Assembly (NCBI RefSeq): GCF_900113415.1
Contig: NZ_FOPH01000007.1
Span: forward strand, 62,001 to 126,000
DNA from: Oribacterium sp. WCC10
Lineage (GTDB): Bacteria > Bacillota > Clostridia > Lachnospirales > Lachnospiraceae
Length of the DNA stretch: 64,000 bases
Direction of reading: 5' to 3'
Of this stretch, positions 1 to 64,000 are shown piece by piece; positions within the stretch are counted from its first letter, which is position 1, and the number at the start of each line of letters is the position of its first letter. Under the pieces are notes generated by a model. It had not been told where the DNA came from. It did no database searches and saw nothing but the letters and a program-made list of their open reading frames with translations. Position numbers and translations under genes: made by a program.

Positions 1-358
1 TAAGAAGCTGAATTATCTCAACCATAGTCATAGACTTACTTATGGTATAAACACCCGGAACGAATTCAGCCTCATACAGCTTAGCCTGAACGTTGAATGC
101 ATCAGCATTGTCAATAAACCCCTCTTTCAGAAGTCTTTCGGCTACATCTGCAGATTTATCCCCTTCAGAAATGACAAAGTCCTCATCTATAGCATTGTCC
201 CCCGCCATGGCGTGTGAATACAGCAGTCCGTGGCCGTAGCTGTAAGCTGCCCGGACTCCGTTCATAAGTGCATAAACCAAAAGAGCAATGACGATGACAC
301 GCCATGCGATGCCTATCAGAAAGTTGGCAACTCTCTCAATAGTATCCTGATGCCCCAT
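1..358 (-). CDS. MltG/YceG-like protein, N-terminal part (cut by window edge)
   Basis: Only the first 119 or so codons are inside the window. The protein has a short cytosolic start, one membrane segment at about residues 11-30 (ANFLIGIAWRVIVIALLVYA), then an extracytoplasmic part with the pattern ISEGDKSADVAERLL and FVPGVYTISKSMT. This resembles the LysM-like entry region of YceG/MltG endolytic murein transglycosylases, which release nascent glycan strands. The catalytic Glu region would lie beyond the window, so activity cannot be judged. The start at 358 is set by GGAGG inside the last codons of the RNase J gene. It lies 3 nt past that stop, which suggests translational coupling. Confidence 0.6.
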   Translation of the reverse strand, partial: MGHQDTIERVANFLIGIAWRVIVIALLVYALMNGVRAAYSYGHGLLYSHAMAGDNAIDEDFVISEGDKSADVAERLLKEGFIDNADAFNVQAKLYEAEFVPGVYTISKSMTMVEIIQLL

Positions 359-361
359 GCA

Positions 362-2416
362 TTAAACCTCCATGATAATCGGAAGAATGACCGGATTTCT
401 CTTTATACGCTTCCAGAGGAAGTCACTTAGCGAATCCTTGATGATATTTTTGATCTTGCCCCAGTCATTAACATGACGTACAAGACAGTCATCAACCGCA
501 TCCTGTACATGAACTCTTGCCTCTTCCATAAGATCCTCTGACTCACGGACATAAACAAAGCCGCGGGAAACAAGATCAGGGCCTGCAAGAAGATGTCCGG
601 AATACTTCTCCAAAGTTAAAACTACAACGATTATACCATTCTGAGCGAGATTCTGACGATCCCTCAGAACTATATTACCGACATCCCCGACTCCGAGACC
701 ATCGACAAATACGCCTCCGGCCTGAACATGTTCTTTGATTTCCGCCTTGTTCTTTCCATCCTTGGAAGAAAGTTCAAGCACATCTCCATTCTCGATAAGA
801 AGACACTTTTCCTTGTCAACACCCACTGATTCACAGATTTTCGCAGCTGCCATACGATGATGATACTCGCCGTGGACAGGAATAGCATACTCCGGCTTAA
901 CAAGTGAATACAGAAGCTTGATGTCATCAGCACAGGCATGACCTGAAACATGGGTATCCTGAAGGATGACATGTGCATGAAGCATGCAAAGCTCGTTAAC
1001 AACCTTGTCCACTGCCTTTTCATTACCGGGAATCGGATGTGACGAAAGCACCACAACGTCATTTGGCTTGATACGCACCTTCCTGTGCATTCCGCCCGCC
1101 ATTCGGCTAAGAGCTGCCATAGACTCTCCCTGAGATCCTGTGGTGATAAGTACAGTCTGCTCATCCGGATAATTCTTGAGCTGATCGATATCGATAAGCG
1201 TTCCATCCGGAATATCGATATAGTCAAGTTCCGAAGCCACAGTGATAACATTAACCATGGAACGGCCTTCCACAACCACCTTGCGTCCATGCTTTGCCGC
1301 AGTGTTTATGATCTGCTGAACACGGTCAACATTGGATGCAAATGTTGCAACTATGATTCGATTCTCTCTGTGCTCGGCAAATATCCTTTCAAGAGTCACA
1401 CCTACGGAGCGCTCTGACATGGTCGAACCCGGCTTTCCTGCATTGGTAGAGTCGGACATCATGGCAAGAACTCCCGCCTTTCCAAGCTCGGCAAATCTCT
1501 GAAGATCGATCTGATCTCCAAATACCGGTGTGTAATCTATCTTGAAATCACCTGTATGAACGATAGTACCTGCAGGAGTGAAAATCGCAAATGCCGCAGC
1601 ATCCTGAATAGAATGGTTGGTCTTAATAAACTCAACCTTGATATCACCGAAATCAACCACACCGCCAAATGGTATCACATTCATATCGATAACCTGATCA
1701 AGGCCGTTTTCCTTCAGTTTGTTTTCGATGAGCGCCATAGTAAGTTTTGTTCCGTATACAGGCGCCTTTATCTGCTGAAGCACATAAGGAAGAGCTCCTA
1801 TATGATCCTCGTGTCCGTGAGTAATCACAAATCCCTTAACCTTTGATATATTGCTCTTCAGATACGTGATATCAGGTATTACAAGATCGATTCCCAACAT
1901 ATCCCCGGACGGGAACGCAAGTCCACAGTCAACGATCATGATACTGTCATCTGTCTCAAAGGCAGTGATATTCATACCTATCTGATCGAGTCCGCCGAGC
2001 GGAATGATTCTGACCTTACCGTTCTTCTTTACCATACTCTTATCAGACTTTTGTCTTCTTCGTCTGTTATTGCCAACCCTTTTCTCAGGAGCAGCAGCCT
2101 CACGGTTTTCATCCGCAGAAACGGAATCAGCGTCTGCAGAAACAGAAGCCTCAGCGTCGCCCTTTACTGTTCTTCGGCGCTGTCCTGAATTTCTGGTTTT
2201 TCTTACAGTCTTTACTTCTGTTATTTCTTCCTTCTGTGTTTCTTCTGAAACCGCAGTCTCAGCAACTGCCGCCTCTGTGTCAGCCACCGTTTTACGGCGA
2301 GGCGTTCTTCTTCTCGGTCTGCGTGGACGCTCTTCTCCGGAAGAAGTGTTCACCTGAACATCCATAACTCCCGAATCAACAGTTTCTTTAATCTCTTTAT
2401 CTGTATTACTTTTCAA
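362..2416 (-). CDS. rnj: Ribonuclease J with long basic N-terminal extension
   Basis: 5'-3' exo/endoribonuclease of the metallo-beta-lactamase/beta-CASP family, acting in mRNA decay and rRNA maturation. The conserved core begins near residue 130 (KVRIIPLGGLDQIGMN). It carries the zinc motif HGHEDHIG, the beta-CASP stretch LSSHPIPGNEKAVD, HVSGHA and the late VHGEYHH. At 684 residues it is about 130 longer than the usual 555. The extra part is an Arg/Lys and Ala/Glu-rich low-complexity N-terminus with three basic patches (RRPRRRTPRRK, RKTRNSGQRRR, NNRRRRQK), probably an RNA- or partner-binding tail (inference). The start overlaps the upstream DUF1292 gene by 11 nt. Confidence 0.95.
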   Translation of the reverse strand: MKSNTDKEIKETVDSGVMDVQVNTSSGEERPRRPRRRTPRRKTVADTEAAVAETAVSEETQKEEITEVKTVRKTRNSGQRRRTVKGDAEASVSADADSVSADENREAAAPEKRVGNNRRRRQKSDKSMVKKNGKVRIIPLGGLDQIGMNITAFETDDSIMIVDCGLAFPSGDMLGIDLVIPDITYLKSNISKVKGFVITHGHEDHIGALPYVLQQIKAPVYGTKLTMALIENKLKENGLDQVIDMNVIPFGGVVDFGDIKVEFIKTNHSIQDAAAFAIFTPAGTIVHTGDFKIDYTPVFGDQIDLQRFAELGKAGVLAMMSDSTNAGKPGSTMSERSVGVTLERIFAEHRENRIIVATFASNVDRVQQIINTAAKHGRKVVVEGRSMVNVITVASELDYIDIPDGTLIDIDQLKNYPDEQTVLITTGSQGESMAALSRMAGGMHRKVRIKPNDVVVLSSHPIPGNEKAVDKVVNELCMLHAHVILQDTHVSGHACADDIKLLYSLVKPEYAIPVHGEYHHRMAAAKICESVGVDKEKCLLIENGDVLELSSKDGKNKAEIKEHVQAGGVFVDGLGVGDVGNIVLRDRQNLAQNGIIVVVLTLEKYSGHLLAGPDLVSRGFVYVRESEDLMEEARVHVQDAVDDCLVRHVNDWGKIKNIIKDSLSDFLWKRIKRNPVILPIIMEV

Positions 2417-2669
2417 TCGTTATACCTTCTCCTTCCAGGAGTGCAGAGAATATCTGCATCAGCGCTTCTGATTCCTTATCATCAACAAATTCATAGTCTG
2501 CTTCATCATCTTCCGGTCCGGAAACGTCCTTCATGACATAGCATTCACCATCTTCACCTTCCGGTGCATCTGTCACAAGAATATAATTCACACCCTGAAC
2601 CGTAGTCTCTTCAAGAATCTCCAGCTCGATATTACCGTCATCTGATTTTAATCGAATCGTGTTTTTCAT
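2406..2669 (-). CDS. DUF1292 family protein (YrzB-like)
   Basis: An 87-residue acidic protein matching the DUF1292/UPF0473 pattern: an N-terminal beta-rich segment (IRLKSDDGNIELEILEE), a middle part like YILVTDAP, and an acidic C-terminus. Function is unknown in the family. It typically sits directly after ruvX and ireB in Firmicutes, as here. The 3' end overlaps the RNase J start, indicating one transcript. The start is supported by a GGAG-type site just upstream of 2669. Confidence 0.9.
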   Translation of the reverse strand: MKNTIRLKSDDGNIELEILEETTVQGVNYILVTDAPEGEDGECYVMKDVSGPEDDEADYEFVDDKESEALMQIFSALLEGEGITIEK

Positions 2670-2707
2670 GTAATTCTCCTAACTCCTGATTTTATATAGA
2701 CAGGCCT

Positions 2708-3121
2708 TCAGCCTCTCAGATATTGTTCCAATATAAGCTGCGCAGCAACCTGATCGATCACCCTTTTCTGCTCACTCCTTTTGATACCACTCTCATCAAG
2801 TATCTCGGCGGCTTCCATAGTTGTAAGCCTTTCATCAGTAAACTCGATAGGTACCGACACCCTGAGTGCCAGCTTTTCTGCAAAAGCACGGGTAAGCTGT
2901 GCTCTCTCTCCCTCGGTATCGTCCATATTAAGAGGAAGTCCCAATACGATCTTTTCGACATCATAGTTTTCAACTATATCCTGTATCTCGGATAATGTCT
3001 TTCGCAGCTTAGATTCCCGATCTCTCACTATAGTCTTAAACGGCTGAACAGTTATACCCATAGGGTCGGTTATAGCCACTCCAACGGTCTTTGACCCATA
3101 ATCCAGTCCTAATATCCTCAC
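2708..3121 (-). CDS. ruvX: RuvX/YqgF Holliday junction resolvase-like nuclease
   Basis: A 137-residue RNase H-fold protein of the YqgF family, linked to Holliday junction resolution and 16S rRNA 5'-end processing. The hallmark opening RILGLDYGSKTVGVA carries the first catalytic Asp. LGLPLNMD and the late DERLTT and DQVAAQLILEQYL segments complete the family pattern. The start codon is GTG at 3121, placed by GGAG eight bases upstream. It lies in the usual ireB-ruvX-DUF1292 order, although a terminator separates it from ireB here. Confidence 0.93.
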   Translation of the reverse strand: MRILGLDYGSKTVGVAITDPMGITVQPFKTIVRDRESKLRKTLSEIQDIVENYDVEKIVLGLPLNMDDTEGERAQLTRAFAEKLALRVSVPIEFTDERLTTMEAAEILDESGIKRSEQKRVIDQVAAQLILEQYLRG

Positions 3122-3224
3122 TTATTATCTCCAAATAAATAATGTATCCAAATCAATATCCATCATTCCCTGTCTCTTCATGTCCTACGAATCATCCGAC
3201 AACGTCAAATATATTCATAAAATA

Positions 3225-3256
3225 AAAGAGCCTGTCAAAGATGGACAGACTCTTTA
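3225..3256 (-). terminator. Intrinsic terminator after ireB
   Basis: A 12-bp stem (3225-3236 with 3244-3255, one G-U on the minus transcript) with a 7-nt loop, followed on the minus strand by TTTTATTTT. It lies directly downstream of ireB, so ruvX probably has its own promoter or depends on readthrough. Confidence 0.85.
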
Positions 3257-3269
3257 AAGACACACAAAT

Positions 3270-3533
3270 TCACTTGTTGAGCTTAGCCTCAACATAAGTT
3301 TTCATAAGTTCCTCAAGGATCTCATCACGTTCAACCTTCATAACAAGGCTGCGAGCTCCTTTATGACTTGTGATATATGTAGGGTCACCGGACATGATGT
3401 ATCCGACGATCTGATTGATAGGATTGTAGCCCTTCTCTGTTAATGCTTCATAAACACGAGCCAACACTTCCGTAACATCCAAATCGTAATCCTGCATCGG
3501 TCTGATAATCTGTGTACTGCCTAAATCACTCAT
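3270..3533 (-). CDS. IreB-family regulatory phosphoprotein (UPF0297)
   Basis: An 87-residue protein matching the IreB/YrzL family. In enterococci IreB is a threonine-phosphorylated substrate of the PASTA kinase IreK and regulates envelope stress and cephalosporin resistance. Visible family signatures are [32 protein letters not shown] and [16 protein letters not shown]. The reading frame is open further upstream, but AAAGGACG before the ATG at 3533 and the conserved MSDLG start decide the start. No kinase gene lies in this window. Confidence 0.93.
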
Positions 3534-3574
3534 ATTGTCACGTCCTTTTAATAACTTTTTTAATTTTATACTAT

Positions 3575-4960
3575 TTATACCGGCATTGCAAGTACGCATG
3601 TCTCACAGAAATCTGTGCCTTGCACCTCGATTATTTGTCCGATTTTACTCTCCGGATCTTCAATTTCTGTAAACGGCACCAAATAGCGTACATAACATTT
3701 ATTATAACCGCGTAAATATTTTTTTCCGTGAATGTCGACCACATCTTCAGGTATGATATCATCCTTTTCTCCAATAAAATTCTTCCTGAATGCCTCCGAC
3801 TTTAAGCGGTCAAGACTTATAAGCCGTTCCGAACGTTCGGTCTTTATTTTATCAGGAACCTGATCCTTCATTTTATCTGCAGCAGTCCCCTGACGTCTGC
3901 TGTACTTAAACACATGCAGCTCATAAAAGCTGATTTCATCTATGAAACGGTACGAAGTTTCAAAATCCTCCTCAGTCTCTCCCGGAAAACCGACTATAAC
4001 GTCTGTGGTTACAGATACGTTCGGCCATGTTCGTCTGAGTATATCAACAGAATTCCTGAAATCCTTTGTATCATAATGTCTGTTCATAGCCTTCAGTGTA
4101 CGGTCGCAACCGCTCTGAAGAGACAGGTGAAAATGAGGGCATATCTCAGGTATCTTCTTAAGTTCTTCCACAAACTGTTCTGTTATGATACGGGGCTCCA
4201 GACTTCCGAGCCTTACTCTTTCAATTCCCTTGACAGCTGCCACACTTTTTATCAATTCCACGAGATGAACCGAAGGAATATCATGATTCATGGCATACTC
4301 ATAATTACTGTCATCAAAATCAAGACCGTAGGATGATAAATGTATCCCCGTCAGTACTATCTCATGATATCCGCGTTCCGCGAAATCCTGTACTTCTTTT
4401 AATGTATTTTGTACTGATCTTGATCTGATCCGTCCACGCACATAAGGAATAATGCAGTATGAGCAGTACTGATTGCAGCCATCCTGAACTTTTATAAAAA
4501 CGCGGCCTTCATCTGATATCTCTCCAGCATTAAGCTCCTCATAATAATGTTCCGATGAAATATCTTTAACTTCACTTACGGTAAAGTTCTTTTCAGGGTG
4601 CTCCATATAATATTTCTCCAATATGGGAAGTATCCTGCTTTTTTCATTGTTTCCCACAAGTATATCCACGGCCGAATCCTCCCTGAGTTCCTCGGATCTG
4701 GCCTGAACATAGCAGCCCACAGCTATAACAACCGCATCGGGATTCATGGCACGAGCCTTATGTATCATCTGTCTTGACTTACGGTCGGCGATATTTGTCA
4801 CTGAACAGGTATTAATGATATAAATATCTGCAGTTTCAGTATCCCAGGATACTATTTCGACGCCTGCTTCTCTAAGTTCGGTAACCATGGCCTCAGCTTC
4901 GTATGAATTAACCTTACAGCCCAGGTTATGCATGGCTGCTTTCTTATTTTTAAATTCCAT
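3575..4960 (-). CDS. mtaB: tRNA ms2t6A37 methylthiotransferase MtaB
   Basis: A radical SAM methylthiotransferase that adds the 2-methylthio group to t6A37 of ANN-decoding tRNAs. It shows the three-part family layout: UPF0004 domain with Cys at [16 protein letters not shown] and AVGCYVQ; radical SAM core with the CxxxCxxC cluster in [18 protein letters not shown]; and a C-terminal TRAM-like region. The 461-residue length is normal. The gene is usually the last of the dnaK-dnaJ-prmA-rsmE-mtaB run. Here thiI and the HPr-like gene on the other strand separate it from prmA. Confidence 0.95.
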
Positions 4961-5045
4961 CTTATTCTTTTTAACTTCCTGCTAAATCTTATATATAATT
5001 CAGCCTCATATGCCATGTTTTGATTGGGAAACCTTTGGCATCCTA

Positions 5046-5075
5046 TTGACTTTTAAAGTTCCTTGTTGATAAAAT
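5046..5075 (+). promoter_or_regulatory. Sigma-A promoter of the HPr-like gene
   Basis: -35 TTGACT (5046-5051), 18-nt spacer and -10 TAAAAT (5070-5075), about 65 nt before the GTG start with AAGGAGG at 5125-5131. Confidence 0.7.
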
Positions 5076-5139
5076 TGTTTTAAAGTAAGTTTTTCGTTAC
5101 TTACTATTTAAAGAATATTATTTTAAGGAGGATTTCATC

Positions 5140-5382
5140 GTGAAAACCGTACGTATCTCACTTAATTCTATCGATAAAGTTAAATCATTTGTCAATGAAC
5201 TTGTAAAGTTCCCGGACGTTGATTTCGATCTTGTATCCGGCCGTTATGTAATTGACGCAAAGTCCATCATGGGTATCTTCTCATTGGATCTTTCAAAGCC
5301 TATCGATCTTAACATCCACGCAGATGCAAATCGTATGGATGAGATTCTTTCTGCTTTGACACCATACATCATTGCAGAGTAA
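5140..5382 (+). CDS. HPr-like protein without the phosphocarrier histidine
   Basis: An 80-residue HPr-fold protein. The stretch aligned with the HPr regulatory serine loop is intact (DAKSIMGIFSLDLSKPI, Ser42 corresponding to HPr Ser46). The segment that should read GxHARPA is NSIDKVKSFVNEL, so both His15 and Arg17 are missing. It therefore cannot carry phosphate in the PTS chain. By analogy with Crh of Bacillus (also His-less, phosphorylated on Ser46 by HPr kinase as a CcpA corepressor), a regulatory role is plausible; this is inference. The start is GTG with AAGGAGG. The gene is monocistronic, with its own promoter and terminator. Confidence 0.85.
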   Translation: MKTVRISLNSIDKVKSFVNELVKFPDVDFDLVSGRYVIDAKSIMGIFSLDLSKPIDLNIHADANRMDEILSALTPYIIAE

Positions 5383-5425
5383 TTGATATCGTATCATTGT
5401 AGCGATAAATTAACAAGTGTCAAAT

Positions 5426-5459
5426 GAGTGCGTGCTCTTTTGCTCGCACTCGTTTTTTT
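5426..5459 (+). terminator. Intrinsic terminator after the HPr-like gene
   Basis: GAGTGCG (5426-5432) pairs with CGCACTC (5445-5451), followed by GTTTTTTT. Confidence 0.88.
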
Positions 5460-5536
5460 AATGTATAAGTTCGGAATCGTAATAGTGTCCCAAGAGCAGT
5501 GCGTAAGACTTATACAAAACAAATCAAAGGAGTTCT

Positions 5537-6736
5537 ATGCAGTACCAAAGCTTTCTTATCAAGTACGCCGAGATCGGAACAAAGGGAAAGAACCGCTATG
5601 TGTTCGAGGATGCCCTTGTTCACGACATCAGGAAGAAATTGGAGCGCGCAGAAGGCGATTTCAAAGTGTATCGCGAGCGCGGACGTATCTATGTTACAGT
5701 CAAGTCCGAGACTTATGATTATGACGAAACAGTCAATGCTCTTCAGCATGTTTTCGGAATTGTTTCCATCTGTCCTATGATTCAGATGGAATCAACACAT
5801 GACTATAAGACCGTTTCAGACAAGGTTCTTGAGTATTTTTCAGAGGTTTACGGCGATCGTAAGCTCACTTTCAAGGTAAGTACCAGACGTGCAGACAAAG
5901 AGTTCCCCATGCAGTCAAACGAGATTGACGCAGAACTCGGTCACGACATTCTCGAGAAGTTCCCCAACACCTCTGTAGATGTTCACAATCCTGAAGTTGT
6001 CCTTCATGTCGAGATTCGTCAGTTCATCAATATCTACTCAGAGATTCTTCCGGGTGTCGGCGGTATGCCTCTCGGAACAAACGGAAAAGCCATGCTTCTT
6101 CTCTCCGGAGGAATCGACAGCCCTGTTGCAGGTTATATGATCGCACGTCGCGGCGCTATCATTGAAGCCACTTATTTCCATGCGCCTCCATACACTTCCG
6201 AGCGTGCAAAGCAGAAAGTAGTTGATCTTGCAAATGAAGTAGCACTCTACTCCGGTGCAGTCGCTCTTCACGTTGTAAACTTCACTGATATTCAGTTGAA
6301 AATCTACGAGAAGTGTCCTCACGAGGAGCTCACCATCATCATGAGACGATATATGATGCGTATCGCAGAGGCTATTGCAGAGAAGCGCGGATGTATCGCA
6401 CTTATCACCGGTGAATCCATCGGCCAGGTAGCAAGCCAGACCATGCAGTCGCTTGTATGTACAAACGAAGTTTGCAATCTTCCTGTATACCGTCCTGTTA
6501 TAGCTTTTGACAAACAGCAGATCGTTGAGGTTTCACAGAAGATCGGAACTTATGAAACTTCCATTGAGCCTTTCGAGGATTGCTGTACTATTTTCGTAGC
6601 CAAGCATCCTGTTACAAAGCCTGTTCCTGAGAAGATCAGAAAGTCAGAGGAAATCGTTTATGAAGAGATGCTTCCTTTAGTTGAGAAGGCAGTTAATGAG
6701 GCTGAGCTTATCTGGTGTGCGGGCAAAGGCCGTTGA
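5537..6736 (+). CDS. thiI: tRNA 4-thiouridine synthase ThiI
   Basis: Adenylates U8 of tRNA and transfers sulfur from a cysteine desulfurase persulfide; in many bacteria it also feeds thiamin thiazole synthesis. It has an N-terminal NFLD region (FLIKYAEIGTKGKNRYVFED), a THUMP domain to about residue 165, and a PP-loop pyrophosphatase domain with the motif LLSGGIDSPVAGYM. A conserved Cys pair sits in FEDCCTIFVAKHPVTKP. At 399 residues it lacks the C-terminal rhodanese domain of the E. coli enzyme, as is usual in Firmicutes. AAAGGAG lies 7 nt before the ATG. The likely sulfur donor NifS is encoded 1.5 kb away on the other strand. Confidence 0.95.
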   Translation: MQYQSFLIKYAEIGTKGKNRYVFEDALVHDIRKKLERAEGDFKVYRERGRIYVTVKSETYDYDETVNALQHVFGIVSICPMIQMESTHDYKTVSDKVLEYFSEVYGDRKLTFKVSTRRADKEFPMQSNEIDAELGHDILEKFPNTSVDVHNPEVVLHVEIRQFINIYSEILPGVGGMPLGTNGKAMLLLSGGIDSPVAGYMIARRGAIIEATYFHAPPYTSERAKQKVVDLANEVALYSGAVALHVVNFTDIQLKIYEKCPHEELTIIMRRYMMRIAEAIAEKRGCIALITGESIGQVASQTMQSLVCTNEVCNLPVYRPVIAFDKQQIVEVSQKIGTYETSIEPFEDCCTIFVAKHPVTKPVPEKIRKSEEIVYEEMLPLVEKAVNEAELIWCAGKGR

Positions 6737-7075
6737 TTGGTCAGTTTAAATGATACAGAAAATGCAAGGGCGGACGCCGGCTCACCCGATTGAAAGGACA
6801 GGCTGTTTTTTCATCCCATAAGCCATGGCATCCATCCCTTGCTTTTTCTTTACTTCATTGACATAGTTTAACTGAGGTATCAATATCGGTAAGAGCCGAA
6901 ACGTATCCCTTCAAATATATAAAACGAGACCATGATAAATCAAAACATCCACCTAAGAGGCACTATGCTCTCTCAGGTGGATGTTTTAGGTTTCTAAAAT
7001 GTAAGCACCTCCGCATTAAACGGATGCCTTCCGGCTCCTACCGGCTATTTCAAAGCTGAACGGCAGTCTTCATCC
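6737..7075. other. Intergenic region with two structured elements
   Basis: This region lies between the convergent thiI and prmA genes. GCAAGGG (6764-6770) can close with CCCTTGC (6836-6842) followed by TTTTTC, enclosing about 65 nt with GC-rich stretches. That could be a long-loop thiI terminator or a small structured RNA. A second, stronger hairpin at 6942-6987 is listed separately. No coding potential was seen. Confidence 0.4.
6942..6990. terminator. Bidirectional terminator between thiI and prmA
   Basis: A perfect 13-bp stem, AAAACATCCACCT (6942-6954) with AGGTGGATGTTTT (6975-6987), plus an inner AGAG/CTCT pairing. T-rich sequence follows on both strands, so it can serve both convergent genes. 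Confidence 0.85.
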
Positions 7076-8140
7076 TTACTTCTTCCGGGCAGTCACATTA
7101 ACCCATTCTCCCTGGTGATTAACTTCAAGAATCTCCCAAATATCATCATGAGCCTTAAATGCATCAACCACTTCCTGCTCACGCTCATTGAGTATACCTG
7201 ATGTTATGAAAAGACCATCCTTCTTAAGAAGCGGTCCAACCTCTCCAGTAAGAAGAACGATAACCGGTGCAAGGATATTGGCGACAACAATGTCATACTT
7301 TCCGAGTCCCATACGAGACTTTATTTCCTCATCACCGATAACATTACCCACAACTATATCAAAGGCATCTTCAGAAAGGTTATTGGCTTTCATATTGTCA
7401 CGAACAGCAGGTACCGCCTCTTCATCAAGATCAGTTCCGTAAACATGTCCGGCACCGAGTTTAAGAGCAGTTATACCAAGAATTCCCGAGCCTGTTCCGA
7501 TATCAGCTACTTCAGAGCCTTTCTTCATATACTTCTGAATCTGGCGAATGCAAAGCTGTGTTGTCTCATGCATACCCGTTCCAAACGCTGTTCCGGGGTC
7601 AATCTCTATCAGAAGTTTGTCCTTATCTTCCTCAGGAACCTCTTCCCATGTCGGTTTAATGAGAATATCTCCCACTGTGAAAGGATGGAAGAAAGTCTTC
7701 CAGTTGTTTATCCAGTCCTTATCCTCAGTCTCTGAAGTCTCAATCGTTCCCTCTCCTACCTCACAGTAGTTTCTCATATCAGAGATCATTTCCTCAACAT
7801 CCTGAAGCAGCTTCTTAAGTTCTGCAGGTGTATAGACATTGGAAGTGTTAGGCATATAGCTGGCATCTACAGAAGGATCCTCCATATACTTTTTTGCTTT
7901 CTCGATTCTGTCCTGCTTATCTTCAGGTGAAAGGACTTCTACGTAAAAACTTACATCTGCCATACCATCATCAGGTCCTATATCCGGAAGAATATCGATA
8001 AACATCCCCTTGGTATCTTCCTCGGAAAGAGGGATCTTATCCTCTATCTGAACCCCGTCAAGACCAAGATCTGCCAGATTTGCGCTGAGGATATCCTCAG
8101 CCTCAGTTGTTGTATGAATAGTGAATTTTCTCCAAACCAT
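7076..8140 (-). CDS. prmA: Ribosomal protein L11 methyltransferase
   Basis: SAM-dependent methyltransferase that trimethylates ribosomal protein L11. It has an N-terminal substrate-recognition domain (MVWRKFTIHTTTEAEDILSANL), a linker, and a Rossmann methyltransferase domain. The family motifs are DPGTAFGTGMHETT, VADIGTGSGILGITALKLG and VVANILAPVI. The 354 residues are slightly above the usual 310 because of an insertion near residues 95-130. It is normally next to dnaJ and rsmE; here nifS lies between rsmE and prmA. Confidence 0.95.
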   Translation of the reverse strand: MVWRKFTIHTTTEAEDILSANLADLGLDGVQIEDKIPLSEEDTKGMFIDILPDIGPDDGMADVSFYVEVLSPEDKQDRIEKAKKYMEDPSVDASYMPNTSNVYTPAELKKLLQDVEEMISDMRNYCEVGEGTIETSETEDKDWINNWKTFFHPFTVGDILIKPTWEEVPEEDKDKLLIEIDPGTAFGTGMHETTQLCIRQIQKYMKKGSEVADIGTGSGILGITALKLGAGHVYGTDLDEEAVPAVRDNMKANNLSEDAFDIVVGNVIGDEEIKSRMGLGKYDIVVANILAPVIVLLTGEVGPLLKKDGLFITSGILNEREQEVVDAFKAHDDIWEILEVNHQGEWVNVTARKK

Positions 8141-8261
8141 TTAATATACCTTTCCCAAAACATAATACTTCCATATAAGATAATCGGAAGTACCGCCAGA
8201 ATGATAACCCCGGATTCTTACTGTCGTTTCTCAGGGCACAATGATATCATTGATTCTTTCA

Positions 8262-9419
8262 TCAGAATCTTGTAAATCTTCTAAGTACAGGAACAAGTTC
8301 TTTAAGTGCCTCCATACAAATATCCACCTCTTCTTTTTCATTGAACATACCGAATGAAAATCTGATGGTAGAATCCAAAAGCTCCGGCTTTACGCCTATT
8401 GCCTTCAAAGTTCCGGAAATACCGGGATGATTTGATGAGCATGCCGAACCCGAGCTCACATATATGCCCTTCTCCTCCAATGCATGAAGAAGAACTTCCG
8501 CACGCACCTTCTCAAAAGAAACGGATACGATGTTCGGCGCAGATGCATCTCCTCTCTCGGAATTGACGGTCACTCCGTCAATCTTCGATACCTCATCAAT
8601 GAAGTAGTTCTTTATATCCATGATGTGTGCAATCTTCTCATCATGATTCCTGTATGCGATTTCTGCAGCAAGTCCCATACCTGCTATACCAGGAACATTA
8701 TGGGTTCCTGAACGCATATCTTCCTGCTGTCCGCCACCATAAATCATAGGTTTCAAACGAACCTTTTCATCAACATAAAGAAATCCAATTCCCTTAGGTC
8801 CATGAATCTTATGCCCTGATACAGAGAGCATATCTATGTTCTGCTTCTTTGGACGGATAGTAAGTTTACCGTAAGATTGAATGGCATCTGTATGGAACCA
8901 GGTGTTAGGATTACACTCCTTAACGATTCTGCCTATCTCCTCTACAGGCTCGATGGCACCTATCTCATTATTCACATGCATCACAGACACAAGTATTGTA
9001 TCCGGACGAATAGCCGCTCTCAGCTCATCTAGATTGATATGCCCCTTGCTGTCTACAGGCAGATAAGTTATCTCATATCCAAGTTCCGCCAATGTATCAA
9101 GCGGTTTGTAAACGGCTGCATGCTCCACCTGGGATGATATGATATGTTTTCCCTGCTTACGCTTTGCCAGAGCCGTTCCGAATATTACTGTATTGTTCGA
9201 CTCTGTTCCACCGGAGGTAAATATTATCTCTCTTGGTTTAACCTTAAGAGTTTCTGCCACCTGTTCTCTTGCTGTACGGAAATACTTCTCCGCATCAAAT
9301 CCCTTTATATGCTTTGAGGAAGGATTACCATAATCCTCCTCCATAGTCTTCTTCATCAGCTCTACGACTTCAGGATAAACTCTTGTTGTCGCCGAATTAT
9401 CAAAGTAAATTTCTCTCAT
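8262..9419 (-). CDS. Cysteine desulfurase (NifS/IscS class)
   Basis: PLP enzyme taking sulfur from cysteine to give a protein persulfide for thiolation and Fe-S assembly. It starts MREIYFDNSATT. The PLP lysine lies in SVSGHKIHGPKGIGFLY, and the mobile catalytic Cys loop is SSGSACSSNHPG near residue 330. The 385-residue length is typical of the NifZ-like enzymes that partner ThiI. In many Firmicutes this gene immediately precedes thiI; here thiI is on the opposite strand beyond prmA, so a dedicated pairing is inference. A conserved intergenic motif lies about 60 nt upstream (9474-9503). Confidence 0.93.
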   Translation of the reverse strand: MREIYFDNSATTRVYPEVVELMKKTMEEDYGNPSSKHIKGFDAEKYFRTAREQVAETLKVKPREIIFTSGGTESNNTVIFGTALAKRKQGKHIISSQVEHAAVYKPLDTLAELGYEITYLPVDSKGHINLDELRAAIRPDTILVSVMHVNNEIGAIEPVEEIGRIVKECNPNTWFHTDAIQSYGKLTIRPKKQNIDMLSVSGHKIHGPKGIGFLYVDEKVRLKPMIYGGGQQEDMRSGTHNVPGIAGMGLAAEIAYRNHDEKIAHIMDIKNYFIDEVSKIDGVTVNSERGDASAPNIVSVSFEKVRAEVLLHALEEKGIYVSSGSACSSNHPGISGTLKAIGVKPELLDSTIRFSFGMFNEKEEVDICMEALKELVPVLRRFTRF

Positions 9420-9473
9420 TTTAGTCCTGTTCTATCACCCGTACCGGTGAAATCCGTTTAATGAATTATATTA

Positions 9474-9503
9474 TGACGTGAGTGTCAGATGTATTTGCCA
9501 CCC
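9474..9503 (+). repeat. Copy 1 of the GTATTTGCC intergenic motif
   Basis: Contains GTCAGATGTATTTGCCACC. It shares its GTCA-n-GTATTTGCC-RC core with copies at 37331-37358 and 38082-38114. It lies between rsmE and nifS. Confidence 0.5.
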
Positions 9504-9510
9504 GGAATCT

Positions 9511-10323
9511 CTACTTTGTATCCTGGTCAGCTTTTGCCTCCAGCATCAACATCAATACCGAAAGACTTGTTATAGCTGCTGTCTCAGTTCTAAGTATTCT
9601 CTTTCCAAGCGTAACAGGCTCTATACCATGCTGAAGTGCATCTTCAATCTCTCCATCGGTAAAGCCACCCTCAGGTCCGATAAATACAGCTATCTTTCCA
9701 TGTTCAGGAAGCTTATTCAGTTCTTCCATGGTATGTTTAATGTTTTTGGCATTCTCATAAGGAATAAGCTTAAGATCAAAATCCTTCACATATTCCATAG
9801 CCGCCTTCCACTTCATCACAGGCATAACCTCAGGAATAATGGAACGTTTTGACTGCTTGGCAGCAGCCTCTGCTATAGCCTGCCAACGGTCTGTTTTCTT
9901 CTGTTGCCTTTTATCATCAAGCTTTATGACTGTATTTTTTGAATCAAGGGGGATAACAGCATGTGCCCCAAGTTCCACTGCCTTCTGTATGATGAGTTCC
10001 ATCTTGTCCTGCTTCGGAAGTCCCTGAAAAAGATATATATCTGCCGGAAGCTCATGTATCTCTTCAACAAAATTGATATGAAGAACCACTTCAGGTTCCG
10101 TAACAGACATATCTCCCGATTCCCGTGCCTCTTTAATATAGTTCTCATCATGAATCGTGATAACATCACACTCGTAATCCGTCCCCTCTCCATCGGAGAT
10201 AAGTATTTTTTCGCCTACCCTCACCCTGAGAACATTCTTTAAATGATTGTAATTGTCACCCGTAAGAAAAACCTTGCGACTATCTGAATCAATATTGGAT
10301 CTTTCAACAAAAAAATGATGCAT
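9511..10323 (-). CDS. rsmE: 16S rRNA m3U1498 methyltransferase RsmE
   Basis: SPOUT-class methyltransferase modifying U1498 of 16S rRNA. The N-terminal PUA-like domain starts MHHFFVERSNI, with HLKNVLRVRVGEKI. The C-terminal knot region has the signatures LFQGLPKQDKMELIIQKAVELGA, FIGPEGGFTDGEIE and LGKRILRTETAA. The 270-residue length is normal for the family. The 5' flank carries a full copy of the dispersed double-hairpin repeat (10350-10483). Confidence 0.95.
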   Translation of the reverse strand: MHHFFVERSNIDSDSRKVFLTGDNYNHLKNVLRVRVGEKILISDGEGTDYECDVITIHDENYIKEARESGDMSVTEPEVVLHINFVEEIHELPADIYLFQGLPKQDKMELIIQKAVELGAHAVIPLDSKNTVIKLDDKRQQKKTDRWQAIAEAAAKQSKRSIIPEVMPVMKWKAAMEYVKDFDLKLIPYENAKNIKHTMEELNKLPEHGKIAVFIGPEGGFTDGEIEDALQHGIEPVTLGKRILRTETAAITSLSVLMLMLEAKADQDTK

Positions 10324-10349
10324 AACGACCTGCTTTCACTATGATTTCC

Positions 10350-10483
10350 AAGAAAACACTGATTATATCAGTGTTTCCTCAGAGACTTCGGCGTCGGGGC
10401 ACGGATTTTTAAAAGGAATTGATGTTTCGCAACGAAAAATCCGGCCAGGAAAACGTTTTAATCAGCGTTTCCCTAAGTAAAAC
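10350..10483 (+). repeat. Double-hairpin intergenic repeat, copy A
   Basis: A left hairpin (AAACACTGAT-tat-ATCAGTGTTT at about 10354-10376), a central block with CGGCGTCGGGGCACGG, then a right hairpin (GGAAAACG...GCGTTTCC, 10448-10472). It is clearly homologous to copy B (32798-32933) and to the inverted copy C (15876-15966). The central block is the best conserved part. Confidence 0.85.
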
Positions 10484-10634
10484 TTTCGCTATTATAACAA
10501 TAATCATTAAAAAGTAAAACTGAATATTCAATTGAAAACAATCTTTCCATTTCAGAAAAAGAACAATCCTGCGGGTTCGCCCGCCTATCGTAATCTGCAA
10601 CGGCATGCCTATATTCAATCCTGTTACAAAACAA

Positions 10635-10667
10635 AAACGCCGGAGATTTCTCTCCGACGTTTAAACA
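10635..10667 (-). terminator. Intrinsic terminator after dnaJ
   Basis: An 11-bp stem (10636-10646 with 10651-10661, one G-U on the minus RNA), with TTTTTGTTTTG following on the minus strand. It lies about 150 nt past the dnaJ stop. The sequence between it and dnaJ is AT-rich with no gene. Confidence 0.85.
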
Positions 10668-10814
10668 TCGTTATTTACCGGGTTATCTGCATATCCATGC
10701 TCATTATCTTCAATGCACATACATATATATAAACATATATCGTACTTCAATTAACTGTACTTTATTCTGATATAGAAACCTATAAATACTCCATATTCAC
10801 CGGTTCAGATTATT

Positions 10815-11936
10815 TCAGATTTCTACAGTCTCTCCGCACGCCTCTGCATATGCCTTGAGAGCTTCCTTCTGCTTCTTGTTGAGAGATGAAGGAATGTTTA
10901 CAACTATAGTAACGTACTGATCACCGCGAACGTTTGGATTGTTAAGACTTGGAACACCCTTTCCACGAAGTCTGGTTTTGGTGTCAGACTGAGTTCCCGG
11001 CTTGATAGTAAGTTCCACATCACCATCCACTGTACGGATAACCTTCTTTCCGCCAAGAGCCGCTGTTGCAAAGCTTATCTCTTCGGTTGAGTAGATATTT
11101 GTACCCTGACGCTTAAAGAACGGATGCTGAGAAACAGCTATATCAACAAGCAGATCTCCTCTTGGACCGCCGTTGGTTCCCGGATCTCCGCCTCCTGAAC
11201 GACGCAGTGTCTGACCATCATCGATGCCTGCCGGAATAGTGATCTCAATATTCTTCTGAGTTGTGATATATCCTTCACCGCGACAGTCAGGACACTTCTC
11301 CTTGACGATCTTTCCGCTGCCCTGACAGTCAGGACAAGTTGTAACCTGCTGAATAGTACCAAACATACTCTGGCGTGTCATAACAACCTGACCACGGCCT
11401 CCGCATCTTGAACATGTCTCCGGCTGAGTGCCCGGCTTCGCACCCGTACCGTTACACTTTGAGCACTCATCCTTATAACGGATCTTGACTGTCTTTTTAC
11501 ATCCCTTGATAGCCTCATCAAAAGTGATACGTACTCCTGTACGGATAGACTGACCACGGGTTGCCTGATTAGCCGCTCCTCCGTAGGAAGAGAATCCTCC
11601 TCTGCTTCCGCCGAATCCGAAAATGTCTCCGAAGATGTCAGAGAAATCCATGCCTCCGAAATCAAATCCGCCAAAGCCACTGCTCTGACCGGCTGCCGAG
11701 TTCGGATCAAATGCAGCATGGCCGTAAGTATCATATGCCTTTCTCTTCTGCTCATCTGAAAGTACCGCATAAGCCTCATTCGCCTCACGGAACTTCTCTG
11801 CCGCAGCATTGTCTCCCGGATTTGCATCAGGATGATACTTCTTTGCAAGCTTACGGAAAGCCCTCTTTATGGTTGCATCATCAGCATTTTTATCTACGCC
11901 GAGAACCTCATAATAGTCTCGCTTCTGTTCTGCCAT
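10815..11936 (-). CDS. dnaJ: Chaperone protein DnaJ
   Basis: Class A J-protein co-chaperone of DnaK. It has a J domain with HPD ([10 protein letters not shown]), a Gly/Phe-rich region from about residue 70 ([20 protein letters not shown]), and a zinc-binding domain with four CxxCxGxG-type repeats ([32 protein letters not shown]). A C-terminal substrate domain ends the protein. The 373-residue length is normal. It is the last gene of the hrcA-grpE-dnaK-dnaJ operon, separated from dnaK by 116 nt that hold a GC-rich hairpin. Confidence 0.98.
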
Positions 11937-11983
11937 TTTTATCTCCTAACAAACGGATCATGGTTCTCCATAATCCACATTTT

Positions 11984-12008
11984 GCCCCCGGCGCACTGCG
12001 CCGGAGGC
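11984..12008 (-). promoter_or_regulatory. GC-rich intercistronic hairpin between dnaK and dnaJ
   Basis: An 11-bp stem (11984-11994 with 11998-12008, one G-U on the minus RNA) with a 3-nt loop. It is not followed by a T-run on the minus strand, so it more likely sets mRNA stability or reduces dnaJ relative to dnaK than stops transcription outright. Confidence 0.65.
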
Positions 12009-12052
12009 TTTATGAATGATACTCTGCACCCTGTCGGATGTAAAGACTTTAA

Positions 12053-13948
<1,896 letters not shown>

Positions 13949-14563
13949 CTATTTCTTTACCTTGACCATGCTGTGTCTTACGACCTGGTCCTTATATGTA
14001 TATCCCTTCTGAAGGTCCTGAGTGATGGTGTCTTCCTCAACATCGCTCTCTGTATCTGTCATAACGGCATTGTGAAGAGATGGATCAAACTTCTCCCCCT
14101 CTGCCTTTATAGCCTTAACCTGAAGGTCTTCGAACATCTTTTGGATCTGCTTGTAGATGCCCTGAACGCCCTTTGTAAAAGCATCCTCCTCATCTTCCTT
14201 CTCTACGGTTCCAAGTGCTCTTTCAAAATTGTCAACTACAGGAAGCAGCTTCTCAATAACATCCCGTGCGCCAAAATCAAAATTCTGGATTTTTTCTTTT
14301 TCGGTACGCTTACGGAAGTTATCAAATTCAGCATAAAGTCTTGTGTACTTATCCTTCCAGTCAGCAATCTCTGCTTCATACTTTTTCTTGAGCTTCTCTG
14401 TATCGTCATCAGCCGCATCCGCTTCCTCTGAAGTTTCCCCAGCCTCACTTGCCTCTGCTTCTTTTTCGTCTGCAGGCTCTGTCTTTACTTCCTCAGCTTT
14501 GCCTGCTGTAGTCTCTTCAGTACCCTGCTCTTCGGAAGACTGCTTTAATTCCTCGTCTTTCAA
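13949..14563 (-). CDS. grpE: Nucleotide exchange factor GrpE
   Basis: Releases ADP from DnaK. A long acidic, Glu-rich N-terminal tail of about 75 residues precedes the coiled-coil (KLKKKYEAEIADWKDKYTRLYAEFDNFRKRTEKE). The beta domain ends with the family signature LQKGYTYKDQVVRHSMVKV. At 204 residues it is typical of Clostridia. It lies between hrcA (104 nt) and dnaK (24 nt) in the same operon. Confidence 0.97.
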   Translation of the reverse strand: MKDEELKQSSEEQGTEETTAGKAEEVKTEPADEKEAEASEAGETSEEADAADDDTEKLKKKYEAEIADWKDKYTRLYAEFDNFRKRTEKEKIQNFDFGARDVIEKLLPVVDNFERALGTVEKEDEEDAFTKGVQGIYKQIQKMFEDLQVKAIKAEGEKFDPSLHNAVMTDTESDVEEDTITQDLQKGYTYKDQVVRHSMVKVKK

Positions 14564-14667
14564 GATAACCTCCTGTTTTCAACTGCTAAAATGCAAATCT
14601 CTCCGGATCACTCCGGTCTCTGCATCAAAACTATATGATTCAGCTGCATACACAGCCAAAATTGCAA

Positions 14668-15699
14668 CTATTGAAATGCCTGATCCATCTCATTCTGTAT
14701 CTTGCTCAGAATTTCAAGCACTTTTTCATAATCCATACGCTTAGGACCTATGACTCCGATCGTTCCCTTCAGTCCGTTACCAAGCTCATAGCTTGCAGTG
14801 ACCACCGAACAATCTGCCATATTCTGAAGAGGTGATTCATCTCCTATATATACCTGAATCGCTTTCTTACCATCTCCCTGCTCCTGACTTCCCTTTACAA
14901 GAGCTGCCAGCTCATCCTTTGTCTCAAATGCACTTATAAGCTTTGATGCATTGTCCGACTCAGAGAGTTCAGGATACTTGAAAATGTTTGTGGCTCCCGA
15001 AGTATATATCTGAGAATCGCCAAACTTGATATCCAGAACATTTACTATGCTGGCCACTATAGCCTTGATAGTCTCCTTATAACCGGTTCTGGCCAGAAGC
15101 TGTGCCAATCGGCCTTCTGTGATATCCTCAACACTTAGTCCGTTAAGCTCATCATTTAGCAGCATGTTAATACTCAGAACCCTGTTGAAATCAAGTTCCT
15201 CAGATCCGTCCAGCATAACTGTAGCAGTTTTTACAATGTTTCCCTGCATCATGATAACCAGAAGTAGTCTTCTGGAATCCACCAGAGATGTCTGAATGAA
15301 CTTGATCTTGTTCGTCCTTATGGACGGCCCGGTCACAACCGCTGCATAGTTCGTATTTTCCGCAAGATTCTTTACCAGCGTTTTCAGCGTGGTCTCAAGA
15401 CGATCCACCTTTTCGAACATCTCAGTCTTTACATCTTCTATCTCATGCTGATGTGTTTCCATCAGCTGATCAACATAAAAACGATAGCCCTTATCGCTTG
15501 GTATACGGCCTGCAGATGTATGAGGCTGTACAATGTAGCCCATCTCCTCCAGATCGCTCATCTCATTTCTTATGGTGGCAGAACTAAGATTTAACCCGGA
15601 ATACTTACTTATGGTTCTCGAGCCAACCGGTTCTCCGGTCTCAAGATAATTTTTAATTATGGTGGTAAGTATAACAACCTTACGTTGATCCAGCTCCAT
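14668..15699 (-). CDS. hrcA: Heat-inducible transcription repressor HrcA
   Basis: Repressor that binds CIRCE and shuts off the hrcA-grpE-dnaK-dnaJ operon at normal temperature. The N-terminal winged helix has LDQRKVVILTTIIKNYLETGEPVGSRTISKY and SSATIRNEMSDLEEMGY. A GAF-like dimerisation domain follows, and the late RMDYEKVLEILSKI motif is present. AAAGGAGG lies 8 nt before the ATG at 15699; a longer frame exists but would start inside the CIRCE region. The length is 343 residues. Confidence 0.97.
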   Translation of the reverse strand: MELDQRKVVILTTIIKNYLETGEPVGSRTISKYSGLNLSSATIRNEMSDLEEMGYIVQPHTSAGRIPSDKGYRFYVDQLMETHQHEIEDVKTEMFEKVDRLETTLKTLVKNLAENTNYAAVVTGPSIRTNKIKFIQTSLVDSRRLLLVIMMQGNIVKTATVMLDGSEELDFNRVLSINMLLNDELNGLSVEDITEGRLAQLLARTGYKETIKAIVASIVNVLDIKFGDSQIYTSGATNIFKYPELSESDNASKLISAFETKDELAALVKGSQEQGDGKKAIQVYIGDESPLQNMADCSVVTASYELGNGLKGTIGVIGPKRMDYEKVLEILSKIQNEMDQAFQ

Positions 15700-15725
15700 C
15701 TGTCCGCCTCCTTTGCTTTTATCTG

Positions 15726-15752
15726 TTAGCACTCAAAAATATGGAGTGCTAA
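15726..15752 (-). promoter_or_regulatory. CIRCE operator of the hrcA operon
   Basis: Exact consensus inverted repeat TTAGCACTC-N9-GAGTGCTAA, located between the promoter and the hrcA start. Confidence 0.98.
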
Positions 15753-15764
15753 CATCTGAGAGTT

Positions 15765-15793
15765 ATAATACTCGCCTTACAATTTTATGTCAA
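15765..15793 (-). promoter_or_regulatory. Sigma-A promoter of the hrcA-grpE-dnaK-dnaJ operon
   Basis: Minus-strand -35 TTGACA (15788-15793), 17-nt spacer and -10 TATTAT (15765-15770). CIRCE begins 12 nt downstream of the -10, covering the start point. Confidence 0.88.
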
Positions 15794-15875
15794 GAGATTT
15801 AGTTAAAGCGAATTGTGAAATAAGCATGAAAAAAACGAAGCCGCATTTCTGCAACTCCGCTTAATTATGTCTTAT

Positions 15876-15966
15876 CAGGAAAACGCTTATTAAAATGTTT
15901 CCCTGCCTGGATTAAAGCATCAACTTCCTATGAAGATCCGTGCCCCGACGCCGTAGGCTCTAAGGA
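15876..15966 (-). repeat. Double-hairpin intergenic repeat, copy C (inverted, slightly shortened)
   Basis: Read on the minus strand it gives CTACGGCGTCGGGGCACGG, then AGTTGATGC, then a right hairpin-like GGGAAAC...GCGTTTTCC. It matches copies A and B with about 9 nt deleted in the middle and a worn left hairpin. It lies between the hrcA promoter and the 3D-domain gene. Confidence 0.75.
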
Positions 15967-16082
15967 TAATCCGGTCACTCCCGATACATCGATCCTGATC
16001 AGAAAAGAGAACAGAACCGAATCCAAAGAATCTCCATTTCAGTTTCAAATATCGGCAAATTGTTTATATCAAGTGTGAAAGA

Positions 16083-16652
16083 TCAGGTCGCAGGTACTGC
16101 TATGTACACATCAAGATAGCGGTATCCAAGATTTGTCACCCCGGCAGCCTCTCCATATGTATCGTAATATATATCAATCATATTGCCGACTACTCCGCTG
16201 CCTATATCCTCAACCGTGTATACAGTGTTGTTTATAAACACCTTAGTCCCCAATGGGAGTACAGAAGTATCCGCGGCAATGGTATGATCCGCAACAGTAT
16301 ATGCTCCCGAATATGTAACACCGGCCCCGTAATATCCTGTAAGTTTGAACTTGCCAAGACATGCGCCTCTCACATAATGTGTTGACTCCTCTGTAACTTT
16401 GGTTCCTATGGGAGTTTCTCCGGGACGTGCGGCTAAAGCTGCTGCCATGGCCTGTTCCAATGCAAGCTCTGCCTGCATCTCTGCATCCAGACTTTCATCC
16501 GAAGACTCTTCCAAAGTATAACCGGTAACCTGTGAAGTATCGTTCCAGGCTGTACCCGTTGGACCGACCCCTTCAGCTGCAAAAGCAGAAGCTGAAACAA
16601 CAACAGCCATGATAAACGCAGCTGCTATCGTCTTTAATTCTGCTGACTTCAT
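16083..16652 (-). CDS. Secreted 3D-domain protein
   Basis: A 189-residue exported protein with a signal peptide (MKSAELKTIAAAFIMAVVVS then ASAFAAE). A polar Glu/Ala-rich linker leads to a C-terminal 3D domain of about 80 residues. The three Asp that name the domain are visible in IAADTSVLPLGTKV, YTVEDIGSGVVG and NMIDIYYDT. This domain is a double-psi beta barrel related to MltA and expansins and is usually tied to cell-wall lytic transglycosylase or resuscitation-factor activity. AGGAGG before the ATG at 16652 decides the start. No other wall domain is present. Confidence 0.88.
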   Translation of the reverse strand: MKSAELKTIAAAFIMAVVVSASAFAAEGVGPTGTAWNDTSQVTGYTLEESSDESLDAEMQAELALEQAMAAALAARPGETPIGTKVTEESTHYVRGACLGKFKLTGYYGAGVTYSGAYTVADHTIAADTSVLPLGTKVFINNTVYTVEDIGSGVVGNMIDIYYDTYGEAAGVTNLGYRYLDVYIAVPAT

Positions 16653-16831
16653 AAATAAGTTCCTCCTGATATTTACATAAACATCCATCGAATAAAAGGA
16701 TGTCAGGATGAGCACTTATGTACTCATCTGTCAACATATAATTCGCAGTTATATCAAGACCTTAATACACTTGCTTTTGGGGGTCAACTTACTTTTTTAT
16801 AACCAAATTATAATATTATGCTTTATTTTTC

Positions 16832-17848
16832 TTAAACCGTAAGAAGTAATTCCACCGCTATACGGTCAGAAAGATTGCCGCTTTTTATGGCTTCATCATA
16901 GTCAAGAGACCTTGAAATATAAGCTTCCAGGCTCTCCAGCGTATAATGTTTAGCCTGATTCTGAAGCTTTCCGAGTATCCATGGAGAAACACCCACAAAC
17001 TTTGCAGCCTCCTGCCCCGTCATACCCTTTGTCACCGATTCCTTTGTAAGCAGAAGCTGATTGAAATTACGTCTCATAAGGCTGAGAATCTTCATCGGCG
17101 CTTCCTGAAGAGTGAGGAGATCTGCATAATATTTCAGCGCCTTTTCCGTATTTCCAAGACTCATCTCAGTTATCATGTCAAAGACCCTGTCTTCAACATT
17201 TTGAGAACATATAGTCTCCACATCCTCATCTTCTATGATTTCCCGCTCCCCTGTGTAAGCTATCAACTTCTCAAGTTCCGATGCAATGTTATCCATGCTG
17301 GTCCCAGCCTTCATAAGTACCAGGTCCATCGTAGAACTTCTGATCTTCTTCCCTGCATTTGTGAGATAACGCGCCGCCCATCTGCCAAGCTGTCCATGAT
17401 CCTGTTCCCCAACTTCACATGCAAATCCGTTTTTCTGTATGATCTTATACAGTTTTCCTCTCTTATCCGCAGTATCTTCTATAAACATGAGATGCGCAGT
17501 GTCAGGATAATGTTCTATATCCTCAAGAAATTTGACCAGCTTCTCAGGAGGAGTCTTCTTAAACCACTGACTGTCTGAAACAATGACAAGTCTTCCGTTA
17601 TTCTCGCCAAATGTAAAAGGAATTGTATTCAAAAGATCAATAAGTTCGTCAACATCCGGAGCTCCGTCAAAATAGGTATACGCCATTCCTTCTTCTCCGC
17701 CAAAGGCTTTTCTGAAGGCTTTCTTATATGACAGCTTAAGATACTCTTCAGATCCGTACATAAGATAATATGGTTTATAATCACCGCTCTTCAGATCCTG
17801 ACTCAGTTTCAGATATTCACTGTACGTTTCCTTTTTATTAAATGCCAT
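16832..17848 (-). CDS. holA: DNA polymerase III delta subunit (HolA)
   Basis: Clamp-loader delta subunit that opens the beta sliding clamp. Features are PYYLMYGSEEYLKLSYKKAF near the N-terminus, an AAA-like region without a Walker A motif, and the C-terminal collar domain (DRVFDMITEMSLGNTEKALKYYADLL, LSLMRRNFNQLL). The 338-residue length is right for the family. An open extension to 17965 exists, but GGAG before the ATG at 17848 and the conserved N-terminus favour the shorter form. It is normally next to comEC and rpsT; here putP, tetR, hemW, ilvE and lepA intervene. Confidence 0.93.
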   Translation of the reverse strand: MAFNKKETYSEYLKLSQDLKSGDYKPYYLMYGSEEYLKLSYKKAFRKAFGGEEGMAYTYFDGAPDVDELIDLLNTIPFTFGENNGRLVIVSDSQWFKKTPPEKLVKFLEDIEHYPDTAHLMFIEDTADKRGKLYKIIQKNGFACEVGEQDHGQLGRWAARYLTNAGKKIRSSTMDLVLMKAGTSMDNIASELEKLIAYTGEREIIEDEDVETICSQNVEDRVFDMITEMSLGNTEKALKYYADLLTLQEAPMKILSLMRRNFNQLLLTKESVTKGMTGQEAAKFVGVSPWILGKLQNQAKHYTLESLEAYISRSLDYDEAIKSGNLSDRIAVELLLTV

Positions 17849-17889
17849 GTATAACTCCACTCGTAAAAATTTAAAGACATTATAACAAA

Positions 17890-17926
17890 ATAAACCGGGC
17901 ATAGGAAGAATCCCTGTGCCCGGTAA
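17890..17926 (-). terminator. Intrinsic terminator after the PutP-like gene
   Basis: A 12-bp stem (17894-17905 with 17913-17924, one G-U on the minus RNA), followed by TTTATTTTG on the minus strand. Confidence 0.88.
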
Positions 17927-18004
17927 AAATCTTAACACTATTCTGAATATTGCGTAATAAACCATTCTGCCCGCAATATCATGTACTCATATCATTTTCC
18001 AAAG

Positions 18005-19609
18005 TCAGATATTGGTAGATACTTCCTGACCTGCCTCAACATAATCGAATGCGGCATTACCTTTCATCCTGCATCTTGCTGCCACTTCATCAAATGTTGC
18101 CTGAATCTCCTTTGACGGAGCAAAAGTAAGCAAAGATACAACTACATTAACAATAAGAGCAACTACAAATGCAGGAAGAAGTTCATAGATGGCAAATGCT
18201 CCGCCCATAGGTGCAACCAGGAACTTCCATACGAAAACCATAAGTCCTCCGGCGAACATTCCGGCTGTTGCACCGCCTCTTGAACTTCTCTTCCAGAAAA
18301 GAGCAAGAAGCATAACCGGTCCGAACGCAGCTCCAAAACCTGCCCATGCAAATGAAACCACTCTGAACACACTGCTGTCAGGATTCCATGCAAGGAATAC
18401 AGCTATGATAGCAATCGCAACAACTGTACCTCTCGCTATAAGCATTGAAGTTTTGTTATCAAGCTTGATCTTAAGGAAATCACGAAGAAGATCCTCTGAC
18501 ATACTGCTGGCTGCTGCAAGAAGCTGGGAATCTGCTGTTGACATGGTTGCCGCAAGGATTCCTGCCATGATGATGCCGGATACTATAGAAAAAAGAACTC
18601 CATTACGACTCATTAAATCAGACAATCTGATGATGATAGTCTCTGATTCCGAACTTGCAGTAAGAAAATCTATCTTTCCTGCCACAGAAACGCTGTAACC
18701 GATTATTCCGATAAGAACTGCAACTGCCATAGAAACAAGAGCCCATACAGATGCGATTCGTCTTGAAACCTTTATCTCCTCCGGATCACGTATAGCCATA
18801 AACCTGAGAAGAATGTGCGGCATTCCGAAATACCCAAGTCCCCAGGCAAGTGTGGAAATAACAGAAAGTCCTCCGAAGCTTGCAGCGCTTCCTGTAGCTG
18901 CATCATAACCCTTTGACAGATCAAGGTATCCCGGAAGAGCCTTTGCATTCTCAACTACTGTATGAATACCACCGGCCTGAGATATGCCAAAGAAAATGAT
19001 GATAACCAATGCTACAGACATGACAACTGACTGGATAAGATCTGTTGTGGAAACAGCCATAAATCCGCCCATAACTGTATACCCTATGATAACCGCCGCT
19101 CCGAGAACCATGGATACGTGATAATCCCATCCAAAAAGGCTGTTGAACAGTGTGCCTACCGCCTTGAATCCCGATGCTGTATAAGGGATAAAGAAAATCA
19201 GTATAACCACAGCAGCAAGACATGAAAGTGTGCGCTTTCTGTCATCATATCTTCTTGAAAAGAAATCCGGAACCGTATTTGCACCTATCTTTTCAGAATA
19301 AACACGAAGTCTCTTGGCAACCAGCAGAAAATTCAGGTATGTTCCTGCTGCAAGGCCGATAACAGTCCAGCCTACCTCTGCAACACCTGCAAGATAAGCA
19401 AGTCCCGGAAGTCCCATAAGTAGATATGAACTCATATCTGAAGCCTCCGCACTCATGGCTGTAACTATAGGATTCAACCCACGACCTCCAAGATAAAAAT
19501 TCTCGGTATCAGCAGAACTTCCCTTTCGGCTGTAATAAACACCGATAAGAATCGTAACACCGAGATAAGCAATGATAGCCATTAAAACGCAAATACTTGT
19601 ACCAGACAT
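18005..19609 (-). CDS. putP: Sodium/proline-type symporter (SSS family)
   Basis: A 534-residue integral membrane protein of the solute:sodium symporter family, about 13 membrane segments. Visible PutP-like signatures are YLGGRGLNPIVTAMSAEASDMSSYLLMGLPG (sodium and substrate region), MGGFMAVSTTDLIQS and SRRIASVWALVSMAVAVLIG. The close match to PutP suggests sodium-coupled proline uptake, but substrate cannot be proved from sequence. It has GGAGGAG just before the ATG and a strong terminator after it. An inverted repeat and repeated TAGACTA words lie in its promoter region. Confidence 0.88.
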   Translation of the reverse strand: MSGTSICVLMAIIAYLGVTILIGVYYSRKGSSADTENFYLGGRGLNPIVTAMSAEASDMSSYLLMGLPGLAYLAGVAEVGWTVIGLAAGTYLNFLLVAKRLRVYSEKIGANTVPDFFSRRYDDRKRTLSCLAAVVILIFFIPYTASGFKAVGTLFNSLFGWDYHVSMVLGAAVIIGYTVMGGFMAVSTTDLIQSVVMSVALVIIIFFGISQAGGIHTVVENAKALPGYLDLSKGYDAATGSAASFGGLSVISTLAWGLGYFGMPHILLRFMAIRDPEEIKVSRRIASVWALVSMAVAVLIGIIGYSVSVAGKIDFLTASSESETIIIRLSDLMSRNGVLFSIVSGIIMAGILAATMSTADSQLLAAASSMSEDLLRDFLKIKLDNKTSMLIARGTVVAIAIIAVFLAWNPDSSVFRVVSFAWAGFGAAFGPVMLLALFWKRSSRGGATAGMFAGGLMVFVWKFLVAPMGGAFAIYELLPAFVVALIVNVVVSLLTFAPSKEIQATFDEVAARCRMKGNAAFDYVEAGQEVSTNI

Positions 19610-19880
19610 ACTCTCCTCCTGAAAATTTGTTATTCAGTACTATATCACAACTATTATTAGACTAAAATGCAGAATGTTGTATAGACTACATTCTGTACTA
19701 TTTTATCATTTATATCTATTAACATATTAATTTCAATCATATTTTAATAGACTAATATCCGTTCATTTATATGTCTTAAAAATATTTTTTTGAGTACTCA
19801 TCATTTAAATTGGTTAATTTGTTCATATTTTTCGATTTTATTCCATTATAATTTAAGTGTGATTCTCATTTTTCCTCATC
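19610..19880. other. AT-rich promoter region of the PutP-like gene
   Basis: No gene is seen. CAGAATGT (19670-19677) and ACATTCTG (19688-19695) form an inverted repeat with a 10-nt spacer, a possible operator. The 7-mer TAGACTA occurs at 19659, 19682 and 19748. Confidence 0.4.
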
Positions 19881-19931
19881 AAAAAAGCGCAGACATAAGA
19901 GTTAATAATCCTCTTACATCTGCACTTTTGC
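19881..19931 (-). terminator. Intrinsic terminator after the TetR gene
   Basis: A long stem (19883-19901 with 19911-19929), followed on the minus strand by CTTTTTTG. It lies about 120 nt downstream of the tetR-type gene. Confidence 0.82.
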
Positions 19932-20049
19932 GCCAGTAAAACACTCTGAATCAGCACTGCTGCACTACCCGCCTAAAAAAGCCGGATCAGAATACAACCA
20001 TCAAAAGCAGATTCACATCCTGCTTATCCAAAATGCCTTTCTATTAATA

Positions 20050-20643
20050 TCAAATCCTATTTTTTCTGAATCCCTGAAGGAACATTGGCATCAGCCTGTC
20101 AGCATTGCGCCCCAGAGAATATTCTCCATCCTCAAGACACCAGTCATACAGGAGCGCCCGTTCAAACATGGCATAGTCATTCACCATCTGATTGACAGTT
20201 ATATCATCTCTTATTTCTCCTCTTTCCTGCCCGCGCTTTACTATCTGCTTTATAAGTTTGAAATAGGTTCTTTTTCTGTCCAAAAGATGCTTTTCTCCAT
20301 GTGTGACAAGCTGCGTTGAAAACATTCTGGCCAACAGCTCTATGGAAATGGAAGAATCAATCATTTCAAAGAGTTCGTGATTAAGAAATATCAGCTTATC
20401 AATGGCGTTCATCTCCGGATCTATGACTTTTTCAAGTTCCTCATACTTTTCATCGAACAAAAACTGCAGTGAACTGAGAAGCGCATCCTTTCCCTCAAAA
20501 TAATGATAGAAGGATCCCTTTGATGTACCTGATTCAAAAACTATATCGTCAACAGTGGTATCATCATATCCCTGTTCATAAAACAGTTTCCATGCAGCCG
20601 TAACGATCTTCTGTTTTGTATTTCTTCCGCTTTTCTTTGCCAT
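20050..20643 (-). CDS. TetR/AcrR family transcriptional regulator
   Basis: A 197-residue repressor-type regulator. The N-terminal helix-turn-helix has the TetR pattern KIVTAAWKLFYEQGYDDTTV, DDIVFESGTSKGSFYHYF and EGKDALL. The C-terminal helical ligand domain (residues 60-197) shows no recognisable ligand signature. Neighbours are hemW upstream and the PutP-like transporter downstream, all on the same strand. Regulation of the symporter is conceivable but unproved. Confidence 0.9.
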   Translation of the reverse strand: MAKKSGRNTKQKIVTAAWKLFYEQGYDDTTVDDIVFESGTSKGSFYHYFEGKDALLSSLQFLFDEKYEELEKVIDPEMNAIDKLIFLNHELFEMIDSSISIELLARMFSTQLVTHGEKHLLDRKRTYFKLIKQIVKRGQERGEIRDDITVNQMVNDYAMFERALLYDWCLEDGEYSLGRNADRLMPMFLQGFRKNRI

Positions 20644-20776
20644 ATTTCACCCTTCACCCGAAAAAGCCAATATTCCAATGTATCATGATATACAAATGTT
20701 TTATCTCAACCGCATTTATCGCTCGAACACCAGCCAAAGAATGTATTTTCATCAAGAATCGGACGCATCACACAGA

Positions 20777-21973
20777 TCATCTGTCAATAAGGAACTGACT
20801 GAGAATCACATTGGAAACATCCATACCCCTGTCAGAAAAACGGAATCTGTATCCATCATGAATGATAAATCCCTGACTGACATATTTCTCAAGTTCACTT
20901 CCGAAAACGCTCATTATATCCATCTGAAATCTTTGTTTGAATTCAACTTCGGATATACCTTCAATACGTCTTAATCCAAGGAACATAAACTCTTCCATCT
21001 GATCTTCCTTACTGAGAATCTGCTCATCTGTACGAAGCAAAGAGAATCCCGCTTTCATGTCATCAGAAAAATCAAGCTCCATATAACGTCTGAAATCTCT
21101 TGTATTGCTCCATCGTTTACCGCTAAAGTATGATGCCGCTCCAAGTCCGAAGCCCAGATAGGAAACATTGGACCAATAGCCGTAATTATGCCTGCATTCA
21201 TATCCCGGTTTTGCATAATTCGAGACCTCGTATCGATTATAACCGTATTTCCCGGTAAGGACACGTGTGATCTCATCAATTTCAGAAGCCGTTTCTTCAT
21301 CCGGAAGCGCTAATGTTCCGTCCTTGTACATTTTCATAAAGGGCGTGCCCTCTTCCACTATCAGATTATATATCGAAACATGCTCTGGCTTTAACATAAG
21401 CACATGTTTCAATGTCTCATTCCAGCTTTTCAATGTCTGACCCGGTATATCATTCATGAGGTCAACATTGATGTTGCTGAATCCCTCCATCCTTGCATTC
21501 TGAAAGCATTTTAAAAAATCATCAAAAGCATGTATTCTTCCGAGCATTCTGAGTTCCGAATCATTGGCAGACTGAAGTCCTAGAGAAAGTCTGTTGATTC
21601 CGGCTTCCTTGTATAAAGAAAACTTGTAGCGAAGCGTAGAGGCCGGGTTGCATTCTATAGTAATCTCGGCATCTTTCCTTACTGAAAAATGATCTCTAAC
21701 CTCATCCATGATATGAACTATATGACGAGGATCAATAAGTGACGGTGTCCCTCCACCTATAAACACGCTGGATACTTCACGGTTTTCTGATGCAGGCTCT
21801 GCTCCCAATGCAATCTCTCTGCACAGCTTTTCCACATATTCAGCATGATCCTGTTCTTTTACAGGGAAAGAAAGAAAATCGCAATAGTTACACTTTCTTG
21901 CACAAAAAGGGATATGAATATAGAGTTCCAATTGTTTAACATCAGTCGGATCAATGATCTTTTTTTCCAGCAT
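20777..21973 (-). CDS. hemW: HemW-like radical SAM protein
   Basis: Radical SAM protein of the HemN/HemW family. The cluster-binding CxxxCxxC is CARKCNYCDF after LYIHIPFC. Other signatures are SVFIGGGTPSLI, NINVDLMNDIPGQTLKSW and a C-terminal HemN domain. Next to lepA-hrcA family members this is the HemW heme chaperone rather than coproporphyrinogen dehydrogenase; the HemN-specific N-terminal part is absent. AGGAG sits 7 nt before the ATG at 21973, so the longer open frame is not used. The length is 398 residues. Confidence 0.92.
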   Translation of the reverse strand: MLEKKIIDPTDVKQLELYIHIPFCARKCNYCDFLSFPVKEQDHAEYVEKLCREIALGAEPASENREVSSVFIGGGTPSLIDPRHIVHIMDEVRDHFSVRKDAEITIECNPASTLRYKFSLYKEAGINRLSLGLQSANDSELRMLGRIHAFDDFLKCFQNARMEGFSNINVDLMNDIPGQTLKSWNETLKHVLMLKPEHVSIYNLIVEEGTPFMKMYKDGTLALPDEETASEIDEITRVLTGKYGYNRYEVSNYAKPGYECRHNYGYWSNVSYLGFGLGAASYFSGKRWSNTRDFRRYMELDFSDDMKAGFSLLRTDEQILSKEDQMEEFMFLGLRRIEGISEVEFKQRFQMDIMSVFGSELEKYVSQGFIIHDGYRFRFSDRGMDVSNVILSQFLIDR

Positions 21974-22093
21974 ATATGCTCCTGTTCGATAATAATAACA
22001 GAGAAACCATAGCCTTCTTTGCCTGATTTTTAACAGACTTATTATCAATGCCTTAATTCTTCTCTGCGGCTATTAAATCTAACATAAATCGGG

Positions 22094-22128
22094 CAGAAAA
22101 AAAAGCCTGCCGCAATGCGACAGGCTGT
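22094..22128 (-). terminator. Intrinsic terminator after ilvE
   Basis: AGCCTGCCGC (22104-22113) pairs with GCGACAGGCT (22117-22126), followed by eight T on the minus strand. Confidence 0.9.
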
Positions 22129-22145
22129 CAATCACTATATCATAA

Positions 22146-23171
22146 TCAGCAAACGTGATGAATCCATCCCTCCGGAGCCTCTATCTTGCCGCTCTGGATG
22201 CCGGTGATAGTGCTGTAAAGCTCACCGATTACCTCTCCGGCCTTCTCCATACCTGAAGGAAGAAGAATCTCCTGATCTCCGTTCACGATACGTCCTACAG
22301 GAGAAATAACAGCAGCTGTTCCGCAAAGACCACACTCCTTGAAGCCCTTGATCTCATCAAACTTTACAGGTCTTTCATCAACTGTAAGATGCAGATAATG
22401 CTCTGCGATATAAACGATAGAACGTCTTGTGATAGAAGGAAGGATAGACGGTGACTTAGGAACTACAAGCTTGCCATCCTGATCCACAAATATGGCATTG
22501 GAACCGCCTGTCTCCTCAACATAGCTCCTTGTTGCAGGATCAAGATAAAGATTCTCTGCATATCCTGCCTGATGAGCGAGTACTGAAGAATGAAGGCTCA
22601 TTGCATAGTTAAGTCCTGCCTTTACAGCGCCTGTTCCGCGAGGAGCCGCTCTGTCAAAGTCTGAAACAAGAATAGCGATAGGTGTTGCACCACCCTTATA
22701 GTAAGGGCCAACCGGTGTTGTAAAGATTCTAAACTGATACTCTGTAGCAGGCTTTACACCGATAACAACGCCTGTTCCAAACTCATATGGTCTGAGATAA
22801 AGAGATGCTCCTGAACCATATGGAGGCACCCAGTCGATATTGGCCTTAACGACCTGATCCACCGCATCGATAAACTTGTCCTTAGGGAACGGAGGCATCT
22901 CGATTCTCTGCGCTGATTCGTAAATTCTGTCTGCATTAAGGTCAGGACGGAAACATACAACAGAACCATCCTCCCATGTATATGCCTTCAGACCTTCAAA
23001 TACCTGCTGGCAGTACTGAAGCACACATGCTGACTCGTTAATTGTTACGTTCGGATCATCAATGAGTGCGCCTGCATCCCACTTACCGTCTTTATAATTA
23101 GAAACATATCTCTTATCTGTTACGTGATAAGCAAAACCTATATTTGCCCAATCAAGGTCCTTTTTAGCCAT
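22146..23171 (-). CDS. ilvE: Branched-chain amino acid aminotransferase
   Basis: Fold-type IV PLP transaminase for Val, Leu and Ile. A 341-residue BCAT of the eukaryote-like subtype. Signatures are VLQYCQQVFEGLKAY, FRPDLNADRIYESAQR, the PLP lysine in GAVKAGLNYAMSL, YVEETGGSNAIF and ECGLCGTAAVISPVG. It has its own promoter (23221-23249) and terminator. It is an insertion relative to the usual lepA-hemW pairing. Confidence 0.95.
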   Translation of the reverse strand: MAKKDLDWANIGFAYHVTDKRYVSNYKDGKWDAGALIDDPNVTINESACVLQYCQQVFEGLKAYTWEDGSVVCFRPDLNADRIYESAQRIEMPPFPKDKFIDAVDQVVKANIDWVPPYGSGASLYLRPYEFGTGVVIGVKPATEYQFRIFTTPVGPYYKGGATPIAILVSDFDRAAPRGTGAVKAGLNYAMSLHSSVLAHQAGYAENLYLDPATRSYVEETGGSNAIFVDQDGKLVVPKSPSILPSITRRSIVYIAEHYLHLTVDERPVKFDEIKGFKECGLCGTAAVISPVGRIVNGDQEILLPSGMEKAGEVIGELYSTITGIQSGKIEAPEGWIHHVC

Positions 23172-23220
23172 GTTTGTAATCTCCTTTCACGACATCTCTA
23201 ATATGTCGGCTGCTTTCTCA

Positions 23221-23249
23221 AGTATAAGTCTAAAAAAATACGATTTCAA
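23221..23249 (-). promoter_or_regulatory. Sigma-A promoter of ilvE
   Basis: Minus-strand -35 TTGAAA (23244-23249), 17-nt spacer and -10 TATACT (23221-23226). The short leader contains a small GACAT/ATGTC hairpin. No T-box or leader peptide was seen. Confidence 0.7.
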
Positions 23250-23435
23250 CGAGGCTTAATACATAATATTATTATACAAGTTATAATCACTGATTATTCT
23301 TTACTTTCATATTCAAACCCGCAGTTATATCTACAACAGTAACTATACTGTTATAAAAATACCTTCTTTTTTATTACGTATTCCATGTATAGCTTCAAAC
23401 CCCAGCACTCTTTCCTTACTTTTAACAGACAGAAA

Positions 23436-23476
23436 GCAAAAACAGATGTCAGAATTTTACATTCCAACATCTGTTC
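23436..23476 (-). terminator. Intrinsic terminator after lepA
   Basis: ACAGATGT (23442-23449) pairs with ACATCTGT (23467-23474), with a further AAT/ATT inside, followed by TTTTTGCTTT on the minus strand. Confidence 0.82.
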
Positions 23477-23490
23477 TAAACCTTATTTCC

Positions 23491-25314
23491 TTATTCTGAA
23501 TCCAGCTTGAGCACGGACATAAATGCGCTCTGCGGAATCTCAACATTACCAAACTGGCGCATTCTGCGCTTACCCTCTTTCTGCTTTTCAAGAAGCTTCT
23601 TCTTACGGGAAATGTCTCCGCCGTAACACTTGGCAAGAACATCCTTTCTAAGCGCCTTTACAGTCTCTCTGGCCTGTATATGACCGCCAATAGCCGCCTG
23701 AATAGGTATCTCAAACAGCTGACGAGGTATCTCATTCTTCAGCTTCTCACACATCTTCTTGCCTCGCTCATAAGCAGAGTCAGCGTGTACGATAAAGCTG
23801 AGGGCATCGATAACCTGACGATTGACAAGGATGTCAAGCTTAACCATCTTACTTGTCTGATAGCCCTTAAGGTCATAGTCAAAAGATGCATAGCCCTTGG
23901 AGCGTGACTTAATGGCATCAAAGAAATCGTAAATTATCTCATTAAGCGGCATATCGTATTTGAGTATCGCTCGATTTGCCTCAATGTACTCAGTACTCTT
24001 ATATACGCCACGTCTCTCCTGGCAAAGAGTCATGATAGAGCCCATAAACTCAGGTGTAACCATGATCTCTGCTTCAACTATAGGTTCCTCCATGTGATCT
24101 ATCTCTGCAGGATCCGGAAGGTTTGCAGGATTTGAAAGCTCCATCATGGTACCATCTGTCTTATATACATGATAAACAACAGACGGAGCAGTCGTAACGA
24201 GATCAAGATTGTACTCTCTCTCAAGTCGCTCCTGTACTACATCAAGATGAAGAAGTCCAAGGAATCCACATCTGAAACCAAATCCGAGAGCCTGTGATGT
24301 CTCAGGTTCATACTGGAGTGCAGCATCATTAAGCTGAAGCTTCTCAAGAGCATCACGAAGATCCGGATATCTCATGGTATCCGCAGGATAAATTCCGCAA
24401 TAAACCATGGACTGAACCTTCTTGTATCCCGGAAGCGGCTTTTCTGCAGGACGGGCAGCATCTGTAACTGTATCACCTACACGTGTCTCACGGATATCCT
24501 TGATGGAAGCAGTAATGTAACCAACCATGCCGGCAGTGAGTTCCTCGCATGGGATGAATCTTCCCGGTGCAAAATATCCAACCTCTGTAACATCAAACTC
24601 AGCCTTGCTGGCCATAAGTCTGATACGTGTGCCTACCTTCACGGTTCCTTCCTTAACACGACAGAAAATGATAACACCTCTGTAATTGTCATAAAGTGAA
24701 TCAAAGATAAGTGCCTGAAGCGGATTCTCAGGAGAGCCCTCCGGTGCCGGAAGCTTCTGCACAATGGCTTCGAGCACGTCAGCAACATTCTCACCTGTCT
24801 TGGCAGAAATCCTCGGCGCATCCATGGCCTCAATACCTATAACATCTTCCACCTCTTCCGCAACACGATCCGGATCTGCGGAAGGAAGATCTATCTTATT
24901 GATAACAGGAAGTATCTCAAGGTCATGATCAAGTGCAAGATATGTATTTGCCAGTGTCTGTGCCTGTATCCCCTGTGTGGCATCCACTATAAGGATAGCT
25001 CCGTCACAGGCTGCAAGTGCTCTTGATACCTCATAGTTAAAGTCAACATGTCCCGGAGTATCAATGAGATTAAATATGTACTCCTTACCATCCTTTGCGG
25101 TATATATAACACGGGTAGTCTGAGACTTGATGGTGATTCCCCGTTCTCTCTCGATATCCATGTTATCAAGCACCTGTGACTGCATCTCTCTTGCTGTAAG
25201 AGTTCCGGTCATCTCGATGATACGATCTGCAAGTGTTGATTTACCGTGGTCAATATGTGCTATAATACAGAAATTTCTGATTTTTGACTGATCAATATTT
25301 TTAATATCTGCCAT
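23491..25314 (-). CDS. lepA: Elongation factor 4 (LepA)
   Basis: Ribosome-associated GTPase that back-translocates stalled ribosomes and aids 30S assembly. It has G1 [15 protein letters not shown]3 DTPGH, G4 NKID, EF-G-like domains II, III and V, and the LepA-specific C-terminal domain ending [32 protein letters not shown]. The 607-residue length is normal. It is transcribed away from rpsT. The gpr and spoIIP genes that usually precede it are absent. Confidence 0.98.
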
Positions 25315-25342
25315 GTTTCTTCCTAACTATATGTAATCTAAT

Positions 25343-25552
25343 TCATTTTCGTTCAAATATCCTACCATATTGATTGCATCTTTGCCAATATATTTGAAGA
25401 AGTACCATTACTGATGCCATCAAAAAACACAACAAGATAGAAATGGCATCGCATTTGGGGACATGCCTGTTGACTCTTATCTTATTATGATCCGGATAAC
25501 TGTCACCGAAAAGCCGCCTGTACATTTCCAGCATGATTTGCCCTGTATCCAC
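25343..25552 (-). CDS. Doubtful 69-residue ORF upstream of lepA
   Basis: An open frame starting with GTG, with one possible membrane segment (AISILLCFLMASVMVLLQIYW), 28 nt upstream of lepA. No Shine-Dalgarno precedes the GTG or the internal ATG codons, and no family is recognised. It lies where gpr/spoIIP would stand in sporeformers but shows no SpoIIP-like motif. It may be chance or a remnant. Confidence 0.15.
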   Translation of the reverse strand: MDTGQIMLEMYRRLFGDSYPDHNKIRVNRHVPKCDAISILLCFLMASVMVLLQIYWQRCNQYGRIFERK

Positions 25553-25637
25553 ACGGGTTGTAAATATTTATGTCACTACCGATTGACAGCATAATAAAAG
25601 ATTATAAAAGGTCTAAAAATTTTACCCGCCGATTCTC

Positions 25638-25666
25638 TTGACACAATTGAGGCTTTTATATATGAT
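25638..25666 (+). promoter_or_regulatory. Sigma-A promoter of rpsT
   Basis: Consensus -35 TTGACA (25638-25643), 17-nt spacer and -10 TATGAT (25661-25666). Confidence 0.9.
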
Positions 25667-25676
25667 AGTTGAGCGT

Positions 25677-25710
25677 GTTTTCAAACTGTCCGTGTCCGGT
25701 ATTTGAAAAC
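25677..25710 (+). promoter_or_regulatory. Leader hairpin of rpsT (possible autoregulatory site)
   Basis: GTTTTCAAA (25677-25685) pairs with TTTGAAAAC (25702-25710) around a 16-nt loop rich in GTCCG. It sits at the start of the 5' UTR. S20 is known to control its own synthesis in some bacteria; whether this hairpin does so is inference. Confidence 0.4.
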
Positions 25711-25751
25711 ATCATAAACAGATATATATCATGTGAAAGGAGATATTTCCA

Positions 25752-26015
25752 ATGGCAAACATTAAATCCGCTAAGAAGAGAATCCTTGTAGCAGCTACAA
25801 GATACGAGCGCAACAAGGCTATTCGTTCAGAAGTTAAGACATACATCAAGAGAGTACACGCAGCAGTAGAGGCTGGTGACAAGGCTAAGGCTCAGGATGC
25901 TCTTAAGATGGCTCAGAAGAAGATCAGCATGGCTCACAGCAAGGGCGTTCTTAAGTCAAACAACGCTTCAAGAAAGATTGCTAAGCTTTACTCAGCAGTT
26001 GACGCTATGAACTAA
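25752..26015 (+). CDS. rpsT: 30S ribosomal protein S20
   Basis: An 87-residue basic helical ribosomal protein binding 16S rRNA. The family start MANIKSAKKRI, the motif KTYIKRVHAAVE and the end GVLKSNNASRKIAKLYSAV are all present. AAAGGAG lies just before the ATG. It is divergent from lepA and convergent with comEC. Confidence 0.98.
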   Translation: MANIKSAKKRILVAATRYERNKAIRSEVKTYIKRVHAAVEAGDKAKAQDALKMAQKKISMAHSKGVLKSNNASRKIAKLYSAVDAMN

Positions 26016-26029
26016 TAAGCGCGTATGCG

Positions 26030-26062
26030 CGCAGAAATCTTTGATCAGGATTTCTGTTTTCA
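26030..26062 (+). terminator. First terminator after rpsT
   Basis: CAGAAATC (26032-26039) pairs with GATTTCTG (26049-26056), followed by TTTTC. Confidence 0.75.
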
Positions 26063-26080
26063 AGTCGTTCTTGAAATATA

Positions 26081-26106
26081 CTTTGTAAGTAACGTTACTC
26101 ACAAAG
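26081..26106. repeat. 26-bp near-perfect palindrome
   Basis: Two 13-nt arms with one mismatch and no spacer (CTTTGTAAGTAAC and its partner). It lies between the two rpsT/comEC terminators. It resembles a DNA-binding site or cruciform more than an RNA terminator, because it has no loop or T-run. Confidence 0.6.
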
Positions 26107-26137
26107 ACCCGCGGTTAACCCACCGCGGGTTTTTTTA
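26106..26137 (+). terminator. Second terminator after rpsT, overlapping the comEC 3' end
   Basis: ACCCGCGG pairs with CCGCGGGT, followed by TTTTTTT on the plus strand. The stem includes the last codons and stop of comEC, so it can also protect or stop the opposing comEC transcript. Confidence 0.88.
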
Positions 26138-28757
26138 TTGATTCTTTTAACAGACTCCTGGTCTTATACCTCTCACCGTCACTCACTATCCTTATCTCTC
26201 CCATCTTTGCAGTTTCATACATGCTTATACCGTAGCTTTTCATAAGCCCTACCGTTTCACGATGCGGATGCCCATAGTCATTACCAGCGCCGTAGCTTAT
26301 GATCGCACATTCAGGTTTCATATATTTGAGAAGTTCCTCACTTGTACTTGTTGAACTGCCGTGATGTCCGAGCTTGATAATGTCTATATCCGGAAGATCC
26401 CCCTCATCATGACCATACTGTTTTAAATCCTTTCCGGATGATAATCCTCCTGCTGCATCCTCATGATTATATATACTTCCATCTCCCACCATTCTCCAGC
26501 TACAGTTCTTCAAATATTCAAGCATTTTCCTTTCGCATTCTTTGTCCATATCTCCGGTAAACAGCATTTTAAATTCACCGTAACTCAAAAGCATTCCTAT
26601 GGAATGACTGTTTGCTTCCGATATATAGCCTCCATCCAAAGGATAAAGTCCTGTCAGTCTGAGATCATCTGATTCCACCACGCTTCCTGTCCCAAAATAC
26701 GAGACTTTTGTCCCCCTACCTTCCGCTGCATTTCGAAGTTTATCATATCTTTCATCCTCCTTTCCGCAGAACGGGAGACACAACTCATCTATAACTATCC
26801 CATCTTCGTTATTCAAAATATCTATCATGCCGCTGTAATGATCAGAATCACAATGAGTAATGAATGCCATATTTATTCTGCCTATTCCCTGTGACTCAAG
26901 GTACGGCACCAGTCTGTTTTCCGCTAGTTTTTTGTCCGAGGATGAGCCGCAATCAACAGTCAGCACAAGATCATTATGTCGTATTATAAATCCATCCCCC
27001 TGTCCCACATCAATGCATGTAATCTCAATCCCGGCAGGTATCTTTGGAAGAAGAACCCGGCAGGCAATCATGAGACTGATGAGCCAGATTCCCGGAAGTT
27101 CATAGTATATCTTCCGTTTTATCCCTTTAAGTCTTCCCTTCTTCCTTTGATCTTTAAGATAAAGGGTCAAAACAAGAAGAAAAAAAAGCATCGTGTAGTA
27201 GACTATGATTTCCGATATCTTCGGTCTGCCAAGAAGAAGTGATGAAAACGGCAAATCAGACGTTTGATGGCATAGATAATTGTAAAAGCTTAAGATATAG
27301 TGTCCGGATGCCAATGCCGCAGCACCTGTCAGTACCGACGCAAAAGAAAGGGCAATTGCAAGAAGTCCGCTGTAAATCACATAATTCATAAGCGGAAGTA
27401 CAAGAAAATTAAGCATCATCCCATAAAGAGGAAACCGGAAAAAGTGATAAATAATGACCGGCAGAGTCATGATCTGAAGAAACAAAGACATACAGATTCC
27501 GTTTAAAGTCTTTTCTTTGGGGAAAGGAAGGATGGCACCTGTTCCAAGAGAAAGAACTGCCATAAAACTCAGTTGAAATCCCGAACTGAAAATCATATAG
27601 GGTTCACCGATAAGCAACAATATACAGGCGCAAGCCAGTGCTGACAGCATATCATATTGTCTGCCTATGGCTTCCCCAAGGAATCTGATAAGCAGCATTA
27701 TCACAGCTCTCATCGCCGAACCCGAGCAACCGGTAAATATCCCGTAACTTAATATCAAAATCGCCGAAAGAACTCCTGAAAAACGTTTTGTCGAACCGCA
27801 TCGTCTCAAAAAATCATAAAATCCGGCTCCTATAATAGACAGATGAAGCCCTGACACAGCAAGAATATGCGCTATACCATTATCCTGATACAGTTCCCTA
27901 ATTTCCTCATCCATGGATGATTTATCGCCAACAAGCAACGCCTTATATATGCCAAGATCTCTTTCTTCTGAAACAAGTTCCAATCTTTTACATACCCAAT
28001 TTCGAGCTTTTTGAAGCAACGATCTGAAGGGTTCCGGTTCACCACCTGTGATTTCAAGTCTGTCACCATACATTGAACCGCTTATGCCCAATGTCCGGTA
28101 GTATAATCCGAAATCAAACTGTCCTTCATTCCTTACTCCTTCATCCTGTATCATTGTTCCGTAGATTTTCACCATCTCCCCGGGATAAGGGCTTTGGATG
28201 TCTGATTCTTTATCAGATACAATATCATTTTCATCATTTTTACGGATTCCCGTTTTATCGGATCCTGATTTTCCGAAACGAGATGAACTATAGGATGTAT
28301 CGCTGTTTTTTAGATAAACCATGATATCTCCGACACTCTGATCATATCGTTCTTTCAATTCCAGAGGTGCATCTTCCGGTAATGTTTCCGAACTTCCATA
28401 GGCATTGGAAAGCACAGCATTCTTTATCACTATTCTATCATTCTTTAGTGATGAAGTATGACTGTCTACGGTTCCCTGAAGGCATACCTTCAATCCATCA
28501 AATTTTTGAATATTGGTTTTATACAGATCAAGACTCGCCATATCATACCGGTATCTGAGTGTACCCGTCAAAAATACAGCAAGAAGAATTGCTGCCATTC
28601 GCTTAACCAGTCTTTTACTGATGATTCCATGGGATAATACTCCGCAGAAAAGAACTCCTGCAGAAACATTAAGATAAAGGCCTGCTTCAACAGCTGTTAC
28701 ACACACTCCAAGTACGAACACCATCGCAATCAGAAGCATAGGTCTTTTATAATTCAT
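26115..28757 (-). CDS. comEC: ComEC/Rec2 DNA-uptake channel protein
   Basis: An 880-residue competence protein that forms the channel for single-stranded DNA uptake. It has N-terminal membrane segments, then a DUF4131/OB-fold region with a polar insertion near residues 150-195. The multi-pass Competence domain carries the signature NGIAHILAVSGLHLSIIGAG. A C-terminal metallo-beta-lactamase domain has CIDVGQGDGFII, HCDSDHYSGMI and LGHHGSSTSTSEE. All catalytic metal ligands appear present. No strong ribosome binding site is visible. The usual partner comEA is not in the window. Confidence 0.95.
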   Translation of the reverse strand: MNYKRPMLLIAMVFVLGVCVTAVEAGLYLNVSAGVLFCGVLSHGIISKRLVKRMAAILLAVFLTGTLRYRYDMASLDLYKTNIQKFDGLKVCLQGTVDSHTSSLKNDRIVIKNAVLSNAYGSSETLPEDAPLELKERYDQSVGDIMVYLKNSDTSYSSSRFGKSGSDKTGIRKNDENDIVSDKESDIQSPYPGEMVKIYGTMIQDEGVRNEGQFDFGLYYRTLGISGSMYGDRLEITGGEPEPFRSLLQKARNWVCKRLELVSEERDLGIYKALLVGDKSSMDEEIRELYQDNGIAHILAVSGLHLSIIGAGFYDFLRRCGSTKRFSGVLSAILILSYGIFTGCSGSAMRAVIMLLIRFLGEAIGRQYDMLSALACACILLLIGEPYMIFSSGFQLSFMAVLSLGTGAILPFPKEKTLNGICMSLFLQIMTLPVIIYHFFRFPLYGMMLNFLVLPLMNYVIYSGLLAIALSFASVLTGAAALASGHYILSFYNYLCHQTSDLPFSSLLLGRPKISEIIVYYTMLFFLLVLTLYLKDQRKKGRLKGIKRKIYYELPGIWLISLMIACRVLLPKIPAGIEITCIDVGQGDGFIIRHNDLVLTVDCGSSSDKKLAENRLVPYLESQGIGRINMAFITHCDSDHYSGMIDILNNEDGIVIDELCLPFCGKEDERYDKLRNAAEGRGTKVSYFGTGSVVESDDLRLTGLYPLDGGYISEANSHSIGMLLSYGEFKMLFTGDMDKECERKMLEYLKNCSWRMVGDGSIYNHEDAAGGLSSGKDLKQYGHDEGDLPDIDIIKLGHHGSSTSTSEELLKYMKPECAIISYGAGNDYGHPHRETVGLMKSYGISMYETAKMGEIRIVSDGERYKTRSLLKESIKKPAVG

Positions 28758-28867
28758 AGGGCTTGATAGTAACAGATAATGATTAGTATTACAAGAAGAA
28801 AATCATTTACTTCCGGCGCATATATTAAAACATGCTGCACATATTCACCTGTAAAAAAGTGATTATA

Positions 28868-28905
28868 ACAAAAGAGCGATCTTCACTTATGAAAATCGCC
28901 CTCTG
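28868..28905 (-). terminator. Intrinsic terminator after the DegV gene
   Basis: The minus RNA forms AGAGGGCGATTTTCA-taag-TGAAGATCGCTCT (one bulge), followed by TTTTGTT. Confidence 0.8.
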
Positions 28906-28910
28906 ATTCA

Positions 28911-29798
28911 TCATTTAAGTTCTTCAGGTCTCTCTATAACTGCCGCGGCCAGACTACCGGGTCCGACATGACAGCTTATAAGAAGTGACAATGGAGCTAT
29001 AACTATCTCCGGATTAAGTCGGTCAGGGAACTCAGCCTTAAGCTCTTCGGCAAAAGCATGAGCCTGCTCGTCATTCTCGGTATGAGCAATATGAACATAG
29101 CAATTGCTCATCTCAGGGTCTCCAAGTCTTGTCTCCAGTTCATTCTTAAGCCCCTTAATGATAGCTTCCTTCACCTGTTTTGTTGTTCTTACCTTAGTGT
29201 ATGAATCAAGCTTTCCGCCGTAGGTGATACCAAGCACCGGCTTGATATGAAGAAGTGTACCGATAGCAGCGGCCACAGGAGTGATACGTCCACCCTTCTT
29301 GAGATACTTAAGGGTATCAACCCCGATATATATCTGATTGCTTCCGGACTCACGATTTATAATGTCGCAGATTGCCTGCCCGTCATAACCCTTTTCAGCA
29401 AGCTCCAAAGCAAAAATGCAGTACTGCCTCTGTGTTACAGAAACGCCCTTATCATCTGGTACAAAAACCCTGCCCTCGTACTTATCCTCATGACTAAGCA
29501 TCATTGCAGTCTGAGTTGAACCGGAAAGACCTGATGTGAGCGGAATATGAACCACCTGATCGCATTCCTCAAGAAGTTCATCCCAGACCTTCATAACATC
29601 CTCAGGGCTGGGCTGTGATGTTGCAACATCGCAGTCATTCTGAAGCTTCTCATAAAACTCTTCTTTTGTAATGTTTACACCCTCAAAGTATTCCTGACCA
29701 TCTATACGGAACGGCATCGGAACTACACGGATGCCAAGCGCCTTACCCTCTTCCTGAGTTATACCACTTCCGGAGTCTGTTGAAACCCCAATTCTCAT
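28911..29798 (-). CDS. DegV family fatty-acid-binding protein
   Basis: A 295-residue cytosolic protein of the DegV/FakB type that binds a fatty acid and presents it to a fatty-acid kinase. Signatures are the opening VSTDSGSGITQEEGKALGIRVVPM, TSQPSPED, the binding-site loop IPLTSGLSGSTQTA and the late ISCHVGPGSLA. No FakA-type kinase gene is in the window. The region between it and gpmI is unusually rich in hairpins. Confidence 0.92.
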   Translation of the reverse strand: MRIGVSTDSGSGITQEEGKALGIRVVPMPFRIDGQEYFEGVNITKEEFYEKLQNDCDVATSQPSPEDVMKVWDELLEECDQVVHIPLTSGLSGSTQTAMMLSHEDKYEGRVFVPDDKGVSVTQRQYCIFALELAEKGYDGQAICDIINRESGSNQIYIGVDTLKYLKKGGRITPVAAAIGTLLHIKPVLGITYGGKLDSYTKVRTTKQVKEAIIKGLKNELETRLGDPEMSNCYVHIAHTENDEQAHAFAEELKAEFPDRLNPEIVIAPLSLLISCHVGPGSLAAAVIERPEELK

Positions 29799-30088
29799 AA
29801 ACCTTACCTCTTATTTCGAAAACTCCGGACCTTTGAAATTTCGCTTTGCGAAGGACCGGAGTCACATGTCAGATCATCATAGAAAATCTGACACATACAT
29901 CACAATTTACGTAAACCGCCTTTATGGCGAAGCGGATGCTTCTACCGAAACATCCGCTTTTACTTTGTACATCTAAAATCAATGCTGTGAGTGTCACATG
30001 AGCGTCTCTCACATCTCCGAAACCAAAGATTTTAAATCCTTCATTTCATTTCGGAGCAACAAATAACCCTAGAATGATACTACATAAT
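29799..30088. other. Hairpin-rich spacer between gpmI and the DegV gene
   Basis: No gene is present. Stems seen are 29822-29833/29851-29862 (likely the gpmI terminator on the minus strand, followed by TTTTCG), TGTCAGAT/ATCTGACA (29867-29874/29886-29893), CGCC/GGCG (29917-29929), AAGCGGATG/CATCCGCTT (29930-29938/29951-29959, T-rich after it on the plus strand) and CTCCGAAA/TTTCGGAG (30015-30022/30049-30056). Confidence 0.6.
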
Positions 30089-31636
30089 TTACTTTTCTTC
30101 AATAAGAGATTTTCCTGTCATCTCTGAAGGCTGTGGAATATCCATCATCTGAAGAAGTGTAGGCGCAAGGTCACACAGCGCACCGCCCTCACGAAGCTTC
30201 CAGTTTGGATCAGAATTCACAAGGATAAAAGGAACAGGATTTGTAGTATGAGCTGTCCATGGCTCTCCGGTCTCATAGTTGATCATCATGTCAGCATTAC
30301 CATGATCAGCACAGATAATCATCTGACCGTCTACCGCCTTTAATGCATCAACAACCTTGCCAACAGCCTCATCAACAACCTCTATAGCTTTCACAGCTGA
30401 AGGAATAACGCCTGTATGTCCAACCATATCAGGGTTTGCAAAGTTGGCAATGATCATATCGTACTTCTTTGATGATATTGCATCACAGAGTTTCTCGCAT
30501 ACCTCAGGGCATGACATCTGTGGTTTAAGATCGTAAGTAGGAACATCCTTAGGAGATGGAACAAGCACGCGATCCTCACCCTCATTAGGCTCCTCAACAC
30601 CACCGTTGAAAAAGAATGTAACATGAGCATACTTCTCTGTCTCAGCGATGCGAAGCTGCTTAAGTCCAAGAGATGCAACGTATTCACCAAGAGTCTTCTC
30701 GATAGACTGCTTAGGGAAAGCAATCTCCTTGTTTGGAATAGTCGGATCATAGTCTGTGAAGCATACAAACTTAGTATCGAGGCGACTTCCTCTCTCAAAG
30801 AAATCAAACTCATCATCACAGAAGCAGTGTGTCATCTCTCTTGCTCTATCTGGACGGAAATTGAAGAATACACATGAATCTCCATCCTTTATAACGTGAA
30901 CCGGAGCACCATCCTTCTCAATAACGCAAGGAACAACAAACTCATCAAGGATCTTTGCATCGTATGAATTCTGTATAGCCTCAGAAACAGAAGCTGCCTT
31001 ATCTCCGATTCCCTTTGTCATGGCATCATAAGCCTTAACGACACGATCATAGTTCTTATCACGATCCATAGCATAGTAACGGCCTGAAATCATGGCAATC
31101 TCACCTACACCAATTTCTGCCATCTTATCCTCTACCTGCTTAAGGAAACTCTTACCTGAATCAGGAGGTGTATCACGACCATCAAGGAATGCATAAAGAT
31201 AAACCTTCTTAAGACCGTTTTTCTTTGCAAGCTCAAGAATGCCGAAGATATGCTCAAGATGTGAATGAACACCACCGTCTGAAACAAGACCAAACATATT
31301 GAGTGCCGAATCATTCTTCTTGCAATTCTCAACTGCAGAAAGAAGTGCCGGATTCTCGAAGAAATCACCATCCTGAATTGACTTTGTGATTCTTGTGAGA
31401 TCCTGATAAATGATTCTTCCGGCACCCATATTCATGTGTCCAACTTCTGAGTTACCCATCTGTCCATCAGGAAGACCTACATAAAGACCTGATGCCTGTC
31501 CCTGTACGAAAGGACACTCAGCCTCAAGTCTGTCCATAACTGGAGTCTTGGCCATAGCGATAGCATTGCCCTCAGGGTTAGGATTAATGCCGTATCCATC
31601 AAGGATAAGTAAAACTACCGGTTTCTTATCTGTCAT
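30089..31636 (-). CDS. gpmI: 2,3-bisphosphoglycerate-independent phosphoglycerate mutase
   Basis: Mn-dependent alkaline-phosphatase-fold enzyme interconverting 3- and 2-phosphoglycerate. Signatures are VVLLILDGYGINPNPEGNAIAMAKTP, the catalytic Ser in QMGNSEVGHMNMGAGR, FLDGRDTPP, NFANPDMVGHTG and CADHGNADMM. The start is set at 31636 (MTDKK) because the upstream in-frame ATG falls inside the AAGGATGG ribosome binding site. At 515 residues its length is typical. It is separate from the gap-pgk-tpi operon 15 kb away. Confidence 0.97.
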   Translation of the reverse strand: MTDKKPVVLLILDGYGINPNPEGNAIAMAKTPVMDRLEAECPFVQGQASGLYVGLPDGQMGNSEVGHMNMGAGRIIYQDLTRITKSIQDGDFFENPALLSAVENCKKNDSALNMFGLVSDGGVHSHLEHIFGILELAKKNGLKKVYLYAFLDGRDTPPDSGKSFLKQVEDKMAEIGVGEIAMISGRYYAMDRDKNYDRVVKAYDAMTKGIGDKAASVSEAIQNSYDAKILDEFVVPCVIEKDGAPVHVIKDGDSCVFFNFRPDRAREMTHCFCDDEFDFFERGSRLDTKFVCFTDYDPTIPNKEIAFPKQSIEKTLGEYVASLGLKQLRIAETEKYAHVTFFFNGGVEEPNEGEDRVLVPSPKDVPTYDLKPQMSCPEVCEKLCDAISSKKYDMIIANFANPDMVGHTGVIPSAVKAIEVVDEAVGKVVDALKAVDGQMIICADHGNADMMINYETGEPWTAHTTNPVPFILVNSDPNWKLREGGALCDLAPTLLQMMDIPQPSEMTGKSLIEEK

Positions 31637-31978
31637 AATAACCATCCTTCTATAAAAACTATATTGTGATGTTTGCCAAAAATATTGACCCTTACATCAT
31701 CATATTGTATTTACTGCAATCCACTGTAGTTTATACCAAATAGGAATGAGCGTCAATGATTCAGGGCACAACTTTGTTAAAAAAAATACAACTCCTTCTT
31801 TTTATCAGCTGTATTGCAAATGAGCGCATGAGGAAACCCTGATATAGACTGCGTCCCCATAAGAAAAACAGTGGATATAGAATATTTTTTTCAAATTTTA
31901 TTAAATCAAATATAACCGTGTCCGGTTTTACTGTATTCACCAATCATTTTAGGAAATATTTTTTATTTTGATTTTATG

Positions 31979-32007
31979 TTGCATATATGTATTTTATCTG
32001 ATACAAT
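31979..32007 (+). promoter_or_regulatory. Promoter-like sequence for an orphan plus-strand RNA
   Basis: -35 TTGCAT (31979-31984), 17-nt spacer and -10 TACAAT (32002-32007). It points away from gpmI into a region with no protein gene. Confidence 0.6.
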
Positions 32008-32013
32008 ACAATC

Positions 32014-32122
32014 AGTTGAAGGAAATGTGGCGAGTGCTTCACAAATCCTAAACGATCGTGTGATAAGAACGGTAGATGAAATGGCGTGTGCTTCATGGAT
32101 TCGAGGTTCTTATTTTTGTTTC
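32014..32122 (+). ncRNA. Candidate small RNA with two related hairpins and a terminator
   Basis: About 105 nt between a promoter-like sequence and a T-rich end (TATTTTTGTTT). It contains two near-copies of GGCG(A/T)GTGCTTCA, at 32029-32041 and 32083-32095, each able to sit in a hairpin: TGTG/CACA or TGAAG/CTTCA for the first, ATGAA/TTCAT for the second. The second is enclosed by ATAAGAAC/GTTCTTAT (32063-32070/32106-32113), which directly precedes the T-run and looks like an intrinsic terminator. No ORF with a ribosome binding site is present. I do not recognise a known RNA family. Confidence 0.5.
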
Positions 32123-32132
32123 TGTCTTTCCT

Positions 32133-32167
32133 GAAAAAAGAAGGCGTTGTTAAACCGCCCTCCTTCC
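32133..32167 (-). terminator. Terminator after the cNMP-binding protein gene
   Basis: The minus RNA has GAAGG..GGCG pairing with CGCC..TTC across an AAC-rich loop, followed by TTTTTTC. Confidence 0.7.
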
Positions 32168-32168
32168 A

Positions 32169-32684
32169 TCACCCCTTTGCCGAAAACATCAGCATTTCCG
32201 GAGTACATGATTTCTCAATATATTTAAGCTGATACTGTTTCAGTCTCATCTCTATCCGGGAATCTATCTTAGTTTCCTTCGGAAGACTCTTCATCATTTC
32301 TGATATATCTTCCATAAGAAGAGATATGTCCATATTCTGTGTCACGATAATACGTGCCATACTCTTCATCATCCCAAGGATATTGCTTCGGTTATCATAG
32401 AGAAACTGCTCCAACTGTCCCTCTTCCACTCTCATGAGAAGTACATCTTCAATCGCCACCGCGGTATATACCTGAGGTTTTCCGGTGAGCATGGAAATCT
32501 CTCCAAAGAATTTTTCTTCATTTAATATCCCAAGCACACTCTCACCCTGTTTGTCGTAATTCACGTAAAGCCCGATTTTACCTTTCAGAACCTTATACAT
32601 ATATGGATGCATCTCTTTCTCTTGGAAAATGATATCTCCCTCATTAAATCGTCTCAGGTTCCCGCCTTTAGTTTCATCTCCCAT
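32169..32684 (-). CDS. Stand-alone cyclic-nucleotide-binding-domain protein
   Basis: A 171-residue protein. Residues 10-110 form a Crp/cNMP-binding beta-roll (FNEGDIIFQEKEMHPYMYKVLKGKIGLY, FFGEISMLTGKPQVYTAVA). A helical C-terminal part of about 60 residues follows, with no helix-turn-helix, kinase or transporter domain. The phosphate-binding cassette is only partly conserved: GEIS is present but the Arg expected after it is replaced by GKP. The ligand and output are therefore unknown. AAGGAGG before the ATG at 32684 decides the start. A repeat copy lies just upstream. Confidence 0.82.
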   Translation of the reverse strand: MGDETKGGNLRRFNEGDIIFQEKEMHPYMYKVLKGKIGLYVNYDKQGESVLGILNEEKFFGEISMLTGKPQVYTAVAIEDVLLMRVEEGQLEQFLYDNRSNILGMMKSMARIIVTQNMDISLLMEDISEMMKSLPKETKIDSRIEMRLKQYQLKYIEKSCTPEMLMFSAKG

Positions 32685-32797
32685 ACTTCCTCCTTGGCAA
32701 ATCTGCAAATACTTCTGTATATATTATTTCATCATATTTACAGTATTTATAATCGGGAAATCAAAATAAAATCTGACCCGCAAAAAACAGCACATCT

Positions 32798-32933
32798 AAG
32801 GAAGCAATGATTATATCAATGTTTCCTTTGCGCCTCCGGCGTCGGGGCACAGATTTTCAAAGAAAGTTGATGCTTCGCATCGAAAATATCCGGCCGGGAA
32901 AACGCTTCAATCAGCGTTCCCCTAATCTCCGGA
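32798..32933 (+). repeat. Double-hairpin intergenic repeat, copy B
   Basis: A left hairpin (GGAAGCAATGAT-tat-ATCAATGTTTCC), a central block with CCGGCGTCGGGGCACAG, and a right hairpin (GGGAAAACGC...GCGTTCCCC). It is the closest relative of copy A and lies in the same orientation. Confidence 0.85.
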
Positions 32934-32980
32934 ATGACATCAATCTGATTCAACCACATCTTCATCACATAATCAGCGAT

Positions 32981-33014
32981 ACAAAAAACGCCCGGGGGAT
33001 AACCCGAGCGTTAT
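32981..33014 (-). terminator. Intrinsic terminator after the flavoprotein gene
   Basis: A 10-bp stem (32987-32996 with 33003-33012, one G-U on the minus RNA), followed by TTTTTTG on the minus strand. Confidence 0.9.
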
Positions 33015-33028
33015 AGTAGTCATATATC

Positions 33029-35116
33029 TTATTCGTCAATTCCGGCCATAACCTTGATGGACTTCATTGCAAATGTAAGTGTACGTCCGCAAGCGATACC
33101 TGCCATGAGACAAGGATAGTTGTTTGCGAAGAAAGAACCTGACATATCACCGCCGATATAGAGACCAGGGATTACATTGTTCTCTGCATCAAGAGCCTGT
33201 GTCTTATCATTGATAGAGATACCCTGCTCTGTTGTAAGAAGTGATGCACCAAGCCAGCATCCATAGAAAGGAGCTGTTCTAAGCTCAGAGAGACGAACCT
33301 TCATCTTACCGAAGTCCTCATCCTCCTGCTTGTCATAGAGCTCGTTATAACGCTCAACTGTTGCAAGGAAGTTCTTCTTATCATCGTCCTTGAAACCAAG
33401 CTTGTCAGCAAGCTCCTCAATTGTATCAGCCTTGAAGATAAGACCTTCGCCCTCTTCACCGTACTGCTCAAGCTGCTTGTCTACATAGCCAGGAATATTT
33501 CTTGACTGTGCTGAACATCCGATAGTATGGAATCTCTTGATATCCTCCATGTAGTTAGCATCCATGATCTGAGCATACACATGACCAGGCTGATGAGCTG
33601 CTGCATAAACGATATCGTTATATGGGCTTGACTCATTAGCGAAACGCTGACCATGACGGTTAACCTTAAGGAATGGCTGTGTACCAGGATTGTACTGTCT
33701 TACAGTACCAGGGAATGCCTTTCCGCCGAATGATGACTCACTCTCAACATAACCTGAATCCACACCAGGAGCTACAAGTCCACGGTCGAAGAGCATAGGA
33801 GCTGACTCGGCATCAAGATGAGCACCTGCCCAAACTGCTGCACGGATTCCATAACCCTTATCAGCAGGACTGAATGAACATGCTGTTGTAACAGAAGTTC
33901 CAAGCGGGTCAAGCTGCTCCATCATGTATGGGTTGCCCGGATATCCGCCGCAGGCAAGAAGAACACCATCCTTGGCATTGTAACGGATAAGGTCTCCTGA
34001 ATCCACGTTCTGAGCGATAACGCCTGTTACTCTTCCGGTATCATCCTTCTCAAGCTTAACAAGTGCAGTCTTGAAGTCTACATCATAGCCTGCCTTCTGG
34101 ATAACTTCAAGGAATACTTCGTTTCTCTGCATTCCGTACTCTGACTCGGATGCTCTGTAGTTGTGCTCCTGTTCAGGGAATACAAATGTTGTATTCTCAT
34201 CGCTATCCGGCCAACGTGCTTCCTCACCTGATGTGAAGTCGCACTTCCAGTTGTAAGGCTCATTCTCAAGGATTCCTGCAACGAAATCATGCATAGCTGC
34301 TGACTCATCAAGCCAAAGCTTTACTACTCTCTGATCGCACTTTCCTGATGCATAACGGCTGATCTCAGAAAGAAGTTTCTTCTTATCAATAGAAGAACCT
34401 GCTGCGATAGCTGCTGAACTGTTAACAGCTCCATACCAGTGACGTGTATCCTGAACCACAGCATTCTGCTCGATAACGCGGAAGTTAAGACCCTTTGATG
34501 CTGCATATGCTGCTGCCATCATACCGGCATTACCGGCACCTACGATAAGGATATCTGTGTCAATTGTATCCTTAACGTCTGCATCATCAACGATAGGCTC
34601 CTCACCAAGCCAATCCTCATCAGAACCCGCCGGAATGAGATCACCTGTAGCTGCTACTGCCTCGCCCTTTGCCTGTGCAATACAGTTAGCTGCTGCCTTC
34701 TTCACAGCGTCTGATGTGATAGTTGCACCTGAAACAGCATCAAACTCTGCTGACTGTGCATCCATAAGAGCTTTCTCAAGATCAGGAACAGCAGCGCCAC
34801 CGATTGATGGTGTCTCACCGTCTGCATTGATCTTTACTTCTGTGATTGATGACTCGTCAAAAGTCATAGTAACAGTAACCTTTGAGCTGATTCCGTCTGC
34901 ACCTGCTGTATAAGTACCGGGTGTGTAGATAGCTCCACCTGCAGGAGCGGCTGCAGCTGTTGTCTCAGCAGCGGCAGCCGCTGTTGTTTCAGCTGCGGCT
35001 GTTGTAGCACTCGGAGTGCTTCCTGATGAACATGCTGACAGAGAACCGAGACCTGCGATAACTGCAGTTGCACTGATTCCCTTAAGAAAATCACGTCTTG
35101 TAAGTTTGTCTGACAT
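33029..35116 (-). CDS. Exported FMN-binding/FAD-dependent reductase (flavocytochrome c/UrdA-like)
   Basis: A 695-residue reductase of the fumarate/urocanate reductase superfamily. A twin-arginine signal (TRRDFLKG) runs into a lipobox-like GSLSAC (Cys29). A low-complexity Ala/Thr/Glu linker (residues 36-60) follows. Next comes an FMN-binding domain (62-150) with the flavinylation motif DAVSGAT at 126-132, where ApbE would attach FMN to Thr. From residue 185 there is an FAD-binding reductase domain with ILIVGAGNAGMMAAAYAASKG and a late GLYIGGDMSGSFFANNYPCLMAG. No heme-binding CxxCH is seen. It probably sits outside the membrane and uses a small organic electron acceptor; the substrate is unknown. 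It is monocistronic with a terminator. Confidence 0.88.
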   Translation of the reverse strand: MSDKLTRRDFLKGISATAVIAGLGSLSACSSGSTPSATTAAAETTAAAAAETTAAAAPAGGAIYTPGTYTAGADGISSKVTVTMTFDESSITEVKINADGETPSIGGAAVPDLEKALMDAQSAEFDAVSGATITSDAVKKAAANCIAQAKGEAVAATGDLIPAGSDEDWLGEEPIVDDADVKDTIDTDILIVGAGNAGMMAAAYAASKGLNFRVIEQNAVVQDTRHWYGAVNSSAAIAAGSSIDKKKLLSEISRYASGKCDQRVVKLWLDESAAMHDFVAGILENEPYNWKCDFTSGEEARWPDSDENTTFVFPEQEHNYRASESEYGMQRNEVFLEVIQKAGYDVDFKTALVKLEKDDTGRVTGVIAQNVDSGDLIRYNAKDGVLLACGGYPGNPYMMEQLDPLGTSVTTACSFSPADKGYGIRAAVWAGAHLDAESAPMLFDRGLVAPGVDSGYVESESSFGGKAFPGTVRQYNPGTQPFLKVNRHGQRFANESSPYNDIVYAAAHQPGHVYAQIMDANYMEDIKRFHTIGCSAQSRNIPGYVDKQLEQYGEEGEGLIFKADTIEELADKLGFKDDDKKNFLATVERYNELYDKQEDEDFGKMKVRLSELRTAPFYGCWLGASLLTTEQGISINDKTQALDAENNVIPGLYIGGDMSGSFFANNYPCLMAGIACGRTLTFAMKSIKVMAGIDE

Positions 35117-35350
35117 AACAATTTCCCCTCAAATATTTAATATTGTCTATGGAGATCTTAAAGACCCCCACAACGCGACTTGTCTATTATATCGACAAAC
35201 ACAGGTATTTTATATAAGTTTTTTCCATTTTTTTAATAATTTCATTGCATTTTTTAACATTTTTGCAAATCTGCAATTTTTGTTTCGATATGAAACACCT
35301 ATTCCCCGCAGAGTTTTCCATAAAAAGGTTCATAAATAATAATCCGAATG

Positions 35351-36433
35351 TCAAAATGTGTTATCTGAATAATGTAAAAACAGACTTTTCATATCTACAG
35401 GCATAGGTGCCGTCAAATCCAGCTCTTCCCCTGTAATCGGATGTTTGAATCTCAGTCTCCGGGAATGAAGAGCCTGGCGTTTTATAAATCTATAGTCCGG
35501 ATTGTACAGAAAGTCTCCAATGAGAGGATGACCCGTATATCTCATGTGAACCCTGATTTGATGTGTTCGTCCGGTCTCCAGCTTCAATCTGACTAGTGAA
35601 AGCTTCCGTTCCGGATCATATGACAACAGCTTTATATGAGTGACCGCTCTTTCTCCTCTTTCAAAATCTATAGTTCTTTCTATAACCGAAGCTTCTTTTC
35701 TTGCGATTGGGGCATCTATAGTAATGTCATAATCACCAGATTCAGTAGTTATCGTCTTATCAAAAACATCAAATGTATCAGCAATGGCAGCTCCCGAAGC
35801 ATTTGATGTTTCAATACACTTTCCAAAATATTTTTGAACACAGGAACATCCTTTCGCAAGTTCTGCCACATCTCCATGACATATAGCCAGATACTCCCTG
35901 TGTATCTCCCTTGCCCTCACCATATTCGAAAGCTTTGCCGCCGAAAGCATGTTTTTGGCAGATATAAGAAGACCGCTGGTGTCTCTGTCAAGCCTGTTTA
36001 TTACCCTGTTGACGTATTTATCAAAGCCCAGAGTATGATGTGTGTACCAACATAGAGAATTGGCCAATGTTCCTTCATGGTGTCCCATCGACGGATGTAT
36101 CGGCATACCTGCCGGTTTGTTTATAACCATCAGGTCATCATCTTCGTATATGATGGGAAGCGGAATGTCGCTTTCTGTAACATTTGCGCTCTCTTCTGTT
36201 TCAAGAATATTGCATTGAAGAACATCACCGGTGGTTAATGTCTTCTTCAGCCATGTTTTCTGTCCGTTCAACACCAGGCCGCTTAAATCTGCCGGCACCG
36301 CATCCGTTCCTGTGTTTCTCAGGTGATATATTACGTTTCTGGAATACCCCTCGGACTGAAGAAAAGCCTCCACGTTTTTTCCGTGGAAGCTTTCCGGTAT
36401 AGTATATGTAAGTACTCTTAGATTTTTTGACAT
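35351..36433 (-). CDS. RluA-family pseudouridine synthase
   Basis: A 360-residue RNA pseudouridine synthase. A short N-terminal S4-like segment precedes the catalytic domain. The catalytic Asp lies in NRLDRDTSGLLISAKN, with IIYEDDDLMVINKPAGMPIHP and LETGRTHQIRVHMRYTGHPLIGD. The target base cannot be told from sequence. The ATG at 36433 begins 1 nt after the rfbC stop with no clear ribosome binding site, so translation is probably coupled. A longer open frame running back through rfbC is not real. Confidence 0.92.
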   Translation of the reverse strand: MSKNLRVLTYTIPESFHGKNVEAFLQSEGYSRNVIYHLRNTGTDAVPADLSGLVLNGQKTWLKKTLTTGDVLQCNILETEESANVTESDIPLPIIYEDDDLMVINKPAGMPIHPSMGHHEGTLANSLCWYTHHTLGFDKYVNRVINRLDRDTSGLLISAKNMLSAAKLSNMVRAREIHREYLAICHGDVAELAKGCSCVQKYFGKCIETSNASGAAIADTFDVFDKTITTESGDYDITIDAPIARKEASVIERTIDFERGERAVTHIKLLSYDPERKLSLVRLKLETGRTHQIRVHMRYTGHPLIGDFLYNPDYRFIKRQALHSRRLRFKHPITGEELDLTAPMPVDMKSLFLHYSDNTF

Positions 36434-36434
36434 A

Positions 36435-37040
36435 TCAGTTGAACTTAAATGTATCCTTAAGTCCGAGCCACTTCTGATCCTTATCCGAGAGGTTAAGTGG
36501 TGTTCCGTCTGAGAGCGCATATCCTTCAGCAGAAGCATTGCCCTTATACTCACCTGTAAGAGTAGGCCACTGAATGTTGATCTCCGGATCATTCCATGCG
36601 AGACCACCTTCATCTCCCGGATGATAAAAATCAGTTACCTTATAGCAGAACTCAGCAACATCAGAGAGAACGAGGAAACCATGAGCAAATCCCTCAGAGA
36701 TGTAGAACTGCTTCTTGTTTTCTTCTGTAAGCTCAACGCCGAAATACTGACCGTAAGTCTTTGAACCCTGACGAAGGTCAACAGCCACATCGTAAACAGA
36801 GCCCTTTATAACACGAACCAGCTTGCCCTGCGGGTACTCCTTCTGGAAATGAAGTCCGCGAAGAACACCCTTTGTTGACATGGACTGGTTATCCTGAACA
36901 AATACCATATCAAGTCCGGCATCGTGCATATCGTTCTGATTGTATGTTTCCATAAAGTATCCACGACTGTCGCCGTGAACTGTCGGTTCGATGACGTAAA
37001 GACCCTCGATAGGAGCCTTAGTAACTTTTATCTGTCCCAT
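36435..37040 (-). CDS. rfbC: dTDP-4-dehydrorhamnose 3,5-epimerase
   Basis: A 201-residue cupin epimerase of the dTDP-L-rhamnose pathway. Signatures are PTVHGDSRGYFMETYNQ, VFVQDNQSMSTKGVLRGLHFQ (the His is the catalytic base), VYDVAVDLRQGS, FYISEGFAHGFLVLSD and DPEINIQWP. Other rml genes are not in the window, although they are usually clustered. It is co-transcribed with the downstream pseudouridine synthase gene. Confidence 0.95.
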   Translation of the reverse strand: MGQIKVTKAPIEGLYVIEPTVHGDSRGYFMETYNQNDMHDAGLDMVFVQDNQSMSTKGVLRGLHFQKEYPQGKLVRVIKGSVYDVAVDLRQGSKTYGQYFGVELTEENKKQFYISEGFAHGFLVLSDVAEFCYKVTDFYHPGDEGGLAWNDPEINIQWPTLTGEYKGNASAEGYALSDGTPLNLSDKDQKWLGLKDTFKFN

Positions 37041-37193
37041 AATATCTCCTTAAAGTTAATAATGTTCATATCAGGTCTGCTCCTGCAGACCGGTATATTA
37101 TAGACCGAGAATAATAAAATTGCCATATCAAAAAGGTTAGGTGGAACTAACATCCTGTCGCAAAAAATAAAAGAAAATCTTTTTTATAATGTA

Positions 37194-37222
37194 TTGACTT
37201 CGTTTTTTACGAAATGTATAGT
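37194..37222 (+). promoter_or_regulatory. Sigma-A promoter of the rubrerythrin gene
   Basis: -35 TTGACT (37194-37199), 17-nt spacer and -10 TATAGT (37217-37222). A 5' UTR of about 220 nt follows. Confidence 0.8.
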
Positions 37223-37231
37223 CGAATTAAT

Positions 37232-37246
37232 TGTTAATGATTATCA
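37232..37246 (+). promoter_or_regulatory. PerR/Fur-like box at the rubrerythrin promoter
   Basis: TGTTAATGATTATCA matches the PerR consensus TTATAATNATTATAA at 11 of 14 defined positions. It overlaps the expected transcription start, where a repressor would block RNA polymerase. Confidence 0.6.
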
Positions 37247-37330
37247 GTTTTAAAGCGTTTATCTGTGACATTGTCATAACTTTAAAAATGATAATCCGGT
37301 TTCTGGTTGATGGTGTTATATGTCATTATA

Positions 37331-37358
37331 TGATCGTCAAAAGTATTTGCCGCTCACA
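37331..37358 (+). repeat. Copy 3 of the GTATTTGCC intergenic motif
   Basis: Contains AGTATTTGCCGCTCAC, within the 5' UTR of the rubrerythrin gene. It matches the copy at 38082-38114 in 20 of 22 bases over the core. Confidence 0.6.
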
Positions 37359-37446
37359 TATGATATTCAACATACGTATGACGCCAATCATCAAAACGGA
37401 GAATGACATGGTTCTCCCACAATAAAATGAAAAGGAGATTTCTAGT

Positions 37447-37989
37447 ATGAAGACATGGGTTTGTTCAGTATGCGGATACGTTTGTGAAGGTGAGAATCCA
37501 CCTGAGAAATGCCCTGTATGCGGTGTTCCTGCATCAAAGTTCACCGAGCAGTCCGGAGATATGACCTGGGCAGCTGAGCACGTTATCGGCGTAGCATCTG
37601 ATGCACCTGAAGATATCAAGGCAGATCTTCGTGCAAACTTCGAAGCTGAATGCACAGAAGTAGGTATGTATCTTGCTATGTCAAGAGCGGCTTTCCGTGA
37701 GGGTTATCCCGAAGTTGGTGAATATTATAAAACAGCAGCCTTTGAAGAAGCAGATCATGCTTCAAAATTTGCAGAACTTCTTGGTGAGTGCGTTTCTGCA
37801 TCAACAAAGGAAAACCTTACAGTTCGCGTAAAGGCAGAGAACGGTGCTACAGCCGGAAAGACGGATCTCGCAAAGAGAGCAAAGGCTCTGAATCTTGACG
37901 CTATCCATGATACCGTTCATGAGATGGCTCGCGACGAAGCTAGACACGGCAAGGCATTTGCAGGTCTCCTGAAGAGATACTTCGGCTAG
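37447..37989 (+). CDS. Reverse rubrerythrin
   Basis: A 180-residue NADH-linked peroxide-reducing di-iron protein with the domain order reversed from classical rubrerythrin. An N-terminal rubredoxin has two CxxC pairs (Cys6/Cys9 and Cys22/Cys25, as in [10 protein letters not shown] and KCPVCGVP). A ferritin-like four-helix domain follows, with di-iron ligands in [21 protein letters not shown] and [13 protein letters not shown]. In Clostridium acetobutylicum such proteins are PerR-controlled and detoxify peroxide and oxygen. A PerR-like box at the promoter fits this. AAAGGAG precedes the ATG, and a strong terminator follows. Confidence 0.93.
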
Positions 37990-38030
37990 TGCATATGGAT
38001 AAAGAAAATGATTTTACCACCAAAAATTTA

Positions 38031-38068
38031 AGAGAGGATCCGGTCAGACCGGTTCCTCTCTTTTTTCT
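38031..38068 (+). terminator. Intrinsic terminator after the rubrerythrin gene
   Basis: AGAGAGGA-t-CCGGT pairs with ACCGG-t-TCCTCTCT, followed by TTTTTC and further T. Confidence 0.92.
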
Positions 38069-38081
38069 TTAATTTATTCAA

Positions 38082-38114
38082 TGACGTCAGTGTCAAGAGT
38101 ATTTGCCACTCACC
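38082..38114 (+). repeat. Copy 2 of the GTATTTGCC intergenic motif
   Basis: Contains AGTATTTGCCACTCAC, just beyond the rubrerythrin terminator. With copy 3 it forms direct repeats about 750 bp apart enclosing the rubrerythrin gene. Confidence 0.6.
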
Positions 38115-38124
38115 GATTAGCCCC

Positions 38125-38216
38125 AACGCACACGTTCGTGTGCATAGAGCAGGAATGCATACAGATTCCTATTGAGCGCTCAAAGCCGCGTGATTCCTTC
38201 GATTAAAAATCGAAGG
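38125..38216. other. Run of four adjacent hairpins/palindromes
   Basis: GCACACG-tt-CGTGTGC (38128-38143), AGGAAT/ATTCCT (38151-38170), TTGAGCGCTCAA (38172-38183) and CCTTCGATT-aaa-AATCGAAGG (38196-38216) follow each other in 90 nt. They lie between the convergent rubrerythrin and sirtuin genes. None has a T-run, so they are not ordinary terminators. Confidence 0.6.
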
Positions 38217-38290
38217 CAGTTGTGCTGCTGAACATTCAATTTAAGCATCATAGCTGTATTGATGTATCAACTTCAAACTTCTTTCAGGCA

Positions 38291-39055
38291 TTACCCAAGG
38301 CTGATACCGCTTATCTCAGCAAGTCTTGTGAACACTTCGCCTATCTTATCATTGATCACAAGTGTGTTTGCCGCTCTGCGGATGTTAAGTTCATCTCTGT
38401 TTATGATAACCAGATACTTTCCTTCAAAATAGTTTATATAGGAAGCTGCCGGATAAACCGTCAGTGATGTTCCTCCGATAATAAGCATATCTGCAGCGGA
38501 AATTGCATTCACTGATTTACGAACCGCCATCTCCGGAAGGCTTTCTTCATATAATGTTATATCCGGACGAATCACACCTCCGCAATCACAATGTGGCACC
38601 GGTTCCTTTGAATCGAAAATGTAATCCGTATAATACTTCTTTCCGCAGCTCATACAGTAGTTACGAAGGGCACTTCCGTGTATCTCATAAACTTTCTCAC
38701 TGCCTGCTTTCTGATGAAGTCCATCAATGTTCTGAGTAACAACAGCCTTCAGCTTACCTGTCTTTTCAAGCGCAGCCAGATATTTGTGAGCATTATTCGG
38801 TTCAATCTTTCTTGTGTCCATCTTCTGACGGTGGAATTCAAAGTAAACCTCCGGCTCACGCACAAGGCAGCTGTGACTCAGAAGATACTCCGGCTGATAC
38901 TTTTCAAACTGAACATCATGCTGGTTATACAGTCCGTCCTTGCTTCTGAAATCAGGAACACCACTTTCTGTGGATACGCCTGCTCCTCCAAAGAACACGA
39001 TGTTTTGAGATTTGTCTACCATATCCTTCAGTTCCAAAATCTTCTGTTCATCCAT
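38291..39055 (-). CDS. Sir2-type NAD-dependent protein deacylase
   Basis: A 254-residue sirtuin. It has the NAD-binding motif FFGGAGVSTESGVPDFRS, the NIDGLHQKAG motif and the catalytic His in VYEIHGS. A zinc site is formed by CMSCGKKYY and HCDCGG, and GTSLTVYPAASYI is near the end. It removes acetyl or other acyl groups from lysine using NAD. It is separated by 70 nt from the upstream 5-formyl-THF cyclo-ligase gene and is probably co-transcribed with it. Confidence 0.95.
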   Translation of the reverse strand: MDEQKILELKDMVDKSQNIVFFGGAGVSTESGVPDFRSKDGLYNQHDVQFEKYQPEYLLSHSCLVREPEVYFEFHRQKMDTRKIEPNNAHKYLAALEKTGKLKAVVTQNIDGLHQKAGSEKVYEIHGSALRNYCMSCGKKYYTDYIFDSKEPVPHCDCGGVIRPDITLYEESLPEMAVRKSVNAISAADMLIIGGTSLTVYPAASYINYFEGKYLVIINRDELNIRRAANTLVINDKIGEVFTRLAEISGISLG

Positions 39056-39125
39056 AGCATTCTCCCTTCAACCTAAAGAACATACATATATAAACTAAAT
39101 CATAGACTACACTTTGGGGGACACA

Positions 39126-39782
39126 TCATCTCTTTTTAATCAGCAGATCCTTCAACATTCCGATGATACCCTTACTTCTGATTTCCTTCACTATCTCATT
39201 GGTGGTATCGTCACTTTGTGTTCCCGGATTGTAGATTCTATCCTCCGTAAACACCCTGTCCATCTTTACATCGTACTGCTCCATAGGGATATTATCAGAC
39301 ATAAGTTCTTCATAGCAGAGACAATATTTATACATAGTCTGTCCCTTCAGCCATCTGTCATAGTATCCGGCACCGTGTCCAAGCCTTCCTCCCCACCTGT
39401 CAGCAGATACGCATGGCACCACCGCCAGTGCAATCTTGTATCCATCAACAACAGGAAGCCCCCGTTTTGGCTCAAGTATCCCCATGGTACCGGTCTCGAG
39501 ATCATCCCAGCATGTTATCTTGACAGCCTCCATATCATGCTCTGCCCCGGGAATGCACCTTGGCACTGTAACTGTCTTTCCCATCTGCCAGGCAGTTTCA
39601 ATGATAGTCCTTGTATCCGGTTCATTGTCCATACTTACGTAACAAAAGATGGAGTCCACCTGTTGAAATACCGGGTATAAAAGAAATCTCGTAGCGATAC
39701 CTGCATCAGATTTTTCTCTGTACTCTTTTGTTATTGTCTTATTCTTTTCTCTGATCAGGGTTCGTAATTCATTTTTATCCAT
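39126..39782 (-). CDS. 5-formyltetrahydrofolate cyclo-ligase
   Basis: A 218-residue ATP-dependent enzyme that returns 5-formyl-THF to 5,10-methenyl-THF. Signatures are IFCYVSMDNEPDT, VPRCIPG and the ATP/folate motif RLGHGAGYYDRWL. The N-terminus MDKNELRTLIREKNKT is typical. The C-terminal 20 residues (VKEIRSKGIIGMLKDLLIKKR) run past the usual family end. It lies directly upstream of the sirtuin gene on the same strand. Confidence 0.92.
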   Translation of the reverse strand: MDKNELRTLIREKNKTITKEYREKSDAGIATRFLLYPVFQQVDSIFCYVSMDNEPDTRTIIETAWQMGKTVTVPRCIPGAEHDMEAVKITCWDDLETGTMGILEPKRGLPVVDGYKIALAVVPCVSADRWGGRLGHGAGYYDRWLKGQTMYKYCLCYEELMSDNIPMEQYDVKMDRVFTEDRIYNPGTQSDDTTNEIVKEIRSKGIIGMLKDLLIKKR

Positions 39783-39816
39783 AACACTATTATAATCTTC
39801 CTTTCCGTTATTATGC

Positions 39817-39890
39817 CAAGGAAAGACTGATCATATCAGCATTTCCTTTATTCCATATTGCGTAAGTATCCGGCGCGTCTCCGCTATTGC
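39817..39890 (+). repeat. Double-hairpin intergenic repeat, partial copy D
   Basis: Keeps the left hairpin (GGAAAGACTGAT-cat-ATCAGCATTTCC) followed by a weak trace of the centre (TCCGGCGCGTC). The rest is lost. Confidence 0.5.
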
Positions 39891-39952
39891 AGAATGTTTA
39901 TTAAAAATTAATTTTTCATTTCAAATAAAAATGTTTTCTTACGTTTTTGATA

Positions 39953-39981
39953 TTCACAAGGATATACCTTCATGCTACTAT
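39953..39981 (+). promoter_or_regulatory. Extended -10 promoter-like sequence of an orphan plus-strand transcript
   Basis: -35 TTCACA (39953-39958), 17-nt spacer and -10 TACTAT (39976-39981) with a TGC extension just before it. Confidence 0.5.
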
Positions 39982-40107
39982 AAGTATACAAGAAATAGAT
40001 CAGTTAACACATCATCTGACGAGAAAGGATGATCCAAGTTAACTACAGTGACTGTGATCGGTCGTGGTCATGCATAGTCACAAAACTATATCGGAGAAAG
40101 CAGAGGG

Positions 40108-40167
40108 ATGAAAATTATGACACCAGCTCAGTTATTCGATGATATCTCGATGCTTCAGGTAAGGTAA
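40108..40167 (+). CDS. Possible 19-residue peptide in the orphan transcript
   Basis: Encodes MKIMTPAQLFDDISMLQVR. AGAGGG lies directly before the first ATG and 9 nt before the second (MTPAQ), the better-spaced start. The single stop is followed in frame by 39 more sense codons (FRKSDNSTLSGHV...). This could be a leader peptide, a small protein, or the start of a broken gene. Confidence 0.3.
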   Translation: MKIMTPAQLFDDISMLQVR

Positions 40168-40466
40168 TTTAGGAAAAGCGATAACAGCACTTTAAGTGGT
40201 CATGTTATTCAACTGAGGAGTGTTTCTCCAATTTATTTAACCTTCTTGAAGCCAGATACCATCGTTCCGGTAAACAATAAGTATTAAGAATAAAATCTTA
40301 GAATCTATTTTATTTTAAATTTTTACAAGGTATATAAGTGAGACGAGCACAAAGCCGTCATCGAAGAAACTGTATATACCTAATACAAAGAAGGGAGACT
40401 ACCCCGTTGTATTAGTTAGTTGAAAAATTGAATATAGATTAAGAAACAATTTTAAATACTTAGAAA

Positions 40467-40498
40467 GGACCCTCGAGGAAGGGTCCTTTGTTTTGTCA
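40467..40498 (+). terminator. Intrinsic terminator of the orphan transcript
   Basis: AAAGGACCCT pairs with AGGGTCCTTT, followed by GTTTTG on the plus strand. On the minus strand, after pepT, no T-run follows, so it mainly serves plus-strand transcription. Confidence 0.8.
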
Positions 40499-41746
40499 TT
40501 ATTTATTCTTTCCAACCATATCTGTAGCAAGATTTGTAAGTACCGAAACCATCTTTCTCATGGAATTGATATTAAGATACTCATAGATGCCATGATAGTT
40601 CTCACCACCTGTTGAAAGGTTCGGACACGGAAGACCCTTGAAGCTAAGCTGCGCTCCATCTGTTCCGCCTCTGATAGGAACTGTCTTAGGCTCAACTCCT
40701 GCCTTTCTGAACGCTTCTTCAGCAGCATCTATAAGATACATATTGTCCGGCTCAATCTTTTCTCTCATATTAAAGTACTGATCTTTCAGAATGACCTCAA
40801 CACTTGCCGCAGTATCCTTATATTTCTCATTCAGCTTATCAGCTGCTTTCCGAAAGATTTCCTTTTTCTCGAGGAATTTCGCCTTATCATGATCACGGAT
40901 AATGTAACTCATATTGGTACATGCCTCATCTCCGTTTATTCCCGTAAGATGGAAAAATCCCTCATATCCTTCTGTGTTTGCCGGGCGCTCGTCAGGAAGC
41001 AGTGCATCAAACTCCATAGCAACAAGCGCTGCATTTACCATCTTATTCTTTGCATCTCCGGGATGAACATTAACACCTGTTATGCTGACCTTACCGGATG
41101 CAGCATTGAAATTCTCATATTCTATCTCACCAATGGTACCACCATCAACAGTGTATGCCACATCTGCTCCAAAGTCTGCCACATCAAAGAACATAGGCCC
41201 TTCACCTATCTCCTCGTCCGGTGTAAAACCAATCTCAATCTCTCCATGCTTTAACTCAGGATGCTGAAGAAGATACTCCGCCATAGCCATGATAGCTGCA
41301 ACACCTGCCTTGTCATCTGCGCCAAGGAGTGTTGTTCCGTCTGTAACCAGGAGATCATCACCAATCATAGTTTCAAGCTTAGGGAACGTTTTAGGTGAAA
41401 GTACAATGTTCTTTTCCTTGTTGAGAACAATATCTCCACCCTGATAATTCTTAATCTCTCTTGGGTTTACCCCCTCATCACTTGCGGATGGTGAAGTATC
41501 CATATGTGCTATGAATCCAAGCTTTGGTGTCTTTTTACCTTCTTCAGGGCTGAGATTTGACGGAATTCTTCCAAATACATAGCAGTGTTCACTGAGATGT
41601 ACGTTCTCAATCCCCAACTCCTTCATCTGCTTTTCCAGTAGTCTTGCAAGATCGAACTGTTTTTCAGTTGAAGGATGTGTTCCTGTCTCCTCGCTTGACT
41701 GTGTATCAATCTTTGCATACTCGATAAATCTTTCCAATACGTCCAT
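40499..41746 (-). CDS. pepT: Peptidase T (tripeptide aminopeptidase)
   Basis: Zinc aminopeptidase of the M20B family that removes N-terminal residues from tripeptides. Metal-site motifs are LGFIAHMDTSPSASDEGV, TLLGADDKAGVAAIM and FTPDEEIGEGPMFFDVADFGAD, with a dimerisation domain inserted near residues 215-320. GGAG lies before the ATG. The 415-residue length is typical. It lies 18 nt downstream of metA on the same strand, so the two are probably one transcript. Confidence 0.95.
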   Translation of the reverse strand: MDVLERFIEYAKIDTQSSEETGTHPSTEKQFDLARLLEKQMKELGIENVHLSEHCYVFGRIPSNLSPEEGKKTPKLGFIAHMDTSPSASDEGVNPREIKNYQGGDIVLNKEKNIVLSPKTFPKLETMIGDDLLVTDGTTLLGADDKAGVAAIMAMAEYLLQHPELKHGEIEIGFTPDEEIGEGPMFFDVADFGADVAYTVDGGTIGEIEYENFNAASGKVSITGVNVHPGDAKNKMVNAALVAMEFDALLPDERPANTEGYEGFFHLTGINGDEACTNMSYIIRDHDKAKFLEKKEIFRKAADKLNEKYKDTAASVEVILKDQYFNMREKIEPDNMYLIDAAEEAFRKAGVEPKTVPIRGGTDGAQLSFKGLPCPNLSTGGENYHGIYEYLNINSMRKMVSVLTNLATDMVGKNK

Positions 41747-41764
41747 GATGTCTCCAATTTCTGT

Positions 41765-42766
41765 TTAAATATTTTTTCTAAAAGTAAGAGTTGTATCTCT
41801 TTCCTGAAGGTGATCGCCTTCTACATAACTGTCATACTCCACAGGTTTAAGTTCATTAAGATCATATGGTGTTTCCTGATATACGAAATTAAGCCAGTTG
41901 GTGTAGGTGCAATTTGATGTGGATCTCCAGCTGAGTATCGGCTCCTTTGACGGGTCATCATCCTGATAGTAGTTTACAGGGATATCAGGATTAAGCCCCT
42001 TTTTAAGGTCTCTCTTATATTCCTTATCTAGATCATACTTGTCATATTCAGAGTGACCTGTGATAAATATCTGTCGGCTGGAACATGCGAGAACCATATA
42101 TGTCCCTCCATCTTCCGGTTTCTCTGACTCAGCAACCACATATAGCTCAGGATTGCTCCTCACCGCTTCTTCGTCAATACCTGTATATCGGGAAACAGGA
42201 ACATAAAAATAGTCATCCATACCACGCATTATCATTTTTTTCCTGTGCAGAACCTTATGTCTGTATATACCGGAAAGCTTCTTTGGAAGCATAACCTTCT
42301 CTATACCATAATGATAGTAAAGTCCGGCCTGAGCCCCCCAGCATATGTGGAATGTAGAAAATACGTGTGTTTTTGACCACTCCATGATCTTTTTCAGTTC
42401 ATCCCAGTATTCAACCTCTTCAAAAGGCATCTTTTCCACCGGAGCACCGGTAATGATAAGACCATCAAATCTCTCATTCTCTATCTGGCTCAGGGTAACA
42501 TAAAATTTATTAAGATGGGACGCCGCAGTATGTGTCGACTCATGGGTGGCAACTTTCATCAATGTTATCTCAGTCTGGATAGGAAAATTGGATAATACCC
42601 TTAGGATATCCAGTTCTGTGTCTTCCTTCAAAGGCATCAGATTGAGAATGCATATCTTCAGCGGTCGTATCTCCTGAGACTGGGCACGCTGCTCGTCCAT
42701 AACAAAAATGTTTTCACTTTCCAGTATGTGTTTTGCCGGTAAATCATTCTGTACTTTAATTGGCAT
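41765..42766 (-). CDS. metA: Homoserine O-acyltransferase MetA, predicted acetyl-CoA type
   Basis: First committed step of methionine synthesis, acylating homoserine. It is a class I glutamine amidotransferase-like fold with the catalytic Cys142 in TFHICWGAQAGLYY, and motifs ILNLMPLKEDTE and ITGHSEYD. Residue 111 is Glu (TGAPVEKMPFEEVEYW). In the MetA family Glu111 has been linked to acetyl-CoA use and Gly111 to succinyl-CoA, so this is predicted to be an acetyltransferase despite common succinyltransferase naming. GGGAGAT precedes the ATG. It is divergent from metK, which is controlled by a SAM riboswitch. Confidence 0.94.
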   Translation of the reverse strand: MPIKVQNDLPAKHILESENIFVMDEQRAQSQEIRPLKICILNLMPLKEDTELDILRVLSNFPIQTEITLMKVATHESTHTAASHLNKFYVTLSQIENERFDGLIITGAPVEKMPFEEVEYWDELKKIMEWSKTHVFSTFHICWGAQAGLYYHYGIEKVMLPKKLSGIYRHKVLHRKKMIMRGMDDYFYVPVSRYTGIDEEAVRSNPELYVVAESEKPEDGGTYMVLACSSRQIFITGHSEYDKYDLDKEYKRDLKKGLNPDIPVNYYQDDDPSKEPILSWRSTSNCTYTNWLNFVYQETPYDLNELKPVEYDSYVEGDHLQERDTTLTFRKNI

Positions 42767-43154
42767 ATGAACATCTCCCTAAATTCAGAGGTACCCCTCA
42801 TTTTTTGTACTGTTCTAACCTGTACAAATGCTATCCTTACCCGAATAAAACTGTGAGAAGATAGACAATTAAACATAAGTATACATTAAATAATCAAGAA
42901 TTTAAACATTGCTGTTAAGATAGATTTCGATAGAATATATCAACAAGAATACACATGGTTTCCATGTCATAGTCATCGGTAATATATGCTTCTTCCGACA
43001 GAACCTTTTCTGCAAATATACTTTGACTACAGTTTGACAAGAGTTCTGACCACATTTTAAATAATTCTCTGACTGACATTTATAAATATCAGACGTATGC
43101 CGATGAAAACTATATGGGTAAACAGTATGGGAGAACGCTGATTTAATATAGATA
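42767..43154. other. Divergent metA/metK promoter region
   Basis: AT-rich, with no gene. The metA side carries no riboswitch that I can recognise, although metK has one on the other strand. No clear metA promoter could be fixed. Confidence 0.4.
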
Positions 43155-43182
43155 TTGACAAATAGAAATGAAATGTTACAAT
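43155..43182 (+). promoter_or_regulatory. Sigma-A promoter of metK
   Basis: -35 TTGACA (43155-43160), 16-nt spacer and -10 TACAAT (43177-43182), about 20 nt before the riboswitch. Confidence 0.8.
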
Positions 43183-43200
43183 ATCCCGTACAAATGAATA

Positions 43201-43306
43201 CTTATTCAGAGTCGGTGGAGCTACATAGGAGCTATGAAACCGCAGCAACCCCGGGAAAACCGGAAGGTGCTAACCTGAGCGAACTAATTTTGTTTCGAAC
43301 AATAAG
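43201..43306 (+). promoter_or_regulatory. SAM-I (S-box) riboswitch upstream of metK
   Basis: It shows the S-box core: CAGAG-TCGGTGGAG, then GCTATGAAACCGCAGCAACC, a P3 stem CCGG-gaaaa-CCGG, then AAGGTGCTAA and CCTGAGCGAAC. P1 is closed by CTTATT (43201-43206) with AATAAG (43301-43306). AATAAG can instead pair with CTTATT at 43313-43318, giving the alternative state before the terminator. High SAM should favour P1 and termination. Confidence 0.92.
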
Positions 43307-43321
43307 AGGATGCTTATTATG

Positions 43322-43354
43322 AGCCGGTCGATTGTTCGACGGGCTTTTTCTTTT
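43322..43354 (+). terminator. Riboswitch-controlled terminator before metK
   Basis: AGCCGGTCGA (43322-43331) pairs with TCGACGGGCT (43336-43345) with one mismatch, followed by TTTTCTTTT. It lies between the S-box and the metK start. Confidence 0.88.
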
Positions 43355-43426
43355 GTAAATAGACAGACTCATCCGTTTTTCATTTTCGAAACACCAGGAC
43401 GCTATGCGTCAGAAAGGATTTTTTAT

Positions 43427-44485
43427 ATGTTATTTTCATCAGAGCAGGTATCCAACGGACATCCTGATAAAATCTGTGACCAGATTTCAGATGCGATCGT
43501 AACCGATATTCTTCAGCATGACAAAGCAGGTCGTATAGCTGCAGAAACAACAATCAAGGACTTCGAGATCACAATTCTTGGTGAGGTTACAACCAATTAT
43601 GACCCTGATTACGAGAAACTCACACGTGACGTTCTTAAGAAAATTGGTCTCACAGATATAGATAAGTACAACATTCGTATTCTCATCTCCAAGCAGTCAC
43701 CTGATATCGCCATGGGCGTAGACAATGATGGCGCCGGAGACCAGGGAATGATGTTCGGATATGCCACCAATGAAACAGAAGAACTTCTTCCTATCCCTTA
43801 TGTTCTTTCAAACAGAGCACTTCTCAAACTTCGTGAGTTTAACTTAAAGGATGGATTCAAGACTCTTCGTCCGGATGCGAAGGCGCAGGTATCTTTCGAT
43901 TACAAGACTCATCGTATCGATACTTTCCTTATTTCTACACAGCACGCTGAGGAAACATCTCTTGATAAGGTACGAGAGATTGTTTCAGCCATCATGAAGG
44001 AAACTGCTGAAGAACTTTCTCTCAATACGGATTTCAGAATACTTGTAAATCCTACAGGACGTTTTGTTCTCGGTTCTTCATTTGCTGATTCCGGTCTCAC
44101 AGGACGTAAGATCATCGCTGATACTTACGGCGGAGCTGCTCATCACGGCGGCGGAGCTTTCTCAGGAAAGGACCCAAGTAAGGTTGACCGTTCCGCAGCA
44201 TACATGGCCCGTAAGATTGCCAGAGACATCGTTACAGCCGGCAAGGCTGACCGTTGTGAGGTTCAGCTTGCTTATGCCATCGGTGTTGCAGAGCCTGTAT
44301 CCGTTTATGTTGATTGTTTCGGAACCGAAAAGGAAGATTGCAACAAGATCTGGGATGACATCAAGCACAATTATGACCTTACACCAAAGGGTATCATCAA
44401 TTCTCTTAAGCTTCGTGATGTTGATTACAACCTTGTTTCAAGCTATGGTCACTTCGGAAAGCCGGAGCTTCCATGGGAGCAGTAA
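43427..44485 (+). CDS. metK: S-adenosylmethionine synthetase (short form)
   Basis: Makes SAM from methionine and ATP. Signatures are SSEQVSNGHPDKICDQISDA, GAGDQGMMFGYATNET, DTYGGAAHHGGGAFSGKDPSKVDRSAAY and the end SYGHFGKPELPWEQ. At 352 residues it is shorter than the usual 380-400. The active-site loop between GVD and GAGDQG is only ND, where the Bacillus protein has about 20 residues, and the C-terminal tail is missing. AAAGGA before the ATG at 43427 sets the start; the frame upstream runs through the terminator and is not coding. Expression is controlled by the S-box. Confidence 0.95.
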   Translation: MLFSSEQVSNGHPDKICDQISDAIVTDILQHDKAGRIAAETTIKDFEITILGEVTTNYDPDYEKLTRDVLKKIGLTDIDKYNIRILISKQSPDIAMGVDNDGAGDQGMMFGYATNETEELLPIPYVLSNRALLKLREFNLKDGFKTLRPDAKAQVSFDYKTHRIDTFLISTQHAEETSLDKVREIVSAIMKETAEELSLNTDFRILVNPTGRFVLGSSFADSGLTGRKIIADTYGGAAHHGGGAFSGKDPSKVDRSAAYMARKIARDIVTAGKADRCEVQLAYAIGVAEPVSVYVDCFGTEKEDCNKIWDDIKHNYDLTPKGIINSLKLRDVDYNLVSSYGHFGKPELPWEQ

Positions 44486-44525
44486 TGCTTCATTTTTGAA
44501 CAACATAACAAAATGTGTTATTATA

Positions 44526-44555
44526 ATGCAGTCACTACGGTGGCTGCATTTTTTA
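44526..44555 (+). terminator. Intrinsic terminator after metK
   Basis: ATGCAGTCA (44526-44534) pairs with TGGCTGCAT (44541-44549), followed by TTTTTTAT. Confidence 0.88.
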
Positions 44556-44601
44556 TATAATATAATGAAGCCATATTTGCACACAGAATAAGGTGATATA
44601 A

Positions 44602-45339
44602 GTGAACAATCATTTCAATATAAAAAAACATATCAAGAACAACACTCATAACATGAAGCCTCTTTGGCGTGACTGGCTTACATACGACCTTGTTTTTGGA
44701 ATATCCTTACAGATATTCATCTTTCTTTTTTCTATGTTTTTCTGGTCAATGAGATTTCCAAAGCTCACATTCGAGAAAGCTACAGTTTTAAATCTTCTTT
44801 ACCTAAGCCTGTTTCTACCGTTTTTTACAGGTCTTCTCGGATTATGGGCAAGAACATATGAATCCCGCTCATGGACAAAGTTCTTCACAGCGATCTCATT
44901 TCCTTCTCTCATCATAGGAATCATTGCCACTGTATTCCTTTGTATACTGCCACCATACTGTTCCGGCACAACTGAAGTTCATAATTATATGAAGTTCGAT
45001 GATGATATCGATGCTATAACAAGAGATACTGTAGATGCTGTTTTTCCGGATATTATCGCGGCTGACGCTTCCAACATTTCCTATCGTTACTATAAGTATA
45101 GCAGTATTCTTGAAAACAGTTTCCACATGAGCCTTGGTGAAACTCTTTCCGACACGGAATTCTCTGATGAAAGTACACGTCTTTTGTCACTGCCTGAGTT
45201 TGATTCTGCTGAGATTTCAAACAACTCTGATATCACTCTCATTGACACAGTACTTGATAACAGGCTTATTGTACATATCACCCTGGATGATACTTACAAA
45301 AGAATAATCTATTCTATAGGATATAATTCAATAAACTGA
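44602..45339 (+). CDS. Unrecognised membrane protein
   Basis: A 245-residue protein I cannot assign to a family. It has a Lys/His/Asn-rich N-terminus and three predicted membrane segments (about 30-52, 63-83 and 94-117). An extracytoplasmic domain of about 125 residues follows, with many Asp, Ser and Tyr (DDIDAITRDTVDAVFPDIIAAD, NISYRYYKYSSILENSF) and no Cys after the membrane part. The start is GTG at 44602, supported by AAGGTGAT. It is preceded by the metK terminator and has no partner gene on its strand. Confidence 0.7.
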   Translation: MNNHFNIKKHIKNNTHNMKPLWRDWLTYDLVFGISLQIFIFLFSMFFWSMRFPKLTFEKATVLNLLYLSLFLPFFTGLLGLWARTYESRSWTKFFTAISFPSLIIGIIATVFLCILPPYCSGTTEVHNYMKFDDDIDAITRDTVDAVFPDIIAADASNISYRYYKYSSILENSFHMSLGETLSDTEFSDESTRLLSLPEFDSAEISNNSDITLIDTVLDNRLIVHITLDDTYKRIIYSIGYNSIN

Positions 45340-45454
45340 TCCACCAGATTTCTTTTCATTTTCTATTTTATAAGTCGTAGTCTATTCACTAATAAGCATC
45401 AATAGAACTGTTTACATGCAAATAATTTTCTTTCTATCAGTTAGTCGGCAACCA

Positions 45455-45491
45455 TAAAAAGACCGACCACATAATATGTGATCGGTCTTCT
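45455..45491 (-). terminator. Intrinsic terminator after tpiA
   Basis: AAGACCGA pairs with TCGGTCTT around an inner CACAT/ATGTG, followed by TTTTTATGG on the minus strand. Confidence 0.88.
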
Positions 45492-45530
45492 CAGGAAGAT
45501 ATAAGTAAATCAGCCAGTCAAAAAAGCCGA

Positions 45531-46280
45531 TTACTTGTTGTAGTTAACGATGGTTCCGAAGTCAGGCTTAAGTGAAGCGCCTCCGATAAGTCCACCATCG
45601 ATATCCGGCTGAGCAAGGAGTTCCTTGCAGTTTCCGGCATTCATAGATCCGCCATACTGAATACGAATAGCTTCAGCTGTATCTGTTCCGTAGATAGCAC
45701 AGATTGTCTCACGGATACCCTTGCAAACCTCTTCAGCCTGCTCAACAGTAGCAGTCTTTCCGGTTCCGATAGCCCAAATTGGCTCGTATGCGATAACAAC
45801 ATCCTTAGCCTGTGCAGCACTTACACCCTGGAATGCAACCTTAATCTGCATATTGATCCAGTCCATAGTGATGCCCTGCTCTCTCTGCTCAAGAGACTCA
45901 CCACAGCATACGATAGGCTTAAGCCCCTTCTCAAGAGCCTTTAAAAGTTTCTTGTTGATATCTTCATCTGTCTCATGGAAGTAACCTCTTCTCTCAGAGT
46001 GTCCCATGATAACATACTCAACACCTGCATCAAGAAGCATATCTGCTGAAATCTCACCTGTGAATGCTCCCTTATCCTCAAAATAAAGGTTCTCAGCACC
46101 AACATGAACGTTTGTACCCTTTACAGCCTCAACTACCGGAACAATGTCTACTGCAGGAACACAGTAAACTACATCTACGTCATCATTCTGAACAAGTGGC
46201 TTTAATGTCTCAACAAGCTTAACAGCCTCTGATGGCACCATATTCATCTTCCAGTTTCCGGCGATAATCTTCTTTCTCAT
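45531..46280 (-). CDS. tpiA: Triosephosphate isomerase
   Basis: Interconverts dihydroxyacetone phosphate and glyceraldehyde 3-phosphate. It is a 249-residue TIM barrel with Lys in [10 protein letters not shown], His in VIMGHSERR and the catalytic Glu in [16 protein letters not shown], plus the phosphate loop [11 protein letters not shown] and [14 protein letters not shown] before the ATG at 46280 decides the start over an in-frame ATG 4 codons earlier. It is the third gene of gap-pgk-tpi. Confidence 0.98.
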
Positions 46281-46425
46281 TATAAACTCCATTCCGCATG
46301 TATCCTATTCATAAGAATAAAATACACGCAATAGAAATCTTCTATATAATTAATTTTCTTCTCCGGAGAACTGCATGAAGCACTATCTCTTATCATCTGT
46401 CCTCCGGAAAGACATCATTGTTATC

Positions 46426-47646
46426 TCAGTTCTTATCGTCTGCAGCAGCTACACCCGGAAGCTCCTTACCCTCAAGGAACTCAAGAGAAGCACCGCCACC
46501 TGTAGAAATATGTGACATCTTATCGCCATATCCAAGCTGGTTAACGGCAGCTGCTGAATCACCGCCACCGATGATTGTTGTAGCATCTGTTTCTGCAAGA
46601 GCCTTTGCTACTGACTTTGTTCCGGCTGCAAGTGTAGGATTCTCAAATACACCCATAGGTCCGTTCCATACAACAGTCTTGGCTGACTTAACTGCCTCTG
46701 CATAAAGCTCCTGTGTCTTAGGTCCGATATCCATACCCATTCTGTCTGCAGGAATCTTGTCAATATCAACTACTACTGTATCGATAGCACCATCAATTGG
46801 CTCCGGGAAATGATCTGTTGTTACAGCATCAACAGGAAGAAGAAGCTTCTTTCCAAGTGTCTTTGCCTTCTCGATCATCTCCTTGCAGTAATCAACCTTA
46901 GTCTCATCGCAAAGCGAAGTACCGATCTCATAGCCCTGAGCCTTGGCAAATGTATATGCCATACCTCCGCCAATGATAAGTGTATCGCACTTCTCAAGGA
47001 GATTTGAAATAACGTTAAGCTTATCCGCAACCTTAGCACCGCCAAGGATAGCTACGAATGGACGTACCGGATTCTCTACTGCCTGTCCAAGGAACTTGAT
47101 CTCCTTCTGCATAAGGTAACCAACAGCGTGAGGTCCGTTAAGGAACTGAGTAACACCAACATTTGAGCAGTGTGCTCTGTGAGCTGTACCGAATGCATCA
47201 TTTACGAATACATCAGCGATAGAAGCAAGATCCTTTGAGAATGCCTCTCCGTTCTTTGTCTCTTCTGCTCTGTAACGTGTGTTCTCAAGAAGGATAACAT
47301 CTCCGTCCCTCATCTCTGCTACAGCAGCCTTGGCATTGGCACCAACAACCTCAGGATCAGCAGCGAACTTAACTTCCTGTCCGAGAAGCTCTGAAAGTCT
47401 CTTAGCTACAGGAGCAAGTGTCTTTGATGGCTTATCCTCCTCTGTCTTAACCTTTCCAAGGTGTGAGCAAAGGATAACCTTTCCACCGTCAGCGATAAGC
47501 TTTTTGATTGTTGGAAGAGCTGCTACAAGTCTGTTCTCATCTGTGATCTTTCCATCCTTAAGAGGAACATTAAAGTCACATCTGCAAAGAACTCTCTTGC
47601 CCTTAACATCGATATCATCGACTGTTAACTTGTTTAAACCTGCCAT
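46426..47646 (-). CDS. pgk: Phosphoglycerate kinase
   Basis: Substrate-level ATP formation from 1,3-bisphosphoglycerate. The 406-residue two-domain enzyme has the signature [46 protein letters not shown] and the nucleotide-binding end [19 protein letters not shown] and [12 protein letters not shown] strong AAAGGAGA lies before the ATG. It is located between gap and tpi. Confidence 0.98.
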
Positions 47647-47794
47647 ATGAATCTCCTTTTTGAGAGAAATATCTCTCCTGTTTTTTTCTCTTGATATTAT
47701 AAAAGAATTTTTCTGTATTTTGTGTATTTCGACAAAAGCAAAAGCCCAAATCTTCAGTTTATTGTCAAATATCGTTATATTTTTGGTTTTTTAG

Positions 47795-47836
47795 GCAAAC
47801 AAAGAGGCCCAGGCCCATATAGGCCGGACCTCATCA
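47795..47836 (-). terminator. Terminator-like hairpin between gap and pgk
   Basis: GAGG-CC-GGCC pairs with GGCC-GG-CCTC around CATATA, followed on the minus strand by TTTGTTT. The weak T-run suggests partial termination or mRNA processing, allowing gap to be made in excess over pgk and tpi. Confidence 0.7.
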
Positions 47837-47867
47837 AAGTCATGTCTTATTTATCTTTCAAGGATAA

Positions 47868-48884
47868 TTACTTAAGAAGGCTTCCGAAGTGCTTGATAGT
47901 ACGAACCATCTGGCTTGTGTATGAATTCTCGTTATCATACCATGAAACAACCTGTACCTGTGTAGTTCCGTTGTCAAGAGGAAGAACCATTGTCTGGGTT
48001 GCATCAAATAATGAACCGAATCTCATTCCAACGATATCAGATGAAACGATCTCGTCCTCATTGTAACCAAAGCTCTCGTTGCTTGCTGCCTTCATAGCTG
48101 CATTGATCTGATCCTTTGTAACATTTCCTTCAACAACTGCTGTAAGGATAGTTGTTGAACCTGTAGGTGTCGGAACACGCTGAGCAGCACCGATGAGCTT
48201 TCCGTTAAGCTCAGGGATAACAAGGCCGATTGCCTTTGCTGCACCTGTAGAGTTAGGAACGATGTTGCATGCTGCTGCACGTGAACGTCTCTTGTCACCC
48301 TTTCTCTGAGGTCCGTCAAGAGTCATCTGATCACCTGTGTAAGCGTGAATTGTGCACATGATACCGGACTTGATTGTAGCAAGATCGTTAAGAGCCTTAG
48401 CCATAGGAGCAAGGCAGTTTGTTGTACATGAAGCTGCAGAAATGATCTTGTCGTCCTTTGTAAGGTTCTGGTGGTTTACATTGTAAACGATAGTAGGAAG
48501 ATCATTACCTGCAGGAGCAGAAATGATAACGTGCTTAGCACCTGCATCGATGTGTGCCTGTGACTTATCCTTGCTTGTATAGAAACCTGTACACTCAAGA
48601 ACAACGTCTACACCAAGCTCTCCCCAAGGGAGGTTCTTAGCGTCTGCTTCCTTGTATATTGTGATCTTCTTTCCGTCAACAGTGATAGAATCCTCACCGA
48701 AAGAAACCTTGTCACAAAGCTCGTAACGACCCTGTGTGCTGTCGTACTTAAGAAGATGTGCAAGCATCTCTGGGCTTGTAAGATCGTTGATTGCAACGAT
48801 TTCAAATCCCTCTGCACCAAACATCTGTCTGAATGCAAGACGACCGATACGACCAAAACCGTTAATAGCAACTTTAACTGCCAT
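47868..48884 (-). CDS. gapA: Glyceraldehyde-3-phosphate dehydrogenase (type I)
   Basis: NAD-dependent oxidation of glyceraldehyde 3-phosphate. It has an N-terminal Rossmann fold ([17 protein letters not shown]), the catalytic Cys in [31 protein letters not shown], and [18 protein letters not shown]. The 338-residue length is normal. AGGAGG precedes the ATG. It is the first gene of gap-pgk-tpi, behind a promoter with an adjoining Rex-like operator. Confidence 0.98.
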
Positions 48885-49020
48885 AGTAAATATCCTCCTG
48901 ATACTTTAAATGATATGTAGTTAATGTAAGTGGAAACTTTTTTCACACTCACCTATGATGCACGACTTACATATCCCAGGTGCATCATACTGTTGAGCTG
49001 TTTTCCTCATCAGCACACTC
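48885..49020 (-). promoter_or_regulatory. 5' leader of gapA with long hairpin
   Basis: TATGATGCAC and GTGCATCATA (about 48953-48989) form a 10-bp stem in the untranslated leader, which could stabilise the abundant gap mRNA. No ORF is present. Confidence 0.55.
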
Positions 49021-49049
49021 ATTGTATGCCATAGAATGTATTTTTGCAA
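49021..49049 (-). promoter_or_regulatory. Sigma-A promoter of the gap operon
   Basis: Minus-strand -35 TTGCAA (49044-49049), 17-nt spacer and -10 TACAAT (49021-49026). Confidence 0.78.
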
Positions 49050-49065
49050 GTGCAAAACCCCATTT

Positions 49066-49083
49066 TTGTGAAATATTTCACAC
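49066..49083 (-). promoter_or_regulatory. Rex-like operator upstream of gapA
   Basis: TTGTGAA-ATAT-TTCACAC matches the Rex consensus TTGTGAA-N4-TTCACAA except at the last base. It lies 16 nt upstream of the -35. Rex senses the NADH/NAD ratio in Firmicutes and commonly controls gap and fermentation genes. Confidence 0.72.
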
Positions 49084-49231
49084 ATATTTGTGAATTATCT
49101 AACTATAGGATTAAATTTCTTCCATTTTTCGGTTCAGCTAATGTATTTTTCACTCTCATGACCGGCTTTCCGTACTTTTATTCCCTTCTCTTTATCTACA
49201 ATGTATTCCAATATATGCAATTTCCACAAAA

Positions 49232-49264
49232 GCAAACCCGGCAGGCAATTAAGCCCACCGGGTC
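49232..49264 (-). terminator. Intrinsic terminator after the Na/Pi symporter gene
   Basis: ACCCGG (49236-49241) pairs with CCGGGT (49258-49263), with inner G-C pairs, followed by TTGCTTTTG on the minus strand. Confidence 0.72.
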
Positions 49265-49401
49265 ATATCACTTTCATATCAATAGGTCACAATTTCTCAT
49301 CGAATAACTCCATAGTTATCCTGCCTCCCATGCAACAGCAGTATGTATTCTGATTTCCCGGATATCATCCGACTGATATCAGACTTTTCTTTTCATCAGA
49401 A

Positions 49402-51093
49402 TCATATCATTTGCTTTACATAAGCTGCGATATTGTCCGCATGATCGGAGATTCTCTCCAGGTCTCCTATAACATCAAGAAAAACTATGCCCGCATCTGT
49501 AGTACATTCGCCCATGGAAAGTCTCTGCATATGATTCTGTCTCATCTCACGCTCCATGGCATCAACCTGATCCTCTGTTCTCGCAGTATCCACCATCTCA
49601 TCTATACTGTCATCCTCAAAAGCGTTAAGTGAAAGACTGTAACTTTCCTGGGCCTTTCCTGAAATTCTCTTCAGATCCTCGATTCCCTCTGCTGTAAAGG
49701 ATACATTATGCTCCCTGGCATACTTAGCCTTTTCTGCAATGTTTTCAGCATGGTCTCCTGCCCTTTCAATGTCAGTAAGAGCATTGAGCATGGTAGTCAC
49801 CTGAAGCTTCTGCTTATCACTGAGAGATAGCTTATCAATCTTTATAAGATAGTCCGTAAGAAGATTCGTCATATGATCGATGATCTTTTCCCTGTCATAA
49901 ACAGTCTGTATAGTCTCATCATCGTCAAGGGCAAGTGAATTGCAGGCTGTGCTAATGTTTACGGCCACCACACGTCCGAGATTCACCACTTCGCTCTTGG
50001 TTGCAGCAATAGCTATGGCCGGAGATTCAAGGATACGTTCGTCGAGATGACGGCGCAGCCTCTGTGCCTCCTGATTAAGCTTGTCCTCAACAGTTTCATC
50101 TCCTTCTTCTTTCTTTGCCTCAGGCACTATGGCACCCGAAAGATTGACAAGAAAATCACCTAGTGGAAACAGAACCACAGTGCAGAGAATATTGAATATG
50201 GTATGAAATACCGATATCTCAACCGGTGTAAGCTTTCCCATGAAAAACTCCGGTGCCATAAAAGAACCCGAAAAGATAATGATCCCAAAGAGCACTGCAC
50301 CCGAAACATTAAACAGAAGATGAATAACAGCTGCTCTCTTTGCTGTTCTTGTGGTTCCAGTGGAAGAAAGCATCGCCGTTATACAGGTTCCGATGTTCTG
50401 TCCAAGGGTAATGTAAAAACCCGATACTCTTGGAACTGCACCTGCGAGTGCAAGGGTCTGAAGTATAGACACCGATGCCGCAGATGATTGAATAACGCCG
50501 GTAACAACAGCGCCTACAAGTATGCCTAGTACAGGATTGCTTCCGATTGTTCTGAACGCTTCTGAAAAGACGGGAGAATCTGCGTAGGGTGCTACCGCTC
50601 CGGACATAAATCCGAGTCCGATAAATATAAAACCGACACCGATACAGAAATCACCAATCAGGTCATCGCTTCCTTTTTTCCCGAACAGAATACGAAAAGC
50701 TCCGACTCCCACAAGCACCGGCGCGAAGAAATCCGGCTTTAAAACCGTAAGCATATCGCTGGAAATCTGCGTAAGTGAAACCATCCATGCAGTGATAGTT
50801 GTTCCTATATTGGCGCCCATAATGATTCCAACAGCCTGAGAAAGATTCATAACACCGGCATTGACAAATCCGACCACCATGACCGTGGTGGCTGAAGACG
50901 ACTGTATCAGCGCCGTAATTCCGGCTCCCAGAATAACAGCCATTATTTTGTTTCCGGTGACCACATCCAAAAATTTCGACATCCGTGATCCGGCAGCCTT
51001 CTGCATTCCGTCACTCATAACCGTCATACCGTAAAGAAACATCCCCAGTCCACCAAAAAGACTGAAAATGCTTGATAAATGCTCTACTGTCAT
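49402..51093 (-). CDS. Na/phosphate cotransporter family protein with PhoU-like tail
   Basis: A 563-residue protein. Residues 1-310 hold two inverted NptA/PNaS repeats with the QSSS motifs (ALIQSSSATTVMVVGFV, GVIQSSAASVSILQTLA) and paired GANIGTT/GQNIGTC segments that form the ion and phosphate site. Residues 340-563 are a cytosolic PhoU-like helical domain (LTDIERAGDHAENIAEKA, IGDLERISDHADNIAAYV). This architecture is typical of sodium-driven phosphate importers in Firmicutes. Its own terminator follows at 49232-49264. Confidence 0.93.
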   Translation of the reverse strand: MTVEHLSSIFSLFGGLGMFLYGMTVMSDGMQKAAGSRMSKFLDVVTGNKIMAVILGAGITALIQSSSATTVMVVGFVNAGVMNLSQAVGIIMGANIGTTITAWMVSLTQISSDMLTVLKPDFFAPVLVGVGAFRILFGKKGSDDLIGDFCIGVGFIFIGLGFMSGAVAPYADSPVFSEAFRTIGSNPVLGILVGAVVTGVIQSSAASVSILQTLALAGAVPRVSGFYITLGQNIGTCITAMLSSTGTTRTAKRAAVIHLLFNVSGAVLFGIIIFSGSFMAPEFFMGKLTPVEISVFHTIFNILCTVVLFPLGDFLVNLSGAIVPEAKKEEGDETVEDKLNQEAQRLRRHLDERILESPAIAIAATKSEVVNLGRVVAVNISTACNSLALDDDETIQTVYDREKIIDHMTNLLTDYLIKIDKLSLSDKQKLQVTTMLNALTDIERAGDHAENIAEKAKYAREHNVSFTAEGIEDLKRISGKAQESYSLSLNAFEDDSIDEMVDTARTEDQVDAMEREMRQNHMQRLSMGECTTDAGIVFLDVIGDLERISDHADNIAAYVKQMI

Positions 51094-51294
51094 ATCTAAC
51101 CTCTGTTCAATTGTTACACTTTATCTTTCTCCGATAAAGCAGTGATTCCCGAAAATTATAACAGAGGCCAAAATTCCTGTAAATGTAAGTAACGGATTGT
51201 GTTGGTTTTAGAAATTCCAATGCTGCCGCGGATGAAACTGCTATCATCTTCTCCTGTTTCACTACCCTGAGATTACTTTATGTTTTTTTATTCA

Positions 51295-51358
51295 GAAAAA
51301 CACAAAAGCTCTCATCGCAGGAGACGATCTTTTTACCGTCTTCTGTGATGAGAGCTGA
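51295..51358 (-). terminator. Intrinsic terminator after the amidase gene
   Basis: AGCTCTCATCGCAG (51307-51320) pairs with CTGTGATGAGAGCT (51343-51356), one G-U on the minus RNA, followed by TTTTGTGTTTTT on the minus strand. Confidence 0.9.
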
Positions 51359-51366
51359 ATGTGCAA

Positions 51367-52170
51367 TCACGCAAATCCGTAATATTCATTTACGCCCAAA
51401 AGGAGTCCTTCAGCAAATCTGTCGCATGCAGCCTGTGAATGATCCGTCGCCTTATCTCCAAGCTCGATGCTGACGGATGCAATGGTCGAATACGCAGTCT
51501 GCACCAGATCTTCATCCTTACTTCCACCGGAATGAATCCTGGTTCCCGTAGCTTCAAGTCCCGAAATCAGACTTTCACCCAGTCTCTCAGACTTCTTCCA
51601 GTAGGAAGCGACAGGCTCCTTGCCTTTGACTGCGTCCGGAACACTTATATAGTAAGCGCCTTTATCCTTGGATGAAGAATCAAAATGTATGGATATATGA
51701 CAGTCTGCCTTGTTGTTTGCAAGCACTGCTCTGGCAACATTGTCCAACTGAACATCCTCTCCATCTCTTATCATAAGAACATCATATCCGTCATCCAGAA
51801 GCTTCTCTGCAAAGCTCTTTGCCACTGCGAGATTAACTGATGCCTCTGTGGTCTTATCCGGGAATGTCATCCCCGCATCTACCGCACTTTCCGAAGTACT
51901 GCCGCCATTAGCCTTTGCGCTTCCGTCAGGATGACTCAAAACCTTTTGGGACTCACCTCCCTGTGTTCCATGACCTGCATCTACCGCAACTGTAATATCC
52001 TTCTTCTCAGCAGCCCCGCTGGTATATAGCGTAGCTTTACCGGTATTGATCTTTGAATTGTCCGCATATTTCCAATCAAGATTCAAACCTATTTCAGTCG
52101 AAGCCAATGCCGTCATACCCATAAAAAGCGACATAACCGCTGCCGTAAAAGCTACTCTGATCCTCTTCAT
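51367..52170 (-). CDS. Secreted N-acetylmuramoyl-L-alanine amidase (Amidase_3)
   Basis: A 267-residue exported cell-wall hydrolase. The signal peptide is MKRIRVAFTAAVMSLFMGMT followed by ALAS. From residue 58 the zinc amidase domain shows ITVAVDAGHG (first His), KTTEASVNLAVAKSFAEKL (Glu), CHISIHFDSS (second His) and a late SIELGDKATD. It cleaves the bond between muramic acid and L-Ala of peptidoglycan. No binding repeats are attached. AGAGGA before the ATG at 52170 decides the start. Confidence 0.92.
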   Translation of the reverse strand: MKRIRVAFTAAVMSLFMGMTALASTEIGLNLDWKYADNSKINTGKATLYTSGAAEKKDITVAVDAGHGTQGGESQKVLSHPDGSAKANGGSTSESAVDAGMTFPDKTTEASVNLAVAKSFAEKLLDDGYDVLMIRDGEDVQLDNVARAVLANNKADCHISIHFDSSSKDKGAYYISVPDAVKGKEPVASYWKKSERLGESLISGLEATGTRIHSGGSKDEDLVQTAYSTIASVSIELGDKATDHSQAACDRFAEGLLLGVNEYYGFA

Positions 52171-52302
52171 TTCTTCCTCTTTCAAAAACACTTAACCCAC
52201 TTACATGTAGCATCCCTGCTCCATGCATATATCATAAATGTCTGTCCCATACTTTAATTCGGCTGAGACATACCTGCTTATAAACTTAGCATGAGCATAG
52301 AA

Positions 52303-52349
52303 CAAAAAAAGAGGGCTCGCAACCGACAATCAGTTACGTCCCTCTTAAG
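52303..52349 (-). terminator. Intrinsic terminator after uppP
   Basis: AAGAGGG pairs with CCCTCTT, extended by CG/CG and GTTG/TAAC pairing inside, followed by TTTTTTTG on the minus strand. It ends the four-gene unit starting at 56563. Confidence 0.82.
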
Positions 52350-52363
52350 TATTTCTTACACCA

Positions 52364-53203
52364 TCAAAGTGCCTTTGATACCGCAAACCAGATGAGTACG
52401 ATAGCCCCCAAAACTATACGATAATAGCCAAAAAGTGAGAAACTGTTCTTACGTATATATCTCATCAAAAAGTTAATACAATAGATGCTGACAATATATG
52501 CAACAACCATACCGAGTATCATATAGAACCACTGGATAGTATCAAACCCGGCTCCTCTCTTCAGAAGCTTCAGGAAACTTGCTCCGAACATAACGGGAAC
52601 CGAAAGAAAAAATGAAAACTCGGCAGCCGCTGTTCTTGAAACGCCAAGCAGCATAGCTCCAATGATAGTGGCGCCGGATCTTGAAGTACCCGGCACAAGT
52701 GCAAGACACTGGAACAGACCTATATAGACAGCTGTCTTCAGATCAAGTTCGCCTATACTTCTGATAGTGAACTCCTTCTGTTCATTTCTCCTCTCAACAA
52801 TGATAAACAGCACTCCGTAGATAATAAGCATAAGTGCAACAACAAATCCGTTGTAGAGGTATGTATCCAGGAAATCATCAAGCAGGAGCCCGAAAACCGC
52901 TGCCGGAATACATGCCACGATTATCTTTATCCAAAGCTCTACCTTTGACGGTACAAGTGTGATTCCCCTGCTTCTTCTTGTCTCGGTGAATGGCCACAGC
53001 TCGCGAAAAAACGCAGTTACAACAGCCATGATAGCGCCAAGCTGTATAACAACCTCAAATACCTCATAGTATTCTGCCGGCTGGCGGAGCCGGATTATAT
53101 CATTTACAAGAATCATATGTCCTGTAGAAGAAACCGGAAGCCACTCCGTGAAGCCTTCTACCAGACCAAGTACAATTACCTTAAGTATCTCAACAAAACT
53201 CAT
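52364..53203 (-). CDS. uppP: Undecaprenyl-diphosphatase (BacA family)
   Basis: A 279-residue, roughly eight-segment membrane enzyme recycling the lipid carrier for cell-wall synthesis; overproduction gives bacitracin resistance. The two active-site regions are present: GLVEGFTEWLPVSSTGHMIL and ALVPGTSRSGATIIGAMLLG. GGAG lies before the ATG. It lies 22 nt downstream of ung in the same transcription unit. Confidence 0.96.
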   Translation of the reverse strand: MSFVEILKVIVLGLVEGFTEWLPVSSTGHMILVNDIIRLRQPAEYYEVFEVVIQLGAIMAVVTAFFRELWPFTETRRSRGITLVPSKVELWIKIIVACIPAAVFGLLLDDFLDTYLYNGFVVALMLIIYGVLFIIVERRNEQKEFTIRSIGELDLKTAVYIGLFQCLALVPGTSRSGATIIGAMLLGVSRTAAAEFSFFLSVPVMFGASFLKLLKRGAGFDTIQWFYMILGMVVAYIVSIYCINFLMRYIRKNSFSLFGYYRIVLGAIVLIWFAVSKAL

Positions 53204-53225
53204 ATTACTCTCCTAGTCAATATAT

Positions 53226-53897
53226 TTAAACATTCTCGATCTGCCAGTCTATAGGCCCGAGACCATGTTCCTCAAGAAACCTGTTTGTCTTTGAAAAAGG
53301 CCGGGATCCGAAAAATCCTCTGTATGCACTCAGCGGGCTTGGATGCGGTGATTTCAGGATCAAATGTTTCGGATTGTCCAGCATCTCCGCCTTCATCTGC
53401 GCAGGTCTGCCCCAAAGAATAAACACTATAGGTCTGTCAACCTCATTAAGCACTCTTATCGCTGCATCCGTAAACTCTTCCCATCCTATGCCTTTATGGC
53501 TGTTGGCCTGATGTGCACGTACTGTAAGCACCGTATTAAGAAGCATAACTCCCTGATCGGCCCACTTTTTCAGATATCCGTTATTGGGTATATAGCATCC
53601 CAGATCACTGTTAAGTTCTTTATAAATGTTAACCAGTGATGGCGGAATATCTATATCAGGTTTAACGGAAAATGATAATCCATGCGCCTGCCCCGGTTCA
53701 TGATAAGGATCCTGTCCGAGTATGACAACCTTTACCTTAGCCAAAGGTGTAAATTCAAAAGCATTGAATATATCCTCGGCAGGCGGGTAAATAGTTTCTC
53801 TCTTATATTCCTCATTCACCCTGTCATACAGCTTTTTATAATAAGGCTTGGAAAACTCAGATTCAAGCGGAGTTTCCCAGTCGTTTTTTATCATCAT
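53226..53897 (-). CDS. ung: Uracil-DNA glycosylase
   Basis: A 223-residue family 1 UDG that removes uracil from DNA. Motifs are the water-activating loop VVILGQDPYHEPGQAHGLSF, the minor-groove intercalation loop HPSPLSAYRGFFGSRPF, and LLNTVLTVRAHQANSH. GGAGAA before the ATG at 53897 is preferred over an in-frame ATG 4 codons earlier. It lies between the metallophosphoesterase (25 nt) and uppP. Confidence 0.96.
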   Translation of the reverse strand: MMIKNDWETPLESEFSKPYYKKLYDRVNEEYKRETIYPPAEDIFNAFEFTPLAKVKVVILGQDPYHEPGQAHGLSFSVKPDIDIPPSLVNIYKELNSDLGCYIPNNGYLKKWADQGVMLLNTVLTVRAHQANSHKGIGWEEFTDAAIRVLNEVDRPIVFILWGRPAQMKAEMLDNPKHLILKSPHPSPLSAYRGFFGSRPFSKTNRFLEEHGLGPIDWQIENV

Positions 53898-53922
53898 AAT
53901 ATTCTCCAAATATTTTTTAGTA

Positions 53923-54600
53923 TCATCTTCTTGTTTTACTCATAGATACATTCTTATAAAGATCATACAGGAAGGATCCTGTCTTGCCCTCCTCGGGATG
54001 GTCTCCTTTCTTCAGGTCAAGATTGTACTTTTCATAGGCATTGATAATGACAGTACCCGACGGATGTGTACGGACACGCGAGAAGTCACCGTATGACTTA
54101 TGAACATGACCGTGAATCATGTACTTAGGATGATACTTTTCCATAAGCTCATTGAAACACTCAAAGCCTCTGTGAGGAAGATCCTCCATATCTCCGTATC
54201 CCTTTGCCGGTGCATGGGTCAGCAGTATATCAAATCCATTGTGAAGCTTTATACTCCCTCTTAACCGGTCAATACGTTTCTCCATATCCCGTTCCGTATA
54301 CATATACGGGCCATCCTTGTATTTCATGGAACCACCAAGCCCCAGAATCCGAAGCCCGTGATAGTCATATATTCTGTCATCCGCACAGTCACATCCAAGA
54401 GGCGGCTCATTAACATAATATGAGTCATGATTACCCGGAACATATATAAGAGGTGCATGTCCGACAGTCACAAGAAACTCAAGATATTTTGAGCTCAGAT
54501 CCCCAGCCGAAATGATGAGATCAGTATCCTTAAGCTTAGACTCGTCATAATAATCATAGAGCGCTTTATCTTCTTCATCGGCTATCAGAAGTACCTTCAT
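53923..54600 (-). CDS. Metallophosphoesterase (YfcE-like)
   Basis: A 225-residue calcineurin-like phosphoesterase with the dinuclear metal motifs IISAGDLS, VPGNHDSYY, LLTHAPAKG and IHGHVHKSYGD. An insertion near residues 70-105 carries two Cys (GCDCADDR). The N-terminal first Asp motif is ADEED instead of the usual DxH. The substrate is unknown. Its start overlaps the end of the upstream ParB/BMP gene by 26 nt, so the two products probably act together. Confidence 0.85.
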   Translation of the reverse strand: MKVLLIADEEDKALYDYYDESKLKDTDLIISAGDLSSKYLEFLVTVGHAPLIYVPGNHDSYYVNEPPLGCDCADDRIYDYHGLRILGLGGSMKYKDGPYMYTERDMEKRIDRLRGSIKLHNGFDILLTHAPAKGYGDMEDLPHRGFECFNELMEKYHPKYMIHGHVHKSYGDFSRVRTHPSGTVIINAYEKYNLDLKKGDHPEEGKTGSFLYDLYKNVSMSKTRR

Positions 54601-56563
54601 CTGCCTGCTCCCCCTTATTCACCATAAATCCACTCATGCGCATAAGCTCCTGTGCTCTTTCGTCAAATGCCTCCATACTGGGCACAGTACCGATAACGTT
54701 GTCATTTAGCCAATGCATATTCACAATCTCTTCTCCTGTCAGTGCCGGAGAATCCTCTCCCTTTATGAGTCCGGTCTGGCTGTAGAGTTCTCCGTCAAAC
54801 GGATTGATTCCATCATCCATGATCCCCTTTTTAAGAATTCTCAGCATCTTTCTCGAGGCATATCCGAGCTGTCTTGAAAGAATCACATCTATGACTCCCG
54901 ACTTCATGCCAAACCAGAAGTTAAGCGCCTTGTTATCCCTGGTAAGCATTGAGTTTCCCCATGTCCCTCCTAGAATGGAATTGATTATGATCTCATAATA
55001 TTTACCCCAGTCAAATATCGGCATAGCAATATTGGAAACCACGTCTCCGTCAGCCACCATATACACTCCGAACTCTCTGGATATCTTCTTTGGTGGTGTG
55101 AGCTCGGGACCTGAAATCGTCATGATGTTCTCATCTCTCAGTTCCCGCTTCCAGTCTCTTCCCTTAAGTGCGGTCCACTTAAGGTGTATGCGTGCGTATG
55201 GATTCACCATCTGGGCACCTATGGCAAATGCATTAACATTGGCAAGAGTTCCATACTGAGGGCAAAGTTCGGCATAGCCTATATCATGTCCATCAGTAAC
55301 AGAAGCTGCAAGAGCTCCCATAAGGAACTTTGCCTCATACATACGTCCGTAGTAGGTTCTGATGGTGTTGTAATTTGTATTTACTGAACAGTTTAGAATA
55401 TAAATATCCGGGTGCTTTATCTGTGCCTTTACAGATGCATCAATCATCATCCCTGTGGTAGTGAAGATAACATCCGCCCCTGTATCGGCCGCTGCATCAA
55501 TCGCTTCCGATACAAGTTCCGGGGTCTCGCAGTTCTCAAACCTGAAGGTATTTATACGGTCGCCGAACTTATCATCAAGATAATGTCTTCCAAACTCATG
55601 TCCGTATGCCCAACTTGAGGTCTCGGCACTCTTTTCATAGATAAATGCGATTTTGAGGGTATCACCTCTGAATCCCTTGTCCTGAGCAGCGAAAATGTTG
55701 AAAAGATTTTTTCTTTCTTTGTTTTCAAGTACATCCGGATCCTTCACAAGACTGACATCATCCGGATTCTTCAGGAATTCCCTCCATATCTGATCGAGAT
55801 TACTTTCTATCGCTGTATTGGAAACATCCTGAATATTGTAAAGTCCGTAAACCTTGAGATAAAGTAAAAAGGCATCGCCCCGTGTGACTTCAAGGCGATT
55901 TCCACCCTTTCTGTCAAAAATATCGGAAAATCTGTCAAAAGCGGATTTTACGCTCTTACGTGTATCACTGTCCCATGGTCTGGACATCGGAAGTCCCAAA
56001 ACATCACAAAGTTTCTGATACTGTCCTTCTTCGGAAAATCTGATACCATAAAAACCTGCGGCTTTGAAGAACTCAACAAACTCATAATATATATTATTTT
56101 CTTTGGTTCCGTTTCTCTCAGGCATTAATCTTATGACATCTGCAACAATGGATACTGCTCCGTTATATTTTGAAACCGAAACTCTCTTATTACCTTCCTG
56201 AACATAAAATCTGTTCATATACTCATACACGAGTATAGCATCCCTGATACCCTGATCCACTGCAGCATCATAGAGTATTCCCCACTTCATCGCAAACTCT
56301 GTTTTGGGGCTTAATATAGGCATGAAATTCGTCGCAAAGGATTCCTGTCTTCCTCTCGTCTTAGTGCCTGCGATGGCAGATATGGGTATCTCCATAACTC
56401 CCATACGATTCTCCGCAGTAATCACACTTTGGGAAATGATATCATCCAGTGCTGTAAGATAAGGATATCGACCTCCTGTCACATCCTTCCTGTACTGTCC
56501 GTCGCCAAGATGCTTGGCCTTAATATAATCATCTAACATAGTTATTCCACATTGCTTTGGCAT
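54575..56563 (-). CDS. Cytosolic fusion of a ParB-like domain with a BMP-family ligand-binding domain
   Basis: A 662-residue protein with no signal peptide or membrane segment. Residues 40-160 resemble a ParB-like nuclease fold (MEIPISAIAGTKTRGRQESFATNFMPI, then FYVQEGNKRVSVSKYNGAVSIVADV). A helical linker to about 310 follows. From residue 318 there is a BMP/PnrA-type receptor domain (IAFIYEKSAETSSWAYGHEFGRHYL, ADVIFTTTGMMIDASVK, LMGALAAS, GYAELCPQYGTLANVNAFAIGAQM). Such receptors are normally lipoproteins serving nucleoside ABC transporters; here the domain is intracellular and no transporter is nearby. The start is uncertain: GTG-free ATG at 56563 with AAAGG, or ATG at 56539 with GGAA. Confidence 0.75.
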   Translation of the reverse strand: MPKQCGITMLDDYIKAKHLGDGQYRKDVTGGRYPYLTALDDIISQSVITAENRMGVMEIPISAIAGTKTRGRQESFATNFMPILSPKTEFAMKWGILYDAAVDQGIRDAILVYEYMNRFYVQEGNKRVSVSKYNGAVSIVADVIRLMPERNGTKENNIYYEFVEFFKAAGFYGIRFSEEGQYQKLCDVLGLPMSRPWDSDTRKSVKSAFDRFSDIFDRKGGNRLEVTRGDAFLLYLKVYGLYNIQDVSNTAIESNLDQIWREFLKNPDDVSLVKDPDVLENKERKNLFNIFAAQDKGFRGDTLKIAFIYEKSAETSSWAYGHEFGRHYLDDKFGDRINTFRFENCETPELVSEAIDAAADTGADVIFTTTGMMIDASVKAQIKHPDIYILNCSVNTNYNTIRTYYGRMYEAKFLMGALAASVTDGHDIGYAELCPQYGTLANVNAFAIGAQMVNPYARIHLKWTALKGRDWKRELRDENIMTISGPELTPPKKISREFGVYMVADGDVVSNIAMPIFDWGKYYEIIINSILGGTWGNSMLTRDNKALNFWFGMKSGVIDVILSRQLGYASRKMLRILKKGIMDDGINPFDGELYSQTGLIKGEDSPALTGEEIVNMHWLNDNVIGTVPSMEAFDERAQELMRMSGFMVNKGEQADEGTSDSR

Positions 56564-56599
56564 TACGCCTTTGCCTGAAAGTTTATAGTCGTGTCTCTA

Positions 56600-56642
56600 A
56601 ACATACAACAACGGGACCAGACGCATATGCCTGATCCCGTAT
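56600..56642 (-). terminator. Intrinsic terminator after the choline-binding protein gene
   Basis: ACGGGA (56611-56616) pairs with TCCCGT (56635-56640), with inner CAG/CTG and GC/GC pairs, followed by a mild TTGTTGT run on the minus strand. Confidence 0.7.
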
Positions 56643-56682
56643 AATAATACACTCTGCCATATGTTTTTGGCAAAAGAAATCT

Positions 56683-56803
56683 TCCGGAAAACACTGATTA
56701 TACCGGTATCCTCTTGTCTCCTCCGATGTAAAGGTACGTTCCCAATGAAAACGGATAAAAACCATCAATACTCCGGTCCGGATGAACTTCAATCAAATCT
56801 TCC
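56683..56803 (+). repeat. Double-hairpin intergenic repeat, worn copy E
   Basis: The left half GGAAAACACTGATTATA matches copy A, followed by TCCTC. The right end has ACTTCAATCA-like sequence at the position of the right hairpin. The CGGCGTCGGGGCAC centre is largely lost. Confidence 0.4.
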
Positions 56804-56808
56804 GTAAA

Positions 56809-58065
56809 TCACTTTGGTCCTACGATAAGTCCCTCATCAAGTGTTGCAGAATCGCTGGTCACAACGGTCTTTGAGGAACTGCTTCCTGAACTTGAAGTTG
56901 TAGTAGATGAAGGAGCCTCAGTACCTGCAACAACTTTATTGCCAGATGATGATCCCGGAGTTGTCCCGGTCACAGTCTGTGTTGAACCTGAAGTATCCGG
57001 TGAAGTCACTGTTGATGTTCCTGATGTGGATACCGGAGAAGTATATGTAGCCGAGCTTCCGGTATTGTTTGTTGTATTTGTTGTAACGGTTGTGGTTGTT
57101 GTAGTAGTTGTAGTGGTACTTCCGTTAGTTGTACTTGTGGTACCTGTGGTAGAAGTGGTTTCTGACTGTGAGCTCTGTGTCGTTCCTGTGGCCGCATGTG
57201 TCACAGAGATACCGTTCACTGAACTTGTACATACTCCGTCACTGTTGAAGTCATATTCTTTACTATCGATGGTAAGCGTCTTGTTCTTAACCATCTTTCC
57301 GCTTTCCTTATCAAGATAGTAATATGAACCTTCTGACTCCAGCCAGCCCTTAACCATCTTTCCGTTCTGTGCGAAATAGTATTTCGCATCATCTATGGTC
57401 TTCCAGCCCTGAGCCATCTTTCCGTTTTCTTTATCAAGATAATACTTATTGCCTGATGTATCCGTCTTCCAGCCCGTCTGCATAACACCCTTTGTATTGA
57501 GGTAGTAGTATGCTCCGTTATTGGAATACCAGCCTGTCTGCATAACACCGTTAGACTCAAATCTGTACCAGTTGTCATCGATCTTTGCCCAGGAATCCAT
57601 AATCAGAGTTCCGTCACCCGGTTGGAAATAATACCACTTATCATTAAGTTCTATCCAGCCTGTAGCCATGGAACCGTCCGTCTTCAGATAATACCATCTT
57701 ACATTGTTGTTCTCGGTAAGCTTCAGCCAGCCTGTCTGCATAACACCGTCAGACTGAAGATAATACCACTTGTCTTCTATCTGCCTCCAGCCTGTAGCCA
57801 TGAGACCGTTGCTTCTGAAGTAATGCCAGTTATCATTGATCTTCTTCCAACCGGTAACCATATAACCATCACTTCCGATGTAGTAATATCCGGATGATGT
57901 ATGTATCCACTTGTTCTTGATGGTCTTGTTAGTAGACTCATCAACATAATAATATTTTCCGTCCTTCTGACCCCACCCCGCAAATGCTGTGGGCGCGATA
58001 ACCGCACAACCGATGGCAAGACTCAGACCAACAACACCAAGTTTACCCTTCATATTCATAATCAT
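56809..58065 (-). CDS. Secreted choline-binding repeat protein with Ser/Thr-rich tail
   Basis: A 418-residue exported protein. The signal peptide ends near TAFAGWG. Residues 30-275 consist of about 11-12 tandem 20-residue wall-binding repeats of the pattern GW-x-DG-x-WYY-x-DG-x-M-x-TG, for example YYYIGSDGYMVTGWKKIN and WYYLQSDGVMQTGW, whose aromatic residues form choline sites in pneumococcal proteins. Residues 290-400 are almost all Thr, Ser and Gly (including ten Thr in a row), probably a flexible or glycosylated stalk. There is no enzyme domain and no LPXTG. GGAGG precedes the start. It lies 65 nt downstream of the LicC/LicA fusion gene. Confidence 0.88.
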   Translation of the reverse strand: MIMNMKGKLGVVGLSLAIGCAVIAPTAFAGWGQKDGKYYYVDESTNKTIKNKWIHTSSGYYYIGSDGYMVTGWKKINDNWHYFRSNGLMATGWRQIEDKWYYLQSDGVMQTGWLKLTENNNVRWYYLKTDGSMATGWIELNDKWYYFQPGDGTLIMDSWAKIDDNWYRFESNGVMQTGWYSNNGAYYYLNTKGVMQTGWKTDTSGNKYYLDKENGKMAQGWKTIDDAKYYFAQNGKMVKGWLESEGSYYYLDKESGKMVKNKTLTIDSKEYDFNSDGVCTSSVNGISVTHAATGTTQSSQSETTSTTGTTSTTNGSTTTTTTTTTTVTTNTTNNTGSSATYTSPVSTSGTSTVTSPDTSGSTQTVTGTTPGSSSGNKVVAGTEAPSSTTTSSSGSSSSKTVVTSDSATLDEGLIVGPK

Positions 58066-58130
58066 AAGTCCTCCGCTATTATATGCTTAAATAATATCAC
58101 GCCTTAAAGCGTACGTCCTTTTCTATTACA

Positions 58131-60089
58131 TTAAATTTTTTCTAATTTTCGTAAGATTTTATAGGAGTCTTTAAAGTAACGGTACATCTTGAGTGTATAG
58201 TCCCCGAAAGATTCTCCAAGAGCCATTTTGTAAACACCCCATAGAGCCCAAAGAAGTCCGCCCATACCCATATACGCAACAACTATCGCATATGCATCGG
58301 TGTAATTCTCGCCATTAAGTGCAATTCCTCCATTTTCACCGAACACTTCAGCGCTTTTGCCATCCAGAACATCACGATAAGCGACAATGAAATCGCCGTT
58401 ATGCCTATCGCCCGAACCCTCCGAAGCATCGGCATATACTTCTATGAGTTTTCCGGTTTCCTCATATGTCATATAGGAGTATATAGCCGCCATGGCAATA
58501 TCAACAAGCGGATCAGCCATACCCGCATACTCCCAGTCTATCATTTTGAGTCCTTCGTCCGTAAAGATAAAGTTGTCCTTTACAGAATCAATATGTGCTA
58601 TAGTCTTAGGTCTGTTAAGAGATTCCAGCCATCCAAGAACCTCTTCAGCCTGCATTCTGACTGTCGGATAGTCCTCATAGGGAACCGAAGCATTAACCTC
58701 TCTTATATCCTTTTCGTATCCGAGAAGCTCACGTCTGAAGTCAAATTCATGATTAAGCTTTATGCCCGAATTATGAAGTTTCTTCAGCATGGCCATACAC
58801 GCTGTGAGCTCCTGTTCAATGGTGTAATCTGCATTCCTTGCACCGTTATAGTATCTTGATATCTTATAGCCGTTTTCTGCATTGAAGTAAACAAGTTCTT
58901 CAGTAATGCCAAGTCCGGTTACTGCCTTGTAGACATCACCCTCATGACGTCTGTTGATAAGTTTTTCGGTTCCCGGTCCGGGAATACGGCAGATATACGC
59001 TTTACCTCTGAACTTTTCAGGAATCTCAGGATCATCAGATATATTAAAATACCATGACTTATTGGTCATTCCGGCCTTCAGACACCTGATATTCACTATA
59101 CCGGATTCCGGAACACCGAAAACATCGGAAACCAGCTGCATGGCACGAGAGCCAGAGTCATTAATATATTTCTCATCAAACAAACGAAGCTCTTCAAGGT
59201 TCTCGAACTCGTATACCTCTCCATCCGGACGCTTGTTAATGTATATATCCGGCAGGTTTCTGAGATTTCTGATGAGAACATCCTCCCAATAAAACTGCTC
59301 TGTGCCCGGCATCTTATAATACGCTTCGATCAGCGGCAGAAATGCATCAGAGAATTCCTTTGTGAAGTATACGGGGCCGTACATACACCACTTGTCTGAT
59401 CCTCCGACATGAACCTCTTTAATGGCACCGTTCCTGCCTGTTTCCATGGCCCACTCACGGGTTTCTCCATTCATAAAAGTAGCCGCATACCAGGCGTCGG
59501 CCTCATAGCTATGATAGATATTATTCCTCATCCAGTTATCGGAAGACAGAATATAGCAGTTTTTCCCCTTAAGAAAATCCTTTGCATGATGCATAGTGGC
59601 CAGAGTATTCTTGCTGCTGAATTCCGGATTGTAAATAAGCTTTACATCATACTTGTCTATGAGGTAGTCAAACTTTTCTTTCAGGTATCCCACCATGATG
59701 GTAATGTCTCTGACTCCCACTTCGTGGAGCTGCCTGATCTGTCTCTCTATCATTCGCTCCCCGAAAACCTCAAGCAGTCCCTTGGGTGTTTCGTAGGTAA
59801 GCGGAACAAATCTGGAGCCGAAACCTGAAGCAAGAATAAGTGCCCTGTCAACTCTGTACTTTTCCAAAAGTTTTTTTCCTTTTTCGGTAAGTTCGTATGA
59901 AACATTACGTCCACGCCCCTCAGAACTCTCAACCTTTGAAAGAAGACCTTCCTCAACCGTTTCCGATATAAGCTTATTGGTCTTTCCCAGGGATACTTCC
60001 AGCTGAAGTGCAATATCTCTTTGTGTGCTTTCCTTATTCTCATATAGAGTGCGCAATATAATTATTGATTCTCTGCCTGCCTTACTCAT
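58131..60089 (-). CDS. wHTH / LicC-type cytidylyltransferase / LicA-type choline kinase fusion
   Basis: A 652-residue three-part protein. Residues 1-80 form a MarR-like winged helix (ESTQRDIALQLEVSLGKTNKLISETVEEGLL, then GRGRNVSYELTEKG). Residues 82-310 are a nucleotidyltransferase of the LicC type (RALILASGFGSRFVPLTYETPKGLLEVFGERMIERQI, ILSSDNWMRNNIY). Residues 325-640 are a LicA-type aminoglycoside-phosphotransferase-fold choline kinase, with the Brenner motif IAHIDSVKDNFIF and metal motif MIDWEYAGMADPLVDIAM. In pneumococci LicA phosphorylates choline and LicC makes CDP-choline for decorating teichoic acids. The adjacent choline-binding protein supports this. LicB/LicD partners are not in the window. 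Confidence 0.85.
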   Translation of the reverse strand: MSKAGRESIIILRTLYENKESTQRDIALQLEVSLGKTNKLISETVEEGLLSKVESSEGRGRNVSYELTEKGKKLLEKYRVDRALILASGFGSRFVPLTYETPKGLLEVFGERMIERQIRQLHEVGVRDITIMVGYLKEKFDYLIDKYDVKLIYNPEFSSKNTLATMHHAKDFLKGKNCYILSSDNWMRNNIYHSYEADAWYAATFMNGETREWAMETGRNGAIKEVHVGGSDKWCMYGPVYFTKEFSDAFLPLIEAYYKMPGTEQFYWEDVLIRNLRNLPDIYINKRPDGEVYEFENLEELRLFDEKYINDSGSRAMQLVSDVFGVPESGIVNIRCLKAGMTNKSWYFNISDDPEIPEKFRGKAYICRIPGPGTEKLINRRHEGDVYKAVTGLGITEELVYFNAENGYKISRYYNGARNADYTIEQELTACMAMLKKLHNSGIKLNHEFDFRRELLGYEKDIREVNASVPYEDYPTVRMQAEEVLGWLESLNRPKTIAHIDSVKDNFIFTDEGLKMIDWEYAGMADPLVDIAMAAIYSYMTYEETGKLIEVYADASEGSGDRHNGDFIVAYRDVLDGKSAEVFGENGGIALNGENYTDAYAIVVAYMGMGGLLWALWGVYKMALGESFGDYTLKMYRYFKDSYKILRKLEKI

Positions 60090-60170
60090 ATTTATTCCTC
60101 TATTCTTCTTATCATCCGTCTATTTCAACCGTTTTTGTTCATAACATCTCTTTTGTTTCAGCTTTTGAAC

Positions 60171-60199
60171 ATGATACCATTGTTTTATCTCCGGCACAA
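60171..60199 (-). promoter_or_regulatory. Possible promoter of the LicC/LicA fusion gene
   Basis: Minus-strand -35 TTGTGC (60194-60199), 17-nt spacer and -10 TATCAT (60171-60176). The rest of 60090-60338 has no gene; a short GGCATtATGCC palindrome sits near 60296-60306. Confidence 0.45.
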
Positions 60200-60329
60200 G
60201 CAGTCTGTTTATTTTGTCATTAATTGCAGATGATCCATTGATACTTTTGATGTAAGTATCAACCCCACCGGTTCATGCGTCTGTGCAATGATTGTGGCAT
60301 TATGCCACGCCTGTATACTTTCCTTCCCA

Positions 60330-60377
60330 TAATAAATAACCGTCAATCATCCCTCTTAAGGAACGATTGACGGTGTA
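60330..60377 (-). terminator. Intrinsic terminator after glnN
   Basis: ACCGTCAATC (60339-60348) pairs with GATTGACGGT (60365-60374), followed by TATTTATT on the minus strand. Confidence 0.82.
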
Positions 60378-60464
60378 AATGCAGCCAAACTATTACAATT
60401 ACAATTCAGAATTCATACTTCCGGCGCTTTCGCCTTCTGACATACGAAAATGTTTTTTAGAATA

Positions 60465-62600
60465 TTACGGCTCTGAAACTTCAAAGATAAGATCACCGTA
60501 GCTTGGATATGGCCAGAGATCCTTATCCACAATCTGCTCCAGCTCATCAACAGGTGAACGAAGTGCCTTCATGGCAGGTACAATAACATCATGATACTGA
60601 TGTGCCTTCTTTTCTGCGTTCTTTTCTTTTCCGTACTTTTCTACCTTATCATAAAGATCTGTACGGGCTTTCTCCATGTCTGCAAGGAGCTTTGAAGCTC
60701 TTGAAAGAAGTGTCTTCTGAACCGAAACATCAGCATCAGGGCAGGCCGCCATAACCTTATTGACAGAATCCGCAAGTCTGGTTGTGTAATGAATAACTGC
60801 AGGTATGATCTGCTTTCCTGATATATTGATCATTGCACGGGCTTCAATATTGGTCACCTTTACATAGTGCTCATACTCAACTTCCTTACGGCTCTCAAGT
60901 TCTGACTGTGTATATATTCCAAATTCCTTAAATAGCTTAACAGCCTTCTCTGTAGTAAGAGCAGGAATAGCATCAACCATGGACGGAAGATTCGGAAGTC
61001 CGCGTCTCTCAGCTTCCTTTACCCACTCTTCACTATATCCGTTTCCGTTAAAGATGATTCTCTGATGCTCTGTAAGAAGTTTCTTTATGTAGTCGTGGCA
61101 GGCCGTCTTAAAATCAGATGACTTCTCAAGAACATCTGCAGCCTCTTTAAACTGCTCCGCAACGATTGAATCCAGAATGATATTGGCCTCAGCGATAGAA
61201 TCACTTGAACCAACCATACGGAACTCAAACTTGTTTCCTGTAAATGCAAAAGGTGATGTACGGTTACGGTCTGTAACATCGGCATAGAGATCCGGCATGG
61301 TATTTACACCGGTAGGAAGTTTCTTGCCCTTCTTTGAATTTGTAGCGTAACCTGTACCTATAAGCTGCTGTACCACATCTTCAAGCTGTGTACCGATAAA
61401 TGCTGAGATGATGGCTGGTGGTGCCTCATCAGCGCCTAGTCTGTGTTCATTTCCAACATCCGCTGCACTGAGTCTCATAAGATCTGCATGTTTATCAACC
61501 GCCGCAAGAATACATGCAAGAATCAGAAGAAACTGAATATTATCGTGAGGTGTCTCACCGGGACTCATAAGATTGATTCCGTCATCAGTTGTAAGAGACC
61601 AGTTATTATGCTTTCCTGAACCATTGATTCCTTCAAACGGCTTCTCGTGAAGAAGACACTCAAGACCATGCTTTGGAGCAGTCTTTTTCATAATCTCCAT
61701 GACAAGCTGATTGTGGTCAACGGCAAGGTTAGCCTCATCATAAACAGGCGCAAGCTCATGTTGTGCAGGAGCAACCTCATTATGCTCGGTCTTTGCTGTC
61801 ACTCCGAGCTTCCAGAGCTGCACATCGATATCACGCATGAACTCTGCAATTCTGTGACGGATAGAGCCGAAATAGTGATCGTCAAGTTCCTGTCCCTTGG
61901 CCGGCATAACTCCAAACAGAGTACGTCCTGTATATATGAGATCCTTGCGCTTCAGATATTTGTTTCGGTCTACAAGGAAGTATTCCTGCTCTGCGCCGAC
62001 TGAAGGCTTAACTGTTTTTGATGTTGTATTTCCGAATAGTCTGAGAATACGAATGGCCTGCTCACTAACAGCCTGCATGGAACGAAGAAGCGGAGTCTTG
62101 GTATCAAGTGCCTCACCTCCAAAGGAGCAGAAAGATGTAGGAATACACAGAGTGACGATATCGTTATTGTCACCCTCGTGACGAAGAAATGCAGGGCTTG
62201 TGCAATCCCAGATGGTGTAGCCTCTGGCCTCAAATGTTGCACGTAATCCGCCTGATGGGAATGATGATGCATCTGCTTCACTGCGGACAAGTTCTTTTCC
62301 GGAGAACTCCATGATGACCTTGCCGTTCTGATCAGCTGCAGAAATAAAAGAATCATGCTTTTCGGCAGTAATACCTGTTAAAGGCTGGAACCAGTGAGTG
62401 TAATGAGTAGCGCCATGCTCCAATGCCCATTCTTTCATCGCCTGAGCGACGGAGTCAGCAATAGTAGGGTCAAGTTCATAGCCCTCTGTAATGGTCTTCT
62501 TAAGCTTCTTGTACACCGCTTTAGGAAGACGCTCCAGCATAACTTTGTCATTGAAGACATCTTCACCAAAGATCTCGGCAACGTTCAGAACATCATTCAT
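60465..62600 (-). CDS. glnN: Type III glutamine synthetase (GlnN)
   Basis: ATP-dependent ammonia assimilation. A 711-residue enzyme of the large GSIII class found in Bacteroides, Butyrivibrio and cyanobacteria. Signatures are the N-terminal beta-grasp (GATHYTHWFQPLTGITAEKHDSF), SFPSGGLRATFEARGYT, GAEQEYFLVD, KHNEV-type NEVAPAQHELAP, GINGSGKHNNWSL, and NRTSPFAFTGNKFEFRMVGSS. AAAGGAGA before the ATG at 62600 decides the start; the open extension upstream runs through the structured leader. It is monocistronic with a terminator. Confidence 0.96.
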   Translation of the reverse strand: MNDVLNVAEIFGEDVFNDKVMLERLPKAVYKKLKKTITEGYELDPTIADSVAQAMKEWALEHGATHYTHWFQPLTGITAEKHDSFISAADQNGKVIMEFSGKELVRSEADASSFPSGGLRATFEARGYTIWDCTSPAFLRHEGDNNDIVTLCIPTSFCSFGGEALDTKTPLLRSMQAVSEQAIRILRLFGNTTSKTVKPSVGAEQEYFLVDRNKYLKRKDLIYTGRTLFGVMPAKGQELDDHYFGSIRHRIAEFMRDIDVQLWKLGVTAKTEHNEVAPAQHELAPVYDEANLAVDHNQLVMEIMKKTAPKHGLECLLHEKPFEGINGSGKHNNWSLTTDDGINLMSPGETPHDNIQFLLILACILAAVDKHADLMRLSAADVGNEHRLGADEAPPAIISAFIGTQLEDVVQQLIGTGYATNSKKGKKLPTGVNTMPDLYADVTDRNRTSPFAFTGNKFEFRMVGSSDSIAEANIILDSIVAEQFKEAADVLEKSSDFKTACHDYIKKLLTEHQRIIFNGNGYSEEWVKEAERRGLPNLPSMVDAIPALTTEKAVKLFKEFGIYTQSELESRKEVEYEHYVKVTNIEARAMINISGKQIIPAVIHYTTRLADSVNKVMAACPDADVSVQKTLLSRASKLLADMEKARTDLYDKVEKYGKEKNAEKKAHQYHDVIVPAMKALRSPVDELEQIVDKDLWPYPSYGDLIFEVSEP

Positions 62601-62886
62601 TCTTAAATCTCCTTTTACTCCCTTATGAAAGGAAAATTCTAGTGGAACCTCTTGGCAGGACTGATAATTAAGTCCCTTCCGCCAAATTGCATATTTAATT
62701 GTGCTGTGCCGATTGTAAACCACAGCTAACTAAGTGGCAAGAAAAAATTTTCTATGCTTTCCCATAAAGACATTGGCAAAAAGTTACATATAGCGTTTTT
62801 TCTCGTCCTGTGAAACGAATTGAATTTCTCTGCCAGCAATTCTCCCCCATTAACCATACAAGATCCATTTACATGAATTTGTCATA
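62601..62886 (-). promoter_or_regulatory. Structured leader/promoter region of glnN
   Basis: Two hairpins lie in the 150 nt before the glnN start. One is TTGGC..GGAC with GTCC..GCCAA (62652-62685), the other GCTGTG with CACAGC (62703-62726). No known glutamine riboswitch or ANTAR-type loop was recognised. Upstream sequence is AT-rich and has no gene. Confidence 0.45.
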
Positions 62887-62918
62887 CAAAAAAGGAGCCG
62901 CCGAAGCGACTCCTGTAA
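62887..62918 (-). terminator. Intrinsic terminator after fba
   Basis: AGGAGcCGC (62893-62901) pairs with GCGaCTCCT (62906-62914), followed by TTTTTTG on the minus strand. Confidence 0.9.
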
Positions 62919-62944
62919 CAATCATTGTTTTCTTTTCAAAAGCA

Positions 62945-63808
62945 TCAAGCCTTGTTGCCTGAACCGAAGATAGCAATCTTGTTCTTGCACTCAGCAATGA
63001 TAGCATCTGTGCCCGGCTTAAGAAGCTTACGAGGATCGTAGCCCTTGCCTTCCTTATCCTTACCAGCCTCTACGTATGTTCTTGTAGCTGCTGCAAATAC
63101 AAGCTGAAGCTCTGTATTAACGTTAATCTTAGAAACGCCAAGAGAAATAGCTTTCTTGATCTGGTCCTCAGGGATACCTGAACCACCGTGAAGAACTAAT
63201 GGAAGCTCGCCGATCTGATCCTTGATAGCTGCAAGAACATCAAAATCAAGTCCCTTCCAGTCAGCAGGATATACACCGTGAATGTTACCGATACCTGCAG
63301 CAAGGAAATCAACACCGAGCTCAGCGATCATCTTGCACTCTGCAGGATCAGCCTTCTCACCGTCAGATGCAACACCGTCTTCAACACCACCGATGCCGCC
63401 AACCTCTGCTTCGATAGAGATGCCCTTATCGTGTGCAATCTTTACAAGTTCCTTTGTCTTCTCAACATTCTCTGCGATATCATAGTGAGAACCATCGAAC
63501 ATGATAGAAGTGAAACCTGCCTCGATGCAAGCCTTTGAGCCTTCGTATGTTCCGTGATCAAGGTGAAGAGCTACAGGAACAGTGATTCCAAGAGACTCAT
63601 CCATAGCCTTAACCATAGCTGCAACTGTCTTGAAACCTGTCATGTACTTACCTGCACCCTCAGATACACCGAGAATTACAGGAGACTTAGCCTCTTCACA
63701 AGCAAGAAGAATTGACTTTGTCCACTCAAGATTGTTGATGTTGAACTGTGGAACTGCATAATGACCTGCAAGAGCCTTATCCAGCATTTCCTTTGCGTTT
63801 ACTAACAT
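62945..63808 (-). CDS. fba: Class II fructose-bisphosphate aldolase
   Basis: Zinc-dependent cleavage of fructose 1,6-bisphosphate. A 287-residue TIM barrel with ALHLDHGTYEG (metal His and catalytic Asp), SIMFDGSHYDI, SIEAEVGGIGGVEDG, AAGIGNIHGVY, LVLHGGSGIPEDQI and SKINVNTELQ. AGGAGG precedes the ATG. It is monocistronic. An inverted repeat (AGAACAT..AAGAG/CTCTT..ATGTTCT, about 63890-63918) lies upstream in its promoter region. Confidence 0.97.
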   Translation of the reverse strand: MLVNAKEMLDKALAGHYAVPQFNINNLEWTKSILLACEEAKSPVILGVSEGAGKYMTGFKTVAAMVKAMDESLGITVPVALHLDHGTYEGSKACIEAGFTSIMFDGSHYDIAENVEKTKELVKIAHDKGISIEAEVGGIGGVEDGVASDGEKADPAECKMIAELGVDFLAAGIGNIHGVYPADWKGLDFDVLAAIKDQIGELPLVLHGGSGIPEDQIKKAISLGVSKINVNTELQLVFAAATRTYVEAGKDKEGKGYDPRKLLKPGTDAIIAECKNKIAIFGSGNKA

Positions 63809-63935
63809 TTTATGTCCTCCTAATGTAATAACTTATACAAAGTATGTGAATAGTTTAACATACTTTGAGTTGTATTTCTACAAGAACATAAAAGAGTTTT
63901 TCTCTTATAATGTTCTCATAAATTCAAAATAATAG

Positions 63936-63964
63936 TGAAACGCCGATATATCTGTGTTTCTTCA
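63936..63964 (+). repeat. Double-hairpin intergenic repeat, partial copy F
   Basis: GAAACGCCGAT-at-ATCTGTGTTTC resembles the left hairpin of copy A. What follows to the window edge shows no central block, so this is a fragment or a weak match. Confidence 0.3.
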
Positions 63965-64000
63965 AAACCATCTTGTTCTATCATACCATTTCCTTCGTAA

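Follow-up and report, generated by a model that had tools for sequence, protein, structure and literature searches.

Bacteria obtain choline as a nutrient from their host, and phosphocholine on a surface is a tag that mimics the host. In a relative of Oribacterium (Lachnospiraceae), one gene joins a DNA-binding domain to two predicted enzymes of choline activation and is followed by a gene for a choline-binding-repeat protein. This arrangement raises the question of whether an enzyme that activates choline could also be the switch of its own gene, and which other genes such a switch might control. We examined it in a window of 64,000 nucleotides (the whole stretch of DNA analysed) and in related genomes.

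A predicted fused choline enzyme with a winged-helix domain

The coding features of the locus are:

58131..60089 (-): fusion of wHTH, LicC and LicA, 652 aa, predicted to combine a DNA-binding domain with CTP:phosphocholine cytidylyltransferase and choline kinase
59853..60089 (-): N-terminal winged helix, residues 1-79
59160..59852 (-): LicC-like cytidylyltransferase domain, aa 80-310 (Pfam and PDB sequence search)
58155..59117 (-): choline kinase domain resembling LicA, residues 325-645 (Pfam and PDB sequence search)
56809..58065 (-): secreted-looking choline-binding-repeat protein, 418 aa, with a Ser/Thr-rich tail, 65 bp 3' of the fusion

The joint 652-residue protein of the preliminary description was borne out in its coordinates and domains. 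Pfam assigns HTH_27 to residues 8-71, NTP_transferase to 83-192 and Choline_kinase to 336-624. In a PDB sequence search, residues 70-310 match LicC (PDB 1jyk, E 5.3e-34) and residues 359-552 match LicA (PDB 4r77, E 1.2e-26), with a weaker second stretch at 603-637. LicC-like and LicA-like domains within one frame are what characterizes a LicCA protein. Of 16 other genomes examined in the genus, 15 have the fusion (14 as long frames, the G011 copy ending at a contig end), and it was not found in the sixteenth, G006; a 53-row alignment includes 52 additional copies of 29-83% identity. Because of this recurrence, the fusion, as read from sequence, is not a frame artefact.

The winged helix is tightly constrained: Q23, R24, L34, G35 and N38 are invariant across the 53 aligned fusions, and recognition-helix residues are among its few invariant positions. 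Its nearest curated NCBIfam model, MarR_EPS (TIGR04176), describes stand-alone regulators, whereas the domain here belongs to an enzyme fusion; the match, at 33.5 bits, lies below the cut-off of 88, and all 35 of 35 winged-helix domains match the model at E up to 1.

Active-site residues and substrate

D184, W213 and Y267 of the fusion correspond to D107, W136 and Y190 of LicC (1jyk), which we take to be metal- and choline-site residues, and E294 corresponds to E216 of the same site. Three positions differ in the alignment to this PDB match, with D105 replaced by S182, D192 by E269 and R129 by M206; S182 and E269 occupy two specificity positions where the fusion is unlike pneumococcal LicC. 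It had been considered that the domain might prove to be a sugar-1-phosphate enzyme, and among PDB sequences it is far nearer to LicC than to any such enzyme. In the kinase, the choline-pocket residues Y197, W251, W254 and Y268 of LicA, as defined in the relevant part of PMC4364537, are kept as Y521, W614, W617 and Y631, and the catalytic D176, N181 and D194 as D501, N506 and D518. These residues are nearly invariant in the 53-row alignment; one pocket residue has changed, E213 to Y537.

The substituted specificity positions could instead mean that the LicC domain activates something other than phosphocholine, for instance phosphoethanolamine, aminoethylphosphonate or another amine phosphate or phosphonate. 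The roles of D105, D192, R129 and E216, as given in the section of PMC6697681 that treats them, lend weight to the Ser and Glu found at the first two. PntC enzymes are themselves LicC relatives, and the Glu at E269, nearly invariant among the copies, is likewise present in PntC (E196). We regard such a substrate as very unlikely, however, since the fused kinase retains its nearly invariant aromatic pocket, a phosphonate would require no kinase partner, and the BCCT (betaine/choline/carnitine) transporters discussed below carry, by their family name, quaternary amines.

An inverted repeat embedded in a predicted promoter

Upstream of the fusion and around its neighbour we read the following elements:

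60339..60374 (-): strong 16-pair terminator-like hairpin that separates the upstream gene from the fusion promoter
60194-60199: weak -35 element TTGTGC, 17 bp upstream of the extended -10
60171..60179 (-): extended -10 box TGGTATCAT, read from sequence
60136..60171 (-): predicted operator TGTTCA-N24-TGAACA, an inverted repeat with conserved spacing among relatives
58098..58113 (-): weak 6-pair terminator-like hairpin that separates the fusion from the choline-binding protein gene
56611..56640 (-): terminator-like hairpin, 12 pairs, 3' of the choline-binding protein gene

The extended -10 abuts the predicted operator, its final T being base 1 of the first half-site. A generic promoter scan of the sequence did not list the fusion promoter, and the window holds no second match to TGTTCA-N18..30-TGAACA. 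With only 65 bp between them, the fusion and the choline-binding-repeat gene likely share one operon, in which the 6-pair hairpin may attenuate read-through into the second gene.

An inverted repeat this close to the 5' end of a transcript might also work as a leader RNA hairpin. Several observations make this extremely improbable: the first half-site shares its first base with the end of the -10 and, at the usual -10 spacing, should therefore lie upstream of the transcription start; a stem of 6 bp closing a loop of 24 nt would be weak; and the repeat gave zero Rfam matches at gathering scores.

Conservation of the site across fusion genes

The predicted operator, allowing at most one mismatch, was found upstream of 50 of 55 related fusion genes (shuffled sequences gave 0.13 on average and never more than 1) and was missing from the other five; this set left out partial fusions such as L037, L183 and L184. 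All exact TGTTCA/TGAACA pairs in these regions, with gaps of 6-45 considered, have a gap of 24 (34 pairs) or 25 (4), and the site is present even ahead of copies about 35% identical. In a second set the search ran to +90 around the start, as against +45 for the first, and there the site was absent from 7 of 24 motif-bearing copies.

Presence of the site follows the type of winged helix. With at most one mismatch, it occurs in 67 of 78 LicCA rows carrying a QR..(S/A)LG..N helix (66 of 77 genes, the gene at G332:C18:19542 being counted in both sets as L185 and L309) and in 2 of 14 rows with other helices. Both of these carry VG for LG; L300 has a VG helix as well, and no site was found there. 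Four LicCA copies that lack the winged helix also lack the site, all four of them. Some site-less LicCA copies lie directly behind another gene, which qualifies the correlation between site and helix type. A different operator was sought before the copies with an STGYISQ-type helix (L287, L288, L304, L305), and a simple search for shared 5-base inverted repeats gave none; these four genes appear, by eye, to follow immediately after another reading frame.

The second half-site overlaps the start codon in many of the distant copies and therefore weighs less there. As a control we considered genes starting with ATGAACA: the other half-site stood at the correct distance in 18 of 28 fusion-type genes, 12 of 17 BCCT genes and 5 of 52 others, at least three of these five lying in loci that had been selected for carrying the pattern.

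A BCCT transporter gene as a predicted second target

In 299 genomes of the family, 40 rows match TATNATGTTCA-N24/25-TGAACA in promoter context, compared with one match for the reversed pattern. Thirty of the 40 were traced: 16 precede a BCCT gene, 12 the fusion and two neither. Exact sites stand at 15 of 30 BCCT loci tested in 61 relatives (33 BCCT places were found, one each in G049 and G007 lying outside the fetched set; the L270 locus had no match to the BCCT query, and L268 stops short of the gene start). Within the genus the figure is 13 of 18, the bacterium's own locus (C21:78222) included, and a TGNTATNAT-like extended -10 accompanies the nine N24 BCCT sites tabulated. Promoter-type sites occur in 23 of 87 genomes with a fusion match versus 4 of 212 without (Fisher 2.9e-10, kinship ignored), where at most four candidates per genome were scored and the 87 include LicC-only and LicA-only matches.

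The bacterium's own genome contains seven exact N24 sites, three of them in promoter position, before the fusion, the BCCT gene and a Ugp-like ABC transporter. G010, G011 and G015 share the ABC transporter site, but in nearly identical sequence, which makes it weak evidence. The remaining four were set aside as chance, three because they fall within reading frames and one because its surroundings look, by eye, like a terminator.

Could the site instead belong to an unlinked choline regulator, the fused winged helix being only a structural or dimerization aid? In four genomes, G006, G088, G103 and G154 (93, 93, 89 and 98% complete), the BCCT gene bears the operator and no fusion was found. A search of these four with the winged-helix profile returned no close stand-alone relative, the best scores being 24 to 28.7 bits; the window copy scores 99.5 bits. 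In G009 and G013, conversely, the fusion is present and the BCCT gene has no site. We consider an unlinked regulator distinctly unlikely, since the site follows the winged-helix type (kinship again ignored), recognition-helix residues are among the domain's few invariant positions, and fusion copies without the domain are also without the site.

That the fusion regulates itself, as the preliminary description had suggested, thus gains support: a tightly constrained winged helix and a promoter-embedded inverted repeat, conserved at fusion and BCCT genes, are as expected for self-regulation.

Predicted use of phosphocholine by the bacterium

The adjoining gene was confirmed as encoding a choline-binding-repeat protein with a Ser/Thr stretch. 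Choline_bind_3 (177.6 bits, six stretches) and Choline_bind_1 match above the Pfam cut-off, nine repeats are counted by a simple motif, and the protein has a signal-peptide-like start and a Ser/Thr-rich C-terminal tail. The genome as a whole has three LicD matches over cut-off, predicted to transfer phosphocholine, and 17 frames with a repeat match, 15 of them over the Pfam cut-off. Since the BCCT transporter and all three LicD genes lie on other contigs, the module is not self-contained, as had first been supposed.

CDP-choline might be used mainly for phosphatidylcholine, with the choline-binding repeats binding something else, for example glucan. Treponema denticola offers a precedent in the LicCA and cholinephosphotransferase pathway outlined in PMC8590670, and the neighbour also matches, below cut-off, the glucan-binding repeat model TIGR04035. 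This use seems unlikely to us, given the three LicD genes, the 17 repeat-bearing frames and a choline-binding-repeat gene 3' of 31 of 41 close fusion copies (motif count; the L072 match, a transporter, was dropped from the downstream count, 32 of 49 becoming 31). Distant fusion copies are adjoined by LicB-like, LicC, LicD or BCCT genes. In E. limosum, according to the portion of the source consulted, phosphocholine also serves as a demethylation substrate; by analogy, demethylation is a possible second use at G046-type loci.

Comparison with known systems

The arrangement had been called little described. This does not hold for the LicC-LicA fusion as such, already known as LicCA in T. denticola; the new part is the predicted regulation through winged helix and operator. 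T. denticola LicCA likewise joins LicC to LicA and converts choline to CDP-choline; compared by description only, it serves phosphatidylcholine, and the relevant sections of that account mention no winged helix (PMC8590670). The lic locus of Streptococcus pneumoniae, as presented in part of PMC4364537, shares the two enzymatic steps and the choline-binding proteins, but LicA, LicB, LicC and LicD are separate there, and the solved LicA and LicC chains matched here have no DNA-binding domain. PntC, whose LicC-like domain (PDB 6pd1) matches the fusion at E 2.6e-9, uses aminoethylphosphonate and in T. denticola is fused to an aminotransferase, as described in PMC6697681. GbsR of Bacillus subtilis is a MarR-type choline-sensing repressor of choline uptake, but in the pertinent passages of PMC7396694 no enzyme domain is described, its half-sites are 4 bp apart and downstream of the start, and the pathway is glycine betaine synthesis.

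The closest parallel in architecture is NadR of Enterobacterales, with the same order of HTH, nucleotidyltransferase and kinase. NadR combines an HTH with NMN adenylyltransferase and ribosylnicotinamide kinase and represses genes of NAD synthesis and salvage, and most of its relatives outside Enterobacterales are described as lacking the DNA-binding domain (both from part of PMC12421817). The predicted sites place an operator before own-pathway and uptake genes, as in a NadR-like system. Unlike NadR, the fusion draws on other enzyme families, acts on choline rather than NAD, carries a MarR-type winged helix, has half-sites 24 bp apart and occurs in Lachnospiraceae, its regulation being predicted. 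No NadR is among the 36 PDB matches listed, and because the best are LicC and LicA, the fusion is not a NadR homologue by sequence and resembles NadR in its predicted working.

Proposed mechanism and significance

We propose that the protein is quite probably a trifunctional choline enzyme-repressor, regulating itself and controlling the BCCT uptake gene via TGTTCA-N24-TGAACA. By homology and pocket residues, its LicA domain would phosphorylate choline and its LicC domain would make CDP-choline. The N-terminal winged helix, to judge from site conservation, would bind the operator, a site adjoining the extended -10 of the fusion promoter and, among many relatives, also that of the BCCT gene; the bound protein would then keep RNA polymerase out. 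Its affinity for DNA might be adjusted by choline, phosphocholine or CDP-choline in the catalytic domains, letting uptake, activation and the phosphocholine-anchored surface protein of the adjoining gene track choline supply. LicD enzymes encoded elsewhere could then transfer phosphocholine onto surface glycans.

More broadly, it appears reasonably likely that these proteins form a widespread Lachnospiraceae family of choline-sensing enzyme-repressors, a convergent counterpart of NadR in which the catalytic LicC and LicA domains are the sensor, one protein coordinates import, CDP-choline and a surface protein, and the half-sites of a 36-bp operator lie about three helical turns apart. We found no earlier description of such a family in the literature searched.

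This reading supplies a precise DNA site and a list of targets. If it is true, the architecture of NadR would have had a second, independent origin, and choline use could be predicted from genome sequence with a new handle. A single protein, at once enzyme and switch, would govern choline uptake and phosphocholine display in Oribacterium and many other Lachnospiraceae.

Architecture and conservation of the fusion

The preliminary description of a gene pair, a wHTH-LicC-LicA fusion followed by a choline-binding-repeat protein, was correct: Pfam and alignments to PDB entries matched the domains, and the three-part architecture is real.

56809-58065, minus strand: choline-binding-repeat protein gene, 65 bp downstream of the fusion gene
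58131-60089, minus strand: fusion gene, 652 residues
Fusion residues 8-71: winged helix, HTH_27 (Pfam)
Fusion residues 83-192 according to Pfam, or 70-310 when aligned to LicC 1jyk (E 5.3e-34): nucleotidyltransferase
Fusion residues 336-624 by Pfam: choline kinase (LicA 4r77 match, E 1.2e-26)
60136-60171: predicted operator, inverted repeat TGTTCA-N24-TGAACA
60374-60339: strong terminator-like hairpin between the fusion gene and an upstream 752-aa frame that by eye resembles glutamine synthetase

The choline-binding-repeat protein (Choline_bind_3, 177.6 bits) looks secreted and has a Ser/Thr-rich tail. Nearby, 54575-56563 (minus strand) encodes a 662-aa protein whose C-terminal region is a PnrA-like (Bmp) domain and whose N-terminal part has no Pfam match; five further Oribacterium loci among those fetched (L075-L078, L081) have frames of 638-683 aa at this position, matched by length only.

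The best matches among named genomes are Oribacterium, including oral ones. Within the genus, 15 of the 16 additional genomes carry the fusion (14 long frames, and a copy in G011 interrupted by a contig end), and it was not found in G006. At E <=1e-30, 87 of 299 family genomes have matches, many full-length and some to LicC or LicA only. Q23, R24, L34, G35 and N38 of the helix-turn-helix and catalytic positions are among those invariant in a 53-row alignment, where S33 is conserved in at least 90% of rows. Variants of the arrangement were also seen. A Mageeibacillus MAG locus (L064) carries four full-length copies within 13 kb, the operator being present at two and absent at two, and L080:5302-11034 (G034:C56) encodes a 337-aa wHTH-LicC-like protein without LicA, flanked, by eye, by two secreted-looking proteins, one of which has choline-binding repeats. 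A LicC-like piece on a Spirochaetaceae MAG contig (L066), with 55% identity to the Oribacterium domain, possibly reflects lateral transfer.

Alignment to 1jyk places LicC D107, E216, W136 and Y190 at D184, E294, W213 and Y267 of the fusion, while D105, D192 and R129 become S182, E269 and M206. In the phosphonate enzyme PntC, Glu occupies the positions of D105 and D192 (PMC6697681, in excerpt); of their equivalents here, one is PntC-like and one small. LicA has catalytic D176, N181 and D194 and pocket residues Y197, W251, W254 and Y268 (PMC4364537, in excerpt), all retained, as D501, N506 and D518 and as Y521, W614, W617 and Y631; E213 is changed to Y537. The fused kinase and a betaine/choline/carnitine transporter (BCCT) predicted to be co-regulated argue for choline as the probable substrate.

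A predicted operator at fusion promoters

Nearly all fusions proved, when their upstream regions were read, to share one inverted repeat. The copy at 60136-60171 is the sole TGTTCA-N18..30-TGAACA match in the window (0.11 expected), and its first base is the final base of TATCAT in the extended -10 box TGGTATCAT (60179-60171), a promoter absent from the list of a generic promoter scan. Allowing one mismatch and a gap of 24 or 25, the site is found at 50 of 55 fusion copies, compared with a mean of 0.13 and a maximum of 1 in dinucleotide shuffles of the 55 upstream regions; TATNAT stands at the -10 place before 31 of the 50. Exact half-site pairs have gaps of 24 (34 pairs) or 25 (four) and no other between 6 and 45. 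The five copies without a site are L074, which lacks the winged helix, two of the four in L064, L069 (half-site only) and L178. The repeat might instead act as an RNA hairpin, but its first half-site lies past the -10 box and ahead of the expected start, which makes this unlikely.

The site goes with the type of winged helix. It accompanies 67 of 78 LicC-LicA (LicCA) rows with a QR..(S/A)LG..N helix (from two sets, one gene counted twice) versus two of 14 without (Fisher 2.6e-7, kinship ignored). Both exceptions, L275 and L285, carry this helix with LG replaced by VG, as does L300, which has no site. The site is absent from LicCA copies without a winged helix (L074, L293, L294, L295), and none of the LicC-only paralogues in the second set has it at up to one mismatch. 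One caution is that some site-less copies lie directly behind another gene. Four LicCA genes (L287, L288, L304, L305), by eye also so placed, have the recognition helix STGYISQ instead of SLG..N and lack the operator (best 2-3 mismatches). The best winged-helix match outside fusions (52.9 bits) is a 178-aa frame in L226 (G057:C1:2317813-2318010, minus strand), from the genome whose LicCA (L074) has none; it is possibly a separated regulator.

A second caution is that the start codon of many distant copies coincides with the second half-site (ATGAACA, which is common at gene starts). As a control, genes starting ATGAACA were collected from every fetched locus. With a gap of 24 or 25 and up to one mismatch, the partner half-site accompanies 18 of 28 that are of fusion type, 12 of 17 that encode BCCT and five of 52 others, at least three of these five lying in loci fetched for holding the pattern (L122, L124, L140).

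The site also precedes BCCT transporter genes

The genome of the window has seven exact N24 sites, three in promoter position: at the fusion, at a BCCT gene (C21:78222), whose start codon the second half-site overlaps, and at an ABC transporter operon. The best NCBIfam models for the three proteins of this operon, all below cut-off, are UgpA, UgpE and UgpB. Ugp systems import glycerol-3-phosphate and glycerophosphodiesters.

ATGTTCA-N24/25-TGAACA occurs in 29 of 61 relatives (reversed pattern, five matches in total); several matches outside fusion and BCCT promoters fall in coding sequence. An exact site lies near the gene start at 15 of 30 BCCT loci tested in these relatives (13 of 18 in the genus); among the 15 site-less loci are BCCT paralogues, a single truncated locus and those of G009 and G013, genomes in which the fusion is present. 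The stricter TATNATGTTCA-N24/25-TGAACA occurs in 27 of 299 family genomes, its reverse in one. Loci were fetched for 30 of its 40 rows; it precedes BCCT in 16 and the fusion in 12, and in two (L200, L210) it falls within coding sequence. Among genomes with a fusion match, 23 of 87 contain it, versus four of 212 that lack a match (Fisher 2.9e-10, kinship ignored).

Three of those four (G088, G103, G154) have the site at BCCT. Together with G006, they carry an exact operator before BCCT genes (L208, L213, L214 and L253, respectively), and a directed search of these four genomes found no fusion; no close winged helix standing alone was found there either. They may be explained by gaps in the assemblies or by a different regulator reading the same site.

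Choline-binding-repeat proteins and possible surface phosphocholine

By motif count, a choline-binding-repeat gene follows 31 of 41 close copies and none of eight distant ones (a 32nd match, in L072, was a transporter and was left out). In three oral Oribacterium loci (L076, L078, L081) such a gene lies 0.5-2 kb further on, and in G035 the next gene encodes a GH25 lysozyme with choline-binding repeats. Next to distant copies lie a LicB-like EamA transporter (identified by Pfam in L067, by eye in L079), paralogues of LicC and LicA, LicD and BCCT (L068), or a gene resembling a glycerophosphotransferase (L072). A further locus, L069:4039-13615 (G046:C14), holds a fusion and a LicC paralogue among genes that by eye are corrinoid/methyltransferase-like, with an MttB homologue (Pfam) and a BCCT gene, resembling the Eubacterium limosum phosphocholine demethylation pathway as excerpted in PMC12155760.

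In the organism's own genome (G000), three LicD genes score above the Pfam cut-off, and 17 frames have Choline_bind_3 matches, 15 of them over cut-off. On contig C37, a 664-aa LicD-domain frame (L017:6904-8898, minus strand) lies near a gene that by eye is fliF-like, and two choline-binding-repeat proteins (L020:3100-5731, minus strand) lie beside a gene that by eye is lytic-transglycosylase-like. The module had been called self-contained, which is wrong: the BCCT gene is on C21, the LicD frame on C37 and the fusion on C40, of which the window covers 62001-126000. Phosphocholine on the cell surface is plausible, and flagellin or a flagellar glycan may be a target for it.

Proposed mechanism and known systems

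From the architecture, conservation, site, spacing, position and neighbouring genes observed, we propose that the winged helix of the fusion binds the site and that the bound fusion would repress the promoter, since it would cover the -10 box and start region; a ligand in the catalytic domains may control DNA binding. Half-site centres are 30 bp, or about three turns, apart, a distance that would fit two winged helices on one DNA face, spaced by a bulky dimer. The suggestion that the fusion regulates its own locus is now well supported by comparative genomics, through a conserved predicted site at fusion and BCCT genes that tracks winged-helix type.

We found no description of a regulator-enzyme fusion for choline in the literature searched. 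A LicCA has been described from T. denticola (PMC8590670, in excerpt). GbsR of B. subtilis is a MarR-type choline-sensing repressor of choline uptake whose half-sites are 4 bp apart (PMC7396694, in excerpt), unlike the N24 gap predicted here. The fusion has the domain order of NadR of Enterobacterales (HTH, nucleotidyltransferase, kinase), a repressor of genes for NAD synthesis and salvage; the HTH is described as missing from most other NadR proteins (PMC12421817, in excerpt). With its predicted regulation, the fusion family would work like NadR, with enzymes that match LicC and LicA.
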